Shown here: positions 1-64,000 of the stretch, piece after piece
Layout: each line of letters begins with the position of its first letter
Position numbering within the stretch: position 1 is the stretch's first letter
NCBI GenBank assembly: GCA_027482225.1
Contig: JAIXWD010000020.1
Coordinates: 1 to 64,000, forward strand
Direction of reading: 5' to 3'
Source of the DNA: Bacteroidota bacterium
GTDB lineage: Bacteria > Bacteroidota > Bacteroidia > UKL13-3
DNA length: 64,000 nucleotides
Made by a program: the position numbers and the translations under genes
The notes under the pieces: model-generated
Databases searched by the model: none
What the model saw: only the letters and a program-made list of their open reading frames with translations
Told to the model about the DNA's origin: nothing

Positions 1-230
1 AAGCAGCACCTAAAAAAGCAGCACCTAAAAAAGCTGCAGCTAAGAAAGCCGCTCCTAAAAAAGCAGCACCTAAAAAAGCAGCACCTAAAAAAGCTGCAGC
101 TAAGAAAGCCGCTCCTAAGAAAGCCGCTCCTAAGAAAGCTGCTCCTAAGAAAGCTGCTCCTAAGAAAGCTGCACCTAAGAAAGCTGCACCTAAGAAAGCT
201 GCACCTAAGAAAGCTGCACCTAAGAAATAA
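1..230 (+). CDS. Histone H1-like Lys/Ala/Pro-rich protein, C-terminal part (5' end outside window)
   Basis: The open frame runs in from the left edge and ends at TAA 228-230. The visible part is purely low-complexity: fifteen consecutive five-residue units, mostly AAPKK with two AAAKK variants. Such strongly basic Ala/Pro/Lys tails are known from bacterial histone-H1/Hc1-like nucleoid proteins, where the tail binds DNA or RNA electrostatically. The N-terminal part that would settle the family is not in the window. A palindromic terminator follows 20 bp downstream. Alternative identities include a ribosomal or other nucleic-acid-binding protein with an H1-like tail. Confidence 0.75.
   Translation, partial: AAPKKAAPKKAAAKKAAPKKAAPKKAAPKKAAAKKAAPKKAAPKKAAPKKAAPKKAAPKKAAPKKAAPKKAAPKK
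3..227 (+). repeat. Tandem 15-bp coding repeat, 15 units, with a 60-bp higher-order period
   Basis: Fifteen gap-free 15-bp units encode AAPKK/AAAKK. Units 1-4 (3-62) recur almost exactly as units 5-8 (63-122), with one base differing, which indicates a 60-bp segmental duplication on top of the 15-bp expansion. The last four units (168-227) are identical to each other, suggesting recent homogenisation by slippage or unequal exchange. Confidence 0.95.
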
Positions 231-250
231 TATTAGGATTAACTCTTTTC

Positions 251-286
251 AAAAAAATCCCGTGCCTAGGCACGGGATTTTTTTTT
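251..286 (+). terminator. Rho-independent terminator, perfect palindrome
   Basis: CCCGTGCCTAGGCACGGG (262-ish core) is a perfect palindrome flanked by an A run on the left and a T run on the right. It ends the H1-like gene and, being symmetric, could act in both directions. Confidence 0.9.
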
Positions 287-315
287 ATATTGCATGTATC
301 AAAATTCATCTAAAC

Positions 316-468
316 ATGTACTTAAAAACGTTGGTTATATTTTTATGTATAGCACTGCTTATACCGTTTGCGGGATGTAAAGCAAAAAAGTGTCCTACCT
401 TTGATGGTGCTAAAGGAGGAAACCGTGTTGAATATAAAAAGAATGGCTTGGTAAGAAAGCGTAATTAA
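316..468 (+). CDS. Small lipoprotein, 50 aa
   Basis: An ATG at 316 starts a 50-residue protein with a hydrophobic signal segment (residues 5-18) ending in a lipobox FAGC with Cys21 as the predicted lipidated residue. The mature part is about 30 residues, basic, with a second Cys shortly after (CKAKKC) and a KKNGLVRKRN tail. The same frame stays open upstream to 262, but that would begin inside the terminator stem, so the ATG at 316 is preferred. The next gene starts 4 bp downstream, so they are probably cotranscribed. Function unknown. Confidence 0.7.
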   Translation: MYLKTLVIFLCIALLIPFAGCKAKKCPTFDGAKGGNRVEYKKNGLVRKRN

Positions 469-472
469 ACCA

Positions 473-1135
473 TTGAACTACTTTTCACATTTTTTTGTTG
501 ATGGAATAGATAATCAACATGAGTTTAATACGGGTTTATTATTACCTGATATTACTCGTGGTAAAATAAAATCATTTAGACAAATTCAATTTTTTGATAC
601 CGCTTCAAATCAAAATTTTTTCGATGGTTGTGCAGCCCACTATCATGCTGATAAAAAATTTCATGCCTCGGAGTTTTTCAATGATATTCTAAGTCAATCT
701 TCTTCAATAATAAATAATGCTAAGTTTAATCATGATTTAAATAGGAAGTGGTTTCTTGCACACATTTTAGTAGAGTTAATGTTAGATAGGATTTTGGTGA
801 GATTATACCCTGATACGCTTGATAAGTTCTATAACTCATTAAATTCAATTAACGATGATGACTTGGCTACCTTCTTAAGTTTGTACGGAATGAAAGATAT
901 TGAAGAGTTTTTCGAGTTTTTTAACCATTTTCGCAAAGTGCAATACATATATTATTATACAGATAATAATAAATTTGTGTATTCGTTAAATAGAATTATG
1001 ATAAAGGCAGGGGTTAAACCTATTAGCTATTTTAACCAAGAAGTTTTGTGTGATGCAACACTTTTATTAGATGAAAAACTAACAGAAAATATAAGTAGTT
1101 TGATTATAAATTTAAAACAAAGTATACAATGGTAA
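473..1135 (+). CDS. Conserved-looking hypothetical protein, alpha-helical, possibly ACP-phosphodiesterase-like
   Basis: The protein is 220 aa, cytoplasmic-looking, with no signal peptide or membrane segment. It begins at a TTG codon (473) that gives MNYFSHFF; no ATG lies near. The opening, a GLLLPDITRG stretch at about 22-31, then GCAAHYHADKKFHASEFF (about 52-69) and FLAHILVELMLDRIL (about 94-108) recall the order of His/Asp motifs in acyl-carrier-protein phosphodiesterases (AcpH/DUF479), but the resemblance is weak and is inference only. The 3' end overlaps the PorV-like gene by 7 bp, implying translational coupling to an envelope gene. Confidence 0.55.
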   Translation: MNYFSHFFVDGIDNQHEFNTGLLLPDITRGKIKSFRQIQFFDTASNQNFFDGCAAHYHADKKFHASEFFNDILSQSSSIINNAKFNHDLNRKWFLAHILVELMLDRILVRLYPDTLDKFYNSLNSINDDDLATFLSLYGMKDIEEFFEFFNHFRKVQYIYYYTDNNKFVYSLNRIMIKAGVKPISYFNQEVLCDATLLLDEKLTENISSLIINLKQSIQW

Positions 1136-2214
1136 AGCTGTGTAAAGTTGTTACAGCATTAATTTTATTTTTAGGACTTACCCCAGTGGTTTATGGTCAG
1201 GTGTATAAATACAGTAATGAATTTTTATCTTTAGGCATAGATGCTAGAGCTTATGGTATGGGAGGTGCAGTTGTTTCATCTGTTAATGATGTGACTGCTG
1301 GTTACTGGAATCCTGCAGGTTTAGTTGAAATAAAAGATAATATCCAGCTAAGCTTTATGCATAATGAACAGTTTGCTGGAATTGCTAAACACGATTATGG
1401 TGCAGGATCATTTAAAATAAATGATAAAAGTGTTATGGCTTTTAGTCTTGTTAGATATGGAATAGATGATATACCTAATACATTAAATTTATTTCAAAAT
1501 GGTGTTGCTGATTACTCACGTATTGTAAATTTCTCTGCAGTTGATTATGCCTTTATTGGTTCTTATGCAAGGGTATTACCTCTTGAGGGTTTAACAGCAG
1601 GTGGAAGTGTGAAAGTAATCAGGAGGGTAGTTGGTGATTTTGCTAATGCTTGGGGATTTGGTTTTGATTTAGGTGTGAAGTATAAATATAAGAAATGGAA
1701 TTTAGGTGCTGTATTACGCGATGCAACCTCAACTTTCAATGCTTGGCAATACACCTTTAGCGAGCAAGATAAACAAGTGTTTGTAGCTACTAATAATCAA
1801 CTTCCTTCAAATAATTTAGAGCTTACTGTACCAAAATTAGGATTGGGTTTTAACCGAAAATTTAATGTTTATAAAGATATGTTTTCTGTACAACCTGAGC
1901 TAAATGCAGAGTTCACATTTGATGGTAAAAGAAATACATTAATTGGTTCTGATTTTACAAGCATTGATACCAAAATGGGTATAGAGGTGGGATACAAAGA
2001 ATTTGTTTTTTTACGTGGAGGAATAAGTCAATTTCAAAGTAAGAAAAATATAAATGGAACTGAAACCTTTTCTGTATTGCCTACATTAGGAATTGGTATT
2101 AAATTAAATAATCTAAGTGTTGATTATGCCTTAGCTGATGTTGGTAAAGGATCGGGTACTTTGCCCTTATCTAATATCATTTCTTTAAGATTGAGTATTA
2201 ACCGTCAAAATTAA
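1129..2214 (+). CDS. PorV/PorQ-family outer-membrane beta-barrel protein
   Basis: The protein is 361 aa with a signal peptide (about 1-23, ending VVYGQ). Just after it come DARAYGMGGA and YWNPAGL, the conserved N-terminal motifs of the FadL-like PorV/PorQ family, followed by repeated amphipathic beta strands. In T9SS organisms PorV is an outer-membrane shuttle that collects cargo from the translocon and PorQ belongs to the attachment complex; which paralogue this is cannot be decided by eye, and a PorV2-type protein is also possible. The gene overlaps the upstream one by 7 bp. Four T9SS cargo proteins in the same window show the organism uses this secretion route. Confidence 0.8.
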   Translation: MVKLCKVVTALILFLGLTPVVYGQVYKYSNEFLSLGIDARAYGMGGAVVSSVNDVTAGYWNPAGLVEIKDNIQLSFMHNEQFAGIAKHDYGAGSFKINDKSVMAFSLVRYGIDDIPNTLNLFQNGVADYSRIVNFSAVDYAFIGSYARVLPLEGLTAGGSVKVIRRVVGDFANAWGFGFDLGVKYKYKKWNLGAVLRDATSTFNAWQYTFSEQDKQVFVATNNQLPSNNLELTVPKLGLGFNRKFNVYKDMFSVQPELNAEFTFDGKRNTLIGSDFTSIDTKMGIEVGYKEFVFLRGGISQFQSKKNINGTETFSVLPTLGIGIKLNNLSVDYALADVGKGSGTLPLSNIISLRLSINRQN

Positions 2215-2262
2215 TTCTCCATACAAACCTAATTTGTTATTTTCGCTACCAAATAAATAAAT

Positions 2263-3057
2263 ATGCGTAATTTTTTACTTGGTGCCCTAACTTTTTTTTC
2301 TTTAAACGCTCTTGGTCAGAGTATGGACGATTCCTATTACAGTATAACTTTAGGAGGTGGATTTACAGGAGCAACAACAACTTCAAGTTCTCAATTAATT
2401 TATGATGACCGCCAAAAACCAATAACATACGAACAATTTAATAATGATGCTAAAAATAACCAAACAATGCGTTTAAACTTAAGTGCTCATGCTTGGTATA
2501 ATAAAACGTTAGGTTTTAATTGGACAATGCAAGCCGGTTTAGGATACTTAGATATGGGTTTTAGAAGAGAACAAAATAATTTACAGGATGGAGAATATAT
2601 ACACAAGGAAATTGGTGAAGGTAAGATTTTAGATAAAACAAACGTAGAAAAAAATATAAATTACGACTATCGATTTCATTACCTAGACATTCCGGTTTGG
2701 TTCAATTATGAGTTGTATAAAAGTAAAGATTATAAAACCATGTATCAATTTACTGGCGGAGTTGCCGCTAATGTTTTAATAAAGCATCAACTCACAGCTC
2801 GGTTAGATAATTTTAGCATCGATGGAAAAGAAAAATTTCAAATCAATAATACTGGTTACGATGCTCGAGCATTTAGTATGCAATTAAATTTCGGGTTTAA
2901 GGTTTTACATAAACTTGATAAAGAAACTACCATTATCGTTCAACCTATATACACGATTCATCCAATGAGTGTTACTAGTAGTCAAATCAAAGTAATGCCT
3001 TACAGTGTTATGGTGCATGCTGGGTTAGTGTTTGATTTAACCAAATTTAAAGATTAG
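2263..3057 (+). CDS. Outer-membrane beta-barrel protein (PorT/OMP_b-brl-like)
   Basis: The protein is 264 aa with a short signal peptide (about 1-18, ending NALGQS). The mature chain alternates hydrophobic and polar residues in the manner of an 8-strand barrel: ITLGGGFTG, FNWTMQAGLGYLDMGF, LDIPVWFNYEL, FTGGVAANVLI and the C-terminal VMVHAGLVFDLTKF. This matches the outer-membrane beta-barrel domain common in Bacteroidota; no specific substrate can be inferred. It lies 48 bp after the PorV-like gene on the same strand, and its stop codon shares one base with the next start (TAGTG). Confidence 0.7.
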   Translation: MRNFLLGALTFFSLNALGQSMDDSYYSITLGGGFTGATTTSSSQLIYDDRQKPITYEQFNNDAKNNQTMRLNLSAHAWYNKTLGFNWTMQAGLGYLDMGFRREQNNLQDGEYIHKEIGEGKILDKTNVEKNINYDYRFHYLDIPVWFNYELYKSKDYKTMYQFTGGVAANVLIKHQLTARLDNFSIDGKEKFQINNTGYDARAFSMQLNFGFKVLHKLDKETTIIVQPIYTIHPMSVTSSQIKVMPYSVMVHAGLVFDLTKFKD

Positions 3058-3506
3058 TGTCTATTATAAACCGTTTTAATTTAAGGGTATATGGGTTGTT
3101 GATGAATGAAATAAACCAGATTTTGGTGGTTCATGAGCAAATCAATGATTTTAAATTTACTAAATTCCCAGGTGGCGGCCTAGAGTACGGAGAAGGTATA
3201 TTAGATTGCTTAATCAGAGAATTTGATGAAGAAACAGGATTAGATATTGATGTTATTGAGCACTTTTACACCACAGATTTTTTTCAGTCTAGTGCATTCA
3301 AACCCAATGACCAATTGATATCTGTTTACTATAAAGTAGCAGCAAAAAATGATTGGAGAACAGTAAAGCTAGAAAATCAAGTGTTGAATAATGGAAATAG
3401 GACAGAGCTACTCAGATTTGAGTGGGTTGAATTGAATAAATTAAACCTCGATCTTATGACTTTTCCTATTGATAAATTTGTTTGTAATAAATTACTTCAC
3501 CGTTAA
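3057..3506 (+). CDS. Nudix hydrolase
   Basis: The protein is 149 aa. It contains a full Nudix box, G-x5-E-x7-REFDEETGL (about residues 40-62), where the glutamates bind the divalent metal needed to cleave nucleoside-diphosphate-linked compounds. Substrate specificity cannot be read from the sequence. It starts at GTG 3057, overlapping the stop of the upstream barrel gene by one base, so translation is probably coupled. It is the last gene of the plus-strand run and is followed by a terminator hairpin. Confidence 0.85.
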   Translation: MSIINRFNLRVYGLLMNEINQILVVHEQINDFKFTKFPGGGLEYGEGILDCLIREFDEETGLDIDVIEHFYTTDFFQSSAFKPNDQLISVYYKVAAKNDWRTVKLENQVLNNGNRTELLRFEWVELNKLNLDLMTFPIDKFVCNKLLHR

Positions 3507-3531
3507 TAATTTAAAATTATTTATAAATATA

Positions 3532-3564
3532 AAAGCCCCCTTAAGTTATGCTTAAAGGGGCTTT
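3532..3564. terminator. Bidirectional terminator hairpin between convergent genes
   Basis: AAAGCCCCCTTAAG and CTTAAAGGGGCTTT form a 14-bp stem with one mismatch and a 5-nt loop. It lies between the Nudix gene and the convergent universal stress protein gene. Confidence 0.75.
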
Positions 3565-3577
3565 ACGTTAAGTAAGA

Positions 3578-4408
3578 TTATCGATCCTTATTTAAAACCA
3601 ATAGTGGCGTTTTGGTATGGTAAGCCATTCTTTTGCTCAAACTACGGTGAAATAATCTATCGAAAAAACCTCTTTTGTGTTTAGCCATTACTAAGAGATC
3701 AACGTGATGTTCATCAATATACTTATCTATTGTGCTTACAACATCATCACTTTCTTCGTTTATCAACGTAATATTGTGTTTAGATAAACTATCCTTATTT
3801 TTTAGGAAGTAGTTATTGTCTGAATTAAAGTACCTATCATAATCATTTTTAACATGTAAAACTGTTATTTTAGCATCATACAATTCTGCAAAATAAAGTA
3901 CACGGGTAGCCGCAGGTAATTCAGGTTCATTAAAATCTGTTGAGTACATCACATGCTTAATAGGCATGTAAGTATGATTAGGTGGAATAACTAACACTGG
4001 TACTTCTGATTTTCCAATAACAGAAGCTGCATTACTTCCAACCAATAATTCTGCTAATCCACTAGCCCCTGTTGTGCCCATTACCACTAAATCAATTGGT
4101 TGTGACTTGCAAAACGTCATGATTTCATCAGCAACAAATCCAGTTGCAGAATGGAAATGGCAAACTGAAGAACTTTCTTTAATAAAACTCGATTTTAATT
4201 TGTTAATTCCTTCTTGTTCTACTTTTTCAATCTCATCAACATAAATTTGATAAGCTTCAGCTGGAAATGAAGGATCAGCAATAGGAATTTGTTTGATGTG
4301 TAAAATGTGTAGTTCTGCACCACATTTTTCAGCTAATTTAACAGCATAATCCAATGCATTGTTGGCTACATCTGAGAAATCGGTTGGGACTAGAATAGCG
4401 TTTATCAT
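3578..4408 (-). CDS. Universal stress protein, tandem UspA domains
   Basis: The protein is 276 aa with two Usp domains: residues 1-145 (opening INAILVPTDFS) and about 150-276 (opening IKHVMYSTDFNEPE). The first carries the ATP-binding signature G-x2-G-x9-G-S at 111-125. In the second the corresponding segment (MAKHKRGFFDRLFHRSLS) has lost the first glycines, so only one nucleotide site is likely. Tandem Usp proteins are common in Bacteroidota and respond to stress or growth arrest. A possible -7 element on the minus strand, read as CAAAGTTA on the plus strand at 4429-4436, lies about 20 bp upstream of the start. Confidence 0.9.
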   Translation of the reverse strand: MINAILVPTDFSDVANNALDYAVKLAEKCGAELHILHIKQIPIADPSFPAEAYQIYVDEIEKVEQEGINKLKSSFIKESSSVCHFHSATGFVADEIMTFCKSQPIDLVVMGTTGASGLAELLVGSNAASVIGKSEVPVLVIPPNHTYMPIKHVMYSTDFNEPELPAATRVLYFAELYDAKITVLHVKNDYDRYFNSDNNYFLKNKDSLSKHNITLINEESDDVVSTIDKYIDEHHVDLLVMAKHKRGFFDRLFHRSLSKRMAYHTKTPLLVLNKDR

Positions 4409-4483
4409 AACGATGATATTAGTTTAATCAAAGTTAATCTTCTAATGTTTAAAAATTATTAAATTGAGAATAATCAGGAAAAA

Positions 4484-5557
4484 TTATTTATCCATCAAAG
4501 CTTTCTCGTGCTTTTTGTTGGCTAATTGTCCGCACGCTGCATCAATATCCTTACCTCTACTTCTTCTTACTGTTGCAATTACTCCGTTTCTTTCCAAGTA
4601 ACGCTGAAATTGATCTACCTTTAAAGAATCAGCTTTACTAAAAATTCCATCTCCAATAGGATTGTACTCTATAATATTTACTTTAGCTGGCACCTTTTTG
4701 CAAATAGCAATTAGCTCTTTAGCATCCTGTATACTCTCATTAAAATCCTTAAATGCGATATACTCAAATGTTAGTTTACCTTTTGCATTTGCCCTAAAAT
4801 AAGCCAATGCTTCAATTACACTTTCTAAACTATTACTTTCGTTTATAGGCATAATTACATTTCTTTTGTTATCGTTGGCTGCATGTAAAGAAAGAGCTAA
4901 ATTAAATTTAACCTTGTCATCTGCTAGTTTTTTAATCATCTTAGCAATGCCCGCGGTACTAACTGTTATGCGGTCGCTCGCCATATTCAATCCATCCTCT
5001 CCAGTTATTTTATCTATAGCATCAAGCACATTGTTGTAATTCAACAGTGGTTCGCCCATGCCCATGAATACGATGTTGGTAAGCGTTATACCGTAATGTT
5101 TTTGTGCCCACTCACGAATGTGTATCACTTGGTCATAAATTTCTGCAGGAGTTAGGTTTCGTATTCTTTCCATTTTACCTGTAGCGCAAAACTTACATGT
5201 TAAGCTACATCCAACTTGACTCGAAACACATGCTGTCATCCTATCTTCGGTAGGTATTAATACTCCCTCTATTAAATGCCCATCATGCAAACGAAAACTA
5301 CTTTTAATGGTACGATCGTTACTCACTTGTTTATCCACTACCGTAATAGCATGTATTACAAAATGTTCTTTTAGTTTTTCGCGCAACTCTTTACTCAAGT
5401 TACTCATTTCATCAAAAGTATGAGCGCTTTTTTTCCATAACCACTCATATACTTGTCCTCCTCTAAAAGGCTTCTCATCCATTTGGGTAAAGGTTTCTTT
5501 TAGTTCGGCTAAACTAAGTGAGCGTATATCTATTTTACCTTGAGGTGCTTGCATCAT
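4484..5557 (-). CDS. rlmN: 23S rRNA (adenine-2503-C2)/tRNA (adenine-37-C2) methyltransferase RlmN
   Basis: This is a radical-SAM enzyme of 357 aa from the preferred start. The 4Fe-4S motif CSLTCKFC is at about residues 117-124, followed by ATGKMERIRNLTPAEI, and GMGEPLLNYNNVL lies mid-protein. AACGQL near the C terminus carries the second catalytic cysteine that forms the methyl-enzyme intermediate. The frame remains open to 5605, but the extra 16 residues are hydrophobic and unrelated to the family, so one of the two adjacent ATGs at 5557/5554 is the likely start. It is divergent from lysS. Confidence 0.93.
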   Translation of the reverse strand: MMQAPQGKIDIRSLSLAELKETFTQMDEKPFRGGQVYEWLWKKSAHTFDEMSNLSKELREKLKEHFVIHAITVVDKQVSNDRTIKSSFRLHDGHLIEGVLIPTEDRMTACVSSQVGCSLTCKFCATGKMERIRNLTPAEIYDQVIHIREWAQKHYGITLTNIVFMGMGEPLLNYNNVLDAIDKITGEDGLNMASDRITVSTAGIAKMIKKLADDKVKFNLALSLHAANDNKRNVIMPINESNSLESVIEALAYFRANAKGKLTFEYIAFKDFNESIQDAKELIAICKKVPAKVNIIEYNPIGDGIFSKADSLKVDQFQRYLERNGVIATVRRSRGKDIDAACGQLANKKHEKALMDK

Positions 5558-5623
5558 CAAAGCAAAGATAAACCATAAATTAAGATTATTAATGTTCTCG
5601 TGCATTAATGCCGTTGCTTTTAT

Positions 5624-5631
5624 TATTTTTG
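5624..5631 (+). promoter_or_regulatory. Candidate -7 promoter element for lysS
   Basis: TATTTTTG matches the Bacteroidota -7 consensus TAnnTTTG and sits 29 bp before the lysS ATG. I see no good -33 TTTG partner, so confidence is moderate. Confidence 0.45.
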
Positions 5632-5660
5632 CGTTTCACTAAAACATTGCTCCAAATTAT

Positions 5661-7214
5661 ATGAGTCATACACAGCATTTAAGCGAACAAGAGATCTTAC
5701 GTAGAAACAAATTGGTAGAGTTAGAAAAATTGGGAATTAACCCTTATCCAGCCGAACTTTTTGATGTTAATGTTTCGGCTAAAGAAATATTAGAAAACTA
5801 CGAAAATCAAAAGATAGAATATAAAAATGTGAGTATTGCTGGTCGTTTAATGAGTGTGAGAGACATGGGCAAGGCTTGTTTTTTGGTGATACAAGATGAT
5901 ACAACCAAAATTCAAGTTTATTTAAGGGGTGATGATATTTGCCCAGGCGATGACAAGTCGCTTTATGCAGTTGTATTTAAAAAGTTGATTGATATAGGGG
6001 ATATTATTGGTATTAAAGGCTATGTATTTACTACCAAAACAGGCGAAACTACCATACATGCTCAAGAGTTTAAATTATTAGCTAAAGCACTTAAACCGCT
6101 TCCAATTGTAAAAGAAAAAGATGGAGAAGTGTTTGATGCTGTTACTGACCCTGAGTTTCGCTACCGTCAACGTTATGTTGATTTAATAATTAATCCTGCT
6201 GTAAAAGATACTTTTGTTAAACGTACTCAATTGGTTAACACCATCAGAGATTTTTATAACGAAAAAGGATACTTAGAAGTAGATACACCAGTGCTTCAAG
6301 CCATACCAGGAGGTGCCGCAGCCCGTCCTTTTGTTACACACCACAATACATTAGATATACCAATGTATTTGCGAATTGCAAATGAGCTATATTTAAAAAG
6401 ATTAATTGTTGGTGGATTTGATGGTGTTTATGAGTTTTCTCGTAATTTTCGTAACGAAGGAATGGACAGAACCCATAATCCTGAATTTACAGTACTTGAA
6501 CTATATGTAGCCTATAAAGACTACTATTGGATGATGGATTTAACCGAGGAATTAATTGAAAAAATTGCTATTCAACTTCATGGTAAAACAGAAGTACAAG
6601 TTGGTGATAAAATAATTGATTTTAAACGACCGTTTAAACGCGTAACCATGTTCGATTCCATTATAGAATTTACCGGAATTGACATAAGTGAAATGGATGA
6701 AACCAAACTAAGAGATGTATGTAAGCAATTACATATTGAGGTTGACTCTAATGTTGGAAAAGGTAAATTAATTGATGAGATTTTCGGTGCCAAATGTGAA
6801 GGTAACTACATTCAGCCTACATTTATTACGGATTACCCTGTAGAGATGAGCCCGCTTACAAAAAAACACAGAACAAAAGCTGGTTTAGTAGAGCGTTTTG
6901 AATTAATGGTAAACGGTAAAGAACTTGCTAATGCTTATTCTGAGTTAAATGACCCCATTGATCAACGTGAGCGCTTTGAAGAGCAAGTTACTTTAATGGA
7001 AAGAGGCGATGATGAGGCTATGTTTATTGATCACGATTTTTTACGTGCATTGGAATATGGTATGCCACCAACTGCAGGTATAGGAATTGGTATCGACAGA
7101 TTGGTAATGATTATGACTAACAATCTATCTATTCAAGACGTGTTGTTTTTCCCTCAATTACGCCCTGAAAGGAATGAAGGTAGCAATGAGGCCGAACATC
7201 AATTAAATGCTTAA
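5661..7214 (+). CDS. lysS: Lysyl-tRNA synthetase (class II)
   Basis: The protein is 517 aa, the usual bacterial LysS length. An N-terminal OB-fold anticodon-binding domain (about 55-150, with VSIAGRLMSVRDMGKACF) is followed by the class II catalytic core. Motif 2 is RNFRNEGMDRTHNPEFTVLE and motif 3 is GIGIGIDRLVM near the C terminus. It charges tRNA-Lys for cytoplasmic translation. It stands alone, divergent from rlmN, with a weak stem-loop downstream. Confidence 0.97.
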   Translation: MSHTQHLSEQEILRRNKLVELEKLGINPYPAELFDVNVSAKEILENYENQKIEYKNVSIAGRLMSVRDMGKACFLVIQDDTTKIQVYLRGDDICPGDDKSLYAVVFKKLIDIGDIIGIKGYVFTTKTGETTIHAQEFKLLAKALKPLPIVKEKDGEVFDAVTDPEFRYRQRYVDLIINPAVKDTFVKRTQLVNTIRDFYNEKGYLEVDTPVLQAIPGGAAARPFVTHHNTLDIPMYLRIANELYLKRLIVGGFDGVYEFSRNFRNEGMDRTHNPEFTVLELYVAYKDYYWMMDLTEELIEKIAIQLHGKTEVQVGDKIIDFKRPFKRVTMFDSIIEFTGIDISEMDETKLRDVCKQLHIEVDSNVGKGKLIDEIFGAKCEGNYIQPTFITDYPVEMSPLTKKHRTKAGLVERFELMVNGKELANAYSELNDPIDQRERFEEQVTLMERGDDEAMFIDHDFLRALEYGMPPTAGIGIGIDRLVMIMTNNLSIQDVLFFPQLRPERNEGSNEAEHQLNA

Positions 7215-7231
7215 CCAATCTTATTTTTTTT

Positions 7232-7262
7232 AAATCACATATTAAAATATGGTGGTTTTTAT
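7232..7262 (+). terminator. Weak terminator-like stem-loop after lysS
   Basis: AAATCACATATT pairs with AATATGGTGGTTT allowing a U-G pair and one bulged G, and is followed by a short T run. It is AT-rich and therefore only a modest candidate. Confidence 0.4.
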
Positions 7263-7374
7263 TTCTAAATAATAATATATTGCATACAGTAATTTTTTAA
7301 CGTATAAACAATTAGAAATTACTTCAAATTGTTATTAGATGTTTATCTCCCCACTTAACCAATAAACATTTTAA

Positions 7375-8112
7375 ATGAAAGATAAAATCAAAGCAGTAAT
7401 TGTTGATGATATTGACAATATGCGCATCCAGCTTAAAAAATTATTGAGCAAGTTTGATCAAATTCAATTAGTAGGAGAAGCCACAGATATTGAGAAGGCT
7501 ACAATTATTATTGATAAACAAAGACCTGACCTTTTGTTTTTGGATATTAATTTAAATGGACTATCAGAACTCAATTTAATTAAAAGTGTTGGCTATCAGC
7601 CAATGGTTGTTTTTATTGCTTCAAATATCGATTTTGCAATAAATGCTTTTGAGTTAAATGCAGTTGATTACCTGCTTAAGCCTTTTAGTTTAGAACGCAT
7701 GAAAAAAGCAATAGACAAAGTAGTCAACAAGTGGAAACATTTTTCTATTGAAGAAGATTTAAGTAGTAAGTTTTCAGCCGAGCACATTATTTTGTTAAGT
7801 TTTGATGATAAAATGAGTTTTGTGCGTGTTAAAGAGATTAATTATATTGAGGCATACGGAAATTACACAAAAGTTAATTTAAATGATGGTAAACTAAGTA
7901 TGATCTATAACTCTATAAAAAATTGGCAAACCACCTTGCCAGAAGAGCTATTTATTCAAATTCACCGTTCAACCATTGTAAACATAAGTAATATTGCTAA
8001 AATAGAAAAGTGTGTAAACGACACGGGAAGAATATATCTAAATGGGATTATCAAACCTTTTGAGATAAGCAGAAACTTCTTTTTTCAAATTAAAAAAAAG
8101 TATAAAATCTAA
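7375..8112 (+). CDS. LytTR-family response regulator with altered switch residue
   Basis: The protein is 245 aa with a receiver domain (about 5-120) and a LytTR DNA-binding domain (about 145-245). The receiver has the acidic pair Asp11/Asp12, phospho-acceptor Asp57 (FLDIN) and Lys102 (LLKPF). The conserved switch Thr of beta-4, seen as FITAY in the paralogue at 9165, is replaced: the segment reads FIASN, putting Ala82 at that position. The LytTR part carries FVRVKEINYIEAYGNYT and IQIHRSTIVNISNI. No sensor kinase lies next to it, so its input is unknown. It resembles the second regulator 1 kb downstream throughout, so the two are probably paralogues. Confidence 0.93.
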   Translation: MKDKIKAVIVDDIDNMRIQLKKLLSKFDQIQLVGEATDIEKATIIIDKQRPDLLFLDINLNGLSELNLIKSVGYQPMVVFIASNIDFAINAFELNAVDYLLKPFSLERMKKAIDKVVNKWKHFSIEEDLSSKFSAEHIILLSFDDKMSFVRVKEINYIEAYGNYTKVNLNDGKLSMIYNSIKNWQTTLPEELFIQIHRSTIVNISNIAKIEKCVNDTGRIYLNGIIKPFEISRNFFFQIKKKYKI

Positions 8113-8140
8113 AAAGTACCCATTGTAATCATAAGATTTT

Positions 8141-9019
8141 TTAAAGGTTAATATTATTAAATCGAGCTAAAATACCAAGTGGTAACTTTATTCCACTTTT
8201 TGCATTTAAATAAACCTCTCCTAGGTCTAAATTTTCTACATTTTGGAAGTTGGTTTTTATCAAGTTTTCTAATATCAATGGACTTAAACCTAAAGAGTAT
8301 ACATTAAGTACTAAAAAGTGTTTTTCTTCTAGTAGGTTTGAAATATCAGCTAAAATTTCATTAATGGAATCTTCTAGCTTCCAGCGTTCGCCATTTGCGC
8401 CTATACCATAAGCAGGAGGGTCTAAAACAATGCCATGGTATTTTTTTCCGCGTTTTACCTCACGTTTTACAAATTTTAATGCATCTTCAACCACCCAGCG
8501 TATATCTTTAAGGTCAGAAGATTCCATATTCTCTTTGCTCCAATTGATAACTTGTTTTATACTATCAACATGAGTTACATCAGCTCCTGCTGCTTTTGCT
8601 GCTAGTGATGCACCACCTGTGTATGCAAATAAGTTGAGCACACGTGGTTGCTCAACTTCAAGTTTTTTAATAGTGTTAAATATAAAATCCCAGTTTAATG
8701 CCTGCTCAGGGAAAATACCAACATGTTTAAACGAAGTTAATGACAAGTTAAATTTGATAGACAAATCTCCATGCTTATATCCAAGCTGCCATTTATCAGA
8801 AACGGGTTTGTTTTTTTTCCATTCTCCTGCATGGCTTCCCTTTTGAATAAATTTAACATCGGCAAGTTTATTCCATTCCTGTTCACTGTATTCTTTTTGC
8901 CAAAGTGCCTGAGGCTCGGGTCTACGCAAAACAATATTTCCAAAGCGCTCTAATTTCTCTAAGTCGCCACAATCAAGTAACTCGTAATCTTTCCAATTTT
9001 CGGCAGTAAATAGGTTCAT
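8141..9019 (-). CDS. Class I SAM-dependent methyltransferase (RlmI/RlmK-like)
   Basis: The protein is 292 aa. A Rossmann-type SAM-binding motif VLNLFAYTGGASLAAKAAGA is followed by the acidic motif HVDS and the catalytic-type loop VLDPPAYG, an arrangement typical of rRNA base methyltransferases such as RlmI, RlmK and RlmL. The N-terminal 100 residues show no clear PUA domain, so this is a shorter variant and the exact substrate is uncertain. The gene sits on the minus strand between two plus-strand LytTR regulators, converging on the first and diverging from the second. Confidence 0.8.
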   Translation of the reverse strand: MNLFTAENWKDYELLDCGDLEKLERFGNIVLRRPEPQALWQKEYSEQEWNKLADVKFIQKGSHAGEWKKNKPVSDKWQLGYKHGDLSIKFNLSLTSFKHVGIFPEQALNWDFIFNTIKKLEVEQPRVLNLFAYTGGASLAAKAAGADVTHVDSIKQVINWSKENMESSDLKDIRWVVEDALKFVKREVKRGKKYHGIVLDPPAYGIGANGERWKLEDSINEILADISNLLEEKHFLVLNVYSLGLSPLILENLIKTNFQNVENLDLGEVYLNAKSGIKLPLGILARFNNINL

Positions 9020-9164
9020 TTATTAAGAATATAAAACGCAAACTTAAGGGAATAAAGTGTTATTAATTTGTAAAAAATGCATGTTTATTATAGTGTTTTG
9101 TTTTTTATGTTTTGTTAGTACAACAAATATCACTTTCTTCACGAAGAAATAAATGTAATAGTTT

Positions 9165-9932
9165 ATGGTAAAAACTGTTGATGCAATAATCATTGAAGAC
9201 GATTCCTCATCTGTAGCACTTTTAAAAGAGTATTTAAAAGATTTTACCTACATCAAGCTTTTAGGTGAAGCAACCAATGTTAAAGATGCAGAATTTTTAA
9301 TTAAGAATAATCCACAAGTAGATCTTGTGTTTATGGATATTGATTTGAGTGATACCAACGCTTTAGATCTGATGAAATTGATTCATCACAAAACTAGAAT
9401 AATTTTTATTACAGCGTATCCAGATTTTGCGGTGAAGGCATTTGAATACAATACAATAGACTACATTATTAAGCCAATTAGCCAAGATAGGTTTAAAAAA
9501 GCAATTACCCGATTAGGTAAATTCGAAAATGTTGACGAAAACGATAACGAAGCAAAACCGATAAAGCATACATCTAAATTTGATTATGATAATATGGTTT
9601 TAATGAATATTGATGATGAGTTAAAATTTATTAAAATTAAGGACATTAATTATATTGAAGCCAAAGGTAATTATACTTTTGTGGCACTAAATGATGGTAT
9701 ATCCTTTACCACTTATGGTTTAATAAAACTTTGGGAAGATAAATTACCTCAAGATGACTTTTTCCGTTTACACAGATCGACAATTGTTAACCTGCATAAT
9801 GTGTTAAAAATAGAGCGTGGTAATTATGATACAGGCGTTTTATATTTGAGAGGTGTAGAACAACCCATAGAGGTTAGTCGTAACTATTTTTCAATAATTA
9901 AAAATAAATTCAAACTAACTTCAACGCTATAG
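9165..9932 (+). CDS. LytTR-family response regulator
   Basis: The protein is 255 aa. The receiver domain (about 5-120) is complete: acidic cluster Glu11/Asp12/Asp13, phospho-acceptor Asp58 (FMDID), switch Thr83 (FITAY) and Lys103 (IIKPI). The LytTR DNA-binding domain spans about 150-250 (FIKIKDINYIEAKGNYT, LHRSTIVNLHNVLKIERG). A short inverted repeat, TTTCTTCACGAAGAAA (9134-9149), lies just upstream of the start and could be an operator, which is inference. A decayed histidine kinase fragment begins 11 bp after its stop codon, suggesting that its former partner has been lost. Confidence 0.94.
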   Translation: MVKTVDAIIIEDDSSSVALLKEYLKDFTYIKLLGEATNVKDAEFLIKNNPQVDLVFMDIDLSDTNALDLMKLIHHKTRIIFITAYPDFAVKAFEYNTIDYIIKPISQDRFKKAITRLGKFENVDENDNEAKPIKHTSKFDYDNMVLMNIDDELKFIKIKDINYIEAKGNYTFVALNDGISFTTYGLIKLWEDKLPQDDFFRLHRSTIVNLHNVLKIERGNYDTGVLYLRGVEQPIEVSRNYFSIIKNKFKLTSTL

Positions 9933-9942
9933 ATAAATAAGA

Positions 9943-10117
9943 TGGCTGCTAGAAAAAATCAATTACTATCAGTATTAACACACCATTTACGTAATCCTTT
10001 TAACTGAATCATCGGTTTTTTGATTTATTAGTCAACCAATTCGAAAAACTTGAAAATGATGACAAAATGAATATTAATCAATTTACTAATCAACTTTCAA
10101 AAAAGGGATTTTTGTGA
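9943..10117 (+). pseudogene. Histidine kinase remnant (HisKA H-box region), frameshifted and with internal stops
   Basis: Starting at ATG 9943 the frame reads KNQLLSVLTHHLRNPFN, then TGA (10006-10008), then IIGF and another stop. This matches the HisKA dimerisation/phosphorylation box, typically 'IxSHDLRNPFNSIIGFSDLL', with TGA where a Ser codon (TCA) is expected. Shifting frame at 10022 restores DLLVNQFEKLENDDKMNINQ and on to 10117; a 2-nt deletion in a Ser codon explains the shift. Further downstream (about 10177-10230) ENKNALCT is weakly reminiscent of a kinase N-box. Sensor and most catalytic sequence are absent. It lies directly behind the LytTR regulator and reads in the same direction. 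Confidence 0.7.
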
Positions 10118-10378
10118 AGCTAAAACCTATTCATGGTGGCTTAATGTTGATTTATACTAAATAAGCCTGGGCTATAGAGAATAAGAACGCTTTGTGCACA
10201 TATGGAAATTCCAATCTTCATGTCGCGATATTCCAATCAACTTGAAGTAAAACTATCTTATAATTGTTAATTAGTTAAGATTAACCAATTCATGTTAATT
10301 GCTTTTGGCCAAGTAATCAGCTATTTATATACTCAATAAAAACTTACTAAATAAACTGCTATTATAAAATTTAAACGT
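10118..10378. other. Non-coding stretch, possibly eroded kinase sequence
   Basis: No open frame of useful length is present. The first half may contain remains of the histidine kinase catalytic domain (weak N-box-like reading at 10177-10230). The second half is AT-rich and leads into the pdhB promoter. No RNA gene or strong hairpin was seen. Confidence 0.4.
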
Positions 10379-10408
10379 TTTGAAAGCTTAATAAACCTTA
10401 TATTTTTG
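10379..10408 (+). promoter_or_regulatory. Bacteroidota-type promoter of pdhB
   Basis: TTTG (10379-10382), an 18-bp spacer, then TATTTTTG (10401-10408) match the -33/-7 consensus TTTG/TAnnTTTG. The pdhB ATG is 16 bp further, giving a very short leader. Confidence 0.75.
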
Positions 10409-10424
10409 CAGTAAATAAAACGCA

Positions 10425-11402
10425 ATGAGATCAATTCAATATAGAGAAGCTTTGCGCGAAGCTTTGAGCGAAGAAATGCGCAAAGACCCTAATATTTTTT
10501 TATTGGGTGAAGAAGTAGCAGAATACAATGGAGCCTATAAAGTAAGTCAAGGTATGCTTGATGAATTTGGAGCCAAAAGAATTATAGATACTCCAATCGC
10601 AGAATTAGGTTTTGCAGGTATTGGTGTTGGTGCTGCAATGAATGGCCTACGTCCTATAGTTGAGTTCATGACTTTTAATTTTAGTTTGGTAGCAATAGAT
10701 CAAGTGATTAATGCAGCAGCTAAAATTTACCAAATGAGTGGTGGACAATTTAATATTCCAATGGTATTTCGTGGTCCAACTGGATCTGCTGGTCAATTGG
10801 GTGCGCAACACTCACAAGCTTTCGAAAATTGGTATGCAAATTGTCCGGGTTTAAAAGTTGTGGTTCCTTCAAATCCATATGATGCAAAAGGTTTATTAAA
10901 ATCTGCCATATTAGATAATGATCCTGTTATTTTTATGGAAAGCGAACAGATGTATGGTGACAAAGGAGAGGTGCCTGAAGAAGAATATTATTTGCCAATT
11001 GGAAAAGCGGTAATTAAAAACGAAGGAACCGATGTAACAATTGTAAGTTTTGGTAAAATTATCAAAGTTGTTTATCAAGCAGCCGAACAATTAGCCAAAG
11101 ACGGAATTAGTGTGGAAGTGATAGATTTACGCACTGTTCGTCCTATAGATTATGATACCATTATTGAATCGGTGAAGAAAACCAATCGTTTGGTAATAGT
11201 CGAAGAAGCTTGGCCATTGGCAAGCATAAGCAGTGAAATTACCTATATGGTACAAAAAAATGCTTTCGATTACTTAGATGCACCTATTAGACGTGTTACA
11301 ACTGAAGATACCCCTTTAGGTTATGCCCCAACTTTTGTTCAGGCTTTTCTACCTAGTGTAGATAAGGTGGTAAAAGCTGTTAAATCTGTAATGTACAGGT
11401 AA
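10425..11402 (+). CDS. pdhB: Pyruvate dehydrogenase E1 component, beta subunit
   Basis: The protein is 325 aa, the normal length for a separate E1-beta chain. It opens MRSIQYREALREALSEEM and contains LGEEVAEYNGAYKVSQGM (Glu of the thiamine-diphosphate site region), DTPIAELGFAGIGVGAAM, FRGPTGSAGQLGAQHSQ and the C-terminal transketolase domain with VIDLRTVRPIDYDTI. With E1-alpha, E2 and E3 it converts pyruvate to acetyl-CoA. The partners are not in this window; a stand-alone pdhB is common in Bacteroidota. It has its own promoter and terminator, so it is a single-gene unit. A branched-chain 2-oxoacid role is less likely but not excluded. Confidence 0.93.
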   Translation: MRSIQYREALREALSEEMRKDPNIFLLGEEVAEYNGAYKVSQGMLDEFGAKRIIDTPIAELGFAGIGVGAAMNGLRPIVEFMTFNFSLVAIDQVINAAAKIYQMSGGQFNIPMVFRGPTGSAGQLGAQHSQAFENWYANCPGLKVVVPSNPYDAKGLLKSAILDNDPVIFMESEQMYGDKGEVPEEEYYLPIGKAVIKNEGTDVTIVSFGKIIKVVYQAAEQLAKDGISVEVIDLRTVRPIDYDTIIESVKKTNRLVIVEEAWPLASISSEITYMVQKNAFDYLDAPIRRVTTEDTPLGYAPTFVQAFLPSVDKVVKAVKSVMYR

Positions 11403-11419
11403 AGCATTAAAAATAAATA

Positions 11420-11457
11420 AAAAATCCCCGCTAGCATTTGTGTTAGCGGGGATTTTT
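11420..11457. terminator. Terminator hairpin after pdhB
   Basis: AAATCCCCGCTA and TAGCGGGGATTT form a 12-bp GC-rich stem with a roughly 10-nt loop, with an A run before and a T run after, between convergent genes. Confidence 0.9.
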
Positions 11458-11477
11458 GTTAAATCATGTATTGGTAA

Positions 11478-11987
11478 TTAGTTTAATACTAATTTTCTAA
11501 TTCTTTTTAAAGGGCCACTGCAATAAGTTTGGTGACAGTTAATACACTGATTGATGTAAGCAGTGTACATTTCTTTTTGCTTGTTTGCAGGGGCACTCAT
11601 TAAAGCTTTATGAGCTTGTTGGAATAAACGTGCATTCTCATAAAATTGTGGCTGTAGCACATTCGGATCTGTTGGCTCCACCAAATGAAAACGTATAAAA
11701 GGAAATTCATTGGCATCAATTTTTTCGCCTGCCTCCAATTTATCTTTCATTTTTTGAGCATTATCCGCCATCTGTCTCATCATTAAAGCCATTGGCTTAT
11801 CTTGATTAGGATATTTAGTTGGTTTAGCGCAATCTTCAGCAGTATCGAAATTACGATATTTTCCAGCTTCTGCTTCTATTTTTATGCTATCAACTTCTGG
11901 TTTTGAGTTTTGTTTTGTATTTTGATTACATGCACCTAAACTCAGATAAATACCTATTACAACACTTATTCCAATTTTATAAGTCAT
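11478..11987 (-). CDS. Cytochrome c-like lipoprotein with a single C-terminal CxxCH haem motif
   Basis: The protein is 169 aa. A signal segment ends in lipobox LGAC (Cys20), so it is probably anchored in the cell envelope. The only haem-attachment motif, CINCH at 148-152, lies close to the C terminus, the arrangement of class II (cytochrome c'-like) four-helix proteins. The long helical stretch MALMMRQMADNAQKMKDKLE fits. An extra Cys156 lies four residues after the haem His. It follows a DUF4920 lipoprotein by 11 bp on the same strand and is likely cotranscribed. Axial ligand and redox partner are unknown. Confidence 0.8.
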   Translation of the reverse strand: MTYKIGISVVIGIYLSLGACNQNTKQNSKPEVDSIKIEAEAGKYRNFDTAEDCAKPTKYPNQDKPMALMMRQMADNAQKMKDKLEAGEKIDANEFPFIRFHLVEPTDPNVLQPQFYENARLFQQAHKALMSAPANKQKEMYTAYINQCINCHQTYCSGPLKRIRKLVLN

Positions 11988-11998
11988 ATACTTTAAAG

Positions 11999-12499
11999 TT
12001 ATTTTAGAATAACTCCACTTGCTTCAAATACTAACTCTTTTTTAGGTGCTGTAATAGCAGCAATTTCCGACTCGCCTTTTCCATCATCCTTTGCAAATTC
12101 TTTAAGATCTGCAATAGATGTTTCTTCAACCTTAGCTAAGCCCAATACAATTGCTGTTTTACCATTACAATCTTTTGGTACAAAAAAGCCATAGTCTTTA
12201 AAAGTAACGCGTAAGCTTGTTCCATCTGCAGCTTTTAATTCCATCCAGCAGCCTTTTTTCTGGCAAACAGCTTCAACAGGAGCAGTAACTTTTACAGCAA
12301 GTTCCTTTTTGTCGCCCATTAACGTTTTCATTTCTTCTATGGTAATTGCGCTATCAGCGGTTATTGGGTCACCAAAATTTTCTGACTTAGCTGAATTTTG
12401 TTCTGTTAATGTACTATCTGATTGAGAACCGGTTTGATTGTTACTTTGGCCGCAAGAAAATACAAGTGTGGCTAATGTTACATAAAGTATTTTTTTCAT
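11999..12499 (-). CDS. DUF4920-family lipoprotein
   Basis: The protein is 166 aa with a lipobox FSC (Cys16), then a Ser/Gln/Asn-rich linker (17-40) and a globular domain with VEAVCQKKGCWMELKAADG (about 72-92), the Cys-x4-Cys-Trp-Met signature seen in DUF4920 proteins. The two cysteines (79 and 84) could form a disulfide or bind metal, which is inference. It is the first gene of a two-gene minus-strand unit with the cytochrome-like lipoprotein, hinting at a shared envelope redox or metal-related role. Biochemical function of the family is not known to me. Confidence 0.8.
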   Translation of the reverse strand: MKKILYVTLATLVFSCGQSNNQTGSQSDSTLTEQNSAKSENFGDPITADSAITIEEMKTLMGDKKELAVKVTAPVEAVCQKKGCWMELKAADGTSLRVTFKDYGFFVPKDCNGKTAIVLGLAKVEETSIADLKEFAKDDGKGESEIAAITAPKKELVFEASGVILK

Positions 12500-12590
12500 T
12501 TTCTTAATATTAATTTAATTAATGTATGCAAAGTAATTCCTTTAAAGTCATAATTTAAACATAAATTAGATAAATTGTTTGAGTTAATAA

Positions 12591-12620
12591 TTTGTGTAGT
12601 TATAATATTGTGTATATTTG
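12591..12620 (+). promoter_or_regulatory. Promoter of the tRNA-Cys gene
   Basis: TTTG (12591-12594), 18-bp spacer, TATATTTG (12613-12620): an exact fit to TTTG/TAnnTTTG, 12 bp before the tRNA 5' end. Confidence 0.75.
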
Positions 12621-12632
12621 TCTCCGGTAAAT

Positions 12633-12706
12633 GGTATTGTGGCCGAGAGGCTAGGCTCAGCTCTGCAAAAGCTGCTACAGCGGTTCGAATCCGCTCAATA
12701 CCTCCA
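12633..12706 (+). tRNA. tRNA-Cys (GCA), CCA encoded
   Basis: The cloverleaf can be drawn: acceptor GGTATTG/CAATACC, D-arm GCC/GGC, anticodon stem CAGCT/AGCTG enclosing CTGCAAA (anticodon GCA), T-arm AGCGG-TTCGAAT-CCGCT, discriminator T, and an encoded 3' CCA. It is a solitary transcription unit with its own promoter and terminator. A minus-strand open frame covering it (12496-12759) is an artefact. Confidence 0.96.
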
Positions 12707-12735
12707 AAGCCCTTCTTTTTGAAGGGCTTTTTTTT
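12706..12735 (+). terminator. Terminator of tRNA-Cys
   Basis: AAAGCCCTTC and GAAGGGCTTT form a 10-bp stem with a 5-T loop followed by eight T residues, starting at the tRNA 3' end. Confidence 0.9.
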
Positions 12736-12760
12736 GCTTACTGCCTGATAAAATGGCAAA

Positions 12761-12784
12761 AAAAAAGCCGCTCAAGGCGGCTTT
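12761..12784 (-). terminator. Terminator of the minus-strand T9SS cargo gene
   Basis: Read on the minus strand, AAAGCCGC and GCGGCTTT form an 8-bp stem followed by a T run (the A run at 12758-12766 on the plus strand). It lies about 20 bp beyond the stop of the gene at 12803. Confidence 0.8.
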
Positions 12785-12802
12785 AATGTATTTGATAGGT
12801 AA

Positions 12803-13489
12803 TTATTCAGCTTTTGTAAACGATTTTGATATTACGTTTCCATTGTCAGAAAATCTAATGAAGTACAATCCTTTGTCCAAATCACTAATGTTTAAAGTGG
12901 TTTCGTTACTGCTGTGAGTAAATGATTTTACTTTTGCTCCTAGTACATTATAAACGGTAACATCAATTGCATTAGTTGTTGCATACTTTAGCGTTATTGC
13001 ATCCTTTGCTGGATTTGGGAAAAAACTAACTACACTTTGTTTTTTAAGAGTATTTAATCCTGTAGCCCAACCTTGTGCTTGTAGTGTTATGGTGTCTGCA
13101 TTATGTGCACCGTTAGCATAAGCCAAACGTATTTTAACAGTTGCGTAACCAGGAATTCCTTTAGTGTAAAATTGGCCTTTTAATGGTCCAGAAACACCTT
13201 TTTTAAGTTTGAAGGTACTTGAAGAACTTGCACCTAGATTTACAACGCAATCGTAAGGGTCACAGAAATCAAACTGCCAGCCAGTTGGTATTTCAAATGT
13301 AACAATTGACCAACTAATCATAGAGTCGGCTTGCGCAGCAGAATTGTTTGTTATAACACATTGTGCATTTTTTGGTTCTGTATCGCTACCCCAACCACTT
13401 ACATTAACTATTTTGTTATTGAAGGATAATTGTGCATTAACATTTACAAAAAATATCATGGCTACGATTAAGTGTATAAATTTCTTCAT
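12803..13489 (-). CDS. Secreted protein with T9SS type A sorting domain
   Basis: The protein is 228 aa: signal peptide (1-19, ending VNAQ), a compact beta-rich domain with several cysteines (FDFCDPYDCVVNLG), and a C-terminal sorting domain from about residue 152 (VSFFPNPAKDAITLKY ... VYNVLGAKVK ... GLYFIRF). This C-terminal domain directs export across the outer membrane by the type IX system and is usually cleaved or linked to surface polysaccharide. The function of the 130-residue passenger is unknown. Confidence 0.88.
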   Translation of the reverse strand: MKKFIHLIVAMIFFVNVNAQLSFNNKIVNVSGWGSDTEPKNAQCVITNNSAAQADSMISWSIVTFEIPTGWQFDFCDPYDCVVNLGASSSSTFKLKKGVSGPLKGQFYTKGIPGYATVKIRLAYANGAHNADTITLQAQGWATGLNTLKKQSVVSFFPNPAKDAITLKYATTNAIDVTVYNVLGAKVKSFTHSSNETTLNISDLDKGLYFIRFSDNGNVISKSFTKAE

Positions 13490-13646
13490 GGTAGTTTTTT
13501 TTACGAAGTAACAATTTTAAAGCCACTTAATCAAACTAATTAAACTTATTTCTCTTTTTTTATAGGTTGATGAAATTATTTATTGCCTTTTGATAAATAA
13601 TTCATTAAATATGCATACTAAAAACTCAATTACTTAAATACATATT

Positions 13647-15707
13647 ATGAAAAAACAATTACTAACATTAGCATCATTAGCCTTAACAGGCCTTGGTGCA
13701 ATGGCACAAAATTACTATGCTGTTAAGCAAGTAGGTGCCCCTGCTGATTATAGCTTGAATTATTCTACTGCAGTTACTTCAATTATGGCTCCAAGCTCAA
13801 CAGTTACAGTTAGCGACTCATTATCAAGAGCTCTTGTTTTACCTTTTACCTTTACTTTTTATGATGTTCAATATACTCATTTCAAAGTAAGCAGCAGTGG
13901 TTACATTACATTTGATACAACTCAAACTGTTAATCAAAATACAAACATTGCAATACCAAATGCAAGTGCTCCAAAATCAGCAATTTTTGCTTTTTGGGAT
14001 AATCATAATTTCAGAGGATTGGTTCAAGGTGCTACAACTTTTCCATCTGATATCAGAACATATACAATTGGTAATGCTCCTAACAGAAAATTCGTTATAT
14101 CTTGGCGTTTAGCTCAAGGTGGCACTGTTGGTTCTACTAATGTAACTTATTTCTCATTACGCTTATTAGAAGGTTCAAATGAGTTTGAAGTAATACATGA
14201 TTACGGTTTTGGTACATTTACAGCAACTGTTGGTTGCCAAAACGCCAATGGAACAGTTGGAAAGCAAATTAGCGGAAGTCCTAATCGTAATTTTGGTGGC
14301 GATGACGGAAGTTATGATGCTAAATTGAGCGATGTGTATCCTTTTAAATATGGCGTACAACTTGCTTACGATATGCAGGCTACTGAGGTTAACATACCTA
14401 GCTTTATTAAAACAAATACCATCTACAATTTAGAATACACGCTAAAAAACAATGGTTCTACAAATATTACTTCTTTCAGAATGAACTTTTTAGCTACAGA
14501 TGGAGTTTTAAAAAGCCAAAATGTAACTGGTGTTAATGTAGAGAACAGTGGAGGTGAATATACTAGTATTCACAGCGAAGGATTATCATTTGCATCAACT
14601 GGCGCAAAAGTTGTGAAAGTATGGGCTGACCAATTAAATGGAACGAATAACGACCAATTAATCAGCAATGACACTTTATCTGCATCAACAAATGTTATGG
14701 GATCTTCAGTGCCAAAAAACATATTACATGAAGTGTTCACTTCTTCTACTTGTCCTCCATGCAAACCCGGCAATGAGGTTTTACAAGGAGTATTCCAACA
14801 AAGACATGGTTACACTGTAATTAAATATCAATATAATTTCCCAGGTACAGGAGATCCATACTATACTCCAGAAGTTCAGTCAAGAGGTGCATATTATGGT
14901 GGTATCAATAGTGTGCCAAGATTAATGGTTGACGGACAATGGAATAGTAATCCGAACAGTTACACAACTTCAATTTATGATGATTTCGTTGAAGAGGGTT
15001 TTGTTGATATCAAGGCTACTCAAACAGTTGATATTCCAACTCAGAAAATTACGCTAACTGCTAAAGTAACTCCAACAGGAGCGATTGGTGGTAACTATAA
15101 AATTCACTTCGCTGTTTTAGAACGCTACACTGCAAAAAACAAAAAGTCAAATGGCGAAAATGATTTTTACTGGGTAATGAAGAAAATGTTGCCAGATGTA
15201 AACGGTACACCTATTTCATTAACTAATACTTCAGAGCAACAAATTGTTCAAAGTTATACATTCCCAGGCTCGTATCGTTTACCTTCAAGTGCAGTAACAT
15301 CTGCTGGCGCATACAATGGTATTAATTTAGCTACAGAGCACTCTGTTGAAGAATTTAATGATTTAATGGGTGTTGTGTTTATTCAAAATGAAACGAATAA
15401 AACTGTTATACAATCAGCTTGGACAACTCCAAACTGGGTTGCTTCAACTAACGAAGTTAAAATGGCTGATTTAGGTTTAACAGTATTCCCTAATCCTGCT
15501 GTAACCAACTTTACTGTAAAAGCAGAAAAAGCTATGAATGGTGCTGATGTTAAAATTTATGGCATTGATGGCCGTGTAGTTCATACACAAGCTATTAGCG
15601 GAATGGAATCAGTTGTTGAGTGCTCTTTCTTAAACAATGGTGTTTACTATGTTGAAATCACTAACAACGGTCAAACTTCTACACAAAAATTAGTTATTGC
15701 TAAATAA
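13647..15707 (+). CDS. Secreted Omp28-like protein with thioredoxin-type CPPC motif and T9SS sorting domain
   Basis: The protein is 686 aa. Residues 1-20 form a signal peptide ending AMAQN; the N-terminal half is beta-rich. From about residue 355, HEVFTSSTCPPCKPGN begins an Omp28-like/thioredoxin-fold domain whose CPPC pair (about 369-372) matches redox-active sites, followed by VPRLMVDGQW in the place of the cis-Pro loop. The last 75 residues (LGLTVFPNPAVTNFTV ... GVYYVEITNNGQ) are a T9SS type A sorting domain. Extracellular disulfide chemistry is plausible but unproven. It is divergent from the T9SS protein at 12803. Confidence 0.87.
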   Translation: MKKQLLTLASLALTGLGAMAQNYYAVKQVGAPADYSLNYSTAVTSIMAPSSTVTVSDSLSRALVLPFTFTFYDVQYTHFKVSSSGYITFDTTQTVNQNTNIAIPNASAPKSAIFAFWDNHNFRGLVQGATTFPSDIRTYTIGNAPNRKFVISWRLAQGGTVGSTNVTYFSLRLLEGSNEFEVIHDYGFGTFTATVGCQNANGTVGKQISGSPNRNFGGDDGSYDAKLSDVYPFKYGVQLAYDMQATEVNIPSFIKTNTIYNLEYTLKNNGSTNITSFRMNFLATDGVLKSQNVTGVNVENSGGEYTSIHSEGLSFASTGAKVVKVWADQLNGTNNDQLISNDTLSASTNVMGSSVPKNILHEVFTSSTCPPCKPGNEVLQGVFQQRHGYTVIKYQYNFPGTGDPYYTPEVQSRGAYYGGINSVPRLMVDGQWNSNPNSYTTSIYDDFVEEGFVDIKATQTVDIPTQKITLTAKVTPTGAIGGNYKIHFAVLERYTAKNKKSNGENDFYWVMKKMLPDVNGTPISLTNTSEQQIVQSYTFPGSYRLPSSAVTSAGAYNGINLATEHSVEEFNDLMGVVFIQNETNKTVIQSAWTTPNWVASTNEVKMADLGLTVFPNPAVTNFTVKAEKAMNGADVKIYGIDGRVVHTQAISGMESVVECSFLNNGVYYVEITNNGQTSTQKLVIAK

Positions 15708-15730
15708 TCAACTTAGCAATTCTTATAACA

Positions 15731-15762
15731 AAAAACGCCTCGCAATTGCGAGGCGTTTTTTT
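15731..15762. terminator. Perfect palindromic bidirectional terminator
   Basis: AAAAACGCCTCGCAA pairs fully with TTGCGAGGCGTTTTT, a perfect 30-bp palindrome between convergent genes, giving an A run and T run for both directions. Confidence 0.93.
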
Positions 15763-15782
15763 ATGCATTCAACTCGAAAAAA

Positions 15783-16358
15783 TTAAAGAGCATGAGCAAC
15801 AACTTCTTTAACTGCCGGAACCATACGCGTTAACATACCTTCAATGCCACGTTTTAAAGTTACCGTAGATGATGGGCATCCACTGCATGAACCTCTCAAC
15901 TCAACGGTTACGATTCCGTTTTCAAAATCTCTGAATGAAATTTGACCGCCATCTACTTCTACTGCAGGTTTAATGTACATATCTAAAATTTCTTTGATTT
16001 GTTCAACTATTACATTGTCGGTGCCGTAATCCTTGGTGTTCTCTACTGGTGCTTCTAAAGCAATGGGTTCGCCAGCTGCCACGTATGATTTAAGGAACTC
16101 TTTCATAATTGGAATAATTTCTTCCCACTCAACTCCCTGAACTCGGGTAATGGTAACAAAATTATTCATAATAAATACGCCATTAACGAAACTAAACTCA
16201 AATAAGTTTTTCGCAAGTGGAGAGTAAGTAGTTGATGCTACAGTTGGAAAGTCGGCTGTTTGGTCTGGAAAAATCATGCGGTTGAAAACAAACTTCATGG
16301 TTTCTGGGTTTGGTGTGGACTCACTGTATACGTCTAAAAAATCTTTTATATCAGTCAT
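15783..16358 (-). CDS. Nfu-type iron-sulfur cluster scaffold/carrier
   Basis: The protein is 191 aa: an N-terminal Nfu_N domain (SESTPNPETMKFVFNR at about 13-28) followed by a NifU C-terminal domain (about 110-191) with the cluster-binding GSCSGCPSS motif. Nfu proteins receive 4Fe-4S clusters and deliver them to apoproteins in the cytoplasm. It could supply radical-SAM enzymes such as RlmN, which is general knowledge rather than anything shown here. It is followed (minus strand) by a palindromic terminator. Confidence 0.93.
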   Translation of the reverse strand: MTDIKDFLDVYSESTPNPETMKFVFNRMIFPDQTADFPTVASTTYSPLAKNLFEFSFVNGVFIMNNFVTITRVQGVEWEEIIPIMKEFLKSYVAAGEPIALEAPVENTKDYGTDNVIVEQIKEILDMYIKPAVEVDGGQISFRDFENGIVTVELRGSCSGCPSSTVTLKRGIEGMLTRMVPAVKEVVAHAL

Positions 16359-16447
16359 AAATTTAAATTTATATCTACAAAGGTAAGCAAGTTTTTATAT
16401 GTGGCTATTAGTTTTGATTATTGTATTGATTGGATGTTGTTTGGTAG

Positions 16448-16927
16448 CTAATCACTTTTATTGCGTAGTATGTTCCAAATTAGGTCTTGTTCAAACCCCT
16501 TACCAATAACATACCTTGCCACTTTTGCACGTTTACTCAAAAGGTTTTTATCCTTAGTTTCAGCCCATTTTTTATCAATTTGTTCGTTCAATGTATCAAA
16601 ATAATCTTGATCGCTAATTTCATTGAGTGCCTTATTAAGGCAATATTCTGAAATGTCCCTTTGTTTGAGTTCTAATTTAATTTTTACTTTCCCCCAATGT
16701 TTCACCCTAAATTTACCTCCTGCAAAAGCAATGGCAAATCGTTCTTCATTCAGGTAATTTTGCTCAATTAAGGTGAGTAAAATTTCTTGCGCATCAATAC
16801 CCCAAATACCCCATTCGCTTAATTTTTCAAGTACCTCACTATGGCAGCGCTCTTGGTAGGCACAATAGTTTGCAGCTTTTAATAAAGCCTGAGATGGGGT
16901 TAGTTTTATGTATTTATTGTTTTTCAA
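16448..16927 (-). CDS. recX: Regulatory protein RecX
   Basis: The protein is 159 aa, typical RecX length, composed of three helical repeats: AANYCAYQERCHSEVLEKL, LIEQNYLNEERFAIAFAGGKFRVKHWG and KVARYVIGKGFEQDLIW. RecX binds RecA filaments and limits recombinase activity. The start codon appears to be TTG (16927), with no ATG nearby in frame. It lies 89 bp upstream of the nfu gene on the same strand and may be cotranscribed. Confidence 0.88.
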   Translation of the reverse strand: MKNNKYIKLTPSQALLKAANYCAYQERCHSEVLEKLSEWGIWGIDAQEILLTLIEQNYLNEERFAIAFAGGKFRVKHWGKVKIKLELKQRDISEYCLNKALNEISDQDYFDTLNEQIDKKWAETKDKNLLSKRAKVARYVIGKGFEQDLIWNILRNKSD

Positions 16928-17047
16928 TTAATGTTCGAAATTATACTATTTGCCATCATTAATAAATAAAAAGGAAGTAATATGTATTGGCTAAATAAAA
17001 AAATAACATTAATCGGTAATAAATACATTATACAACATACTTGCTGT

Positions 17048-17055
17048 TACATTTG
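17048..17055 (+). promoter_or_regulatory. Candidate -7 element before the MFS-murF/alr unit
   Basis: TACATTTG fits TAnnTTTG only 10 bp upstream of the GTG at 17065. If real, the transcript would have almost no leader; no -33 partner is evident, so this may be chance. Confidence 0.3.
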
Positions 17056-17064
17056 CGTTTACAA

Positions 17065-18303
17065 GTGAAAAACAAATTAGCACTAAACTTATTATTTACC
17101 GCAAATGGAATTAGCGGTTTTGCCCAAGGCATTAGTATGTTGGCAATTCCATGGTACTTTGCAAATGATACTCCATACTTCAACAAGGCCTATGGTTTGA
17201 TTACCATTGGTGTATTATTCTTTGGCTTATATGCAGGTACTTTAGTTGATAAGTATAGCCGAAAAGCGAATTTTTTAGGAAATAGTTTAGTTTGTGGTTT
17301 TTTACTACTTACAATAGCTGGTGTTGGGTATTATTTAAATGGTTTAAATGATTTATTAGTTGTTGCTGTGTTTGGAATTACCATGTTTAATTACAACATT
17401 CACTATCCCACTTTGTATGCTTTCGGACAAGAGATAAGTGCGGTAGAGGATTATGCCAAGGTGAACTCAAATATAGAAATTGTTGGACAAAGTACCAGTA
17501 TATTATCAGGCGGTATTGCTGCAGTTATGTTAGAAGGTGTTACAATAAACTTACCAATTATTGATTATTCAATTGTAATTAATTCATGGAATATTTGGGA
17601 GATTTTTCTTTTAAATGCAGGTACTTATTTTCTAGCAGCATCACTCATATTATTTATTAAATATCAACCTATACCAAAACACGCGCAGCATCCTAAAACA
17701 TTTGACCGTATAAAAGTTGGTTTCACTTATTTAAGGCAACATCCCAAACTACTCATTTTTGGCATTTTTAGTTACAGTGTATTTGCCATGTTATTGGTTG
17801 AAATACACGCAGTACTTCCCGCTTATGTTGATAAACATTTACATGAAAATGGAAGTGTATTCGCTATTGCCGATGGTATATATGCTTTAGGGGCTTTATG
17901 TGCTGGTTTGTTTGTAAACAAAGTATTTACTGCCACATCAACTCAAAGGGCAGTAATTATTTTAACAGCAATAACGGCTGCTATATTTATATGGGCCTTT
18001 GCGGCTAAAAGTGTATTAGTCATTTATTTAGTTAGTTTAATATTGGGCTTTACCAATGCAGGCATTAGAGTTTTAAGGTTAACTTATTTATTTAAGCAAA
18101 TCCCCAACCAGTTGATGGGCAGGGTAAACAGTATTTTTAACATGCTAAATATTTTGGTTCGCTCATTATTTATATTTCTGTTTTCTTTTCCATTCTTTAA
18201 TTTTGATAACCAAATTATTTGGGCATTCTTAATTATGGCTTTATTTTTACTTCTTTCAGCTTTAGTATTGATGTTCAACACAAAACAATCTATTGAAAAA
18301 TGA
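17065..18303 (+). CDS. MFS transporter
   Basis: The protein is about 412 aa with roughly twelve hydrophobic membrane segments, and DKYSRK after the second helix as the MFS loop signature (GTLVDKYSRKANFLG). Substrate is not recognisable; the family includes drug and metabolite exporters. The frame is open to a TTG at 17041, but GTG 17065 gives a more usual N terminus (KNKLALNLLFTANGIS), so the start is uncertain. Its stop overlaps the start of murF-alr by 4 bp (ATGA), indicating translational coupling with a cell-wall gene. Confidence 0.85.
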   Translation: MKNKLALNLLFTANGISGFAQGISMLAIPWYFANDTPYFNKAYGLITIGVLFFGLYAGTLVDKYSRKANFLGNSLVCGFLLLTIAGVGYYLNGLNDLLVVAVFGITMFNYNIHYPTLYAFGQEISAVEDYAKVNSNIEIVGQSTSILSGGIAAVMLEGVTINLPIIDYSIVINSWNIWEIFLLNAGTYFLAASLILFIKYQPIPKHAQHPKTFDRIKVGFTYLRQHPKLLIFGIFSYSVFAMLLVEIHAVLPAYVDKHLHENGSVFAIADGIYALGALCAGLFVNKVFTATSTQRAVIILTAITAAIFIWAFAAKSVLVIYLVSLILGFTNAGIRVLRLTYLFKQIPNQLMGRVNSIFNMLNILVRSLFIFLFSFPFFNFDNQIIWAFLIMALFLLLSALVLMFNTKQSIEK

Positions 18304-20777
18304 TTCAATATTTCATTAAAGACATCGCACAGATTGTGTCGGGTAACTTTGTTCAGTTTAACGAAGCCATAAACCATAGTGCAATAGCGCATTTATTAAT
18401 TGACTCACGTAAAGTTATTTATCCGGAATCTTCTGTTTTTATAGCCATAAACGGTGAGCGAAACAATGGTCATCACTACCTAAAAGATGCCTATGATGCG
18501 GGTGTGCGTCATTTTATTGTTGAGGAATTGCCTTTCAATTTATTGCCCAATGATTGCAGTGTTATTCAAGTAAGTAACAGTTTAGTGGCTTTACAGGAAT
18601 TGGCAGCATTTCATCGTTCGCAATTTAAATGCCCTATAGTAGGTATTACAGGGAGTAACGGAAAAACCATTGTTAAGGAATGGCTATTTCATTTGTTAAA
18701 AGATGATGTTGCTATCATTCGTAACCCTAAAAGTTTCAATTCGCAAGTGGGTGTACCATTAAGTGTTTGGGGTATGAATGAGCAACATCAATTAGGTTTA
18801 TTTGAGGCGGGTATATCCAAAACAAATGAAATGGAAAAGTTGCAACAAATTATTAAACCCGATATTGGAATTTTTACTTATTTGGGCTCTGCACATGCAG
18901 AAGGTTTTAATAATGAAGCAGAAAAATTAGACGAAAAACTTAAGTTATTTCATGCTGCTCAAATGTTGGTTTTTTGTGCCGACCAGTCTGAGGTAACACA
19001 GGGAGTAACACGCATGTTATTAAGTCATAATTCTTCATTAAATGTTGTAAGTTGGAGTCGTGGCCAGCAAAATGCAACCTATAAATTTGAGGTAGAACAT
19101 CGTTATCAATATACCGTTATCACTACCCGTAAGGGTTCGCAAACATTAAGTGTAAATATTCCTTTTGTGGATGAAGCAAGTATTATGAATGTTTGTTCTT
19201 GCTTTGCATTTTTAATGGCTATAAACAGAGTAAGTACTGATGTCTTGAAACGTTTTGAAGAACTTCAGCCTATTGAAATGCGTATGCAATTAAAAGAAGG
19301 ATTTAATAATTGCGTAATCATAAACGACAGTTATAATGCTGATATTAATGCGTTACAAATTGCATTAGATTTTATGGAACAGCAAAGTGCTGGATACACT
19401 AAAACGGTTATACTTAGTGATATGTTGCAAAGTGGTTTGGCAGAACATGAACTGTATACCAATATTGCATCATTAATAAAGCAACGAAACGTCAATCGTT
19501 TTATAGGTATTGGTCCATGTATGCAAAAGTATAAACCACTTTTTCCCGTTGGAAGTTTGTTTTTTGATGATACCTCGTCATTTATTAATAAGTTTATAAG
19601 TTTAGATTTTAGCCACCAAATCATATTGGTTAAAGGGGCACGTAAATTTACTTTCGAGCGGATTACTTCTTTGCTAGAAAAAAAGGTTCACGAAACAGTT
19701 TTTGAAATTAACCTCAATGCCATGGTGCACAACTTAAATGTGTATCGTAACAAGCTAAATAAAGGTGTGAAATTGATGGGTATGGTGAAGGCTTTTAGTT
19801 ACGGATCTGGTAGCTATGAGATTGCTAAAGTAATGGAGTATAATAGGGTTGATTACTTAGCAGTAGCCTACGCTGATGAGGGAGTAACATTGCGTAAAGC
19901 TGGTATAAAAATTCCTATTATGGTTATGAATCCAGAGCCTATTGCTTTTGATAGCATCATGCAGCATAATTTAGAGCCTGAAGTATATAATTTCTTTATG
20001 CTAGAGCAACTTATTAAGGCTTGTAATGGGCAAGAAATAAGTATACATATTGAAGTGGATACCGGCATGAAACGATTAGGATTTGACGAGGTTGAAATAG
20101 ACGAACTGATTAACTTAATACATCATAATCCTAACATACGTATTAAGACGGTATTCTCTCATTTAGCTGCTAGTGATGATAAGAAACATGATTTATTTAC
20201 CCATGAGCAAATTCAAAAATTTGAACGTATTAGTGATAAAATAATTGCTTCTTTCCATTATCCAATTTTACGACATATTTTAAATAGTAGTGGAATAGCT
20301 CGTTTTACTGATTCCCAATTTGAAATGGTTCGTTTGGGAATTGGTTTATATGGAATTGATCCTGCTGAAAAGTTGCAGAAACAACTTCAGGTGGTAGGAA
20401 CACTTAAAACTGTTATATCGCAAATACGTGAAGTTAAATCTCACGAAACTGTTGGTTATAGCCGTAAAGGTTCTGTTCAGCGGGATTCGCAAATTGCCGT
20501 TGTTGCTATTGGATACGCTGATGGTTTGAATCGTAAGCTTGGTAATGGAAAGGGTTATATGGTGGTTAACGGACAAAAAGCACCAATAGTAGGTAGTATT
20601 TGTATGGATATGACTATGATAGATGTTACAGGGATTAACTGTAGAGAAGGCGATCAAGTGATTGTATTGGGCAAAGAAGTTGACATTAATGAAATGGCAT
20701 CTAAAATTGGAACCATTTCATACGAGGTATTAACAGGTATATCTCAGCGTGTAAAACGGGTATATTTTTACGAGTAG
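18300..20777 (+). CDS. Bifunctional MurF ligase / alanine racemase
   Basis: The protein is 825 aa, a fusion characteristic of Bacteroidota. The N-terminal half (1-455) is UDP-MurNAc-tripeptide:D-Ala-D-Ala ligase, with the ATP-binding loop GSNGKT at 118-123 and INDSYNADINALQIAL. The C-terminal half (about 465-825) is a PLP-dependent alanine racemase: FEINLNAMVHNL, the PLP lysine in MVKAFSYGSG (about 497), HIEVDTGMKRLGF, RLGIGLYGI and VGYSRKG with the second catalytic Tyr. One chain thus both makes D-Ala and adds D-Ala-D-Ala to the peptidoglycan precursor. The D-Ala-D-Ala ligase (Ddl) is not in the window. Confidence 0.96.
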   Translation: MIQYFIKDIAQIVSGNFVQFNEAINHSAIAHLLIDSRKVIYPESSVFIAINGERNNGHHYLKDAYDAGVRHFIVEELPFNLLPNDCSVIQVSNSLVALQELAAFHRSQFKCPIVGITGSNGKTIVKEWLFHLLKDDVAIIRNPKSFNSQVGVPLSVWGMNEQHQLGLFEAGISKTNEMEKLQQIIKPDIGIFTYLGSAHAEGFNNEAEKLDEKLKLFHAAQMLVFCADQSEVTQGVTRMLLSHNSSLNVVSWSRGQQNATYKFEVEHRYQYTVITTRKGSQTLSVNIPFVDEASIMNVCSCFAFLMAINRVSTDVLKRFEELQPIEMRMQLKEGFNNCVIINDSYNADINALQIALDFMEQQSAGYTKTVILSDMLQSGLAEHELYTNIASLIKQRNVNRFIGIGPCMQKYKPLFPVGSLFFDDTSSFINKFISLDFSHQIILVKGARKFTFERITSLLEKKVHETVFEINLNAMVHNLNVYRNKLNKGVKLMGMVKAFSYGSGSYEIAKVMEYNRVDYLAVAYADEGVTLRKAGIKIPIMVMNPEPIAFDSIMQHNLEPEVYNFFMLEQLIKACNGQEISIHIEVDTGMKRLGFDEVEIDELINLIHHNPNIRIKTVFSHLAASDDKKHDLFTHEQIQKFERISDKIIASFHYPILRHILNSSGIARFTDSQFEMVRLGIGLYGIDPAEKLQKQLQVVGTLKTVISQIREVKSHETVGYSRKGSVQRDSQIAVVAIGYADGLNRKLGNGKGYMVVNGQKAPIVGSICMDMTMIDVTGINCREGDQVIVLGKEVDINEMASKIGTISYEVLTGISQRVKRVYFYE

Positions 20778-21860
20778 TTACTCGAGTATAAACTTTTGTC
20801 GTGCTAACTCTTTCCCATTAACCACAACTGCTATAATATGCACACCTGGATAGTGTTTTCGGGTGGTTAAATCAGCAAACTTATGTTTGCGTTTTAGTAT
20901 AATTTCTTGTTTTGGTTTTATGAAATAAGTACCAATCTGGAATATTTTGGATGATTGTTTACCATTAGATTTCATGAAATAGATGTTGTATTCTACCCTA
21001 ATTTGGTGTGCTGTTTTATCCAATAAAAGTATACGGGTTTCAAATGTGAATTCACCGCCAATTTTTAATTTCGATTCTGATATTTCTAACTGAGTTACTT
21101 CAACCTTCACCTTGTCATCAAGGTCAAACAATTGAAGTGCATTTACATTCCCTTGTTTAAGTAATCCTCTGCTGGCATGTTTTACTATCCAGTCAGTTTC
21201 TTTGGTTTTACCTTTCCACGCATTAACTATTTTAAGGGCTAGGTCTGGGTGGTCTTTAGATATATCATTTAAACAATTTGCAACACTTTTTCTCACATAC
21301 TCACTTTCATCGTTTTTCAATAATTCTAAAACAGGTAAAATAGGAGTAGGGTCTTTTTTAAATGATGTTAAACTCAATGCCCATGGTAATCTTGGCCTTA
21401 TACCTTCACTGGCTAATCTACGTACATGGAAATTTTTATGTTGTGCCCATTTAATATGTTGTTTCAACATCTCTTTAGGATATTTAATAATAAAAGGCCT
21501 TACCGCAAATTCGCTGCTGCTGTATTGAGTAAAAAGTTCTAACGCTTTAATAGAGGTTGTTAAATTATCTAGTCCGTATACTTCAATAAAATCAGGGAAA
21601 ATCATGGCTGTAAATCCCTTAAATTGAGGAGCAACTTCAGTTAGTATTTCAACTTGTTGTTGGTAAGGAATTTTAATATGTTTGTTTATGCACTCGGTGA
21701 TGTGACGCATCCGTTGTTTCAATTCCTTACTACTCCAAATATTATCAAACACATCATTAATAAAAGCATTGGCATTAAATTTTTTATGATGTTGTTTAAC
21801 ATGGTTTGCAAGCGAGTCTATAAGTTCTTTGCTAAAAAGATTTTTTAACGGTTCGGCCAT
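20778..21860 (-). CDS. DNA alkylation repair protein, AlkC-like, with C-terminal Ig-like domain
   Basis: The protein is 360 aa. Residues about 1-250 form HEAT-like helical repeats with HVRRLASEGIRPRLPWA and DESEYVRKSVANCLNDISKD, the most conserved segments of the AlkC branch of AlkD-like DNA glycosylases, which remove alkylated bases such as 3-methyladenine. Residues about 260-360 are beta-rich (VEVTQLEISESKLKIGGEFTF ... HIIAVVVNGKELARQKF) and fit the Ig-like DNA-contacting domain found in some AlkC proteins. Its stop codon abuts that of murF-alr with no spacer; only a small inverted repeat (20771-20784) separates the two units. Confidence 0.88.
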   Translation of the reverse strand: MAEPLKNLFSKELIDSLANHVKQHHKKFNANAFINDVFDNIWSSKELKQRMRHITECINKHIKIPYQQQVEILTEVAPQFKGFTAMIFPDFIEVYGLDNLTTSIKALELFTQYSSSEFAVRPFIIKYPKEMLKQHIKWAQHKNFHVRRLASEGIRPRLPWALSLTSFKKDPTPILPVLELLKNDESEYVRKSVANCLNDISKDHPDLALKIVNAWKGKTKETDWIVKHASRGLLKQGNVNALQLFDLDDKVKVEVTQLEISESKLKIGGEFTFETRILLLDKTAHQIRVEYNIYFMKSNGKQSSKIFQIGTYFIKPKQEIILKRKHKFADLTTRKHYPGVHIIAVVVNGKELARQKFILE

Positions 21861-22003
21861 TTGTTGAAATAATTAATTGAGCCAATATCGTACTATTGAT
21901 TAAATTTAATAGAAAGATATATTTATTAGCTTGTCTATTGATTATTAAGTTTTATATAAGATATATTAACAAGTTGACATGTTTGTAATATCGCTTCAAA
22001 ATA

Positions 22004-22034
22004 TTTGAAAAGTTGGGATTTTACCTTACGTTTG
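22004..22034 (+). promoter_or_regulatory. Promoter of the bifunctional nuclease-nupC unit
   Basis: TTTG (22004-22007), 19-bp spacer, TACGTTTG (22027-22034) fit the Bacteroidota consensus; the start codon is 35 bp downstream. Confidence 0.7.
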
Positions 22035-22069
22035 AAATCTTAGTAACAAACAACTCATTTTAAGGCTGC

Positions 22070-22654
22070 ATGAGTAAAGTAAAATTAAATATTGTAGGGT
22101 TAAGTTCAGGACAGAGTAACGGTTCGTATACGTTGATTTTAGGTGAGGAGCATGGTAAACGAAAATTACCTATAATTATTGGTAGTTTTGAAGCACAAGC
22201 AATAGCTATCGAAATAGAAAAAATAGTACCTTTTAGGCCTATGACGCATGATTTATTTTTAAATTTTGCCAGGACTTTTGGAGTGAACATTATTGAAGTT
22301 GAAATATATAATTTGGTTGATGGTGTGTTTCATGCCAAACTCATTTGTGAGGTTGATGGTGAGACTCGTGAAATAGATGCCCGGACTAGTGATTCTATCG
22401 CACTGGCTGTACGTTTCAAATGCCCTATTTATACTCATGAGCATATTATGGCCGAGGCTGCTATGATTTTTACCGAAGACATGACTGAAGATGATATGAT
22501 TGAAATGGATGAGTTTAATAACGAATCACGTGGAAGTAATGAAATTGAACGTTTGAGTGATGAAGAGTTGGAACTAAAATTAACTGAAGCCCTTCAAGTA
22601 GAAGATTACCAGCGCGCGGCTATTCTTCGCGATGAACTAAATAAACGAAAGTAA
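22070..22654 (+). CDS. Bifunctional nuclease family protein (DUF151) with UVR motif
   Basis: The protein is 194 aa. Residues 1-135 match the bifunctional nuclease domain (LPIIIGSFEAQAIAIEIE, RPMTHDLF, EIDARTSDSIALAVRFKCPIY). The C-terminal 35 residues (LSDEELELKLTEALQVEDY ... AAILRDELNKRK) form a UvrB/UvrC-type helical motif that usually mediates protein contacts. A plant homologue has reported DNase/RNase activity; the bacterial role is not well defined. It is 9 bp upstream of nupC on the same strand, a pairing I associate with Bacteroidota genomes. Confidence 0.9.
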   Translation: MSKVKLNIVGLSSGQSNGSYTLILGEEHGKRKLPIIIGSFEAQAIAIEIEKIVPFRPMTHDLFLNFARTFGVNIIEVEIYNLVDGVFHAKLICEVDGETREIDARTSDSIALAVRFKCPIYTHEHIMAEAAMIFTEDMTEDDMIEMDEFNNESRGSNEIERLSDEELELKLTEALQVEDYQRAAILRDELNKRK

Positions 22655-22663
22655 CCTCAGATA

Positions 22664-23944
22664 ATGGAAAAATTTACTGGTATAATAGGTGTTGTAGTAA
22701 TACTTGGATTAGCTTTTTTAGTTTCAAATAATCGTAAAGCAATTAGTTATCGTCTTGTTTTTAGTGGCTTAGGTATTCAACTTGCCCTGGCTTTATTCAT
22801 TCTTAAAACCAGTATAGGACAAAATATTTTTGCATCGTTAGGTAATTTTATAAAAAAAATACTAGAAATGGCTGATAAAGGTGGAGAGTTTGTTTTTGGT
22901 GGTCTAGTTCGTCCAGATTTATTAAAACCTTTATTAGGGGATGCATATAGCTATGTATTTATTTTCAAAATTATGCCTGCCATTATTTTTGTGGCGGTAC
23001 TTGTTAATATAGCTTATCATATTGGCTTAATGCAAATTGTTGTTTCATTTTTTGCTCGCTTGGTTCATTCGTTAATGCGTGTAAGTGGTAGCGAAGCATT
23101 AAGTAATATTTCAAGTGCATTTGTTGGTCAGGTTGAGGCTCAAATTATGATTAAACCGTATTTGGCTACTATGACCATGAGTGAGCTTTTGGCAAGTATG
23201 AGTGGAAGTATGGCTTGTATTGCAGGTGGCGTAATGGCTGTTTATATTTCAATGGGTGTGCCTGCTGCTTACCTTTTGGCGGCAAGTATTATGGCTGCTC
23301 CCGCTGCTTTGGTTATTTCTAAAATTGTATGGCCAGAAACGGAAGAATCTCCAACTAAAGGGTCTGTAAAATTGGAAGTAAAAAAAACACATGCTAATTT
23401 ACTAGATGCAATATCACATGGTGCAAGTGATGGTTTAAAAGTATCACTAAATGTAATGGCTATGCTTATTGGTTTTATTGCACTTATAGCTTTAGGTGAT
23501 ATTATACTGGCTAAAATTGTAGAGATTCCAAACTTTTTTAAAGCTCCTGGTGAAGCAATGATTGTTGGTAGTGAAGTATTGAGTTTGAATAAAATATTTG
23601 GTGCCGTTTTTTCAGTTTTTGCTTGGACAATGGGTGTGCCTGCGCAAGATGTTCAAGTGGTTGGTTCATTAATGGGAACCAAAATGGTGATTAACGAATT
23701 TGTTGCATACTCACAACTTACTCCTATGATTGGTGGCGGAACTTTAAATCCTAAATCAGTAGTTATTGCAAGTTTTGCATTGTGTGGATTTGCCAACTTT
23801 AGCTCAATTGCAATTCAAGTTGGTGGTATTGGCGAATTGGCTCCTAGTCGTAGAAGCGATTTGGCTAGATTAGGTTTCCGCGCTTTAATGTGCGGTACAT
23901 TGGCCTCTTATTTATCTGCTACCATTGCTGGTATGATGATGTAA
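22664..23944 (+). CDS. nupC: Nucleoside permease, NupC/CNT family
   Basis: The protein is 426 aa, an inner-membrane concentrative nucleoside transporter. The family core is clear: VFIFKIMPAIIFVAVLVNIAYH, SSAFVGQVEAQIMIKPYL, MTMSELLASMSGSMACIAGGVMAVYI, then VVIASFALCGFANFSSIAIQVGGIG near the C terminus, where conserved Asn/Ser bind nucleoside. Transport is coupled to cation symport. It is probably cotranscribed with the upstream nuclease gene, consistent with nucleotide salvage (inference). Confidence 0.94.
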   Translation: MEKFTGIIGVVVILGLAFLVSNNRKAISYRLVFSGLGIQLALALFILKTSIGQNIFASLGNFIKKILEMADKGGEFVFGGLVRPDLLKPLLGDAYSYVFIFKIMPAIIFVAVLVNIAYHIGLMQIVVSFFARLVHSLMRVSGSEALSNISSAFVGQVEAQIMIKPYLATMTMSELLASMSGSMACIAGGVMAVYISMGVPAAYLLAASIMAAPAALVISKIVWPETEESPTKGSVKLEVKKTHANLLDAISHGASDGLKVSLNVMAMLIGFIALIALGDIILAKIVEIPNFFKAPGEAMIVGSEVLSLNKIFGAVFSVFAWTMGVPAQDVQVVGSLMGTKMVINEFVAYSQLTPMIGGGTLNPKSVVIASFALCGFANFSSIAIQVGGIGELAPSRRSDLARLGFRALMCGTLASYLSATIAGMMM

Positions 23945-23957
23945 ATACAAAGGAACC

Positions 23958-24164
23958 TTATCGGTTCCTCTGTATACTATCGCGTTTAAATTGTTGAATT
24001 CTTTTTAATGAGTCTATCTGATTATCGGTAATAGGTACAGGCATTTCTAGTTGTATTTGCTGCAAATTCTTGCTTTTATTAGTGCTCGATTTACAACCAA
24101 CTACACCAATCAAAACAAAACTAATGAGTAACCACAATACGCTTACTGATGATGTTTTTCTCAT
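23958..24164 (-). CDS. Small lipoprotein, 68 aa
   Basis: The protein has a hydrophobic signal segment (about 8-22) ending in lipobox VVGC (Cys24), followed by about 44 polar residues ending LKRIQQFKRDSIQRNR, probably helical. Its ATG (24164) lies inside the 3' end of the T9SS gene upstream, a 44-bp overlap in a different frame, so it depends on that transcript. Function unknown. Confidence 0.65.
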   Translation of the reverse strand: MRKTSSVSVLWLLISFVLIGVVGCKSSTNKSKNLQQIQLEMPVPITDNQIDSLKRIQQFKRDSIQRNR

Positions 24165-25974
24165 TGTTGTTTACATTTAAAATATATACTCCATTTGTTA
24201 AATCGTTGGTACTAAAAGTAAACTTATTTATGCCTGGCTTACCATTATCTCTTAATAATTCAATGGTCGATTTTCCTTGCACATCAACTAAACTAAAAGT
24301 TAAAATCATGCTTTGGTTTAACTCAAATTCTATTTGCGCATAATCTTGTGCAGGAACAGGATATAAATTAACTTGTTGTGCAGTTTCTGTGGTGTTTTGT
24401 TTCACACCTAATCTTACATCATTACTTTTAACGCGTGAAACCCAAGTATTGTGTCCACCTGTTGGAACTCCATATGAGTTGGTAATAATGCACTCTCCAG
24501 GTTTATTGTATATGGGTTGAATTCCGGTGTAATCACCCCAACGTTCAATAGTATCAAGTAATCGATCAATGCTTCCATCGCCTCTCCGTAAATGAACGGG
24601 AGCTGATAACGCCCCATTCCAATCAGCATAAATTGCACTATTTCCAGGGAACTTTGTGCGCGATACATGCGAAAAGGTAATCATCATACTTTGATCAGCG
24701 CCAAATCCTCCACCTGCGTATGCAATACTTGGGTAACCTATATCCATACTATCATAGCTAATTATTCTACCTTTAATCGAAGGTTTATTTTTGTCTTGTA
24801 AATCAATTTTTCCGTAGTAAACAGATGGTGTAAAAAGGATAGGGTTGATGGTATTGCCAACATAATGAATTACTCCGCCATGATGTGTTGCACTTAACAC
24901 GCGAGCATCGTTGGTTTGTAAATATTGTCCGCTTGGTTGAGGGGCATTTGGCTGTAATCCATATGCCACATCTGTTTTTAAAACTTTTAATGTAAGTGTT
25001 GGATTGCCATTTAAGTTATCTGTAATTTCATGTAAAAACACTGTGTCATTTTGCAACGCACTCGGACGAACAGAAACGAAATAATGACTTGGTCCATAAT
25101 ACTCATTGCTACCTTTTACAGGGCAAATACTCCAAATTGGTTTATCGTTGTATTTAATATCGTAGTACAATTTTTTTCGTAAACTGTCGCCATTGTATCC
25201 ATCGTTTTTGTTCACTTGCCAAATTAACGATTCAATAAAACCTTCTTGCCACGATGAGTTATCGCGCAAACGATTTACTGTTATAAAAAGTTCGTTGTTT
25301 GATAAAGATATAATAGGATAATCGCTCCACGAGCTATCTCCAAATGTATTGCCAGGTATGGCATAAAAATTCCATTCTTTTGTAGGGTCGTTGGTTTGAC
25401 TAAAACCTGTTATTATTCTAGTGTCTGCCGATGTTGTTCCTTGTAAAAAAACAACAATAAATCTATCTGCAACCGGATCATAAATAGCTCGCGGATCATA
25501 GGTTCTGTTTAAGGTACCTAAAGCTTTACCAAAGTTTGATAACGATTTACTCAATAAAAATCTGCCCGTATCATTAAACATCATAAAATTGGTATTTACT
25601 ACGCTTATAATAATACCGTTATTTCCAATACAAACATCATTATCGTTTGGTGTGCCGTTTGTAGCATTACCAATAAAACCCTTTAACATGTTAGGTTCGG
25701 GTGCAGTGGCTTTGTACAAGTTTTTGTTTGATGTTGGTATAAACGATTTGCGCTGTTCATCTAACAACAATTTTTGGTATTTGGTTGATGATAAAGGAGC
25801 AGGAGCAGCACTTTTAATCAATATCAATTTAGGATCATAGTCTGCCATATCATCACTCATGTTTACAACAACAGCCGGTGCAGAGTTATGATTAGTGGTT
25901 TTATAAGTATGCTCTTGTGCGTTGGTTGCAACCAAGCTAAACAACGCTACGGTACTTAAAATCGCTTTTTTCAT
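24121..25974 (-). CDS. Large secreted protein with T9SS type A sorting domain
   Basis: The protein is 617 aa: signal peptide (1-19, ending ATNAQ), a roughly 500-residue beta-rich passenger, and a sorting domain over the last 80 residues (VNLYPVPAQDYAQIEF ... GVYILNVNNNEKNIIS). The passenger contains CIGNNGIIISVVNTNFMMF and YDPRAIYDPVADRFIVVF, suggesting a propeller-like or adhesin-type surface domain, but no enzyme motif. It overlaps the following small lipoprotein by 44 bp. Confidence 0.85.
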   Translation of the reverse strand: MKKAILSTVALFSLVATNAQEHTYKTTNHNSAPAVVVNMSDDMADYDPKLILIKSAAPAPLSSTKYQKLLLDEQRKSFIPTSNKNLYKATAPEPNMLKGFIGNATNGTPNDNDVCIGNNGIIISVVNTNFMMFNDTGRFLLSKSLSNFGKALGTLNRTYDPRAIYDPVADRFIVVFLQGTTSADTRIITGFSQTNDPTKEWNFYAIPGNTFGDSSWSDYPIISLSNNELFITVNRLRDNSSWQEGFIESLIWQVNKNDGYNGDSLRKKLYYDIKYNDKPIWSICPVKGSNEYYGPSHYFVSVRPSALQNDTVFLHEITDNLNGNPTLTLKVLKTDVAYGLQPNAPQPSGQYLQTNDARVLSATHHGGVIHYVGNTINPILFTPSVYYGKIDLQDKNKPSIKGRIISYDSMDIGYPSIAYAGGGFGADQSMMITFSHVSRTKFPGNSAIYADWNGALSAPVHLRRGDGSIDRLLDTIERWGDYTGIQPIYNKPGECIITNSYGVPTGGHNTWVSRVKSNDVRLGVKQNTTETAQQVNLYPVPAQDYAQIEFELNQSMILTFSLVDVQGKSTIELLRDNGKPGINKFTFSTNDLTNGVYILNVNNNEKNIISKRIVVTH

Positions 25975-26023
25975 GCAAGTAAATTATACTGCAATATACA
26001 AAAGCTTAATAAATTAGCATTGC

Positions 26024-26818
26024 TTACAACACCCTCAATTTAAAATGCTCTTCTGCTTGCTGGGTTCTAAAATATACCAAACCTATATAAAACAAATCAA
26101 CGGATACTGTTACTTTGGGGTGATGTTTAATTTCTTCCCAGGCTTTCGTCATTCCTTTGCTCCAGTAAATGTCATCAAAAATGAGTACACTGTTATTGTG
26201 TGTTTTTTGCAGCAATAAATTGAAGTAATTAATGGTGGCTTCGTAGGTATGATTTCCATCAATAAATGCTAAATCAACCTGAGTTAATTCATTTAATACA
26301 ACAGGCAGTAAATCGTTAAAATTACCTACACGCAAATCAATTTTATCATTTAGATTTAGTTGTGTAAAATGTTGTTGAGCAACTTGGGCAATTTCATTAG
26401 CCCCTTCAATGGTAATTAGCTTTGCATTGTTGGGTAATCCTTTTGCAATACACATGCTGGTAAAACCCAATGATGTTCCCAATTCCACACAATTTAGATA
26501 ACCGTATTTGGTAACCATATGATAAATAATGTGTGCCAAACGGGTAGGTTTTGCGTGCGTTTTAGCAAAGTATGCAATACTTTTGGTACGTTGTTTATTT
26601 AGGCTGCCCAAAGCACCAAAATCTTGTTGGGTAATTTGGGTTTGGTTTTGTTGGGCTGATTTTCTAATCGATTCAATCGGTATAAGCTCTTTTACAGTTT
26701 TTTGACGTGCTATACAACTGTTATATAGGTCGAATACAAAAGGAGAGTGCAACACATCAATACGTGTTGCACTCCAGTAATGTTTAATAAAGTTTGCAAT
26801 AAAATGCCAGTTCACCAT
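26024..26818 (-). CDS. Class I SAM-dependent methyltransferase (O-methyltransferase-like)
   Basis: The protein is 264 aa from the ATG at 26818 (a TTG one codon earlier also fits). The SAM-binding region reads CVELGTSLGFTSMCIAKGLP, followed by LITIEGANEIAQVAQQHF and the metal/acidic motif VDLAFIDGNHTYEATINYF, then VLIFDDIYWSKGMTKAW, an order typical of class I small-molecule O-methyltransferases. The substrate is unknown. It starts 3 bp after the DUF349 gene ends, so the two are almost certainly one operon. Confidence 0.82.
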   Translation of the reverse strand: MVNWHFIANFIKHYWSATRIDVLHSPFVFDLYNSCIARQKTVKELIPIESIRKSAQQNQTQITQQDFGALGSLNKQRTKSIAYFAKTHAKPTRLAHIIYHMVTKYGYLNCVELGTSLGFTSMCIAKGLPNNAKLITIEGANEIAQVAQQHFTQLNLNDKIDLRVGNFNDLLPVVLNELTQVDLAFIDGNHTYEATINYFNLLLQKTHNNSVLIFDDIYWSKGMTKAWEEIKHHPKVTVSVDLFYIGLVYFRTQQAEEHFKLRVL

Positions 26819-26821
26819 CAA

Positions 26822-28735
26822 TTAGTTTTGTGGGTTTTGTTTTAAAAACTCACGAATGGTTTTAAGCTTATCTTCTAATTGTTGGATTTGGCGTTGTGCA
26901 CCTTTTATCTTATCAGTAATTTGTACAACCATTGGGTTATCGTTACTGGCTTTTGCAAAGAAACCTAAGTTGTTTTCCCAAGTATCAATATCGCTGCGCA
27001 AACCTCTAATTTTATCAAGTACAAATTTCTCTTCACGTTTAATTTTCTGAGCTCCGTTAGGTGCATTTACCATTGCTTCTAAGTGACCTTTTTCTTTCAT
27101 ATCTCTTAGTTCTTGGTTAGCTTGGCGGAACTTATTAAATACCTTGTCGTTTAACTCTTGGTATTGTTTGTTAATGCGTTCTTTTTCGCCCATTGGCACA
27201 AATCCAGTATTGTTCCAGCTATCTTGAACCGCTTTTAAATCGGCTAAAATATTTGCACCTTCTTCACGGGTTAGTAATTCCTCTAATTTACCAACTAGTT
27301 CTTTCTTAGTTTCTAGGTTTTGTTTTTGTTCTTCAATTTGCGAAGCATAGTGTTGCGCTTTTTTCTCGAAGAAACTATCGCAAGCTGTTCTAAAACGTTT
27401 CCATATCACATCCGAAATTTTTTCGAGCACTGGTCCACTTTTCTTCCATTGCTCTTGCATGCGTTTTAGCTCATCGGTTTGTTTATTCCAATCCAATGGC
27501 ATTGCTGCAATGGCTTCCGCTTTCTCACAAAGTTCGTTCTTTACTTTTAAGTTGGTATCACGCTCTGCTTGTAAGGCTTTAAAGAACACATTTTTGTTGC
27601 TAAAAAATTGGTTACGTGCACCTCTAAACTCATTCCAAATTTCATCACTAACTTTTAATGGCACCTGACCAATTTTGCGCCATTCATCCATTAATTGGTT
27701 AACAATAGTGGTGTTTTCCATCCACTCTTTTATTCGTGTGCTGTTAAAGTTCGAAAACTGAAGCGCTTTAGCTAACAATTCTTTTTTAGCCACTAAATTA
27801 TCTTCACGTTTGCGTTCACGATCGGCCTGTAAAGCCTTAATCATTTCAAATATTTTATCGCACTCGGTTTTAAATCTATTCCAAATGTCTTCGTTACTTT
27901 CTTTTGGTACAGGGCCAATGGTGCGCCATTCTTCCTGAAACTTCTTCAACATAATTAATGCTTTGTTGATGTTGGTTTCAAGCGCTAACTCGGTAACACG
28001 TTTGGTTAAATCAATTTTTTGGTCAAGGTTTTTTCTACGATCTAACTCTTTTAACTCGTTGTTAATAGAAAGTCTGTCGTAGTATTTATCAAGTAATAAA
28101 CGGTAGCTTTCCCAAAGGCGCTCAACATGTTCTTTCGGTACGTTTTTCACCTGTTTCCATTCGCTTTGTAAATCTTTTAAGCGTTTAAAACTTTCTGGTG
28201 TCTCTTCCTCGTCAAGTAATTTTTGAATTTCCTTAAGTAAATTTTCTTTTTTACCTAAGTTGCTTTGGCGCTCAGCTTCTTGTTTTGCAAGTTCTGCTGA
28301 TCGCTTGTCTTTTAATTCTTTGTATGCATGGTAAAACGTTTCACGTGTTCCATCTGTTTTATAGCTAAAATCATCTTTGTTGCCACCGGCTTCCACAAAT
28401 GCATTTAGTGCCAAAGTGCGTTCGTCTGCAAGTAATTGTTCAAAAATGGGCTTAATCACTTTAAAAATGTGTGAAGCTTCGGTTAAGTCTTTTTCCTTAA
28501 CAATACTCTGTGCTAAAGCAACCAACTCTTGTTTATTTAGTTGGGCATAGTTTTGTTCTTCGGCCTGCATTTCTGCAACAGCTTCTAAATCTTTGTCGCC
28601 ATGAGTTACGTCTGCTGTTTCAACGTTTTCAGCAGCCAATGCATTCATTTCCGCCTCAGTTGGCTGCACTGCTGGCGTGGTCGGGGTAGTTTCAACCAAA
28701 TTGGTTGTTTCCAAGTTGTTCATTTCTTCTGTCAT
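26822..28735 (-). CDS. DUF349 repeat protein
   Basis: The protein is 637 aa, soluble and highly charged, with about five DUF349 repeats, each centred on a W-x3-G-x-VP-like turn followed by a helix: EWKQVKNVPKEHVERLW, EWRTIGPVPKESNEDIW, EWRKIGQVPLKVSDEIW, QWKKSGPVLEKISDVIW and SWNNTGFVPMGEKERI. The N-terminal 75 residues are acidic and low-complexity, and the C terminus is coiled-coil. Function of the family is not established. The frame is open to 28759, but a -7 element overlaps that region, favouring the ATG at 28735. Confidence 0.88.
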   Translation of the reverse strand: MTEEMNNLETTNLVETTPTTPAVQPTEAEMNALAAENVETADVTHGDKDLEAVAEMQAEEQNYAQLNKQELVALAQSIVKEKDLTEASHIFKVIKPIFEQLLADERTLALNAFVEAGGNKDDFSYKTDGTRETFYHAYKELKDKRSAELAKQEAERQSNLGKKENLLKEIQKLLDEEETPESFKRLKDLQSEWKQVKNVPKEHVERLWESYRLLLDKYYDRLSINNELKELDRRKNLDQKIDLTKRVTELALETNINKALIMLKKFQEEWRTIGPVPKESNEDIWNRFKTECDKIFEMIKALQADRERKREDNLVAKKELLAKALQFSNFNSTRIKEWMENTTIVNQLMDEWRKIGQVPLKVSDEIWNEFRGARNQFFSNKNVFFKALQAERDTNLKVKNELCEKAEAIAAMPLDWNKQTDELKRMQEQWKKSGPVLEKISDVIWKRFRTACDSFFEKKAQHYASQIEEQKQNLETKKELVGKLEELLTREEGANILADLKAVQDSWNNTGFVPMGEKERINKQYQELNDKVFNKFRQANQELRDMKEKGHLEAMVNAPNGAQKIKREEKFVLDKIRGLRSDIDTWENNLGFFAKASNDNPMVVQITDKIKGAQRQIQQLEDKLKTIREFLKQNPQN

Positions 28736-28756
28736 TGCCTTAATTTTAAGGGACGT

Positions 28757-28764
28757 CAAATGTA
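28757..28764 (-). promoter_or_regulatory. Candidate -7 element of the DUF349-methyltransferase unit
   Basis: CAAATGTA on the plus strand is TACATTTG on the minus strand, an exact TAnnTTTG, 21 bp before the preferred ATG at 28735. It decides against a start at 28759. Confidence 0.5.
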
Positions 28765-28988
28765 AATAAATTACTTTATATTCTTTACCATTTACTCATA
28801 CATAAACCTACTACGCTACAAAAAGTTAACAATAAGCTGTAAGTTTTTGCAAATGCTTGTTTTTTAGTGCATTTAACTTTGGGTTGATGCATGAGTTGTT
28901 TAACCAACTTGTTTACAATTGACTTTTGCTTCTTAAAATTTAGCTATTGATTTAGAATGATGTAATTTTGTTGTATCAATTAAATTAT

Positions 28989-29846
28989 ATGCCTGTAAAA
29001 ATTATTGAATGTCCGCGTGATGCCATGCAAGGTATCCACGAGTTTATTCCTACACAAACTAAAATTGATTACATCAATGCGCTTTTAAAAGTTGGGTTTG
29101 ATACCATTGATTTTGGAAGTTTTGTGTCACCCAAAGCTATACCTCAATTACGTGATACAGCAGAAGTGTTATCAGGACTGAATTTGAGTGATACTCGATC
29201 AAAATTATTAGCTATTGTGGCTAATGTGCGTGGTGCGAATGATGCCGTTGTGCATGATGCAATTAAGTACATTGGTTTTCCTTTTTCTATCTCAGAAACA
29301 TTTCAGCAACGCAATACCAACAGTAGTATAACCCAATCTTTAGATACCGTTAAACAGATGCAAGAATTGTGTACCTCAAAAAACAAAACATTGGTGGTGT
29401 ACATTTCAATGGGATTTGGTAACCCATATGGCGATGATTGGAACGCAGAAATTGCCATGCATTGGGTAAACGAAATGGACAAAATTGGCGTGAAAATATT
29501 GTCGTTAAGTGATACCATTGGCATTGCTAACCCCGAGAGTATAAGCTATATGTTTAGCAGTTTAATTCCTGCATTTAAACACATTGAGTTTGGTTCGCAC
29601 TTGCATACTACACCCGAAACCTGGGAAGAAAAAGTACATGCAGCATACAGCAGTGGATGTAACCGTTTTGATGGTGCAATAAAAGGTTTGGGAGGTTGCC
29701 CAATGGCTGCAGATAATTTAACCGGCAACATGCCAACCGAAAAAATGCTGGAATATTTTAACAGAAACAATATTGATTTAGGATTAGACACCAAACATTT
29801 TAACCATGCTATGCTGATGGCAGGAACGGTGTTTCATGGGCACTAA
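28989..29846 (+). CDS. Hydroxymethylglutaryl-CoA lyase
   Basis: The protein is 285 aa from ATG 28989. It has the DRE-TIM fold of the HMG-CoA lyase family: IIECPRDAMQGIHEFIPTQ at the N terminus with the catalytic Arg/Asp, FGSFVSPKAIPQL, SLSDTIGIANPE, and the signature GAIKGLGGCPMA with the active-site Cys. It cleaves HMG-CoA to acetyl-CoA and acetoacetate in leucine degradation. The frame extends upstream to TTG 28968, but that codon lies inside a TAATTTTG -7-like element (28963-28970), so the ATG is preferred. It converges on the glycosyltransferase operon. Confidence 0.9.
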   Translation: MPVKIIECPRDAMQGIHEFIPTQTKIDYINALLKVGFDTIDFGSFVSPKAIPQLRDTAEVLSGLNLSDTRSKLLAIVANVRGANDAVVHDAIKYIGFPFSISETFQQRNTNSSITQSLDTVKQMQELCTSKNKTLVVYISMGFGNPYGDDWNAEIAMHWVNEMDKIGVKILSLSDTIGIANPESISYMFSSLIPAFKHIEFGSHLHTTPETWEEKVHAAYSSGCNRFDGAIKGLGGCPMAADNLTGNMPTEKMLEYFNRNNIDLGLDTKHFNHAMLMAGTVFHGH

Positions 29847-29849
29847 TTT

Positions 29850-30962
29850 TCACATCAACCCAATTAATATCTTAGCATTGGTTTGGTTACAAAATGCGTT
29901 GGTTAAAATTTCTTTTCTATGTGTTAATGATGCTTCCTGAAAAGGTAAATCCATCAATCTTTTTAACTCCGTCTTCATATTTTTGGCACTATTTGCGGTG
30001 GCACATAAATCGGCCAACCCCGTGTTTTCTACCATTAAGTTATTTACCACACACCAACGCCCTTGGTAAAGCACATTGATTAGTTTTAGTTTGATTCCTG
30101 TACTTTGAAAAGTAGGTAAAATATTTACATGTGCATCTTGCGTGAGTTGGGTAATTTCTGCAGTTGATGCATGTTGTTTCAACGTTATATGCGAATAATT
30201 TATTACAGCTTTTTTTAGTGCAGCTGAAGGATTATTACCGGCAATGATAAATGGAACGGTTAAATCGTTAAAAACCTCGTTTACTAAAAAGCGCGCAGCT
30301 TCATCATTTTCGCCTACACTTAAATTACCATGATAAAATATAAATTTACCCTTACCAGTTTTGGAGGTTACCTCTTGGTTGGCATGAAAGGCTGGTAACA
30401 AACTCACATTTTTATAGCGCGATTTAAGTGCTGCTACATCGTTTGGAGATATGGCTAAAATGTGGTTGGCATGGTTTAAAATTTCTTCAAACCGTGTTAA
30501 CCTGTCTGCTTCTTTGGCAAAAAAGTATTTCTTAAAAAAGTTGCTTTCTACTTCTTCCAATTTGCGATAATAATCATGCTCAATGTTATGCATGCGCACT
30601 ATTTTCAACCTATTGGCTAAAAGTGGTTCATTTAAAAAATAACAAGAGTGTAATCCTTCAAATAAAATTGGAGCTTCATCTTTTAAAAGATTTTGTAAAA
30701 GAGAAACATCATTTCTGGTTGATACAATATAGGGTAATGCCCCCACAAACGGATTTACAAAAGTTCTGCGTGGGTAGTAGTTTACTGTTTTACAAATTTT
30801 AGATAATTCGGTAGAACGTTCGCGGCCATATTCAAAAACGTGCAGGTTAATTTCAACTCCGGCTTCAAACAATGCTTTTAGTTTGTAATACACATCAATT
30901 ACTCCTCCATAATTTGGAGGAAACGGATTGTCGAAACTAATTACATGCAATTGTTTAACCAT
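29850..30962 (-). CDS. Glycosyltransferase (GT-B fold)
   Basis: The protein is 370 aa. The N-terminal half begins LHVISFDNPFPPNYGGVIDVYYKL with the Gly-rich loop of GT-B enzymes, HNIEHDYY lies mid-protein, and ILAISPNDVAALK, KFIFYHGNLSVGENDEAARFL and INILPTFQSTGIKLKLINVL in the second half match the donor-binding domain of GT4-like enzymes. It probably adds sugars to a surface polysaccharide or glycolipid. It is the last gene of the minus-strand operon, overlapping the upstream glycosyltransferase by 8 bp. Confidence 0.85.
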   Translation of the reverse strand: MVKQLHVISFDNPFPPNYGGVIDVYYKLKALFEAGVEINLHVFEYGRERSTELSKICKTVNYYPRRTFVNPFVGALPYIVSTRNDVSLLQNLLKDEAPILFEGLHSCYFLNEPLLANRLKIVRMHNIEHDYYRKLEEVESNFFKKYFFAKEADRLTRFEEILNHANHILAISPNDVAALKSRYKNVSLLPAFHANQEVTSKTGKGKFIFYHGNLSVGENDEAARFLVNEVFNDLTVPFIIAGNNPSAALKKAVINYSHITLKQHASTAEITQLTQDAHVNILPTFQSTGIKLKLINVLYQGRWCVVNNLMVENTGLADLCATANSAKNMKTELKRLMDLPFQEASLTHRKEILTNAFCNQTNAKILIGLM

Positions 30963-32049
30963 GCACTATGTTGTTGTAAATTGATACGAGCAGTTTTTCT
31001 TGTGTTTCCCAATGCCAATAATTGGCGGCTTGTTTGCAATTATCAACCAATTTTTGGTAATACAAAACATCGGTTAATAAATGTTCAATGGCTGCTTGTA
31101 TGTTAACAACGTTATCATCACATAAAACCGCAACTTCGTATTGTTTATTTAAGGTTTGATATTCATCAAAGTTTGCACAAACAGAAGGTATACCGGCCTG
31201 TATATAATCAAAAAATTTATTAGCTATGCTATAACGGTAACTTAAACTTGAGTTGCTTAATAGGTTGATGCCAATTTTGGATTGTTGGGTAATATCATGT
31301 AATTTATCGGGTGTTACCTTACCTAAAAGTTTAACCTTACCACTTAAGTTCAGTTCGGTTATTAATGTAATAATGCGTTCTTTTAATAATCCATCGCCAA
31401 CTATCCATAACTCGGCATTTATGTTTTGCATGGCAGTAATGGTTTGTTCGATACCACGACCAATATTTAAATCGCCTTGATAAAGAATAATGTCTTTCTT
31501 GACACCTGTGCTTTCAACTGTTTTTTTGATGGGCATGTTGTAAATCACAGTAAACTTTTTGCCATACAAGTTGGTGAAAATTTCGGCAAGTTTTGGTCCA
31601 ACGGTATAACAGGCATCAACCATAGGAATGCACGTTTTAAGCAATGTTTGCCAAATATTTTTAATGGCGTTTCGGTTGTTTAATTCCGGTACTTCGGTAA
31701 AATATTCATGCGCATCAAATACCAGTTTTTTACCTTTTATTTTTGCAGCTAATGTGCAGGGTAAAATGGTATCTGCATCAACCGAACTGATGATGGTACA
31801 TTTAGCTAACAATAAAAAAATAAAAAGTTTTAAATTGTACTCGAGGTAAAATAATGGACCGTGCTCAAACCTGCATTTAATTCGATGTTGGTTAAACAAT
31901 AAATTAGGCAATGCAATTGAATGTGGACGTAACCTGCCAACTAAAGTTACCTGATAACCCGCTTTTTGCAATGTAGTACAAATGCGCTGCATCCTTTGGT
32001 CGGTAGTTAAATCGTTGGTTACGGTAAATATTATTTGATGCTGTTCCAA
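30955..32049 (-). CDS. Glycosyltransferase family 4-like
   Basis: The protein is 364 aa. It opens HQIIFTVTNDLTTDQRMQRICT, contains KKLVFDAHEYFTEVPELNN in the acceptor half, and ILYQGDLNIGRGIEQTITAM, LWIVGDGLL and the C-terminal NKFFDYIQAGIPSVCANFDEY, typical of GT4 nucleotide-sugar binding. The start is TTG at 32049, inside the end of recQ (19-bp overlap). With the next gene and the GT39 protein upstream it suggests cell-surface glycan assembly. Confidence 0.85.
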   Translation of the reverse strand: MEQHQIIFTVTNDLTTDQRMQRICTTLQKAGYQVTLVGRLRPHSIALPNLLFNQHRIKCRFEHGPLFYLEYNLKLFIFLLLAKCTIISSVDADTILPCTLAAKIKGKKLVFDAHEYFTEVPELNNRNAIKNIWQTLLKTCIPMVDACYTVGPKLAEIFTNLYGKKFTVIYNMPIKKTVESTGVKKDIILYQGDLNIGRGIEQTITAMQNINAELWIVGDGLLKERIITLITELNLSGKVKLLGKVTPDKLHDITQQSKIGINLLSNSSLSYRYSIANKFFDYIQAGIPSVCANFDEYQTLNKQYEVAVLCDDNVVNIQAAIEHLLTDVLYYQKLVDNCKQAANYWHWETQEKLLVSIYNNIVHG

Positions 32050-33947
32050 ATCAATTGATGTTCGTTATTGTAGCGCAATTTATCATTATCTAACAAGTAT
32101 CGTATAATGGTGGTTACTTTTTCGGGTTGATATTCTGGAATGGCTTTTACTGCATCTGTTACATGTAATGGTTTTTGTATTAAAAGCAATTGTAGTTTTT
32201 CTTCAATGGCATCACTTTCTGTAGTTTTAAAATCTCCTTTTAGTTTGTTTAAACAAACGTCACATACACCACAATCTTCAGAACCAAACTCATTAAAGTA
32301 CTCAACAATTAATTTACTTCGGCAACGATTCTTGTTGTTGGCATAGTTTATAATTGCCTGTAATTTTTCATGTGCAACCTCTTTGCGTTGGTTTATTAGT
32401 GCTGCCCGTAAATCTATTAACTCGGCAGCTATACGTTGGGTGGTAAATGTAATTTGAGGCTTGTCTTTTTGTGGTTGATAATCGGCTAATTCAAGTTTGT
32501 TAAGTTGGTATAAAAACTGTACCAAAAATTTCGCATCTTTATCAATACGTTTGGCCAATTGTTGTTCGTTAATTTGCACATAACTATCAAACATACCACC
32601 GTGGCTGCGTAATAATATTTTTATCAGTTCATCATACTTTTCGTGCTCAACCTGAAACTTGTACAACTCGGCATGGTTAACGGTAAACTTGAATTTAGAA
32701 GGTTCAAAAAACGATTCGTTTAAAGCAATTAAATTACATTGTTGTAATAATTTTAGTGCAGGATAAACTACTTGTGTATTTAAGTTAAAACGTTGTACAA
32801 ACTCTGCTAAATCAAAATCAAAACTTCTGTCAAGTAAAGCGCCAACCGGCAAACTGTAATAATTACATAATGCCTGATAAACACGTTTTATTTCTTCTTC
32901 TTGCGGAAATGACAACGCCAATTTGTGTTGTGCCGTTTGTTCATCACCTTCATGGTGAAGTAACACACAATATGCTCTATTGCCATCTCTGCCCGCTCTA
33001 CCTGCTTCTTGGTAATAACTCTCTAACGATTCGGGCATTTCGTAATGCACCACCACACGCACGTCTGGTTTATCAATTCCCATTCCAAAAGCATTGGTGC
33101 ATACTATAATTCTTGTTCGGTTTTCAATCCAATCTTCTTGTTTTTTTGTACGCATCAAATGCGGTAAACCAGCGTGGTAATAATCAGCAGATATTCTATT
33201 TTTTCGCAAATACATTGCTAATTCTTGTGTTTGCCTGCGGTTGCGTACATATACTAAACCACTGCCTTTTACTCGGTTTAATATATGTATCATGCGTTCT
33301 AATTTTTGTTCGGTATAGTTCACCACATAACTTAAGTTGCTGCGTGTAAAACTCTTATTAAAAACATTACGTTTTTTAAAGCCAAGTTTATCTTGTATAT
33401 CACCAATTACTTTTTCTGTTGCAGATGCAGTTAATGCCAACACAGGAACATTTTTAAGCAGTTCTCTGGCTTCAGCTATCATTAAATATTCAGGCCTAAA
33501 ATCGTAACCCCATTGGCTAATACAATGTGCTTCATCAATGGCCAATAATGTGCAATTTAAATAAGGTAACCGATCTCTAAATGCTTGTGTTTTTAATCTT
33601 TCGGGTGATAGATATAAAAACTTGTAGGCTCCGTTTTGTGCATTCTCTATGGTAAGTAGCTGTTCTCTCATGCTCATACCACTGTATAATGCAGCAGCTG
33701 GTATATCTCGTTTTTGGAGTTGTTCTACTTGGTCTTTTATTAAAGCAATAAGCGGACTAATAACCAAACACAAACCATCTTTTGCCATAGCAGGCACTTG
33801 AAAGCAAATAGACTTTCCGCCACCTGTTGGCAATAAGGCCAGTGTATCGTTACCGGCCAAAGCAGAATTGATGATATCTTCCTGCAATGGCCTGAAATTA
33901 TTGTAGCCCCAATATTGTTTTAATATTTCGTGAATTGAAAGTTTCAT
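32031..33947 (-). CDS. recQ: RecQ-family ATP-dependent DNA helicase
   Basis: The protein is 638 aa, a superfamily 2 helicase. Motif I TGGGKS is at 41-46, motif II DEAH at 138-141 (AIDEAHCISQWGYDFRPEY), and motif VI is QEAGRAGRDG. The RecQ zinc-binding subdomain has the C-x16-C-x2-C-x2-C spacing (NRCRSKLIV ... EDCGVCDVC), the same as in classical RecQ. A winged-helix-like end follows, and I see no HRDC domain. It unwinds 3'-tailed DNA in repair. Unusually, it sits between a lipoprotein-export ATPase gene (2 bp upstream) and glycosyltransferase genes (19-bp overlap). Confidence 0.95.
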   Translation of the reverse strand: MKLSIHEILKQYWGYNNFRPLQEDIINSALAGNDTLALLPTGGGKSICFQVPAMAKDGLCLVISPLIALIKDQVEQLQKRDIPAAALYSGMSMREQLLTIENAQNGAYKFLYLSPERLKTQAFRDRLPYLNCTLLAIDEAHCISQWGYDFRPEYLMIAEARELLKNVPVLALTASATEKVIGDIQDKLGFKKRNVFNKSFTRSNLSYVVNYTEQKLERMIHILNRVKGSGLVYVRNRRQTQELAMYLRKNRISADYYHAGLPHLMRTKKQEDWIENRTRIIVCTNAFGMGIDKPDVRVVVHYEMPESLESYYQEAGRAGRDGNRAYCVLLHHEGDEQTAQHKLALSFPQEEEIKRVYQALCNYYSLPVGALLDRSFDFDLAEFVQRFNLNTQVVYPALKLLQQCNLIALNESFFEPSKFKFTVNHAELYKFQVEHEKYDELIKILLRSHGGMFDSYVQINEQQLAKRIDKDAKFLVQFLYQLNKLELADYQPQKDKPQITFTTQRIAAELIDLRAALINQRKEVAHEKLQAIINYANNKNRCRSKLIVEYFNEFGSEDCGVCDVCLNKLKGDFKTTESDAIEEKLQLLLIQKPLHVTDAVKAIPEYQPEKVTTIIRYLLDNDKLRYNNEHQLIWNSIK

Positions 33948-33949
33948 TG

Positions 33950-34600
33950 TTAAACTATAACGCCATCTTTCATCACCAATTTTCTATCGGCCCTATTTGC
34001 TAATGCCTCATTATGTGTTACAATTACAAAGGTTTGGTTAAACTCTTTTTTTAGTTTAAAAAATAAATCGTGCAGTTCTTCTGCGTTTTTCGAGTCAAGG
34101 TTTCCACTGGGCTCATCGGCAAAAACTACAGCAGGTTTATTAATAAGTGCCCTTGCCACTGCCACGCGTTGCTGCTCTCCACCTGAGAGTTGCCCCGGTT
34201 TATGGTTTAATCGTTCACTTAAATTTAGGTAGTTTAAAAGTTCTTTTGCTCTAGCCTCTGTTTCCGTTTTGTTTTTGTTACCAATCCAAGCAGGGAAACA
34301 AACATTTTCTAATGCAGTAAATTCTGGTAATAGTTGATGAAATTGAAAAATAAATCCAATTTTACTGTTCCTGAATGCGGCTAATTTTTTTGCCGAAAGA
34401 TGGGTTATGTCAATGTTATTTATAATAACTTCTCCAGAGTCGGGTTTATCTAATGTGCCTAATATTTGCAAAAGTGTGGTTTTACCTGCACCACTTGCAC
34501 CAACAATGGCAACTACTTCTCCTTCGTTAATGGTTAAAGAGGTTCCTTTTAAAACTTTTAGTTGGTTGTAAGCCTTGGTAATGTTTTTAGCTGTAATCAT
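33950..34600 (-). CDS. ABC transporter ATP-binding protein, LolD-like
   Basis: The protein is 216 aa. Walker A is GASGAGKTT (about 33-41), the Q-loop is [16 protein letters not shown], the signature is [15 protein letters not shown] and Walker B is [13 protein letters not shown], with a following switch His in VTHNEAL. This matches the LolD/MacB-type subfamily driving lipoprotein release or mechanotransmission. No permease gene is adjacent, so its membrane partner is encoded elsewhere. It overlaps the upstream GT39 gene by 4 bp. Confidence 0.9.
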
Positions 34601-36042
34601 TTTTTTGCAATAATTTTATAGTAGGCACAATCCTCTTTACGTGCAATAGTTTCTAAAACAAATAAATTATTTACATCAATATCACGTTCTTTTTTTGTTG
34701 TTAGGATGTATTTTCCTGATGTTAAAATACTGTCTTCATGGTTTGTAATGGTATTGTTAAAACCCAAGAGCGCGTCTTTTTTAGCATAGCAATTTACAAT
34801 AAAGGTTACATCTGAATGAAGAATATAGATACTATCATTTTTATGATCTCCTTGCCTTATTTCTTTTAAAATATTGCCCAAAGAAGTGTGCATATTGGTG
34901 TATACATTATTTTTAATAATATATTGATAAGCTGGCAGAAACAAAAGGATGAAAAGCAAGCTGAAAGTGGGTTTATTATTGGCTATAAACAAAGCTGCAG
35001 CCAGGCCAATAATACATGCAATGATTGGGTATAATGAAGCATCATACCAATATAATTTTGTAGATGATAGACACAATAATGTGCTAGTTCCTGCCATTGC
35101 AAATAGCATAAATAAACCAAGTTTTTTTACACTACTTTGTTCACTTTTAATAAGGTAAATAATGGCTATAGGCAAAGCATAAATCCAATTCATCAACCTG
35201 TTTTCGGTTATAAATGCTTTGTAGTAATAATAGAATGGGAGTTTATCCTCGTTTAAATAAGTTTGTTGTTCAAGTCTGCCCCCTAATTCAAATTTTATTA
35301 CAGCATCTATATAGCCAGGTGTTAGCAAATTTCTGTACCAATAGTATCCAAGAACTAATAAAATAAAAATAATTGCCCCCGCATAAAAGCCCCAGCCTTT
35401 TAATATTGGAATAAAATGACGCGTATAAATCGCCCATGCAATTAAACCAGGTAAAACCAATAACCCTGCAATACCTTTGGTTAAGCAACCTAAACTTAAT
35501 AAAAGGGCAGTAGCAACTAAATACCATTGTGCTTTTGGTTGATTTGCTCTTGTTGTAAATGTATAAAAGGTTAACGATTGTGCCAATATCAAAAAGGCCA
35601 GTATACTATCGGTATCACCGCTACGGGCAATATGTTGGCTAACAAATCCCGTTGAACTTAGTAAAACAAGAGGTAATGCTAATGCGTATAGTTTGTCTTT
35701 TAAAACTTTTAATCCAACAAGGTAAAGCAATATTGTGCTAAATAATGCAAATATGGCTGAAGCCAATCTTACTCCTAATTCATTAAATCCAAACAGTTTG
35801 ATAAAAGGCAGCATACACCATAATGCAAAAGGGGGTTTGGTGTTCCCAAAATCAGGTTTGCCTAATAAAAACACTTCCAAAAAATTACCCTTTTCTAACA
35901 TTTCTTGTGCGTTTAATGCATACCACGATTCGTCCCACATGTAAAATGGAGCGCTATCCAATTTGTGGAATAACGAAAAGTAGCTGATTAGCAGCAGCAA
36001 TAGCCAATAAAATAAACCGTTTGAGCGATGTATAATGTTCAT
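34597..36042 (-). CDS. Membrane glycosyltransferase, GT39/ArnT-like
   Basis: The protein is about 481 aa with ten or more hydrophobic helices. The first periplasmic loop ([21 protein letters not shown]) carries the Asp-Glu pair typical of GT-C dolichyl-phosphate-mannose/ArnT enzymes, and [19 protein letters not shown] and [15 protein letters not shown] follow in family order. It probably transfers a sugar from a lipid carrier to an envelope component. The ATG at 36042 is preferred over a TTG at 36060. It is the first gene of the five-gene operon. Confidence 0.88.
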
Positions 36043-36148
36043 CAATGGCAATAATAACAATAATAGATTTAACTATGACTGATTCATGTAATTTTTAAAA
36101 TTTCTGATTCTAATTTTAAATGCTATTTTCGCACCAAAATTTCCGAAA

Positions 36149-37369
36149 ATGAACATTCACGAATATCAAGCTAAACAAGTATTAAAATCATTTGGTGTTG
36201 CTGTGCAAGAAGGCATAGTGGCTGAAACTGCTGACGAAGCGCACGCTGCTGCTCTAAAATTAAAAGAGCAATATGGTAGTGATTTTGTTGTAGTTAAGGC
36301 TCAAATACACGCAGGTGGCCGTGGTAAAGGAACAATTGTAGGTAAAGAGCAACGTGGTGTTGCCGTGGCAAAAAACGCTGACAAAGCAAAAGAAATTGCA
36401 GGGAATATTTTAGGAGGTACTTTAGTTACTATTCAAACAGGCCCTAAAGGTAAGTTTGTTAGTAAAGTATTGGTTGCCCAAGATGTATACTACCCCGGAG
36501 CAAATGAACCTAAAGAATATTACATGAGTGTAATGCTTGACCGTTCTCAATCAAAAAATATTATTGTATACAGTACTGAAGGTGGTATGGATATTGAGCA
36601 CGTTGCAGAACATACTCCTGAATTAATCCATAAAGAAACGATTGATCCTAAAGTTGGTTTACAAGGATTCCAAGCGCGCAAAATTGCGTTTAATCTTGGA
36701 CTATCAGGTGAGGCACATAAACAAATGGTAAAATTTGTTACTGCACTATACACCGCTTATGATAGCAGTGATTCGGCTATGTTTGAAATTAACCCAGTTT
36801 TAAAAACAGCTGATGATAAAATTATTGCAGTTGATGGTAAAGTAAGTTTTGATGATAGCGCATTATACCGTCATCCAGATTATGCAGCTATGCGCGATTT
36901 AGCAGAAGAAGATCCAACTGAAGTTGAAGCAGGTAAGCACAACCTAAATTTTGTAAAATTAGACGGCAATGTAGGTTGTATGGTTAACGGTGCAGGTTTA
37001 GCTATGGCTACCATGGATATCATTAAATTATCGGGTGGTGAGCCTGCAAATTTTCTTGATGTTGGGGGAAGCGCAAACGCTACTACTGTTGAGGCAGGTT
37101 TCCGTATAATTTTACAAGATCCAAATGTAAAAGCTATTTTGATTAATATTTTTGGGGGAATTGTTCGTTGCGACCGTGTTGCACAAGGTGTTGTTGATGC
37201 TTACAAATCAATCGGTAATATTCCAGTGCCAATCATTGTTCGTTTACAAGGAACCAATGCAGAGCAAGCTAAAAAATTAATTGACGAATCAGGACTAAAA
37301 GTATATTCAGCTATTGTTTTAAAAGAAGCAGCCGACTTGGTACAAAAAGCGGTGAGTGGTACTATTTAA
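36149..37369 (+). CDS. sucC: Succinate-CoA ligase (ADP/GDP-forming) beta subunit
   Basis: The protein is 406 aa, slightly longer than the 388-residue E. coli protein. It opens MNIHEYQAKQVLKSFGV, and the ATP-grasp region includes VVKAQIHAGGRGKGTIVG, MFEINPVLKTADDKIIAVDG and DVGGSANATTVEAGF; the CoA-ligase half ends ILINIFGGIVRCDRVAQGV. With the alpha subunit (not here) it makes succinate and ATP from succinyl-CoA in the TCA cycle. A near-consensus -7 element TATTTTCG lies at 36124-36131. A strong terminator follows. Confidence 0.96.
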   Translation: MNIHEYQAKQVLKSFGVAVQEGIVAETADEAHAAALKLKEQYGSDFVVVKAQIHAGGRGKGTIVGKEQRGVAVAKNADKAKEIAGNILGGTLVTIQTGPKGKFVSKVLVAQDVYYPGANEPKEYYMSVMLDRSQSKNIIVYSTEGGMDIEHVAEHTPELIHKETIDPKVGLQGFQARKIAFNLGLSGEAHKQMVKFVTALYTAYDSSDSAMFEINPVLKTADDKIIAVDGKVSFDDSALYRHPDYAAMRDLAEEDPTEVEAGKHNLNFVKLDGNVGCMVNGAGLAMATMDIIKLSGGEPANFLDVGGSANATTVEAGFRIILQDPNVKAILINIFGGIVRCDRVAQGVVDAYKSIGNIPVPIIVRLQGTNAEQAKKLIDESGLKVYSAIVLKEAADLVQKAVSGTI

Positions 37370-37391
37370 TTCATATTTACGCATTAAAATT

Positions 37392-37421
37392 AAAACCTCG
37401 AGAATTTCTCGAGGTTTTTTT
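37392..37421 (+). terminator. Terminator of sucC
   Basis: AAAACCTCGAGA and TCTCGAGGTTTT form a 12-bp stem with a short loop, followed by a T run. Confidence 0.9.
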
Positions 37422-37559
37422 ATTGACATTTATTACTTGTTCTGCTGATGCTTAGTGAGTTAGTTTAATGATAATTAACATAAAGCAAAAAGTTTCGGGT
37501 TTAATAGTCTACCTTCGTACAATGCACGTTGCATAATTAAGCACACTAAATAAATAATA

Positions 37560-38015
37560 ATGGGTAGATCACAAGAAACATTCAGTAAAAAAGAAAACGA
37601 GAGGAAAAAACAAAAGAAAAGGAAAGATAAAGCCGAAAAGCGCGAAGAACGTAAAGCCAACTCAGATAAAGGAAAATCGTTTGAAGACATGTTAGCTTAC
37701 GTAGATGAGAACGGTAACTTAACAAATACTCCTCCCGATCCTAAGAAGAAAAAAGTGTTTAAAGAGGAAGACATGCAGATAGGTGTTTTTAAACGCGCTG
37801 CAGAAGAACCTCAAGATACATTGCGCACTGGTATTGTTACTTTCTTTAACGAGTCGAAAGGTTTTGGCTTTATTAAAGATTCAGTAAATAATGATAGCGT
37901 TTTTGTTCACATCAACAGCTTAAAAGAAGCCGTTAAAGAAAACGATAAAGTTACTTTTAACGTAGAAAGTGGTCATAAAGGACTAAATGCGGTTAATGTT
38001 TCTTTGATAAAATAA
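37560..38015 (+). CDS. Cold-shock-domain protein with basic N-terminal extension
   Basis: The protein is 151 aa. Residues 88-151 are a cold-shock domain with both RNA-binding motifs: KGFGFI (RNP1) and VFVHI (RNP2). The first 45 residues are extremely Lys/Glu/Arg-rich (KKENERKKQKKRKDKAEKRE), probably a charged helix, followed by a linker. This two-part layout is longer than the usual 65-70 residue CspA and is seen in Bacteroidota. It likely binds single-stranded RNA/DNA as a chaperone. It stands alone between sucC and a convergent gene. Confidence 0.9.
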   Translation: MGRSQETFSKKENERKKQKKRKDKAEKREERKANSDKGKSFEDMLAYVDENGNLTNTPPDPKKKKVFKEEDMQIGVFKRAAEEPQDTLRTGIVTFFNESKGFGFIKDSVNNDSVFVHINSLKEAVKENDKVTFNVESGHKGLNAVNVSLIK

Positions 38016-38019
38016 TACC

Positions 38020-39009
38020 TTAAACATACATTAAATTACAACCGCGAACCTCGCTGTTGTCCATTCTTCCTAATACTTCAAAGGTTCCGTCATCAAGCAA
38101 TCGCCCTATGTCTTGTGTTTGAATAAACGCACAACTGTCCACGTTTGCCAAGTCAATTACATTTATAATGCCTGCCTTACCGGTTGGCATTAATGTAAAC
38201 GGATCATTTAGGTCAGTAATTACTATTTTCATCCAAGGTGCACAATTAAATATTCCATCACACTTAGCGTATGCTTGAGAGAGTAATTCTGTCATTCCAT
38301 ATTCTGAATGAATTTGTTTTACCTTAAAATTTTCTTTCAAAAAATCATGAATTTCAATACGGGTTTGCTCCTCTCTGCGGCCTTTCATTCCGCCTGTTTC
38401 CATAACTATAGCATTTTTCAAATCTAACTTAAACTGCTCGGCAAAATCAATTAGTGCAAAAGTTACTCCTAATAAAAAAATCTGTTTATTCTCTTTTAAA
38501 AGTTGCTTTATGGTTTGGGCTAATTTTTTGAAATCGTACAAATAAAATCCACTTTTTGGATGTTCGCTTGCATCAATAAGACCTTGTGCCATATCTATTA
38601 AGCTGCTTCCGGTACGCTCTAAATAATTAGGTAACAAGCACAAAAAAACATATTGTTTGGGCGAACCATAAAATTTCTGAAAGCCTGTTAGGTAACTTAA
38701 TTGGTAAATAGCATGATCAGCAACATAATGTTTGGATGGAACGCCCCCGCTTGTGGTGCTGCTGGTGTATATAGATTGAGGTTGAAAATTACCTGTTTTA
38801 ACTTCGTGTTTTTTAAAAAAGCTAACGGGTAAAAAACGGCAATCATTTAAACTTTTTACTATGGTTTTATCGTTGGTTAATTTAACAAATTGATGTAGGA
38901 GTGGGTTATGCTTAAGCTGATAAGAATATAACTGTAAGGCTAATTCATCAAAATGTATTAATTTTGAATCAATAGATTGTTGTATGAAGTCAACTTTGTT
39001 AAAAAGCAT
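38020..39009 (-). CDS. LuxE-like acyl-protein synthetase/acyltransferase
   Basis: The protein is about 329 aa from ATG 39009; ATGs at 39030 and 39048 are also possible. Its domain matches the LuxE/acyl-protein synthetase branch of adenylate-forming enzymes: FHQ-like FDELALQLYSYQLKHNPL, FLPVSFFKKHEVKTG, the Ser/Thr/Gly-rich IYTSSTTSGGVPSKH and QIHSEYGMTELLSQAY. The pathway is unknown; in Bacteroidota such genes often sit near surface-sugar or lipid genes. Its 5' end overlaps the divergent lipoprotein gene under every possible start. Confidence 0.8.
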   Translation of the reverse strand: MLFNKVDFIQQSIDSKLIHFDELALQLYSYQLKHNPLLHQFVKLTNDKTIVKSLNDCRFLPVSFFKKHEVKTGNFQPQSIYTSSTTSGGVPSKHYVADHAIYQLSYLTGFQKFYGSPKQYVFLCLLPNYLERTGSSLIDMAQGLIDASEHPKSGFYLYDFKKLAQTIKQLLKENKQIFLLGVTFALIDFAEQFKLDLKNAIVMETGGMKGRREEQTRIEIHDFLKENFKVKQIHSEYGMTELLSQAYAKCDGIFNCAPWMKIVITDLNDPFTLMPTGKAGIINVIDLANVDSCAFIQTQDIGRLLDDGTFEVLGRMDNSEVRGCNLMYV

Positions 39010-39526
39010 AGTACTATTTTTATCTGCCATTTTGCTGTATGCCTGCAAAGGTGGTGAAATATATCCTATAATTCCATCAATAGAGTTTGAAAAGAGTTCT
39101 TACATCAATCGTGATTCTACTAATCTGTTAGTTTTTTCTATTAAATTTAAAGATGGTGATGGAGATATTGGACTTGAGGACGGTGATACATTGCCTCCGT
39201 ATAACAATGTAAAAAATCCCTTAACGGGCAAAAATACCAACATTTACTACAACAACTTATATGTAGAGTTTTTGAGAAAAGAAGGGGATAATTATAATTA
39301 TGTTATTGCCGATTTCTCGGGCGACACACTTCGTGCTGATTTGCGTGTTATGCCACTTACACCAGAAGGTAAATATAAGGCTATTAGAGGAACAATAGAA
39401 GTTACATTGGAGCCAAGTGTGCTTTTAAATGATGGTGATACTGTTAAATTACGATTTTTACTGATTGACCGGGCATTACACTTTAGCAATGCCGCGGAAT
39501 CAGAAGATATAATTATTATGAAATGA
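38984..39526 (+). CDS. Lipoprotein, 180 aa
   Basis: A signal segment (about 6-19) ends in lipobox LLYAC (Cys21). The mature part is beta-rich with DGDGDIGLEDGD (about 58-69), an Asp-rich stretch that may bind calcium, and IRGTIEVTLEP further on. I do not recognise a named family, though DGDGDIGL-type lipoproteins occur widely in Bacteroidota. The start cannot be moved downstream without losing the signal peptide, so the divergent overlap with the LuxE-like gene (26 bp or more) appears genuine. Confidence 0.72.
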   Translation: MKSTLLKSIVLFLSAILLYACKGGEIYPIIPSIEFEKSSYINRDSTNLLVFSIKFKDGDGDIGLEDGDTLPPYNNVKNPLTGKNTNIYYNNLYVEFLRKEGDNYNYVIADFSGDTLRADLRVMPLTPEGKYKAIRGTIEVTLEPSVLLNDGDTVKLRFLLIDRALHFSNAAESEDIIIMK

Positions 39527-39539
39527 TTGATTTGATGAA

Positions 39540-39797
39540 TTAAAAATCATCATCATCATCATCGTCTTCAAAACCAAATCCTTTTTCGTAATCTACGTCC
39601 ATAGTATCGATGTCAAGATCAACATCATCATCTGCTTCTGTAGTCTCTACATCGTCAATAATTTCATCTTCATCTTCGTCATCATCATCGTGCACTTTTT
39701 TGGGCGCGATTTTTTTGGTTGCAGATTTTGCTGCTGTTTTGGCTCCTTTTTTTGCTGGAGTGCTTTTAATTGGTGTACTTTTTTTGGGCTTAGTCAT
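39540..39797 (-). CDS. Small charge-segregated protein: Lys-rich N-terminus, Asp/Glu-rich C-terminus
   Basis: The protein is 85 aa. The first 36 residues hold about 12 lysines with Ala/Pro/Thr (H1-tail-like, KKIAPKK), while the rest is almost all Asp/Glu apart from short hydrophobic spacers, ending YEKGFGFEDDDDDDDF. No fold is recognisable, and it is likely disordered. A nucleic-acid or histone-like-protein partner is a reasonable guess from charge alone. It lies 13 bp from the convergent lipoprotein end and downstream of the HDAC-family gene on the same strand. Confidence 0.7.
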   Translation of the reverse strand: MTKPKKSTPIKSTPAKKGAKTAAKSATKKIAPKKVHDDDDEDEDEIIDDVETTEADDDVDLDIDTMDVDYEKGFGFEDDDDDDDF

Positions 39798-39940
39798 CTT
39801 AACTTTAAAAAGGTTTGCGGTATCACAAATTTAATTGTTTTTGTTTATTGTCAAGCAAAGTTAAATAATATTTAACATGCTTTTCGTGGCGTGAATTAAT
39901 GAAACCGAATATTAAAATGCAAAAAAGTTTGGTAAATTAT

Positions 39941-40843
39941 TTAAAAAAAGATTTCATTAGCTGCTATAAAGGTATTACAATGTGCGTTTACAATGTCAGC
40001 AATCAAAGGTGAATATCCGCCTCCCATGGCTGCTACTATTGGTATTTGATGGTTTTTACAAATTTTAAAAACTACTTCATCTCTTTGTTTACAATCTGCA
40101 GGAGTTAGGTTTAGTTTTCCAAACTTATCAGTTGATAAAACGTCAACCCCACTTAAATAAAATACAAAATCTGGGTTATGTTGGTCTATTATTTTTGGCA
40201 AATGTGTTTTTAAAAGTAATAAATAATCGGCTCCGCATATTCCATCAGGTAATTCTATATCCAAATCACTCTTTTCTTTAAAGAATGGATAGTTGTTTTT
40301 ACCATGCATGCTAAAAGTAAATACAGCTGGGTTTTGTTCAAAAATTTGTGCTGTACCATTTCCTTGGTGCACATCTAAATCTACAATTAGTATTCGTTTT
40401 ATTAATTGATGATGTAACAAATAATTACTAGCAATAGCCAAATCGTTTAATAAACAAAAACCTTCTCCTTTATTGGTAAAGGCATGGTGTGTGCCACCAG
40501 CTACGTTTAATGAAACACCATATTGTATAGCAAACAGCGCACAATCAATGGTGCCTTGCGCAATACATATTTCACGTTTTACCAATTCTGGTGTTAACGG
40601 AAATCCAATTCTGCGAATATGACTAGTATCTAATGTACAATTTTTAAGCGCCTGCCAATATTCATAATCGTGGGTAAGTTGAATTATTTTTTCTTCACAC
40701 AACCCTGGCTCAAAAAGGTTATCATTAGTTATAATGCCATGATATAATAGCTGTTTAGGAATGAGCTCATACTTTAACATAGGAAAACGATGCCCATCGG
40801 GAAGTGGATGTTGGTATATGCTTGTATATGCTATTTTTAACAT
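39941..40843 (-). CDS. Histone deacetylase-family (class IV/AcuC-like) amidohydrolase
   Basis: The protein is 300 aa. The catalytic set is present: His119-His120 (GGTHHAF), the Zn-binding Asp157/His159 (DLDVHQGNGT), Asp234 (SGVDVLSTD) and the active-site Tyr277 (GGGYSP). Bacterial members deacetylate acetyl-lysine, acetylpolyamines or other amides; the substrate here is unknown. A small Lys-rich protein is encoded 144 bp downstream on the same strand, which is suggestive but not evidence of a substrate. It is divergent from the transhydrogenase operon. Confidence 0.92.
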   Translation of the reverse strand: MLKIAYTSIYQHPLPDGHRFPMLKYELIPKQLLYHGIITNDNLFEPGLCEEKIIQLTHDYEYWQALKNCTLDTSHIRRIGFPLTPELVKREICIAQGTIDCALFAIQYGVSLNVAGGTHHAFTNKGEGFCLLNDLAIASNYLLHHQLIKRILIVDLDVHQGNGTAQIFEQNPAVFTFSMHGKNNYPFFKEKSDLDIELPDGICGADYLLLLKTHLPKIIDQHNPDFVFYLSGVDVLSTDKFGKLNLTPADCKQRDEVVFKICKNHQIPIVAAMGGGYSPLIADIVNAHCNTFIAANEIFF

Positions 40844-40862
40844 GATATCGGTTGCAAATTAA

Positions 40863-40870
40863 ATAGCTTT
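40863..40870 (+). promoter_or_regulatory. Candidate -7 element of the pnt operon
   Basis: TAGCTTTG fits TAnnTTTG, 52 bp before the pntA ATG. No clear -33 TTTG is present. Confidence 0.35.
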
Positions 40871-40922
40871 GTTATATCGATTGGTTTTAATTACTTTTAT
40901 TTTATCAAAACGGTATGAATAT

Positions 40923-42044
40923 ATGAAGATACTAGTATTAAAAGAGAGTAAATCTAACGAAAAACGTGTTGCGATTACTCCGTTAGTTGCCGCTCAGTTT
41001 ATTAAACAAGGTTACACTTGTTTGGTTGAGCGAAATGCCGGTTATGATTCTAATTTTGATGATGAATCATACAAAAATGAAGGTTGTATTATTATAGATA
41101 AAACAGATGGATTACAGCAGGCAGATTTTGTTATTAGAGTAAATGCACCTTCTGCTGCTGAAGTATCTGCCATGAAATCAGGAACTATTCTTATCTCATA
41201 TATTTATCATTTGTTTAACCCCGAGTTGGTAAAACAATTGGCGGCACAACAAATAAGTGCTTTTAGTATGGATGCCATGCCGCGTATTTCACGTGCTCAA
41301 AGTATGGATGCATTAAGTTCGCAAAATAATTTGGCCGGTTATAAGGCTGTTATTTTAGGGGCCGATGTTATGGGGAAAATATTTCCGTTAATGATGACTG
41401 CTGCAGGAACCATTAAGCCATCTAAAGTGTTAATTTTTGGTGCAGGTGTTGCAGGATTACAAGCCGTGGCAACTGCCAAACGTTTGGGTGCAGTGGTTGA
41501 AGTAACCGATGTAAGACCTGAAACCAAAGAACAAGTTGAATCGCTTGGTGGTAAATTTATTGAAGTAAAAGGCGAAGGGGTGAAAGTAGAAGGTGGTTAT
41601 GCTAAAGAGGTGAGTGACGATTATTTACAAAAGCAAAAAGAAGCCGTTAATAAAAGTTTAGCTCAGGCTGATCTAGTTATTACTACAGCCCTAGTAGCTG
41701 GTAAAAAAGCACCAGTTTTAATTACAGAAGATCAGGTTAAGTTAATGAAATTGGGTAGTGTTATTGTTGATATGGCCGTAGAGCAAGGAGGAAATTGTGA
41801 ACTGAGTGAATTAGACAAAACAGTAGTAAAGCATGGAATTACCATTGTGGGCCAAAGTAATTTACCAAGCACACTTGCGCAAAATGCCAGTGAACTTTAT
41901 GCAAAAAACATTTACAATTTACTCATGCATTTATCATCTAAAGATGGAATGAAATGGGAATTTGAAGAAGAAATCACCAAAGGAACCTTAATTACCCATC
42001 AGGGTAAAATTATTCATCCTTCATTAATATCAGCAATAGCTTAA
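40923..42044 (+). CDS. pntAA: NAD(P) transhydrogenase subunit alpha part 1 (NAD-binding)
   Basis: The protein is 373 aa from ATG 40923. It opens MKILVLKESKSNEKRVAITP, has SRAQSMDALSSQNNLAGYKAV and the NAD-binding Rossmann segment VLIFGAGVAGLQAVATAKRLGAVVEVTDVRPE, then VDMAVEQGGNCELSE. This is domain I of proton-translocating transhydrogenase, facing the cytoplasm. The frame continues 18 codons upstream but the extension is not conserved-looking. The membrane part is encoded separately 12 bp downstream, the three-gene arrangement known in many bacteria. Confidence 0.94.
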   Translation: MKILVLKESKSNEKRVAITPLVAAQFIKQGYTCLVERNAGYDSNFDDESYKNEGCIIIDKTDGLQQADFVIRVNAPSAAEVSAMKSGTILISYIYHLFNPELVKQLAAQQISAFSMDAMPRISRAQSMDALSSQNNLAGYKAVILGADVMGKIFPLMMTAAGTIKPSKVLIFGAGVAGLQAVATAKRLGAVVEVTDVRPETKEQVESLGGKFIEVKGEGVKVEGGYAKEVSDDYLQKQKEAVNKSLAQADLVITTALVAGKKAPVLITEDQVKLMKLGSVIVDMAVEQGGNCELSELDKTVVKHGITIVGQSNLPSTLAQNASELYAKNIYNLLMHLSSKDGMKWEFEEEITKGTLITHQGKIIHPSLISAIA

Positions 42045-42056
42045 TTACAAATTTTT

Positions 42057-42359
42057 ATGGAAAAAATATTATCTATTTTAACAGAAAACATGGAACTCAT
42101 TTACCTTATTATCCTGATGGTTTTTGTGGGAATTGAAATTATAGGCCATGTGCCCTCTGTTTTACATACGCCTTTAATGAGTGGCGCTAACGCCATACAT
42201 GGTGTTGTTATTATTGGATCTATCATTGTAATGGGACAAGCTGATCATGTGCTGTCTTTATCACTTGGATTTTTAGCTGTTGTACTTGGAACACTAAACG
42301 TTGTTGGTGGTTTTGTTGTTACCGATAGAATGCTTGAAATGTTTAAGAAGAGAAAGTAA
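42057..42359 (+). CDS. pntAB: NAD(P) transhydrogenase subunit alpha part 2 (membrane)
   Basis: The protein is 100 aa with three to four hydrophobic helices (LIYLIILMVFVGIEIIGHVP, GVVIIGSIIVMGQ, LGFLAVVLGTLNVVGGFVV), equivalent to the C-terminal membrane part of E. coli PntA. The motif HTPLMSGANAIHGVV is the conserved first loop. With PntB it forms the proton channel coupling NADH-to-NADP hydride transfer to the proton gradient. Confidence 0.93.
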   Translation: MEKILSILTENMELIYLIILMVFVGIEIIGHVPSVLHTPLMSGANAIHGVVIIGSIIVMGQADHVLSLSLGFLAVVLGTLNVVGGFVVTDRMLEMFKKRK

Positions 42360-42399
42360 AAAGTATTGGTAAAATTCGATATTCATAATTTAAATACTC

Positions 42400-43809
42400 A
42401 TGCAAGCACACATATTACAAATTAGTTACCTAATCGCATCGGTAACATTTATATTAGGACTAAAATTTTTAGGTAATCCAACAACTGCGCGTAAGGGCAA
42501 TTTAATTGCTGCATTTGGTATGGGATTGGCCATTTTTGCAACCATATTTTTATACACAGATTCAGTTGGAAATCATTTAAGAAACTTACCTTTTATTTTT
42601 GCTGGTTTATTGTTGGGTACAATTGTGGGTTGGCTAGCAGCTAAAAAAGTGCAAATGACTGCTATGCCTGAAATGGTGAGTTTATTTAATGGAATGGGTG
42701 GAGCCTGTGCCATGCTTATTTCCATTATAGAATTTCAACACATTACACAGAGCTCAAGTCAAATAGCAGTTCCAATAGGAGAGTTAGCTACCATTATTAT
42801 TGGAATGATTATTGGTTCTGTTTCTTTTGCTGGAAGTATTATTGCATGGGGTAAATTAAGTGGGAAAGTAAAAGATAAGTCATTCAGCTTTCAGCAATTT
42901 ATAAATATTGGTCTGCTAGCGGTTATTTTGGTATTGGCAGCAATGGCAGTTGTAAATAAGGATGCACAAATGTTTTATGCCGTATTGGTTTTGTCATTGG
43001 TATATGGTATTTTGTTTGTGTTGCCTATTGGTGGTGCAGATATGCCTGTGGTTATTTCTTTACTTAATTCGTTTACCGGAGTAGCAGCTGCTTGTGGTGG
43101 GTTTTTATATGATAATAAAGTCATGTTGGTAGGAGGGATTTTAGTGGGAAGTGCTGGCACCCTATTAACTGTAGTAATGTGTAAAGCCATGAACCGCTCT
43201 TTATTAAATGTATTGATAGGTAACTTTGGTGGGGGATCTACTGGAGAAGCAACAACATCAGCAAGTTTTGAAGGTACCATAAAAGAGGTTACAGCAAGTG
43301 ATGCCGCTATATTGATGAAATATGCTAAAAAAGTAATTATCGTACCGGGTTATGGTTTGGCTGTAGCACAAGCACAACATGTGGTGCACGAGTTAGAAGA
43401 ATTACTAGAAAAAGAAGGTGTGGAGGTGAAGTATGCCATTCATCCAGTTGCTGGACGTATGCCTGGCCATATGAATGTTTTGTTGGCAGAGAGTAATGTG
43501 AGTTACGATAAATTAGTAGAAATGGAGGAGATTAATCCAGAGTTTACAACTACTGATGTTGTATTGGTAGTTGGTGCTAATGATGTGGTAAATCCTGCTG
43601 CTAAAACAGATCCAAACTCGCCCATTTATGGTATGCCAATTTTAGATGTAGAAAACGCAACTAATGTTATTGTAAACAAACGAAGTATGAAAGCTGGCTA
43701 TGCTGGTATTGAAAATGAACTTTTCTATAAACCTAAAACCAGTATGCTCTTTGGTGATGCGAAGAAAGCATTAACACAATTAGTAAGTGAGATAAAAAAC
43801 TTGGGGTAA
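42400..43809 (+). CDS. pntB: NAD(P) transhydrogenase subunit beta
   Basis: The protein is 469 aa, the usual length. The N-terminal half has about eight membrane helices (with MVSLFNGMGGACAMLISIIEF). The C-terminal 170 residues are the NADP-binding domain III: VIIVPGYGLAVAQAQHVVHEL, YAIHPVAGRMPGHMNVLLAE, VVLVVGANDVVNPAA and the final RSMKAGYAGIENELFY. The operon supplies NADPH. A hairpin terminator follows. Confidence 0.95.
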   Translation: MQAHILQISYLIASVTFILGLKFLGNPTTARKGNLIAAFGMGLAIFATIFLYTDSVGNHLRNLPFIFAGLLLGTIVGWLAAKKVQMTAMPEMVSLFNGMGGACAMLISIIEFQHITQSSSQIAVPIGELATIIIGMIIGSVSFAGSIIAWGKLSGKVKDKSFSFQQFINIGLLAVILVLAAMAVVNKDAQMFYAVLVLSLVYGILFVLPIGGADMPVVISLLNSFTGVAAACGGFLYDNKVMLVGGILVGSAGTLLTVVMCKAMNRSLLNVLIGNFGGGSTGEATTSASFEGTIKEVTASDAAILMKYAKKVIIVPGYGLAVAQAQHVVHELEELLEKEGVEVKYAIHPVAGRMPGHMNVLLAESNVSYDKLVEMEEINPEFTTTDVVLVVGANDVVNPAAKTDPNSPIYGMPILDVENATNVIVNKRSMKAGYAGIENELFYKPKTSMLFGDAKKALTQLVSEIKNLG

Positions 43810-43833
43810 TTCACAATTTAAAAATTATAAGAT

Positions 43834-43866
43834 ACCGCCTTGAGGAAACTTTAGGCGGTTTTTATT
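43834..43866 (+). terminator. Terminator of the pnt operon
   Basis: ACCGCCT and AGGCGGT pair over 7 bp with a 12-nt loop, followed by a T run (43859-43863). Confidence 0.75.
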
Positions 43867-43941
43867 TTAATATTATACTCAATATAAAAATGTACTGTGG
43901 GATTTAATTTATTTTATCGTTACTTATAAAATTGTAATTAG

Positions 43942-44451
43942 TTACTTGCCGTAACGTATGGTATATTTAATCATGTTCATACTTCTTTGGCTATTTCTGT
44001 AGGCATCATAAAAATAAAATATATCGTTTTGATTGGCCCACTTCACCGTTTTATATTTAGTGCTGGTTATCTTATAATCAAATAAAATAGCCCTAACATT
44101 GTTACGCTTATATGTTTTCCAAAAACTTGTTGGTCCACCCGCACCAAAAGTATACACGCCAGAAGTAGCAAACGAATCCATATTAATTTTAACCACAGTA
44201 ATAAAATCAGGGGTGTCTTTATAACTAAAGGTATAGCCCATTCGTTCAAATTCTGTTTTACAGGTGCTTTTTAATTTACTATCAAAATCTGGGTTGAAAA
44301 TATAAGGGACATTATTCTCTAGGTATACCTCCATGCTTTGATACGTCTTGTTTCCGGCACGTACTTTATTACGTTGCCAATACAAGCGCTGGCAGCTACT
44401 TAGCATAATAAGTGTAACTACTGTGAACAAAATAGCGTTTTTTGTGCTCAT
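43942..44451 (-). CDS. Lipoprotein, possibly DUF4136-like
   Basis: The protein is 169 aa with lipobox LSSC (Cys20). The mature region has NPDFDSKLKSTCKTEFERMGYTFS followed by TPDFITVVKINMDSF, a pattern (short helix, 'GY', then a strand) that resembles DUF4136-type envelope lipoproteins, but the match is weak. The C-terminal part is Tyr/Asn/Arg-rich. It is divergent from folA. Confidence 0.65.
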   Translation of the reverse strand: MSTKNAILFTVVTLIMLSSCQRLYWQRNKVRAGNKTYQSMEVYLENNVPYIFNPDFDSKLKSTCKTEFERMGYTFSYKDTPDFITVVKINMDSFATSGVYTFGAGGPTSFWKTYKRNNVRAILFDYKITSTKYKTVKWANQNDIFYFYDAYRNSQRSMNMIKYTIRYGK

Positions 44452-44538
44452 CTTTGATGTGTTAAATCTAATAAAATTAACTTATTTATGTATGATTGTG
44501 CAGTATAAATTTATAATAACTTATTTTATTAAAATGTA

Positions 44539-45027
44539 ATGATTGTTTCGTTAATAGTTGCAGCCGATGAACAAAACGGAATCGGATTAGATAATAAATT
44601 ATTGTGTTATTTGCCTGCTGATTTAAAATATTTTAAACAGGTAACAAGTGGTCATTGTATTGTAATGGGGCGTAACACTTATGAGAGTATTGGAAGGCCA
44701 TTGCCCAATAGAACGAATATTGTAGTAACCCGAAATAAGTCATTATCCATTGATGGATGCGTAGTGGTGAATTCGCTACAAGATGCTGTTGATTATGCAA
44801 GAAAGCATAATGAAACAGAATTAATGATAACTGGTGGAGGAACTATTTATGCTGATGCCGTGAATTGGTGTGATAAGATTTATCTTACAAGAATTCATCA
44901 TAAATTTAATGCAGATACTTTTTTCCCTGAAGTAAGTAATTTAGGATTTCAACTCGCTACTTCCGAAACGTTTACAGCTGATGAAAAACATGCTTATGAT
45001 TATACTTTTGAAGTGTGGGAGCGCTAA
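44539..45027 (+). CDS. folA: Dihydrofolate reductase
   Basis: The protein is 162 aa, normal bacterial DHFR size. It opens IVSLIVAADEQNGIGLDNKLLCYLPADLKYFKQVT, has the catalytic Asp in PADL, the NADPH-binding VMGRNTYESIGRPLPNRTNIVVTR, and ITGGGTIYADAV. It reduces dihydrofolate to tetrahydrofolate. No thymidylate synthase is adjacent. Confidence 0.95.
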   Translation: MIVSLIVAADEQNGIGLDNKLLCYLPADLKYFKQVTSGHCIVMGRNTYESIGRPLPNRTNIVVTRNKSLSIDGCVVVNSLQDAVDYARKHNETELMITGGGTIYADAVNWCDKIYLTRIHHKFNADTFFPEVSNLGFQLATSETFTADEKHAYDYTFEVWER

Positions 45028-45250
45028 TTTAAATTGGGTGTTTTAATTAATGCATGCAGATTTTATTGTAATCTTTTTGTTTTTTTTTGATTTTTAATCC
45101 CTATCAAATGCTAGTTAAAATATTTTCTGTTGTTTTTTGTTTGTTATTTTATTAAAATTTATAAATCAAAATGCTCCAAACATACTTATAAATAAGTCAT
45201 CAAAACAAAATTTTTGATATTGTGTTTTTAAAAGTAACATGTTTTAAATT

Positions 45251-48200
45251 ATGAAATTTATTTTACGTCTTTTACCATTAATTGTGCTTGCCTCACCTAT
45301 CCAAGCACAATCTTTAAATAATTATTTTTTCAGCTCTATAAGTGGAACATATTCATATCTACCATTAAATGCAACTTCTCCGGCCTTATCAAGTGGTAGT
45401 TTAAATGAAGGGCTTTATTCATCTATTCCAATAGGTTTCGATTTTTTTTATTTAGGAAGAAGAATTACCACAGTTCAAACTAGTACAAATGGTTGGATGG
45501 TGCTTGGTTCAAACCAAGCAAATTTGGCCGTTGCGGCTAATAATCTAAATTCTTTTTCATTGCCAAGTGATTTATTGGCCCCTCTTTGGGATGATCTAGA
45601 TATGGCAAGTGGTACATTTCGTTATCAAACCTCAGGTATTGCTCCTAATAGAATTTTTACTGCAGAATGGCGCAACGTGGAGTGGAATTGGAATTCAAAT
45701 ACGCCTGTTATTTCTTTTCAAATAAAACTGTTTGAAACAAGTGGGATTATTCAATTTGAGTATTTGCAAGAGCCTGGGATTGTCTCGGGTGCAAGTGCAA
45801 CCATTGGTATTAGAGGATTAGATTTTTCAAGTACTAATGCATTCATTTCTTTAACTAACGCCTCAACGAATCCAACATCAAGCACGTCTAATTCAACAAA
45901 CACGATAAATACAAAACCAGCAACAGGTCAAATTTATAGATTCTCTAACAATACAGTTAATGCCCCTTCAAATTTCAATTCAAATTCAAGAACTATTAAT
46001 AGTATGAATATTACTTGGACGGATAACTCATTTAATGAAACAGGCTTTGTTATATACAGATCTGTTGACAATGTAAATTTTGTTTATGATGGCTTTACAG
46101 CAAGTAATGTTAATAGTTACAGTGTATCAAATTTAATCAGTGGAACTACTTATTTTTATAGAATATATGCCATTAATGAAGGTAGATTAAGTAGCCCATT
46201 AAGCGGATCTGCATCAACTCTGTTAGGAACTATTGGTGGTATTATAAATATTCCTGGCAACTATCCAACTATTACTGCCGCATTAAATGCCCTCAGATCT
46301 TCTGGCATGTCAAGTTCTGTAATCATACAACTTAATACCAATTATAATAATGCCTTTGAAACATATCCTATTAATGTTTCAGGTTTAGGAACCTCTTTAA
46401 CCAGAACGCTTACCATTAGGCCAGCAGCTAATGTAACTTCATTGGTATTATTGGCACCAAGTAATAATTCAGTATTTACAATTACAAACACCAGTAATTT
46501 TATTATTGATGGCAGGCCAGGTGGTCAAGGTACCAACAGGGCGCTTACATTGCTCTGTAACAATGGAATTAATACCATGGCTTTTGTTGATGATTGTTCA
46601 AATGATACCATTCGATTTTGTAGAATTGGATTAAATGATAATGGAAATGGTTTTTTTCCTTTTTCGAGTAACATTACATTTTACTCAAGTTTCGGATTTG
46701 TTGGGGGGAGCAATAATAATGCAATTGTAAATAATGAGATATATGGAATTAATCCTCCTTCATCACTCATAACATTTTCGAATTTTGGCGCTGTGGTTAG
46801 TCAAAGTAATACAATTAGTAACAACATCATGTATGATTTTGCTGGTTTAGCAAGGTTTTTTGGTGGGTCAAATGGCGCAATTACTATTGAGGGCGCATTT
46901 ACAGATTTTGTTATTAATAATAATAGTATTTATGAAACACAATCCGTTTCGTCAAATTCATTTTCGAATCCGTATATTCTAAGTGGAGTTAGAATTGCTT
47001 CCACTATAAATTCATCGTTTGTTATTAACAATAATATAATTGGAGGTAGCAACCAACAAGCAACAGGAAACCCTTGGGAGCTTGGTCCGGTAAGTGAATT
47101 TAACGGCATTATTCCAATAGATATTTCAGTTCTTGGTACAACTAATTTGAGTATAGCTAATAACACCATAAGAAACTACTTCATTGGGTCGTCTGCCTTG
47201 TTCAGTTCATATCCTGGTTTTTGTGGGATACGCTTTACAAGTCAACTTAAAGCAACTGGTGTTAACATATCAAATAACACAATTGGACGCGATACTGGTA
47301 ATACAAGTATTAGTATTGTCAATGAAGGCCCTTCAACTATGCTTGTTGCTGGTATATTAATTGATGCTCCAGATACCTCAAATGTTATATGTAATAACAA
47401 CCAAATAGGTAGTTTCAATTTGTCTGGCCCTTCAAGTAACAATGGTTTCCAGTTCATAGGTATTTCCATGCAAAGTTCAGGTGTTATAAGTAATAATATC
47501 ATTGGAAGTTTAACCACAAACAACAGTATTTTAGCATCAAACACAGCATCAACAAGTCAGCAAACACTTGTTGGTGTATCTAATTATTTATTTCCTGGGT
47601 TTGTTGCAAGAAATGAACTCATTAATGTAACAGGTAATACCATAAGCGGACTTAGAAATAATTTTAATATCCCCACTGCAATTGATAGGATGGTGGGTAT
47701 CGATTTATTAGAAGCGCGTGGATCAACTATTTCTTTAAATAATATTCAGCAGTTGTCCGTTTCAACCTCATCATTAACTGCTAATTTTTATCCGATAAAA
47801 GCAATTCAAATTTCAAACTTAAACTTTCCAAGCCTCACCAATACCTTAATTAATCGCAACACCATTTCATCTATTAGTAATTTATCCCCAACTGGAGCAG
47901 CTAATATTGCTGGTATAGTTATTAATAGTATTTCACCAAGTTTAATTGATATTTCGAGAAATTTTGTACACTCATTTCAAGTAACAACAAGTAGTTCTAA
48001 TACACAAATGGGCGGTATTATATTACAAGAAGGCGATGCTCAGCTAACTAATAATATGATTCGTTTAGGGATTAATAGTATAGGATTACCAATAACTTCG
48101 CCAATTAATATTAGTGGAGTTGAAATAAACTCATCAGATAATACTACTTTATTGCATAACTCTATTTTTATTGGAGGAACATTAATTAATAGTACTTCTA

Positions 48201-49201
48201 GTACCTATGCAGTTAAACGAAATGGCAATGGAAGTTTAACTTCAATTAATAATATTTTAGTGAATCAAAGAAATTTTACAAATGGTAACGTAAAACGGAA
48301 CTTTGCATTGGGCTTAGCTTCGCCTAATTTGTTTATTTCAAATCACAATTGTTATTTTAGGCTTGGCAATGGTAGTGCTTTTGCTGAAGTTGGTAATACA
48401 GTGTACGACTCGCTCTCTCTTTTTAGAAATGTTACCAGTACCGATGCAGCTAGTGGTATCGTTAATCCAAATTTTATTAATCCTAATGGAAATGCTCAAA
48501 CTATAGATTTACACGTTTTTGGTGTAACACCTATTGAGTCTAACGGAACTCCAATTGCTGCTGTAACAATTGATTTTGATGGCCAAATACGCAGTGGTTT
48601 AAGCCCAGTAGATATTGGTGCTGATGCAGGTTTGTTTACATCATCACCTTTGCCAGTAAAATGGAATTCTTTTGAGGTAAAAAAGTTATCTGAAAATCTT
48701 GCAAATATCCAGTTTACTGTTGCCTCCCAACAAAACAATAAATACTTTTTGGTTGAACGATCTTTAGACGGTGTAAATTTCACTACTGTAAAACAAATTG
48801 AGGGGGCTTTGAATACTAACCTGCTGATGGCTTATCATTACCAAGATGACATCAGTTTAATCACTGATGGTTATATCTATTATAGAATAGTACAAGTTGA
48901 TATAGATGGGCGTTTTAGCATAACTGATATAAAGAGTATTGTTAAAAATAACGACTTTGATATAGCTAATAATATCAAAGTTATGCCTAATCCATTTTCT
49001 GAACGGGTGAGTATAACCTATCCTGCATCAGCAGAGGTAGGTGAAATGGTATTATATGATATGGAGGGAAGAATTCTGAAGTTATTTAAAACAGAAAAAG
49101 AAGGCAGCACCATTAATATTAATACAAACGACCTTAATAATGGTGTTTACTTTCTTAAATTTAACAATCAAAAAGCGGTTAAAATTATTAAAACAAACTA
49201 A
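45251..49201 (+). CDS. Giant secreted protein: FN3 domain, parallel beta-helix, T9SS sorting domain
   Basis: The protein is 1316 aa. Residues 1-19 are a signal peptide (ASPIQAQS), and 20-235 form a beta-rich domain with a Trp/Asp-rich core (LWDDLDMASGTFRYQ). About 236-325 is a fibronectin type III module (ITWTDNSFNETGFVIYRS ... TTYFYRIYAINEG). About 330-1130 is a long stretch of short Asn/Ile/Ser-rich turns (NNIIG-, NNTI-type) matching a right-handed parallel beta-helix. The C-terminal 80 residues (IKVMPNPFSERVSITY ... GVYFLKFNNQK) are a T9SS type A sorting domain. It is probably a surface adhesin or glycan-binding/degrading protein; no catalytic motif was identified. Confidence 0.88.
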   Translation: MKFILRLLPLIVLASPIQAQSLNNYFFSSISGTYSYLPLNATSPALSSGSLNEGLYSSIPIGFDFFYLGRRITTVQTSTNGWMVLGSNQANLAVAANNLNSFSLPSDLLAPLWDDLDMASGTFRYQTSGIAPNRIFTAEWRNVEWNWNSNTPVISFQIKLFETSGIIQFEYLQEPGIVSGASATIGIRGLDFSSTNAFISLTNASTNPTSSTSNSTNTINTKPATGQIYRFSNNTVNAPSNFNSNSRTINSMNITWTDNSFNETGFVIYRSVDNVNFVYDGFTASNVNSYSVSNLISGTTYFYRIYAINEGRLSSPLSGSASTLLGTIGGIINIPGNYPTITAALNALRSSGMSSSVIIQLNTNYNNAFETYPINVSGLGTSLTRTLTIRPAANVTSLVLLAPSNNSVFTITNTSNFIIDGRPGGQGTNRALTLLCNNGINTMAFVDDCSNDTIRFCRIGLNDNGNGFFPFSSNITFYSSFGFVGGSNNNAIVNNEIYGINPPSSLITFSNFGAVVSQSNTISNNIMYDFAGLARFFGGSNGAITIEGAFTDFVINNNSIYETQSVSSNSFSNPYILSGVRIASTINSSFVINNNIIGGSNQQATGNPWELGPVSEFNGIIPIDISVLGTTNLSIANNTIRNYFIGSSALFSSYPGFCGIRFTSQLKATGVNISNNTIGRDTGNTSISIVNEGPSTMLVAGILIDAPDTSNVICNNNQIGSFNLSGPSSNNGFQFIGISMQSSGVISNNIIGSLTTNNSILASNTASTSQQTLVGVSNYLFPGFVARNELINVTGNTISGLRNNFNIPTAIDRMVGIDLLEARGSTISLNNIQQLSVSTSSLTANFYPIKAIQISNLNFPSLTNTLINRNTISSISNLSPTGAANIAGIVINSISPSLIDISRNFVHSFQVTTSSSNTQMGGIILQEGDAQLTNNMIRLGINSIGLPITSPINISGVEINSSDNTTLLHNSIFIGGTLINSTSSTYAVKRNGNGSLTSINNILVNQRNFTNGNVKRNFALGLASPNLFISNHNCYFRLGNGSAFAEVGNTVYDSLSLFRNVTSTDAASGIVNPNFINPNGNAQTIDLHVFGVTPIESNGTPIAAVTIDFDGQIRSGLSPVDIGADAGLFTSSPLPVKWNSFEVKKLSENLANIQFTVASQQNNKYFLVERSLDGVNFTTVKQIEGALNTNLLMAYHYQDDISLITDGYIYYRIVQVDIDGRFSITDIKSIVKNNDFDIANNIKVMPNPFSERVSITYPASAEVGEMVLYDMEGRILKLFKTEKEGSTININTNDLNNGVYFLKFNNQKAVKIIKTN

Positions 49202-49296
49202 TTTTAGCTTGCTCATTTACATAGGTTATTTAATCTAACTTCTTTAGCAGTTAGATCTATATTTTGATACAAGTATTACAATTTTAAATGAAGATA

Positions 49297-49986
49297 TTAT
49301 GCTATAGTATCTTCATTTTTTTGCATTGTAAATCCTAACAACTTAGCTGTAGGCATTCCACTGCTGTAGCTCATCATATTTTTTTGTTCTACTGTAATAT
49401 AATTTATTGCATCAGTTGGTGGTGCTATCAAATCAAAGTTTAAACAAAATAGCATGGCTTCTTCAATGATTTGACGCAATGTGTCTTTTGAAATTTTATT
49501 CTTTGATAAATCATCAAACATAAAAGAAAGTGGTCTTTTTCCGTCTATAAAAAAGTGCTCATCTTTATTTACAAAAATTCTAGCTATAAGATAACCCATA
49601 TCGTGTTCACGGTTATACTTTATAGAGTCGGAAAGGAAATTATAAATTTGAATTAAACCACAGAATTCTCTTAGTGGATCTTCTTTTACATAATTGGTTT
49701 TACTCACGTAATGATCGTTGTCAAAATCAAAAACATTGGTATGCATCATAATAACCAATGTATCACCACTAAATTTAAGATGTGCTTCAAAATCACCTTT
49801 GTCCATGTATTTAACTTCAACATGAGGAGCGTTGGGGCCAAGTTTTGGGTTAAGTTCTGCCTCAATTTCACGCATCACCATTTTAAGGTCTCTGAAGATT
49901 GATTGAGTTTTAGTAAATACATCTTGTTTGGTAGATGATTTTTTACATAGTAGTTCGTGTATTGTGTTTATTTTAGGTTCACTCAT
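49297..49986 (-). CDS. Conserved-looking hypothetical protein, 229 aa
   Basis: This is a soluble protein with no signal peptide or membrane segment. It has a helical N terminus (1-50), then a beta-containing core with FEAHLKFSGDTLVIMMHTNVFDFD and YLIARIFVNKDEHFFIDG, and an ordered C-terminal part with FCLNFDLIAPPTDAINYITV. I do not recognise the family. It lies downstream of proS on the same strand, 42 bp away, and may be cotranscribed. Confidence 0.7.
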   Translation of the reverse strand: MSEPKINTIHELLCKKSSTKQDVFTKTQSIFRDLKMVMREIEAELNPKLGPNAPHVEVKYMDKGDFEAHLKFSGDTLVIMMHTNVFDFDNDHYVSKTNYVKEDPLREFCGLIQIYNFLSDSIKYNREHDMGYLIARIFVNKDEHFFIDGKRPLSFMFDDLSKNKISKDTLRQIIEEAMLFCLNFDLIAPPTDAINYITVEQKNMMSYSSGMPTAKLLGFTMQKNEDTIA

Positions 49987-50028
49987 ATTGAAAATTTAAC
50001 GCATTGTTGTATTAAATATTTTGTGGTT

Positions 50029-51504
50029 TTAGTATGCTTTTGCAAACAAAACCCTTTCTTTACTTGGAGCACCTGTTAAAACACATATTCCGTTTTCTTG
50101 CGGGTTGCTTAAAGGCACACAACGAATAGTTGCTTTGGTAAGTTCTTTTATTTTTAACTCAGTTTCTGATGTTCCATCCCAATGTGCACTTACAAATCCT
50201 GTTTTGTTTTCCAGAGCATCTATAAATTCATCCCAGGTATTTACCGCATTAATGTGTTGGTCACGGTAATCCAATGCCTTTTGGTAAATATTTGTTTGAA
50301 TTTGAGACAGCAAGTGTTCTATCTTATGGTCAATATCGATACTGCTCATTACTTGTTTTTCTTTGGTATCTCTGCGGGCAACTTCTACACTTTCGTTAGC
50401 CACATCGCGCGGGCCAATAGCTATGCGAACAGGTACACCTTTTAATTCGTACTCGGCAAATTTATAACCTGGAGTGGTGTTATCACGGTCATCTAATTTC
50501 ACAGAAATGCCTTTTTTACGCAATGCAGATTGAATTTCTTTTGCTTTGTTTAAAACCAATTCTTTCTCTTCTTCTTTTTTGCTAATAATAGGAACAATAA
50601 CAACTTGTATTGGCGCTAAGTTTGGCGGTAGTATCAATCCTTCATCATCACTATGGCTCATTATTAATGCACCCATTAATCGGGTTGATACACCCCATGA
50701 AGTGGCCCAAACATATTCTTGTTTGTTATCCTTTGTAGCATATTTTACATCAAATGCTTTTGCAAAATTCTGCCCTAAAAAGTGCGATGTACCCATTTGT
50801 AAGGCTTTACCATCTTGCATTAAACCTTCAATACAATAGGTTTCTATTGCTCCGGCAAATCGTTCGTTAGCAGTTTTAATACCTTTTACCACTGGCACAG
50901 CCAAAATATTCTCTGCAAAATCGGCATATACTTCCAACATTTGTTTGGTTTCTGCAATAGCTTCTTCAGAAGTGGCATGAGCAGTATGTCCTTCTTGCCA
51001 CAAGAATTCTGTAGTGCGTAAAAATAAACGGGTACGCATTTCCCACCTAACCACGTTAGCCCATTGGTTAACCAAAATGGGTAAATCGCGGTGCGACTTA
51101 ATCCAGTCGCGGTAAGTATTCCAGATAATGGTTTCAGAAGTTGGACGAACAATTAGTTCCTCTTCTAATTTGGCCGTTTCATCTACTACAATTTCTCCAT
51201 TTTCGGCTGTTTTAAGTCTGTAATGGGTAACAACGGCACATTCTTTGGCAAAACCATCCACATGGCTTGCTTCTTTACTAAAAAATGATTTCGGTATAAA
51301 TAATGGAAAGTAGGCGTTTTGATGTCCAGTTTCTTTGAAACGTTTATCTAATTCGGCTTGCATTTTTTCCCAAATAGCATAACCATAAGGTTTAATTACC
51401 ATACAGCCCTTTACGGCCGAATGTTCTGCTAAATCAGCAGATTTAACTAAATTATTGTACCATGCACTGTAGTCTTCGCTTCTTTTTACTTTTTTATTAT
51501 CCAT
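50029..51504 (-). CDS. proS: Prolyl-tRNA synthetase (short, eukaryote/archaea-like type)
   Basis: The protein is 491 aa, shorter than the approximately 570 aa of the E. coli type and lacking its editing insertion. Class II motifs are visible: [21 protein letters not shown] (motif 1 region), [55 protein letters not shown] (motif 2) and [17 protein letters not shown]. The anticodon-binding domain and C-terminal extension follow ([11 protein letters not shown]). It charges tRNA-Pro. A -7-like element, CAAAATTA on the plus strand at 51554-51561, may drive it. Confidence 0.96.
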
Positions 51505-51589
51505 TTGGTAGGAGTTTTTGGAATAGTATTTGTCAATAAGTGTAAATCGGCAACAAAATTATATTTTCACAGTTATAAAACACAGTATT

Positions 51590-52960
51590 ATGCCATATCC
51601 TAAATTAAATATCTTTTATGCCATTCTATTTGGTGCAATTACAATGGTTTCGTGTAATACTCCTCAAGGTGTGCTAAACAGGTTTGAGGATGATGTTTAT
51701 TTTTCGCGCAAGGCTGCAGGAGGTAAGCCTGTTTATGTACCAGAGGTAGATGTAAATGAGATTATTAAAAATAATCCTCCACAATACGGAAATGGAAGTC
51801 AGATTCCTGAAAATTATCAACCGGATCAAAATAACGATAGCAGGGATTATACCAACCCCAATGCGGCCGAAGGTTACAAAAGATACAAACAGGCACAGGA
51901 ACGTGAAAATGAAGAAGCTGCAGTAAATAACGATGGATTTTTAAGTACGGTTCCTTATGCCGGGTATGAAGAAGAAGCGAATGAAGCAAGTTTGCTTCGT
52001 AGACAATATTCAGGCATTTATGGTGGTTATTTTAATAATCCAGGTCGCTTTAACCTTTGGGGTCAACCTAGTTTAAACATGGGATGGAACAATTTTTCTG
52101 GATGGGGAATAGGAATGGGCTTTAATAATGGATGGAATAATGGTTGGAATACAGGCTATGGATTTGGTTGGCCTCACAACAATATTTTTTATGATCCTTT
52201 TTGGGGAGGCAATAATTGGTGTTCGCCATGGAATAGTTTTAACAGTCCTTGGGGTTTTAATTCTTGGGGTTACAATCCGTGGGGTTATAACCCTTGGGGA
52301 TGGGGTGGTTATTATGGTTATAATAATTGGTATGGTTGGGGAAATAGGCCACATCATTTTGTTGGTGGCTGGGGGCATAATCAATTCGAAAACAAAACAC
52401 CAGCTAAAATTTCTCGTCCAAGAGGCAATGGCGCTGGAACTAACATGCCAAGGAATCCAGATGGTGGTAGGGTATCTATGCCGCGTGGAGACCAAACTCA
52501 AACACCACAACCCAATCAAGGTAAAATTGTGATGCCTCGTTCTGGAAATGATGCACAATTAATTAATCGTGATGGGCAGCCAGTATACGTTGCTCCAAAT
52601 CAATACAGAAATACAACGCCTAGGTCTTATAATACCTATCCTAAAAGTATTGATCAAGAACGCAATTACAGAGAGGTGGCGCCACCAAAACCACGAGAGG
52701 TAGTACCATCAAGACCTAACTTTAACAATAGAAATAATACAGCGCCATCTCCAAATGGAAACGATGCACCAACAAACAGTGGAAACGATGTGCCTGCATT
52801 TCGCAGAAATGATATACCGCAAGAGTCATCTCCTGCTCCTCGAAATTACAGTCCTTCACCATCAAGAAACAGTGGAGGAGGAGGTTTTTCTTCGCCACCA
52901 AGTGGAGGTAGCAGAGGTAGTTCAGGAGGAGGAAGTGCACCTCGTTCACGTCCTCGTTAA
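51590..52960 (+). CDS. W/G/N-rich lipoprotein with Pro/Arg/Ser tail
   Basis: The protein is 456 aa from ATG 51590, with signal ending in lipobox MVSC (Cys21). The frame is open to 51530 but the extension is not plausible. Residues about 165-265 are extraordinarily rich in Gly, Trp, Asn, Tyr and Phe (FNNGWNNGWNTGYGFG, NPWGYNPWGWGGYYGY), and from about 280 to the end the chain is Pro/Arg/Asn/Ser-rich with a poly-Gly/Ser region. No domain is recognised. The layout suggests an extended, surface-exposed or matrix-like protein. It heads a plus-strand envelope cluster (FadL-like barrel, patatin, LPP20 lipoproteins). Confidence 0.72.
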   Translation: MPYPKLNIFYAILFGAITMVSCNTPQGVLNRFEDDVYFSRKAAGGKPVYVPEVDVNEIIKNNPPQYGNGSQIPENYQPDQNNDSRDYTNPNAAEGYKRYKQAQERENEEAAVNNDGFLSTVPYAGYEEEANEASLLRRQYSGIYGGYFNNPGRFNLWGQPSLNMGWNNFSGWGIGMGFNNGWNNGWNTGYGFGWPHNNIFYDPFWGGNNWCSPWNSFNSPWGFNSWGYNPWGYNPWGWGGYYGYNNWYGWGNRPHHFVGGWGHNQFENKTPAKISRPRGNGAGTNMPRNPDGGRVSMPRGDQTQTPQPNQGKIVMPRSGNDAQLINRDGQPVYVAPNQYRNTTPRSYNTYPKSIDQERNYREVAPPKPREVVPSRPNFNNRNNTAPSPNGNDAPTNSGNDVPAFRRNDIPQESSPAPRNYSPSPSRNSGGGGFSSPPSGGSRGSSGGGSAPRSRPR

Positions 52961-52991
52961 TTAATGGTAATTCTTAATGATAAACAAGAAA

Positions 52992-54524
52992 ATGAACAAG
53001 TATAAATTAATGATGGCCGCGGTGATAATAAGTTGCTATGCCCAAGCCCAAAATGAATCAGATATTTTACGCTATTCACAACAGTATAATTTAGGTACTG
53101 CACGTTCGCAAGGTATAGGTGGTGCTTTTGGTGCTGTAGGTGCAGATTATTCATCAACCTACCTAAACCCGGCAGGATTGGGTTTGTATCGTAGAAATGA
53201 AATGCATTTATCAGCCGCTGTAACAGGTACACTTACTTCTGGTAATTTTTTAGGTAGTACGTTAGATGAAAGTAGAACCAATTTTAATATTCCATCTTTT
53301 GGTATTGTATTAAGTAAAGTAAATTCGGGCTTAAGTGGTGATGCTGATCAAGGGATTATCAACTATAACTTTTCTTTCGGGCATAACCGTACTAATCATT
53401 TTCAGCAAAATATTTTCATGGAAGGTTACAATACTAAAAGTCACCTTTCTCAATTTTTTGTGGAGCAATCAAATGGTATTCCATCAAACCAAATAAGTGC
53501 AAATGGTACCGAGTTTGAATTTTACAACATGGGTTGGAATGCCTATTTAACTGATACGGCTGGCAACAATTCAACCTACTATTCTCCATGGTTTAAAGGC
53601 GATAACGATTACCGTGTAAAACAATCCTATCAGATTACAAAACGAGGTTCAATGGATGAATACAACTTCTCAGGGGCAATAAATTTCGATAACGTATTTT
53701 ATTTGGGAGTTGGGCTTGTATTTAATGAATTACTGCAAGAATATAAGTCTGTTTTTACAGAGAGTGACCCGAACAATACAGTAACTACAACCACAGCAGA
53801 TACAGTTGGTAATTTTTACCGTTCAAGTTATTTAAATAGAGATATTAGAACAGAAGGGCAAGGTGTTGCAGGTAGGTTTGGTTTTATACTTCGACCTGTT
53901 GATTTTTTTAGATTTGGCTTATCGGTTCAAACGGCATCACGTATTAACATGAAAGATGATTACCAGTACAAGGTTGGTAGCGATATCAGGTGGCCAAACA
54001 TCGGGCAAAAGAACATTGAAAGTCCACAAGGAACATACGAATATCAACTTATTACGCCTGCTCGTTACACTGCAAGTGCTGCGTTAATGCATCCCAATTT
54101 AGGTTTTATTTCTATTGATGCAGATATGATAAACTATGCTAAGGGGAGGTTATCATCTGTTAATATGGGCGAATTTAGTGATGCCAATGCGCGTGCACGT
54201 AATGATTTTCAGGAAGCTTATCAAGTGCGTGTAGGGGCAGAGTTTAAAATAAAAGATGTGTACCGTTTACGTGCTGGCTATAATTTGGCTACCAATCCAT
54301 ACAGAAATGAAATTGCAGGTGTAAGTAAAGATGATTTAATTCGTCAAGGATTTAGTTTAGGCTCTGGTTATAATGATGGTGTTTATTTTATTGATTTAGC
54401 ATTCGTGCACACCACATTTAATGAATTTTATACACCATATCAATTAAACAGTGGCTATTCGCCAACAGGAAAAGCCGCACATACCATGATAAATGTTGCT
54501 GTAACTGGTGGAGTTCGTTTTTAA
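52992..54524 (+). CDS. OMPP1/FadL/TodX-family outer-membrane transport protein
   Basis: The protein is about 510 aa from ATG 52992 (another ATG lies at 52977). The signal peptide ends CYAQAQ. After it, LGTARSQGIGGAFGAVGADYSSTYLNPAGLG carries the family's conserved N-terminal hatch motif (NPAGL), followed by long beta-strand alternation to the C terminus. FadL proteins move hydrophobic compounds across the outer membrane; PorV-type relatives act in T9SS. Substrate is unknown. It lies 31 bp after the W/G/N-rich lipoprotein, likely cotranscribed. Confidence 0.82.
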   Translation: MNKYKLMMAAVIISCYAQAQNESDILRYSQQYNLGTARSQGIGGAFGAVGADYSSTYLNPAGLGLYRRNEMHLSAAVTGTLTSGNFLGSTLDESRTNFNIPSFGIVLSKVNSGLSGDADQGIINYNFSFGHNRTNHFQQNIFMEGYNTKSHLSQFFVEQSNGIPSNQISANGTEFEFYNMGWNAYLTDTAGNNSTYYSPWFKGDNDYRVKQSYQITKRGSMDEYNFSGAINFDNVFYLGVGLVFNELLQEYKSVFTESDPNNTVTTTTADTVGNFYRSSYLNRDIRTEGQGVAGRFGFILRPVDFFRFGLSVQTASRINMKDDYQYKVGSDIRWPNIGQKNIESPQGTYEYQLITPARYTASAALMHPNLGFISIDADMINYAKGRLSSVNMGEFSDANARARNDFQEAYQVRVGAEFKIKDVYRLRAGYNLATNPYRNEIAGVSKDDLIRQGFSLGSGYNDGVYFIDLAFVHTTFNEFYTPYQLNSGYSPTGKAAHTMINVAVTGGVRF

Positions 54525-54553
54525 TTGTTCACACTTTATTCTATATTTATAAG

Positions 54554-55342
54554 GTGATTAACCAACCTACCACCGATAAAAAACATAAATTAGGCATTGT
54601 ACTTTCGGGCGGTGGTGCCAGGGGATTTGCACACATTGGTGTACTTAAAGCACTTAATGAAAACGGTATTTTTCCAGATGTAATTTCTTCAGCTAGTGCA
54701 GGTAGTATTGTGGGTGTTTTGTATGCGGATGGCTATACTCCTGATGAAATTTTTGAAATTTTTGTAAAGCTTGATATCTATAAAATACTTAGTTTTTATA
54801 GGCCAGCATTTGGATTGCTAAAAGCTGATGGCTTACAACGCATATTACAAAAACAATTGCGCGCTCAAACTTTTGAAGAATTAAAATTACCATTGCACAT
54901 TTGCGCAACAAACTTTACCAAAGCAACCGTACATTATTTTAATGCGGGCCAATTAATGCCTGCGGTAATGGCCAGTTGCGCTATTCCAATGGTGCTTAAA
55001 CCCATGCTTATTGATGGCGACTTTTATGTGGATGGTGGATTAATGAACAATTTACCTGTAGAACCAATTCAATATCTTTGTGACGATATTATTGGTGTTA
55101 ATGTTAATCCTGTAGGTGAAGCCAAGCAATTTACCTCAATAAGGAATTATGCTGATAGAATTATGCACTTAGCTGTTAGGGCTAATGTACAACCCAATAT
55201 TGCTAAATGTGACATCTACATTGAGCCTCCCGGGTTAATGGATTTTCATTTATTTAAGGTTTCATCTGCTCAAAAAATTTTTCAAACAGGTTATGATCAT
55301 GCCCTAAGTATCATCCATCAAATTAAGGATGATTTGTTTTAG
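54554..55342 (+). CDS. Patatin-like phospholipase
   Basis: The protein is 262 aa with a GTG start (54554). The oxyanion loop GGGARG is at 19-24. The nucleophile elbow reads SSASAGS (45-51): Ser48 is in the right place, but the usual first Gly of GxSxG is Ser46. The catalytic Asp lies in DGDFYVDGGLMNN (Asp around 160). Patatins hydrolyse lipid acyl chains; bacterial RssA-like members lack a signal peptide, as here. It follows the FadL-like gene by 29 bp. Confidence 0.88.
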   Translation: MINQPTTDKKHKLGIVLSGGGARGFAHIGVLKALNENGIFPDVISSASAGSIVGVLYADGYTPDEIFEIFVKLDIYKILSFYRPAFGLLKADGLQRILQKQLRAQTFEELKLPLHICATNFTKATVHYFNAGQLMPAVMASCAIPMVLKPMLIDGDFYVDGGLMNNLPVEPIQYLCDDIIGVNVNPVGEAKQFTSIRNYADRIMHLAVRANVQPNIAKCDIYIEPPGLMDFHLFKVSSAQKIFQTGYDHALSIIHQIKDDLF

Positions 55343-55402
55343 GTGTTTAAAATCACTAGTTTTTAGAATTGTTTTACTGTTTATAACAATCTTGGCATTG
55401 CA

Positions 55403-55433
55403 TTTGATAAAGTCGAGTTATAAATTAATTTTG
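55403..55433 (+). promoter_or_regulatory. Promoter upstream of the LPP20-like pair
   Basis: TTTG (55403-55406), 19-bp spacer, TAATTTTG (55426-55433) fit the consensus; the start codon is 25 bp downstream. Confidence 0.65.
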
Positions 55434-55458
55434 AATCTAAACTTTAACAATTATTAAT

Positions 55459-56058
55459 ATGAAAATTCAGGCGAGTAAGCTGCTAAGTGCAGCATTATTA
55501 TTGGGTGCAATGGCTAGCATTACTGTAGCATGTAAATCAAAAAAAGGAAAACCTATCGAGAAACAATCTGGTGCTACAGAAATAAGCGTTCCGTTTACTG
55601 GCAAAGATTACGAGACCAACAAAGAAATTTTCAGAGCTCGTTCATCAGGAAACAGTATTGATATGGTTACTGCTAAAAAAATAGCACTACAAAATGCCAA
55701 AAGTGAAATGGCTGGTATGATTCAAACCACCATGAAGAAAGTAACGGAGCAATACACCAACCAACGTCAGATTGGAACTAACCAAGAGTTTACCAATAAA
55801 TTTGAAGAGTTGGCACGTGAAGTTACCAACCAAAGTTTAACCGATGTTGCAGTAATTGGCGAGAAAATTTTTAAAGAAACCAACAATACCTTTACCTATT
55901 GGGTAGCTATTGAGGCTAATAAGAAAACAGTTTTGGAAGGTATGGATAAGGCCATTGGTCAGAACCAAAAAATTGCACAAGACTACGATAAGAAAAAGTT
56001 TGAAGAGATCTTTAACAGTGAAATGGAGAAGTTGGCTAAAGAGAGAGCTGGCAATTAA
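55459..56058 (+). CDS. LPP20-like lipoprotein
   Basis: The protein is 199 aa with lipobox TVAC (Cys25). The mature part has MVTAKKIALQNAKSEMAGMI and FTYWVAIEANKKTVLEGM, matching the pattern of the LPP20/LapB-like lipoprotein fold seen in the next gene as well. The C terminus is helical and charged. The family was first described as Helicobacter Lpp20; its job here is unknown. It is followed by a 15-bp hairpin and then a second, longer member of the same type. Confidence 0.72.
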   Translation: MKIQASKLLSAALLLGAMASITVACKSKKGKPIEKQSGATEISVPFTGKDYETNKEIFRARSSGNSIDMVTAKKIALQNAKSEMAGMIQTTMKKVTEQYTNQRQIGTNQEFTNKFEELAREVTNQSLTDVAVIGEKIFKETNNTFTYWVAIEANKKTVLEGMDKAIGQNQKIAQDYDKKKFEEIFNSEMEKLAKERAGN

Positions 56059-56074
56059 TTTCACTTCATTACCC

Positions 56075-56122
56075 AAACAAAAAGAACACAAGTTGAATAT
56101 TCACTGCGTGTTCTTTTTGTTT
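56075..56122 (+). terminator. Long AT-rich stem-loop, terminator or attenuator
   Basis: AAACAAAAAGAACAC (56075-56089) pairs perfectly with GTGTTCTTTTTGTTT (56108-56122) around an 18-nt loop. Its U-rich 3' arm fits termination, but it lies between two related genes and may only reduce readthrough. Confidence 0.6.
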
Positions 56123-56154
56123 ATATGTAAATTCTTTTACATCAACCCAAACCC

Positions 56155-57537
56155 ATGTTAAAATATTTACCAATTGTATTTGCTGTTTTTATGTTGGCTT
56201 CCTGTGCATCACACAAAGCCAATAAAAAACCAACATGGGTAAACCAGCGCCCCGTTAACGATGCTTATTATGTTGGCGTGGGTATAGCACAAAAAAACAA
56301 CAACACCCAAAACTATCAGCAAGCTGCTAAGAAGGAAGCGCTTAATGATTTGATTTCAGAGATTAAAGTAAATGTTTCTTCTAACTCGGTACTACAATCA
56401 TTACAAAATAATGCAGAGTTTAAACAGCAGTTTGAAAGCTTGGTAAAAATTACGGCACTTAATGAAATTGAGAATTATGAGGTAGTTGATAGTTGGGAAA
56501 ATGCCGATTATTTTTGGATTTACATGCGTTTAAATAAAACGCAGTATGCCGATATGCGCAGGAAAAGAATGCATAATGCGCTTGCTCGTGCCGAAGATTT
56601 TTTTACCCGTGCCGAAGAGTTGGATGTTAAAACCAATTATGTGCAAGTATTACGCTTAAAGTTAAAAGCACTTACTGCTATTCAAGATTATTTAAACGAA
56701 GATTTACAAACTTTTCATAAAGGTAGAAATGTACAGTTGGTAAACGAGTTGATTTCATCCATTCAAAAACAATTGTATTTGGTTTCGGTGAAAAGTAAAG
56801 TAGGTATATTAAGTGGTAAAGTTGGAAAACCTATACAGCATCCTTTTGATGTGGAAGTATATTTTAGTGATACATCAAACGGTAAATTAATGGTGCCTTA
56901 CTTACCTATGAAAATGTTTGTTGAACAAGGTAAAATGGATTTTGGTGCACAAACGCAAACCGATCAGAAAGGTATTGCATCTTATAGTGTGGCTCGTATT
57001 TTAGCTCGCGATCCTATTCAATTACTACGTTTAACTGCCGATGTGCAAGGCATTGTAAAAAACGACAGTATTAATTATGCATTGAATAATGTGCTAAAAA
57101 ACATTGATGCACCAAGTACAACCTTGCGAGTTACTGTTGCTCCTATAAAAGTTTTTATTGAGGCAGATGAACAAAATTTATCACAAAAGTTGGCTTCGCA
57201 TCCATTAGAAACTTTTATTAAAAAGAATTTGGTAATTGCAGGATGTAATTTTGTTACCAACAAACAAGAAGCAGATTACGTATTAAAACTTACATCAAAC
57301 ACCAAACCTTTGGGTATTATTTGGGGAAATATGCAAAGTGCTGCTTTAAATATGTCGGTTAGTTTGGTTGATAATAAAAATCAAGCTGAAATTTTTAAGG
57401 ACGGATTACAAGAAATAAAAGGATTTCAAACCACACCAGAAACTGCGGGTATTGATGCCTATAAAATAGCCGAGCAACAATTTTATAAAAATGTATATCC
57501 GCGCTTGTTGGATGAACTGTTAAAAGTTGAGCAGTAG
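56155..57537 (+). CDS. LPP20-family lipoprotein with C-terminal extension
   Basis: The protein is 460 aa with lipobox LASC (Cys17). PTWVNQRPVNDAYYVGVGIAQ followed by YQQAAKKEALNDLISEIKVNVSS is the typical LPP20 domain start. Residues about 220-300 look like a beta-rich domain (GKPIQHPFDVEVYFSD), and the rest is alpha/beta with an extended helical C terminus. It is likely an envelope protein acting with the shorter paralogue upstream. It converges on a small TPR gene. Confidence 0.78.
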   Translation: MLKYLPIVFAVFMLASCASHKANKKPTWVNQRPVNDAYYVGVGIAQKNNNTQNYQQAAKKEALNDLISEIKVNVSSNSVLQSLQNNAEFKQQFESLVKITALNEIENYEVVDSWENADYFWIYMRLNKTQYADMRRKRMHNALARAEDFFTRAEELDVKTNYVQVLRLKLKALTAIQDYLNEDLQTFHKGRNVQLVNELISSIQKQLYLVSVKSKVGILSGKVGKPIQHPFDVEVYFSDTSNGKLMVPYLPMKMFVEQGKMDFGAQTQTDQKGIASYSVARILARDPIQLLRLTADVQGIVKNDSINYALNNVLKNIDAPSTTLRVTVAPIKVFIEADEQNLSQKLASHPLETFIKKNLVIAGCNFVTNKQEADYVLKLTSNTKPLGIIWGNMQSAALNMSVSLVDNKNQAEIFKDGLQEIKGFQTTPETAGIDAYKIAEQQFYKNVYPRLLDELLKVEQ

Positions 57538-57542
57538 ATTAA

Positions 57543-57860
57543 TTAGTAAAGCAACTCATCCAATGCACTTCTAAATTCATTTTGCGTTTTTAAATCACCT
57601 TTTTGTTTGGCCAATTCATATCCCTTTTCTAAAAAATCTTGCGCTTCATTTTGGCGGTTATTATTTGTAAGCAGTATGCCAAGTTGATAATAGGTTGCCA
57701 CATGTGCTTTGTCAAATTCTAATACTAGTTTAAAGTACTTTTCTGCCACATTTACTTCGCCCATGCCCAAATACTCCATTCCCATGGCATATAGTAAAAA
57801 CGTATCATTTGGTTGTTTTTCAAGCATTTCGGCTAATTTTTGTAATCTTATATTTGACAT
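57543..57860 (-). CDS. Small TPR-repeat protein
   Basis: The protein is 105 aa with about three TPR-like helical pairs: DTFLLYAMGMEYLGMGEVNVAEKYFKLVLEF, HVATYYQLGILLTNNNRQNEAQDFLEKGYEL and a C-terminal helix. TPRs mediate protein contacts; the partner is unknown. Its start region overlaps the -33 box of the divergent etfB promoter. Confidence 0.78.
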   Translation of the reverse strand: MSNIRLQKLAEMLEKQPNDTFLLYAMGMEYLGMGEVNVAEKYFKLVLEFDKAHVATYYQLGILLTNNNRQNEAQDFLEKGYELAKQKGDLKTQNEFRSALDELLY

Positions 57861-57889
57861 TTGTTAAAAGCATTTTTTGGTTACTTTTG
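57860..57889 (+). promoter_or_regulatory. Promoter of the etfBA operon
   Basis: TTTG (57860-57863), 18-bp spacer, TACTTTTG (57882-57889): a good consensus match 25 bp before the etfB ATG. Confidence 0.75.
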
Positions 57890-57914
57890 CTGCACTTTTT
57901 AGCAAAGTAATTAT

Positions 57915-58652
57915 ATGAAAATATTAGTTTGTATCAGTAATGTGCCCGACACAACTACAAAGGTAACTTTTACCGACAATAACACGAAGTTTAACGCAGC
58001 GGGCGTTCAATTTATCATTAATCCATATGATGAATTAGCACTAACACGTGCATTAGAAATAACAGAAAAACAAGGCGGAACAGTTACCGCTATAAATGTT
58101 GGTTTAGCAGATGCCGAACCAAGCATTAGAAAAACGTTGGCTATTGGTGCAAACGATGCGGTGCGTATTAATGCCGAGCCTATTGATGCTTATTTTGTGG
58201 CTGAGCAAATTGCTGCTTATGCAAAATCTGAACAATTTGATTTGATATTAACTGGTCGCGAGTCTATTGATTACAATGGTGGTTTAGTAGGTGGTTTATT
58301 GGCAGAAATGTTGGGTATTCCTTCTGTTAATGTAATTACATCAATTGAAGTTGAAAATGGTGTAGCAACCATGGAACGTGATATTGATGGAGGTAAAGAA
58401 AAAGTGAGTTGCAAATTACCTTTAGTGGCAAGTGCACAAAAAGAATTAACAGAGCCTCGTATTCCTAATATGCGTGGAATTATGGCTGCTCGTACCAAGC
58501 CATTAAAAGTGGTTGAAGTAAGTGGCGATTTAATAACATCAGCTACAGTTGGTTTTGAATTACCCGCTGCTAAAGGTGGTGTTAAGTTAATTCCGGCCGA
58601 TCAAGCAGAACAATTAATTGAATTGTTACATAACGAAGCCAAAGTAATTTAA
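57915..58652 (+). CDS. etfB: Electron transfer flavoprotein beta subunit
   Basis: The protein is 245 aa, standard EtfB length, opening MKILVCISNVPDTTTKV and containing FIINPYDELALTRALEI, DLILTGRESIDYNGGLVGGLLAEML (AMP-binding loop) and ELTEPRIPNMRGIMAARTKPL (recognition-loop region). It accepts electrons from acyl-CoA and related dehydrogenases. It is paired with etfA 18 bp downstream. HMG-CoA lyase elsewhere in the window fits a leucine/fatty-acid catabolic capacity (inference). Confidence 0.95.
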   Translation: MKILVCISNVPDTTTKVTFTDNNTKFNAAGVQFIINPYDELALTRALEITEKQGGTVTAINVGLADAEPSIRKTLAIGANDAVRINAEPIDAYFVAEQIAAYAKSEQFDLILTGRESIDYNGGLVGGLLAEMLGIPSVNVITSIEVENGVATMERDIDGGKEKVSCKLPLVASAQKELTEPRIPNMRGIMAARTKPLKVVEVSGDLITSATVGFELPAAKGGVKLIPADQAEQLIELLHNEAKVI

Positions 58653-58670
58653 TCTTTAAATTAAAAAATT

Positions 58671-59642
58671 ATGATTTTAGTATACGCAGAAAGTATTGAC
58701 GGTAACTTCAAAAAATCAACATTAGAAGCGGTTTCATATGCAGCAGGTATTGCTCAAAGCAACGGAACACAATGTGTGGTTGTTAGCATTGGTCATGTTG
58801 ATGATGCTAAACTAGCCGAGTTAGGAAATTATGGTGCTGACAAAGTTGTAGCGGTAAACAGCAGTAAACTTGCTGTATTTAATGCAGAGGCTTATGCCAA
58901 AGCATTTGCTTCAGTTGCAGCAGCCGAAGGAGCTACAGTTGTTGTAGTTTCAAACACCTATAGTGGTAAAGCAATTGCCGGACGTGTAGCTGCAAAATTA
59001 AAGGCAGGTATTGCCTCAGGTGTGATATCTGTACCAAATACAAGTAACGGTTTTGTAGTGCGTAAATCGGTGTTTAGTGGAAAGGCTTTTGCTGATGTAA
59101 ATTTAACTACTGCCATTAAAGTATTGGCCATTACACCAAACACTTTTGATACCCATACTTTTGGTAAAACAGCTAATTTAACAACTGCTGATTGTGGTTT
59201 GTCTGATGCTGATTTTATCTCTAGTTCAGTGGAGATTTCTCGTGTTACTGGAAAAATTCCTTTAACAGAAGCTGAGTTAGTTGTAAGCGCAGGCAGAGGC
59301 ATGAAAGGTCCAGAACATTGGGGTATTATTGAAGAATTAGCTCAGGTATTAGGCGCTGCAACAGCATGCTCAAAGCCAGTTAGTGACATGCATTGGCGCC
59401 CACATAGCGAACACGTTGGTCAAACGGGTATTACTATCAAACCAAATTTATACATTGCAATTGGTATTAGTGGCGCAATACAACATTTGGCCGGTGTTAG
59501 TTCAAGTAAGGTTATTGTTGCTATTAACAAAGATCCAGAAGCACCTTTCTTTAAAGCTGCTGATTATGGTATTGTAGCCGATGCATTTGATGTACTGCCA
59601 AGGATACTAGATGCCGCAAAAAAATTAAAAGCCGCTAATTAA
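58671..59642 (+). CDS. etfA: Electron transfer flavoprotein alpha subunit
   Basis: The protein is 323 aa. The C-terminal FAD domain is clear: VVSAGRGMKGPEHWGIIEEL, ASR-equivalent SDMHWRPHSEHVGQTGITIKPNLYIAIGISGAIQHLAG, and VIVAINKDPEAPFFKAADYGIVADAFDVLP. It passes electrons from EtfB partners to ETF-quinone oxidoreductase. It is in an operon with etfB and is followed by a hairpin terminator. Confidence 0.96.
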   Translation: MILVYAESIDGNFKKSTLEAVSYAAGIAQSNGTQCVVVSIGHVDDAKLAELGNYGADKVVAVNSSKLAVFNAEAYAKAFASVAAAEGATVVVVSNTYSGKAIAGRVAAKLKAGIASGVISVPNTSNGFVVRKSVFSGKAFADVNLTTAIKVLAITPNTFDTHTFGKTANLTTADCGLSDADFISSSVEISRVTGKIPLTEAELVVSAGRGMKGPEHWGIIEELAQVLGAATACSKPVSDMHWRPHSEHVGQTGITIKPNLYIAIGISGAIQHLAGVSSSKVIVAINKDPEAPFFKAADYGIVADAFDVLPRILDAAKKLKAAN

Positions 59643-59665
59643 TTTTATAATAATTACAGATACTT

Positions 59666-59697
59666 AAAGCTGTTCCAATTTGGAGCAGCTTTTTTGT
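59666..59697 (+). terminator. Terminator of etfBA
   Basis: AAAGCTGTTCCA and TGGAGCAGCTTT pair (one G-U) with a short loop, followed by TTTTTTG. Confidence 0.85.
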
Positions 59698-59749
59698 TTG
59701 ATTTGTTTTTTCTTTTCTGATTATATTGCTCCGTTTATCAATTGAATTT

Positions 59750-60964
59750 ATGACTGCCAGAAAACCTGCATTAAGCTTTATTTTTATTACCTTATTAATT
59801 GATGTAATTGGTTTTGGAATTATTATTCCTGTAATACCTAAGTTAATTATGGAATTAACAGGAGGTGGCATGAGTGATGCTTCTGTGTATGGTGGTTGGT
59901 TGATGTTTGCCTTTGCAACCATGCAATTTATTTTTTCTCCAATTTTGGGTGGATTGAGTGATCAATTTGGAAGGCGTCCTGTCATATTAATTTCTTTATT
60001 TGGTTTCGGTTTAGATTACATACTGGTAGCTTTGGCTCCTAGCATTGGCTGGTTGTTTGTAGGAAGAATTTTTGCAGGAATTACCGGAGCCAGTTTTACT
60101 ACTGCAAGCGCATACATAGCAGATGTGAGTACTCCTGAAAAACGTGCGCAAAATTTCGGGATGATTGGAGCTGCATTTGGCTTAGGCTTTATTATAGGCC
60201 CAGTAATTGGTGGTGTTTTAGGGCAATATGGTGCACGTGTTCCGTTTTTTGCTGCTGCGGGTGTTACCTTGTTAAATTGGTTGTATGGTTATTTTGTTTT
60301 ACCCGAATCATTAAGCAAAGAAAATAGGAGGCCGTTTGATTGGAAACGAGCTAATCCAATCGGATCGTTAATGCACCTAAGAAAATATCCAGTAATATCA
60401 GGATTGGTCATTTCGTTGGTTTGTATATATGTTGCTGCTCATGCTGTACAAAGTACTTGGAGTTATTTTACCATGGAAAAACTAAAATGGGATGAAACTA
60501 TGGTAGGGTATTCTCTTGGAGTTGTTGGTATATTGGTTTCATTGGTTCAAGGTTTACTTATAAGATATACCACGCCTTTGTTTGGCCCTAAAAAGTCTGT
60601 TTATTTTGGTTTAGCTTTATACACACTTGGATTGATTTTGTTTGCTTTTGCAAGTCAGAGTTGGTTGATGTTTGTATTTCTTGTTCCTTATTGTTTAGGC
60701 GGAGTTGCAGGTCCTGCATTGCAGGCATTAATGAGTAATCAAGTTCCGGCAAATGAACAAGGCGAGTTACAAGGGGCATTAACCAGTTTAATTAGTGTGA
60801 CCTCAATTGTTGGTCCTCCTTTAATGACTGGGCTTTTTGCTTTTTATACCAAACCAACTGCTATGGTTTATTTCCCTGGTGCTCCATTTTTAGCAGGTGC
60901 AATATTTATGTTGGTGAGTTTGTTGATGGCCATGCGCACCTTAAAAAGAAACGGGATCAACTAA
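59750..60964 (+). CDS. Tet/TCR-family MFS multidrug transporter
   Basis: The protein is about 404 aa from ATG 59750 (the frame opens at TTG 59726). The MFS antiporter motif is [21 protein letters not shown] in the loop after helix 2, then [56 protein letters not shown], characteristic of TetA-like drug:H+ antiporters. Whether it exports tetracycline cannot be decided. It has its own terminator. Confidence 0.9.
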
Positions 60965-60983
60965 TTGTATAAATTCTTATAAT

Positions 60984-61012
60984 AAAAAATGCAGCTTTTA
61001 GCTGCATTTTTT
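60984..61012. terminator. Bidirectional terminator between convergent genes
   Basis: AAAAAATGCAGCT and AGCTGCATTTTTT form a 13-bp stem with a 3-nt loop between the MFS gene and convergent pheT. Confidence 0.9.
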
Positions 61013-61044
61013 ATTTGATAAAATCTTATTGGTTTAATAAAGTG

Positions 61045-63441
61045 TTACCCCCTTAAAGTGGCACCTAATTCTTTTTCAAACTGCTTAATCAATTTATTCA
61101 TTGATGATTCAATCTCCTCATCTGTTAGCGTTTTTTCGGTGTTTTGAAGGATAAAGCTTATTGCATATGATTTTTTTCCTGCGGCTATTTTATCACCTTC
61201 GTAAACATCAAATACATTCATTTCTTTTAATAATTGCTGTTCTGTTTTACGTGCAATTTTTTCAATTTCTGCATAGGTTGTTTTTTTATCAAGCTCCAAT
61301 GCTAAATCTCTGCGTACGGCAGGGAATGTTGAAATGGTATGAAGCTTCAAAGTACTGCCAATGCTCAGTTCGCAAATGTTGTCCCAATTAAAATCGGCAA
61401 ACCAAACTTCATCGGTTAAGTCGAATTGTTTACGTGTTTTGGCATCAACTCCACCAAAAACAACCAACACTTTTTGTTGTGCACTAATGGAAGTTTGGTT
61501 TAATAAAGTTCCCTTATTATCTGTAACTGTATCTATTTTTTTGATACCTGCTTTTTTAATAACATTTAATATCAGCGATTTTAAAGTGTAATAAGTGTTT
61601 GCTTTTGCAGCACCATGCCAACTTTCGCCTTGTTGTTTGCCAAGCATAAACAAGCTTAAGTGCATTTGTTCTGCATAACCTTTGTCGGTTTGGGTATATA
61701 TTTTACCAAACTCATACAAGTGCATATCTGTTGTTTTGCGATTGCGGTTGTATTGCAAAACTTCCAAGCCATTGTATAGCATACTTAAACGCATCACATC
61801 TAAATCGCTGCTCAGGGGGTTAAGTAGTTTAACCGCATGTTGCATTTCGGTTTCGGTGTAGTATGCACTTTTGCTGATGCTGTTGTTTAGCATTTCGTTA
61901 AAACCATTATCTGTTAAATAATCGCTTAATTTATTGCGTAACGCAAATTGTGCATTTTCCTTGCTATTACTTACCGATGAAGTTACACGAGTTGGGATTT
62001 CAATGTTATTTAATCCATATATACGCAATACCTCTTCGGCCACATCAGCATGTCGCGTAACGTCTGTTCTATAGGCGGGCACATCTAATAGTAACGAATC
62101 TGTTGTTTCGTTTAAAATAGTAAAATCAAGTGCCAATAAGATGCGTTTAATTTCTTCAGCTTCAATATGCTGTCCAATTAAACTATAAAATTTGTCGAGG
62201 TTAAAATCTACCTGCGCATGTTTAATTTCAGTAGGATATACATCAACCAATTTACTACTAACTGCACCACCTGCTGTTTCAATAATCAACTCTACAGCAC
62301 GAGCCAATGCTCTAGTGGTTATTTCTACATCAGTACCACGCTCGTAACGAAAACTTGCGTCAGTACTCAGCCCATGGTGCTTTGCCGTTTTGCGCACTGA
62401 AGCAGGATTAAATGTGGCGCTCTCCATAAAAATTTCGGTTGTATTGTTGTTTATACCACTTTGTAAACCACCAAATACACCACCAATTGCTATGGGCTTT
62501 TCACCATCACAAATCATGCACTCGTTGCCTGTTAATGTTCTTTCTGTTTTATCTAAGGTGGTAAATTTTGTACCCGCATTAACTTTGCGAACAATAATTT
62601 TTTGTCCGTATAAATTTGCGGCATCAAACGCATGAAGTGGTTGGCCTAACTCATGCATCACATAATTGGTTACATCAACAATATTATTAATTGGCGATAA
62701 ACCAATAACACGCAAACGGTTTTGTAACCATGCAGGCGAATCGCCAACCCGAACACCACTGATGCTAATACCACTGTAACGCACACAATCTGTATCCTCT
62801 ATGCTTACGCTAATTTTATCGGCATGTATGGTAGGTATTACAAAGTTTGATGTTTGACTTGAGCAATTGGTAACTGCTCGTAAATCTCTTGAAACACCCA
62901 TGTGCGATGCTGCATCACCACGATTGGCCGTTAAACCAATTTCAATTAAATAATCGCTGTAGTTTTCGAAATAGTTGGTTGCAGGTGCACCAATATCATA
63001 ATTGTTGGGCAACACTAAAATACCATCATGACTCTCACCTAAGCCTAATTCATCTTCGGCACAAATCATTCCTTCACTTACTTCGCCTCTAATTTTTGAT
63101 TTCTTTATTTCAAACGGTTCGCCATTAGTTGGATGAACGATACAACCAACAGTAGCAACCAATACTTTTTGGCCTGCAGCTACATTTGGCGCTCCACATA
63201 CAATGTGTAATAATTCTGGTCCACCCACGTCAACAGTGGTAACACTTAATTTATCAGCATTGGGGTGCTTTGTGCAGGTTTTAACCTCACCCACAACTAT
63301 ACCTTCTAATCCACCTTTTATCGTGTTGTATGGTGTAATACCTTCCACTTCTAGTCCTGTTCCAGTTAAGAGCTCATCTATCTTTTCTGGACTGAGGCTT
63401 ACGTTTATAAGGGTATTTAACCAATTATATGATATTTTCAT
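61045..63441 (-). CDS. pheT: Phenylalanyl-tRNA synthetase beta subunit
   Basis: The protein is 798 aa, normal length. It opens MKISYNWLNTLINVSLSPEKI, has the EMAP-like tRNA-binding domain (about 40-150; CTKHPNADKLSVTTVDVG, ICAEDELGLGESHDGILVLP), the B3/B4 editing domain (DVTNYVMHELGQPLHAFDA, GVFGGLQSGINNNTTEIFMESATFNP), the B5 domain (DVTRHADVAEEVLRIYG) and the C-terminal ferredoxin-fold anticodon domain (STFPAVRRDLALELDKKTTY). It acts with PheS, which is not in the window. Confidence 0.96.
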   Translation of the reverse strand: MKISYNWLNTLINVSLSPEKIDELLTGTGLEVEGITPYNTIKGGLEGIVVGEVKTCTKHPNADKLSVTTVDVGGPELLHIVCGAPNVAAGQKVLVATVGCIVHPTNGEPFEIKKSKIRGEVSEGMICAEDELGLGESHDGILVLPNNYDIGAPATNYFENYSDYLIEIGLTANRGDAASHMGVSRDLRAVTNCSSQTSNFVIPTIHADKISVSIEDTDCVRYSGISISGVRVGDSPAWLQNRLRVIGLSPINNIVDVTNYVMHELGQPLHAFDAANLYGQKIIVRKVNAGTKFTTLDKTERTLTGNECMICDGEKPIAIGGVFGGLQSGINNNTTEIFMESATFNPASVRKTAKHHGLSTDASFRYERGTDVEITTRALARAVELIIETAGGAVSSKLVDVYPTEIKHAQVDFNLDKFYSLIGQHIEAEEIKRILLALDFTILNETTDSLLLDVPAYRTDVTRHADVAEEVLRIYGLNNIEIPTRVTSSVSNSKENAQFALRNKLSDYLTDNGFNEMLNNSISKSAYYTETEMQHAVKLLNPLSSDLDVMRLSMLYNGLEVLQYNRNRKTTDMHLYEFGKIYTQTDKGYAEQMHLSLFMLGKQQGESWHGAAKANTYYTLKSLILNVIKKAGIKKIDTVTDNKGTLLNQTSISAQQKVLVVFGGVDAKTRKQFDLTDEVWFADFNWDNICELSIGSTLKLHTISTFPAVRRDLALELDKKTTYAEIEKIARKTEQQLLKEMNVFDVYEGDKIAAGKKSYAISFILQNTEKTLTDEEIESSMNKLIKQFEKELGATLRG

Positions 63442-63678
63442 TTGCTGCTTAACTTAATATGACTTGCTGCCGCATTTTTTTAATGTGTGCGAAAATAACA
63501 AAAAAGCCTTATGCACCCTATCCTTTAAATTAATTTTGGTTTGGGTTGAAAAACAAAGCAGTACATGAGATGACAATGATTTTAATATAAATCAGTTTTT
63601 TCTGCACTGTGTATATCTTGGCGAATAACCTATATCACCATTCATAAATTTAGCTGTTAATTTGCTAAAAAATAAGTA

Positions 63679-64000
63679 ATGGCTAAACCAACTTTAGTTT
63701 TAGGTGCCACACCTAACCCTGATAGATATGCATACAAAGCAACAATGATGCTTTCAAGCTATGGTCATCCGGTTGTTTTGTATGGAAACAAGGAGGGTGA
63801 AATTGCTGGAATGCCAATTCATCTTGCAGCGCCTCAGGTAGAAGTGGATACGGTAACCTTATACGTTGGTCCACAAAATCAACCACCTTATTATGATTAT
63901 GTTGTTGGATTAAATCCCAAACGCGTGATATTTAACCCTGGAACCGAGAATACATATTTTGAAAATTTATTAAAAGAAAATAATATTGAACCTGTTATTG
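63679..64000 (+). CDS. CoA-binding domain protein, 5' part (runs off right edge)
   Basis: The visible 107 residues begin MAKPTLVLGATPNPDRYAYKATMMLSSYGHPVVLYGNKEGEIAGMPI, the opening of small CoA_binding_2/YccU-like Rossmann proteins, and continue VDTVTLYVGPQNQPPYYDYVVGLNPKRVIFNPGTEN with the conserved NPG-type loop. Such proteins usually have about 120-140 residues, so only the end is missing. Function is unknown. Confidence 0.85.
   Translation, partial: MAKPTLVLGATPNPDRYAYKATMMLSSYGHPVVLYGNKEGEIAGMPIHLAAPQVEVDTVTLYVGPQNQPPYYDYVVGLNPKRVIFNPGTENTYFENLLKENNIEPVI

Follow-up and report, generated by a model that had tools for sequence, protein, structure and literature searches.

Which of its neighbours does the aromatic-rich lipoprotein gene beside proS belong with, and what might its product do? 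The gene lies in a 64,000-nucleotide stretch of DNA from a Bacteroidota bacterium, referred to here as the window. A preliminary description had placed it at the head of an envelope cluster, as a lipoprotein with a centre packed with Trp, Gly, Asn, Tyr and Phe and with a Pro/Arg/Ser/Gly tail, followed by a FadL-like barrel, a patatin and two LPP20 lipoproteins. In the window, the downstream genes encode a FadL-type barrel, a patatin, a lipoprotein of 199 aa and an LPP20 protein of 460 aa; the features relevant to the analysis are as follows.

49297-49986, minus strand: 229-aa protein of no known family, adjoining proS.
50029..51504, minus strand: proS (proline-tRNA ligase), divergent neighbour; synteny conserved, not part of the unit.
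51590..52960, plus strand: W/G/N/Y-rich lipoprotein gene (open reading frame, 456 aa).
51590..51655, plus strand: signal peptide up to the lipobox Cys22; CNTPQGV from the Cys has no acidic residues, hence no surface-export signal.
51689..51700, plus strand: D-D-V-Y motif at residues 34-37; no other short motif of the lipoprotein family is as well conserved.
52055..52399, plus strand: centre rich in aromatic residues, Gly and Asn (residues 156-270), which carries aromatic-[DNS]-Pro-aromatic repeats; predicted disordered.
52556..52591, plus strand: short predicted beta hairpin, residues 323-334, including the conserved L324/Y333 stretch; local pLDDT about 70.
52658..52957, plus strand: Arg/Ser/Gly/Pro-rich tail, last 100 residues, with 13 Arg and 1 Lys.
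52992..54524, plus strand: FadL-family barrel of the 14-stranded type, the conserved partner gene (frame open from 52977).
55459-56058: lipoprotein of 199 aa without a known family, downstream neighbour.

The make-up first ascribed to the protein, lipoprotein nature, centre and tail alike, was borne out. Its centre (115 aa: 25 Gly, 22 Asn, 17 Trp, 9 Phe and 8 Tyr) is 70% W/G/N/Y/F, and its best 100-residue stretch reaches 76%, against a median of 28% and a runner-up of 47% among the 39 window frames of at least 200 aa. DNA and profile searches found the gene to be single-copy in its own 2.72-Mb genome. Compared with four close relatives, dN/dS was 0.04-0.22 in all three regions of the protein (several of the dS values being above 1 and saturated), so that the sequence is not a product of chance or decay; by this comparison all three parts are under purifying selection. 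D34, D35 and Y37 are invariant in 16 aligned sequences. The AlphaFold model has a pLDDT of 39.8 and a pTM of 0.16, with 379 of the 456 residues below 50, and the hairpin is its most confident part and the sole part approaching confidence; such low confidence over a 16-row alignment suggests that the lipoprotein is disordered. Nothing in Pfam or NCBIfam matched the protein above a curated cut-off (sub-threshold matches only), and ten diverse family members gave no match at E 0.01. The scan also found no secretion domain in two members without a lipobox (L068 and L101), and a profile search of the PDB with the N-terminal alignment (A2) returned nothing significant.

Sequence profiles are poor tools for this family. 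Relatives turned up in 17 of 58 genomes by single-sequence protein search and in 4 of 296 with the N-terminal profile A2, the protein's own genome included in both cases and one A2 match (L042) being spurious; we therefore used synteny instead. Two remote matches had proS on one side and a FadL barrel on the other, which suggested a search beside the barrel, and the barrel profile A3 matched in 227 of the 296 genomes. Sixty phylum-wide loci were picked by hand from these, as strong matches with one to few per genus and with weak matches omitted. A script found a secreted aromatic-rich protein upstream of the barrel in 58 of the 60, and inspection by hand added a 59th (L098), whose start the script had missed; L059 has no upstream partner, though its barrel is the best match in that genome. 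The partner was also upstream in all six loci of family f21. Twenty-four genomes that were negative in the protein search yielded 19 full barrel loci (14 from the window's own family and 5 from others), of which 18 carry the partner, membership being judged by eye for four cut or odd frames (L244, L245, L251 and L253). Among named Flavobacteriaceae-type loci the count was 79 of 80, the last (L168) being cut at a contig edge 10 bases upstream.

In total, 162 of 165 Bacteroidota loci chosen by the barrel alone have a protein of this composition immediately upstream of the barrel, the exceptions being L059 and L247, without a partner, and the contig edge at L168. Members of one genus are not independent in these counts, and at least two loci (L083/L148 and L091/L188) are counted in both the phylum and the Flavobacteriaceae sets. 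Fifteen loci of the window's own family were found via the lipoprotein and are not counted as a test of the pairing. The preliminary description was right in proposing an outer-membrane lipoprotein, so far uncharacterised, that keeps a neighbour. Plain homology search misses the lipoprotein in genomes where it stands beside the barrel in 18 of 19 loci, which is probably why the family escaped notice.

The wider neighbourhood is less constant. proS is present in 12 of the 15 window-family loci, 51 of the 60 phylum-wide loci and 78 of the 80 Flavobacteriaceae loci. Nine phylum-wide loci have no proS in the retrieved DNA and eight of them still have the partner, indicating that the lipoprotein travels with the barrel. 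By gene order, then, the lipoprotein and the FadL barrel together make up the unit that persists. Patatin, the 199-aa lipoprotein and LPP20 occur in 9, 8 and 8 of the 15 window-family loci, respectively, and each in none of the 60 phylum-wide and none of the 80 Flavobacteriaceae loci, with 3-4 kb downstream covered. We therefore rejected an envelope cluster with patatin and LPP20 as a general unit; that company is confined to the window's own family. On the other flank, the 229-aa protein was seen in 11 of the 15 window-family loci versus 1 of the 60.

The preliminary description thus stands in part. Its barrel and patatin were correctly named, the latter matching its profile with 132.6 bits. 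The 460-aa neighbour is an LPP20 protein (PF02169, 1.1e-9), whereas the 199-aa lipoprotein matches neither PF02169 nor another family and is not alike to the 460-aa protein (E 0.15). The description had also named unconserved neighbours, or strain specificity with no expression, as grounds for giving it up; the wider cluster is indeed unconserved, but the lipoprotein-barrel pair is kept and the lipoprotein is not strain-specific.

The partner barrel matches PF03349 with 32.6 bits (curated cut-off 29.7) and is the sole Toluene_X protein over the cut-off in its genome. Its model (pLDDT 89.1, pTM 0.83) has a FadL-type fold with an N-terminal hatch, and the best structural matches are FadL, TodX, TbuX and CymD (Z 31-34, maximum 33.9). 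Its identity to FadL and TodX is 12-17%, and the constant lipoprotein partner sets it apart from them. Across 46 barrel sequences, N59 and A61 of the N-P-A motif in the hatch are invariant, and P60 and G62 nearly so. A single-sequence search of the PDB with the barrel found nothing, and the barrel scored 46.8 bits against the PorV/PorQ model NF033709, below its cut-off of 90. As judged by profile and predicted fold, the barrel is a FadL family member, and it may transport hydrophobic molecules. A FadL-like protein has also been described as the receptor of a Bacteroidales toxin (PMC12853789, accessible part).

Published work had suggested that the barrel might be BamG, which would make the lipoprotein part of BAM. 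We rejected this assignment. The BamG model NF053685 (cut-off 250 bits) did not report the window barrel, and the genome's own BamG is a separate gene (C4:28399-29607, 335 bits). Profile A3 misses that BamG and matches no BamG chain in the PDB set searched, which includes entries 9n2d and 9hiv; in the structural comparison BamG chains rank lower than the FadL-type channels (Z 30.6-31.7, 12% identity). The distant barrel L108 reached 65.5 bits against the BamG model, far under its cut-off.

The lipoprotein family keeps its composition. Among 74 members, a simple script found a lipobox in 66, the other eight having a signal peptide without one, and D[DNG]xY occurs within the first 75 residues in 67. 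Likewise in 67 of 74, the best 60-residue stretch has an aromatic content above the 99th percentile for 194 open frames taken from their loci. There are 141 occurrences of the motif [YFW][DNS]P[FYW], where shuffled windows would give 12.0; it is present in 59 of the proteins and missing in 15. The last 100 residues of the 74 members hold 998 Arg and 74 Lys, with Arg exceeding Lys in 73. This bias is not a matter of base composition, because in the 23 loci below 40% GC the Arg:Lys ratio is 346:18 in the tails and 389:460 in the adjoining barrels; the Flavobacteriaceae give 1118:8 and 1374:1851, respectively. It is not universal either, as the tail of L245 has 6 Arg and 7 Lys and L110 is another exception. 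Trp is swapped for Tyr or Phe between lineages (L010 versus the window protein), and the aromatic centre is poor in the distant members L106 and L107. Read across these members, the composition of the lipoprotein is kept while its sequence drifts. The suggestion that the protein has a sticker-like composition that could self-associate is supported as far as composition goes.

Some members are unusual in other ways. In L009 and L011 (genomes G027 and G016), near-perfect short repeats of the GWGWNNWNN type make up the centre and differ in copy number between the two, so that the centre seems to grow by tandem duplication. Repeated G-G-F-R units make up the tails of L226-L230 (family f21) and closely resemble the FG/RG repeats typical of condensate-forming proteins. 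In L106 and L107 (genomes G187 and G334), the lipoprotein upstream of the barrel carries CxxCH (CKSCH), the motif through which c-type cytochromes usually attach haem; the two represent either another gene or an aberrant offshoot of the family. The upstream frame of L077 (genome G224) is short (243 aa), with an acidic end and a 305-base gap to the barrel, and its early end is put down to a frameshift or a misassembly peculiar to that genome.

On which side of the membrane would such a protein lie? Surface lipoproteins of Bacteroidota carry acidic residues right after the Cys, within about six positions (PMC5080379 and PMC12578637, accessible parts). In the six positions following the Cys, 65 of the 66 lipobox members have no acidic residue and not one has two; among Flavobacteriaceae lipobox members the count of proteins with acidic residues after the Cys is 0 of 77. 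By this export-signal rule the lipoprotein should face the periplasm.

A probable counterpart of the pair, as judged from gene order and annotation, is Fjoh_4940/4941 of Flavobacterium johnsoniae, where a lipoprotein gene adjoins a FadL-homologue gene and both products are in the outer membrane (PMC12045153). On TamL depletion, the FadL homologue Fjoh_4941 rose 5.6-fold and the adjoining lipoprotein Fjoh_4940 2.6-fold in the outer membrane, and the barrel fell to 0.4 in released vesicles; the authors noted that the proximity of the two genes might indicate a functional link (PMC12045153). As 31 of the 47 affected outer-membrane lipoproteins rose in that study, the increase in Fjoh_4940 is weak evidence for a special link. 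The accessible text treats the pair in one organism and one sentence and does not describe the make-up, spread or membrane side of the lipoprotein. Within the open-access literature, the two genes appeared only in that paper and we found no description of the lipoprotein family. 'Vitellogenin II precursor' is an annotation given to such genes, a name for which no open-access paper was found. Tandem genes of F. collinsii (PMC9950754, accessible part) were considered and are wza/wzz-like and unrelated.

We tentatively favour, at somewhat less than an even chance, the reading that the lipoprotein is a periplasm-facing multivalent "sticker" and the dedicated partner of the downstream FadL barrel, the partnership being read from synteny. 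The protein would lie at the periplasmic face of the outer membrane and use its conserved start (D-D-x-Y) to dock on the barrel. Its body would engage in numerous weak aromatic-arginine contacts, either with itself or at the periplasmic mouth of the barrel. It would thereby gather, hold or gate FadL barrels. Perhaps it forms a membrane-bound condensate that answers outer-membrane stress, as its composition might allow. Many weak contacts are favoured over one snug interface because the pairing is strict, the anchor is lost in some lineages and the composition is kept while the sequence drifts.

Tyr/Arg pairs drive condensation, according to a rule drawn from eukaryotic proteins, and FUS-type proteins combine a Tyr/Gly-rich with an Arg/Gly-rich part as two-part stickers. 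The window lipoprotein shares this two-part make-up; FUS-type proteins are, however, eukaryotic and nuclear or cytoplasmic, and we claim no common descent. CsgF of E. coli curli is likewise bound to the outer membrane and condenses through aromatic residues, but it acts at the cell surface in curli secretion, and no sequence relation is claimed (PMC10133297, accessible part). BamG-BamH resembles the pair in that a FadL-family barrel works with a lipoprotein; BamH is folded and on the surface, whereas the window lipoprotein is predicted to be disordered and to face the periplasm (PMC12611786 and PMC12578637, accessible parts).

The best placed alternative, which we regard as rather doubtful, is a ligand relay, in which hydrophobic compounds imported by the barrel, in the manner of FadL or TodX, are handed to the aromatic lipoprotein at the periplasmic mouth. 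The close structural fit to FadL-type channels, the kept hatch motif and the suitability of aromatic residues for acyl chains would all agree with this. FadL transporters, however, are not known to need such a partner. The relay also leaves the Arg-only tail unexplained.

A wider form of the sticker reading, unlikely in our estimate, would have nearly all Bacteroidota cells form a condensate or brush at the periplasmic surface of the outer membrane from this lipoprotein, a FUS-like two-part sticker (aromatic-Pro-aromatic repeats and an Arg-only tail) tied to a dedicated FadL barrel, so as to gather the barrel or capture hydrophobic cargo. It would then be an ancient extracytoplasmic sticker whose make-up rather than sequence is under selection.

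Quite unlikely is a lipoprotein that helps the FadL barrel to fold or fills its pore. The strict one-to-one neighbourhood would suit such a role, and there are precedents for lipoproteins or linkers within barrels, such as LptE as the helper or plug of LptD. The BamP linker, which enters BamA, is another (PMC12611786, accessible part). Fast sequence drift with kept composition is nevertheless ill-suited to a snug plug, and several families have dropped the lipid anchor.

A surface role, in which the protein is exported together with the barrel or through it and forms a matrix or binds glycans, seems to us decidedly unlikely. In its favour, chains rich in Trp, Tyr and Gly are able to stack on sugars. 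FadL-like barrels of this phylum also hold surface proteins, as in BamG-BamH (PMC12611786, accessible part) and, reportedly, the PorP-like proteins (PMC9143113). Against it, the export signal is absent from all 66 and all 77 lipobox members and no known domain was found in Pfam or NCBIfam; nothing in our analysis points to the sugar binding or surface matrix proposed in the preliminary description. Very improbable, finally, is a low-complexity passenger kept beside the barrel merely by slow gene shuffling, since, old and stable as the proS-lipoprotein-barrel order is, the low dN/dS, the partner's persistence in loci without nearby proS and a composition held against drift all speak against it.

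Overall, the earlier interpretation is partly supported. A barrel with a lipoprotein is of a kind already known in Bacteroidota; a partner predicted to be disordered, with a sticker-like composition kept across the phylum, appears to be new within the open-access literature. Barrel-lipoprotein pairs abound in the Bacteroidota outer membrane, some of them first described in 2025, and the present one is a further phylum-wide pair that family libraries leave unnamed. If the pair works as proposed, it would offer a genetic handle on disordered aromatic-arginine proteins that act outside the cytoplasm.
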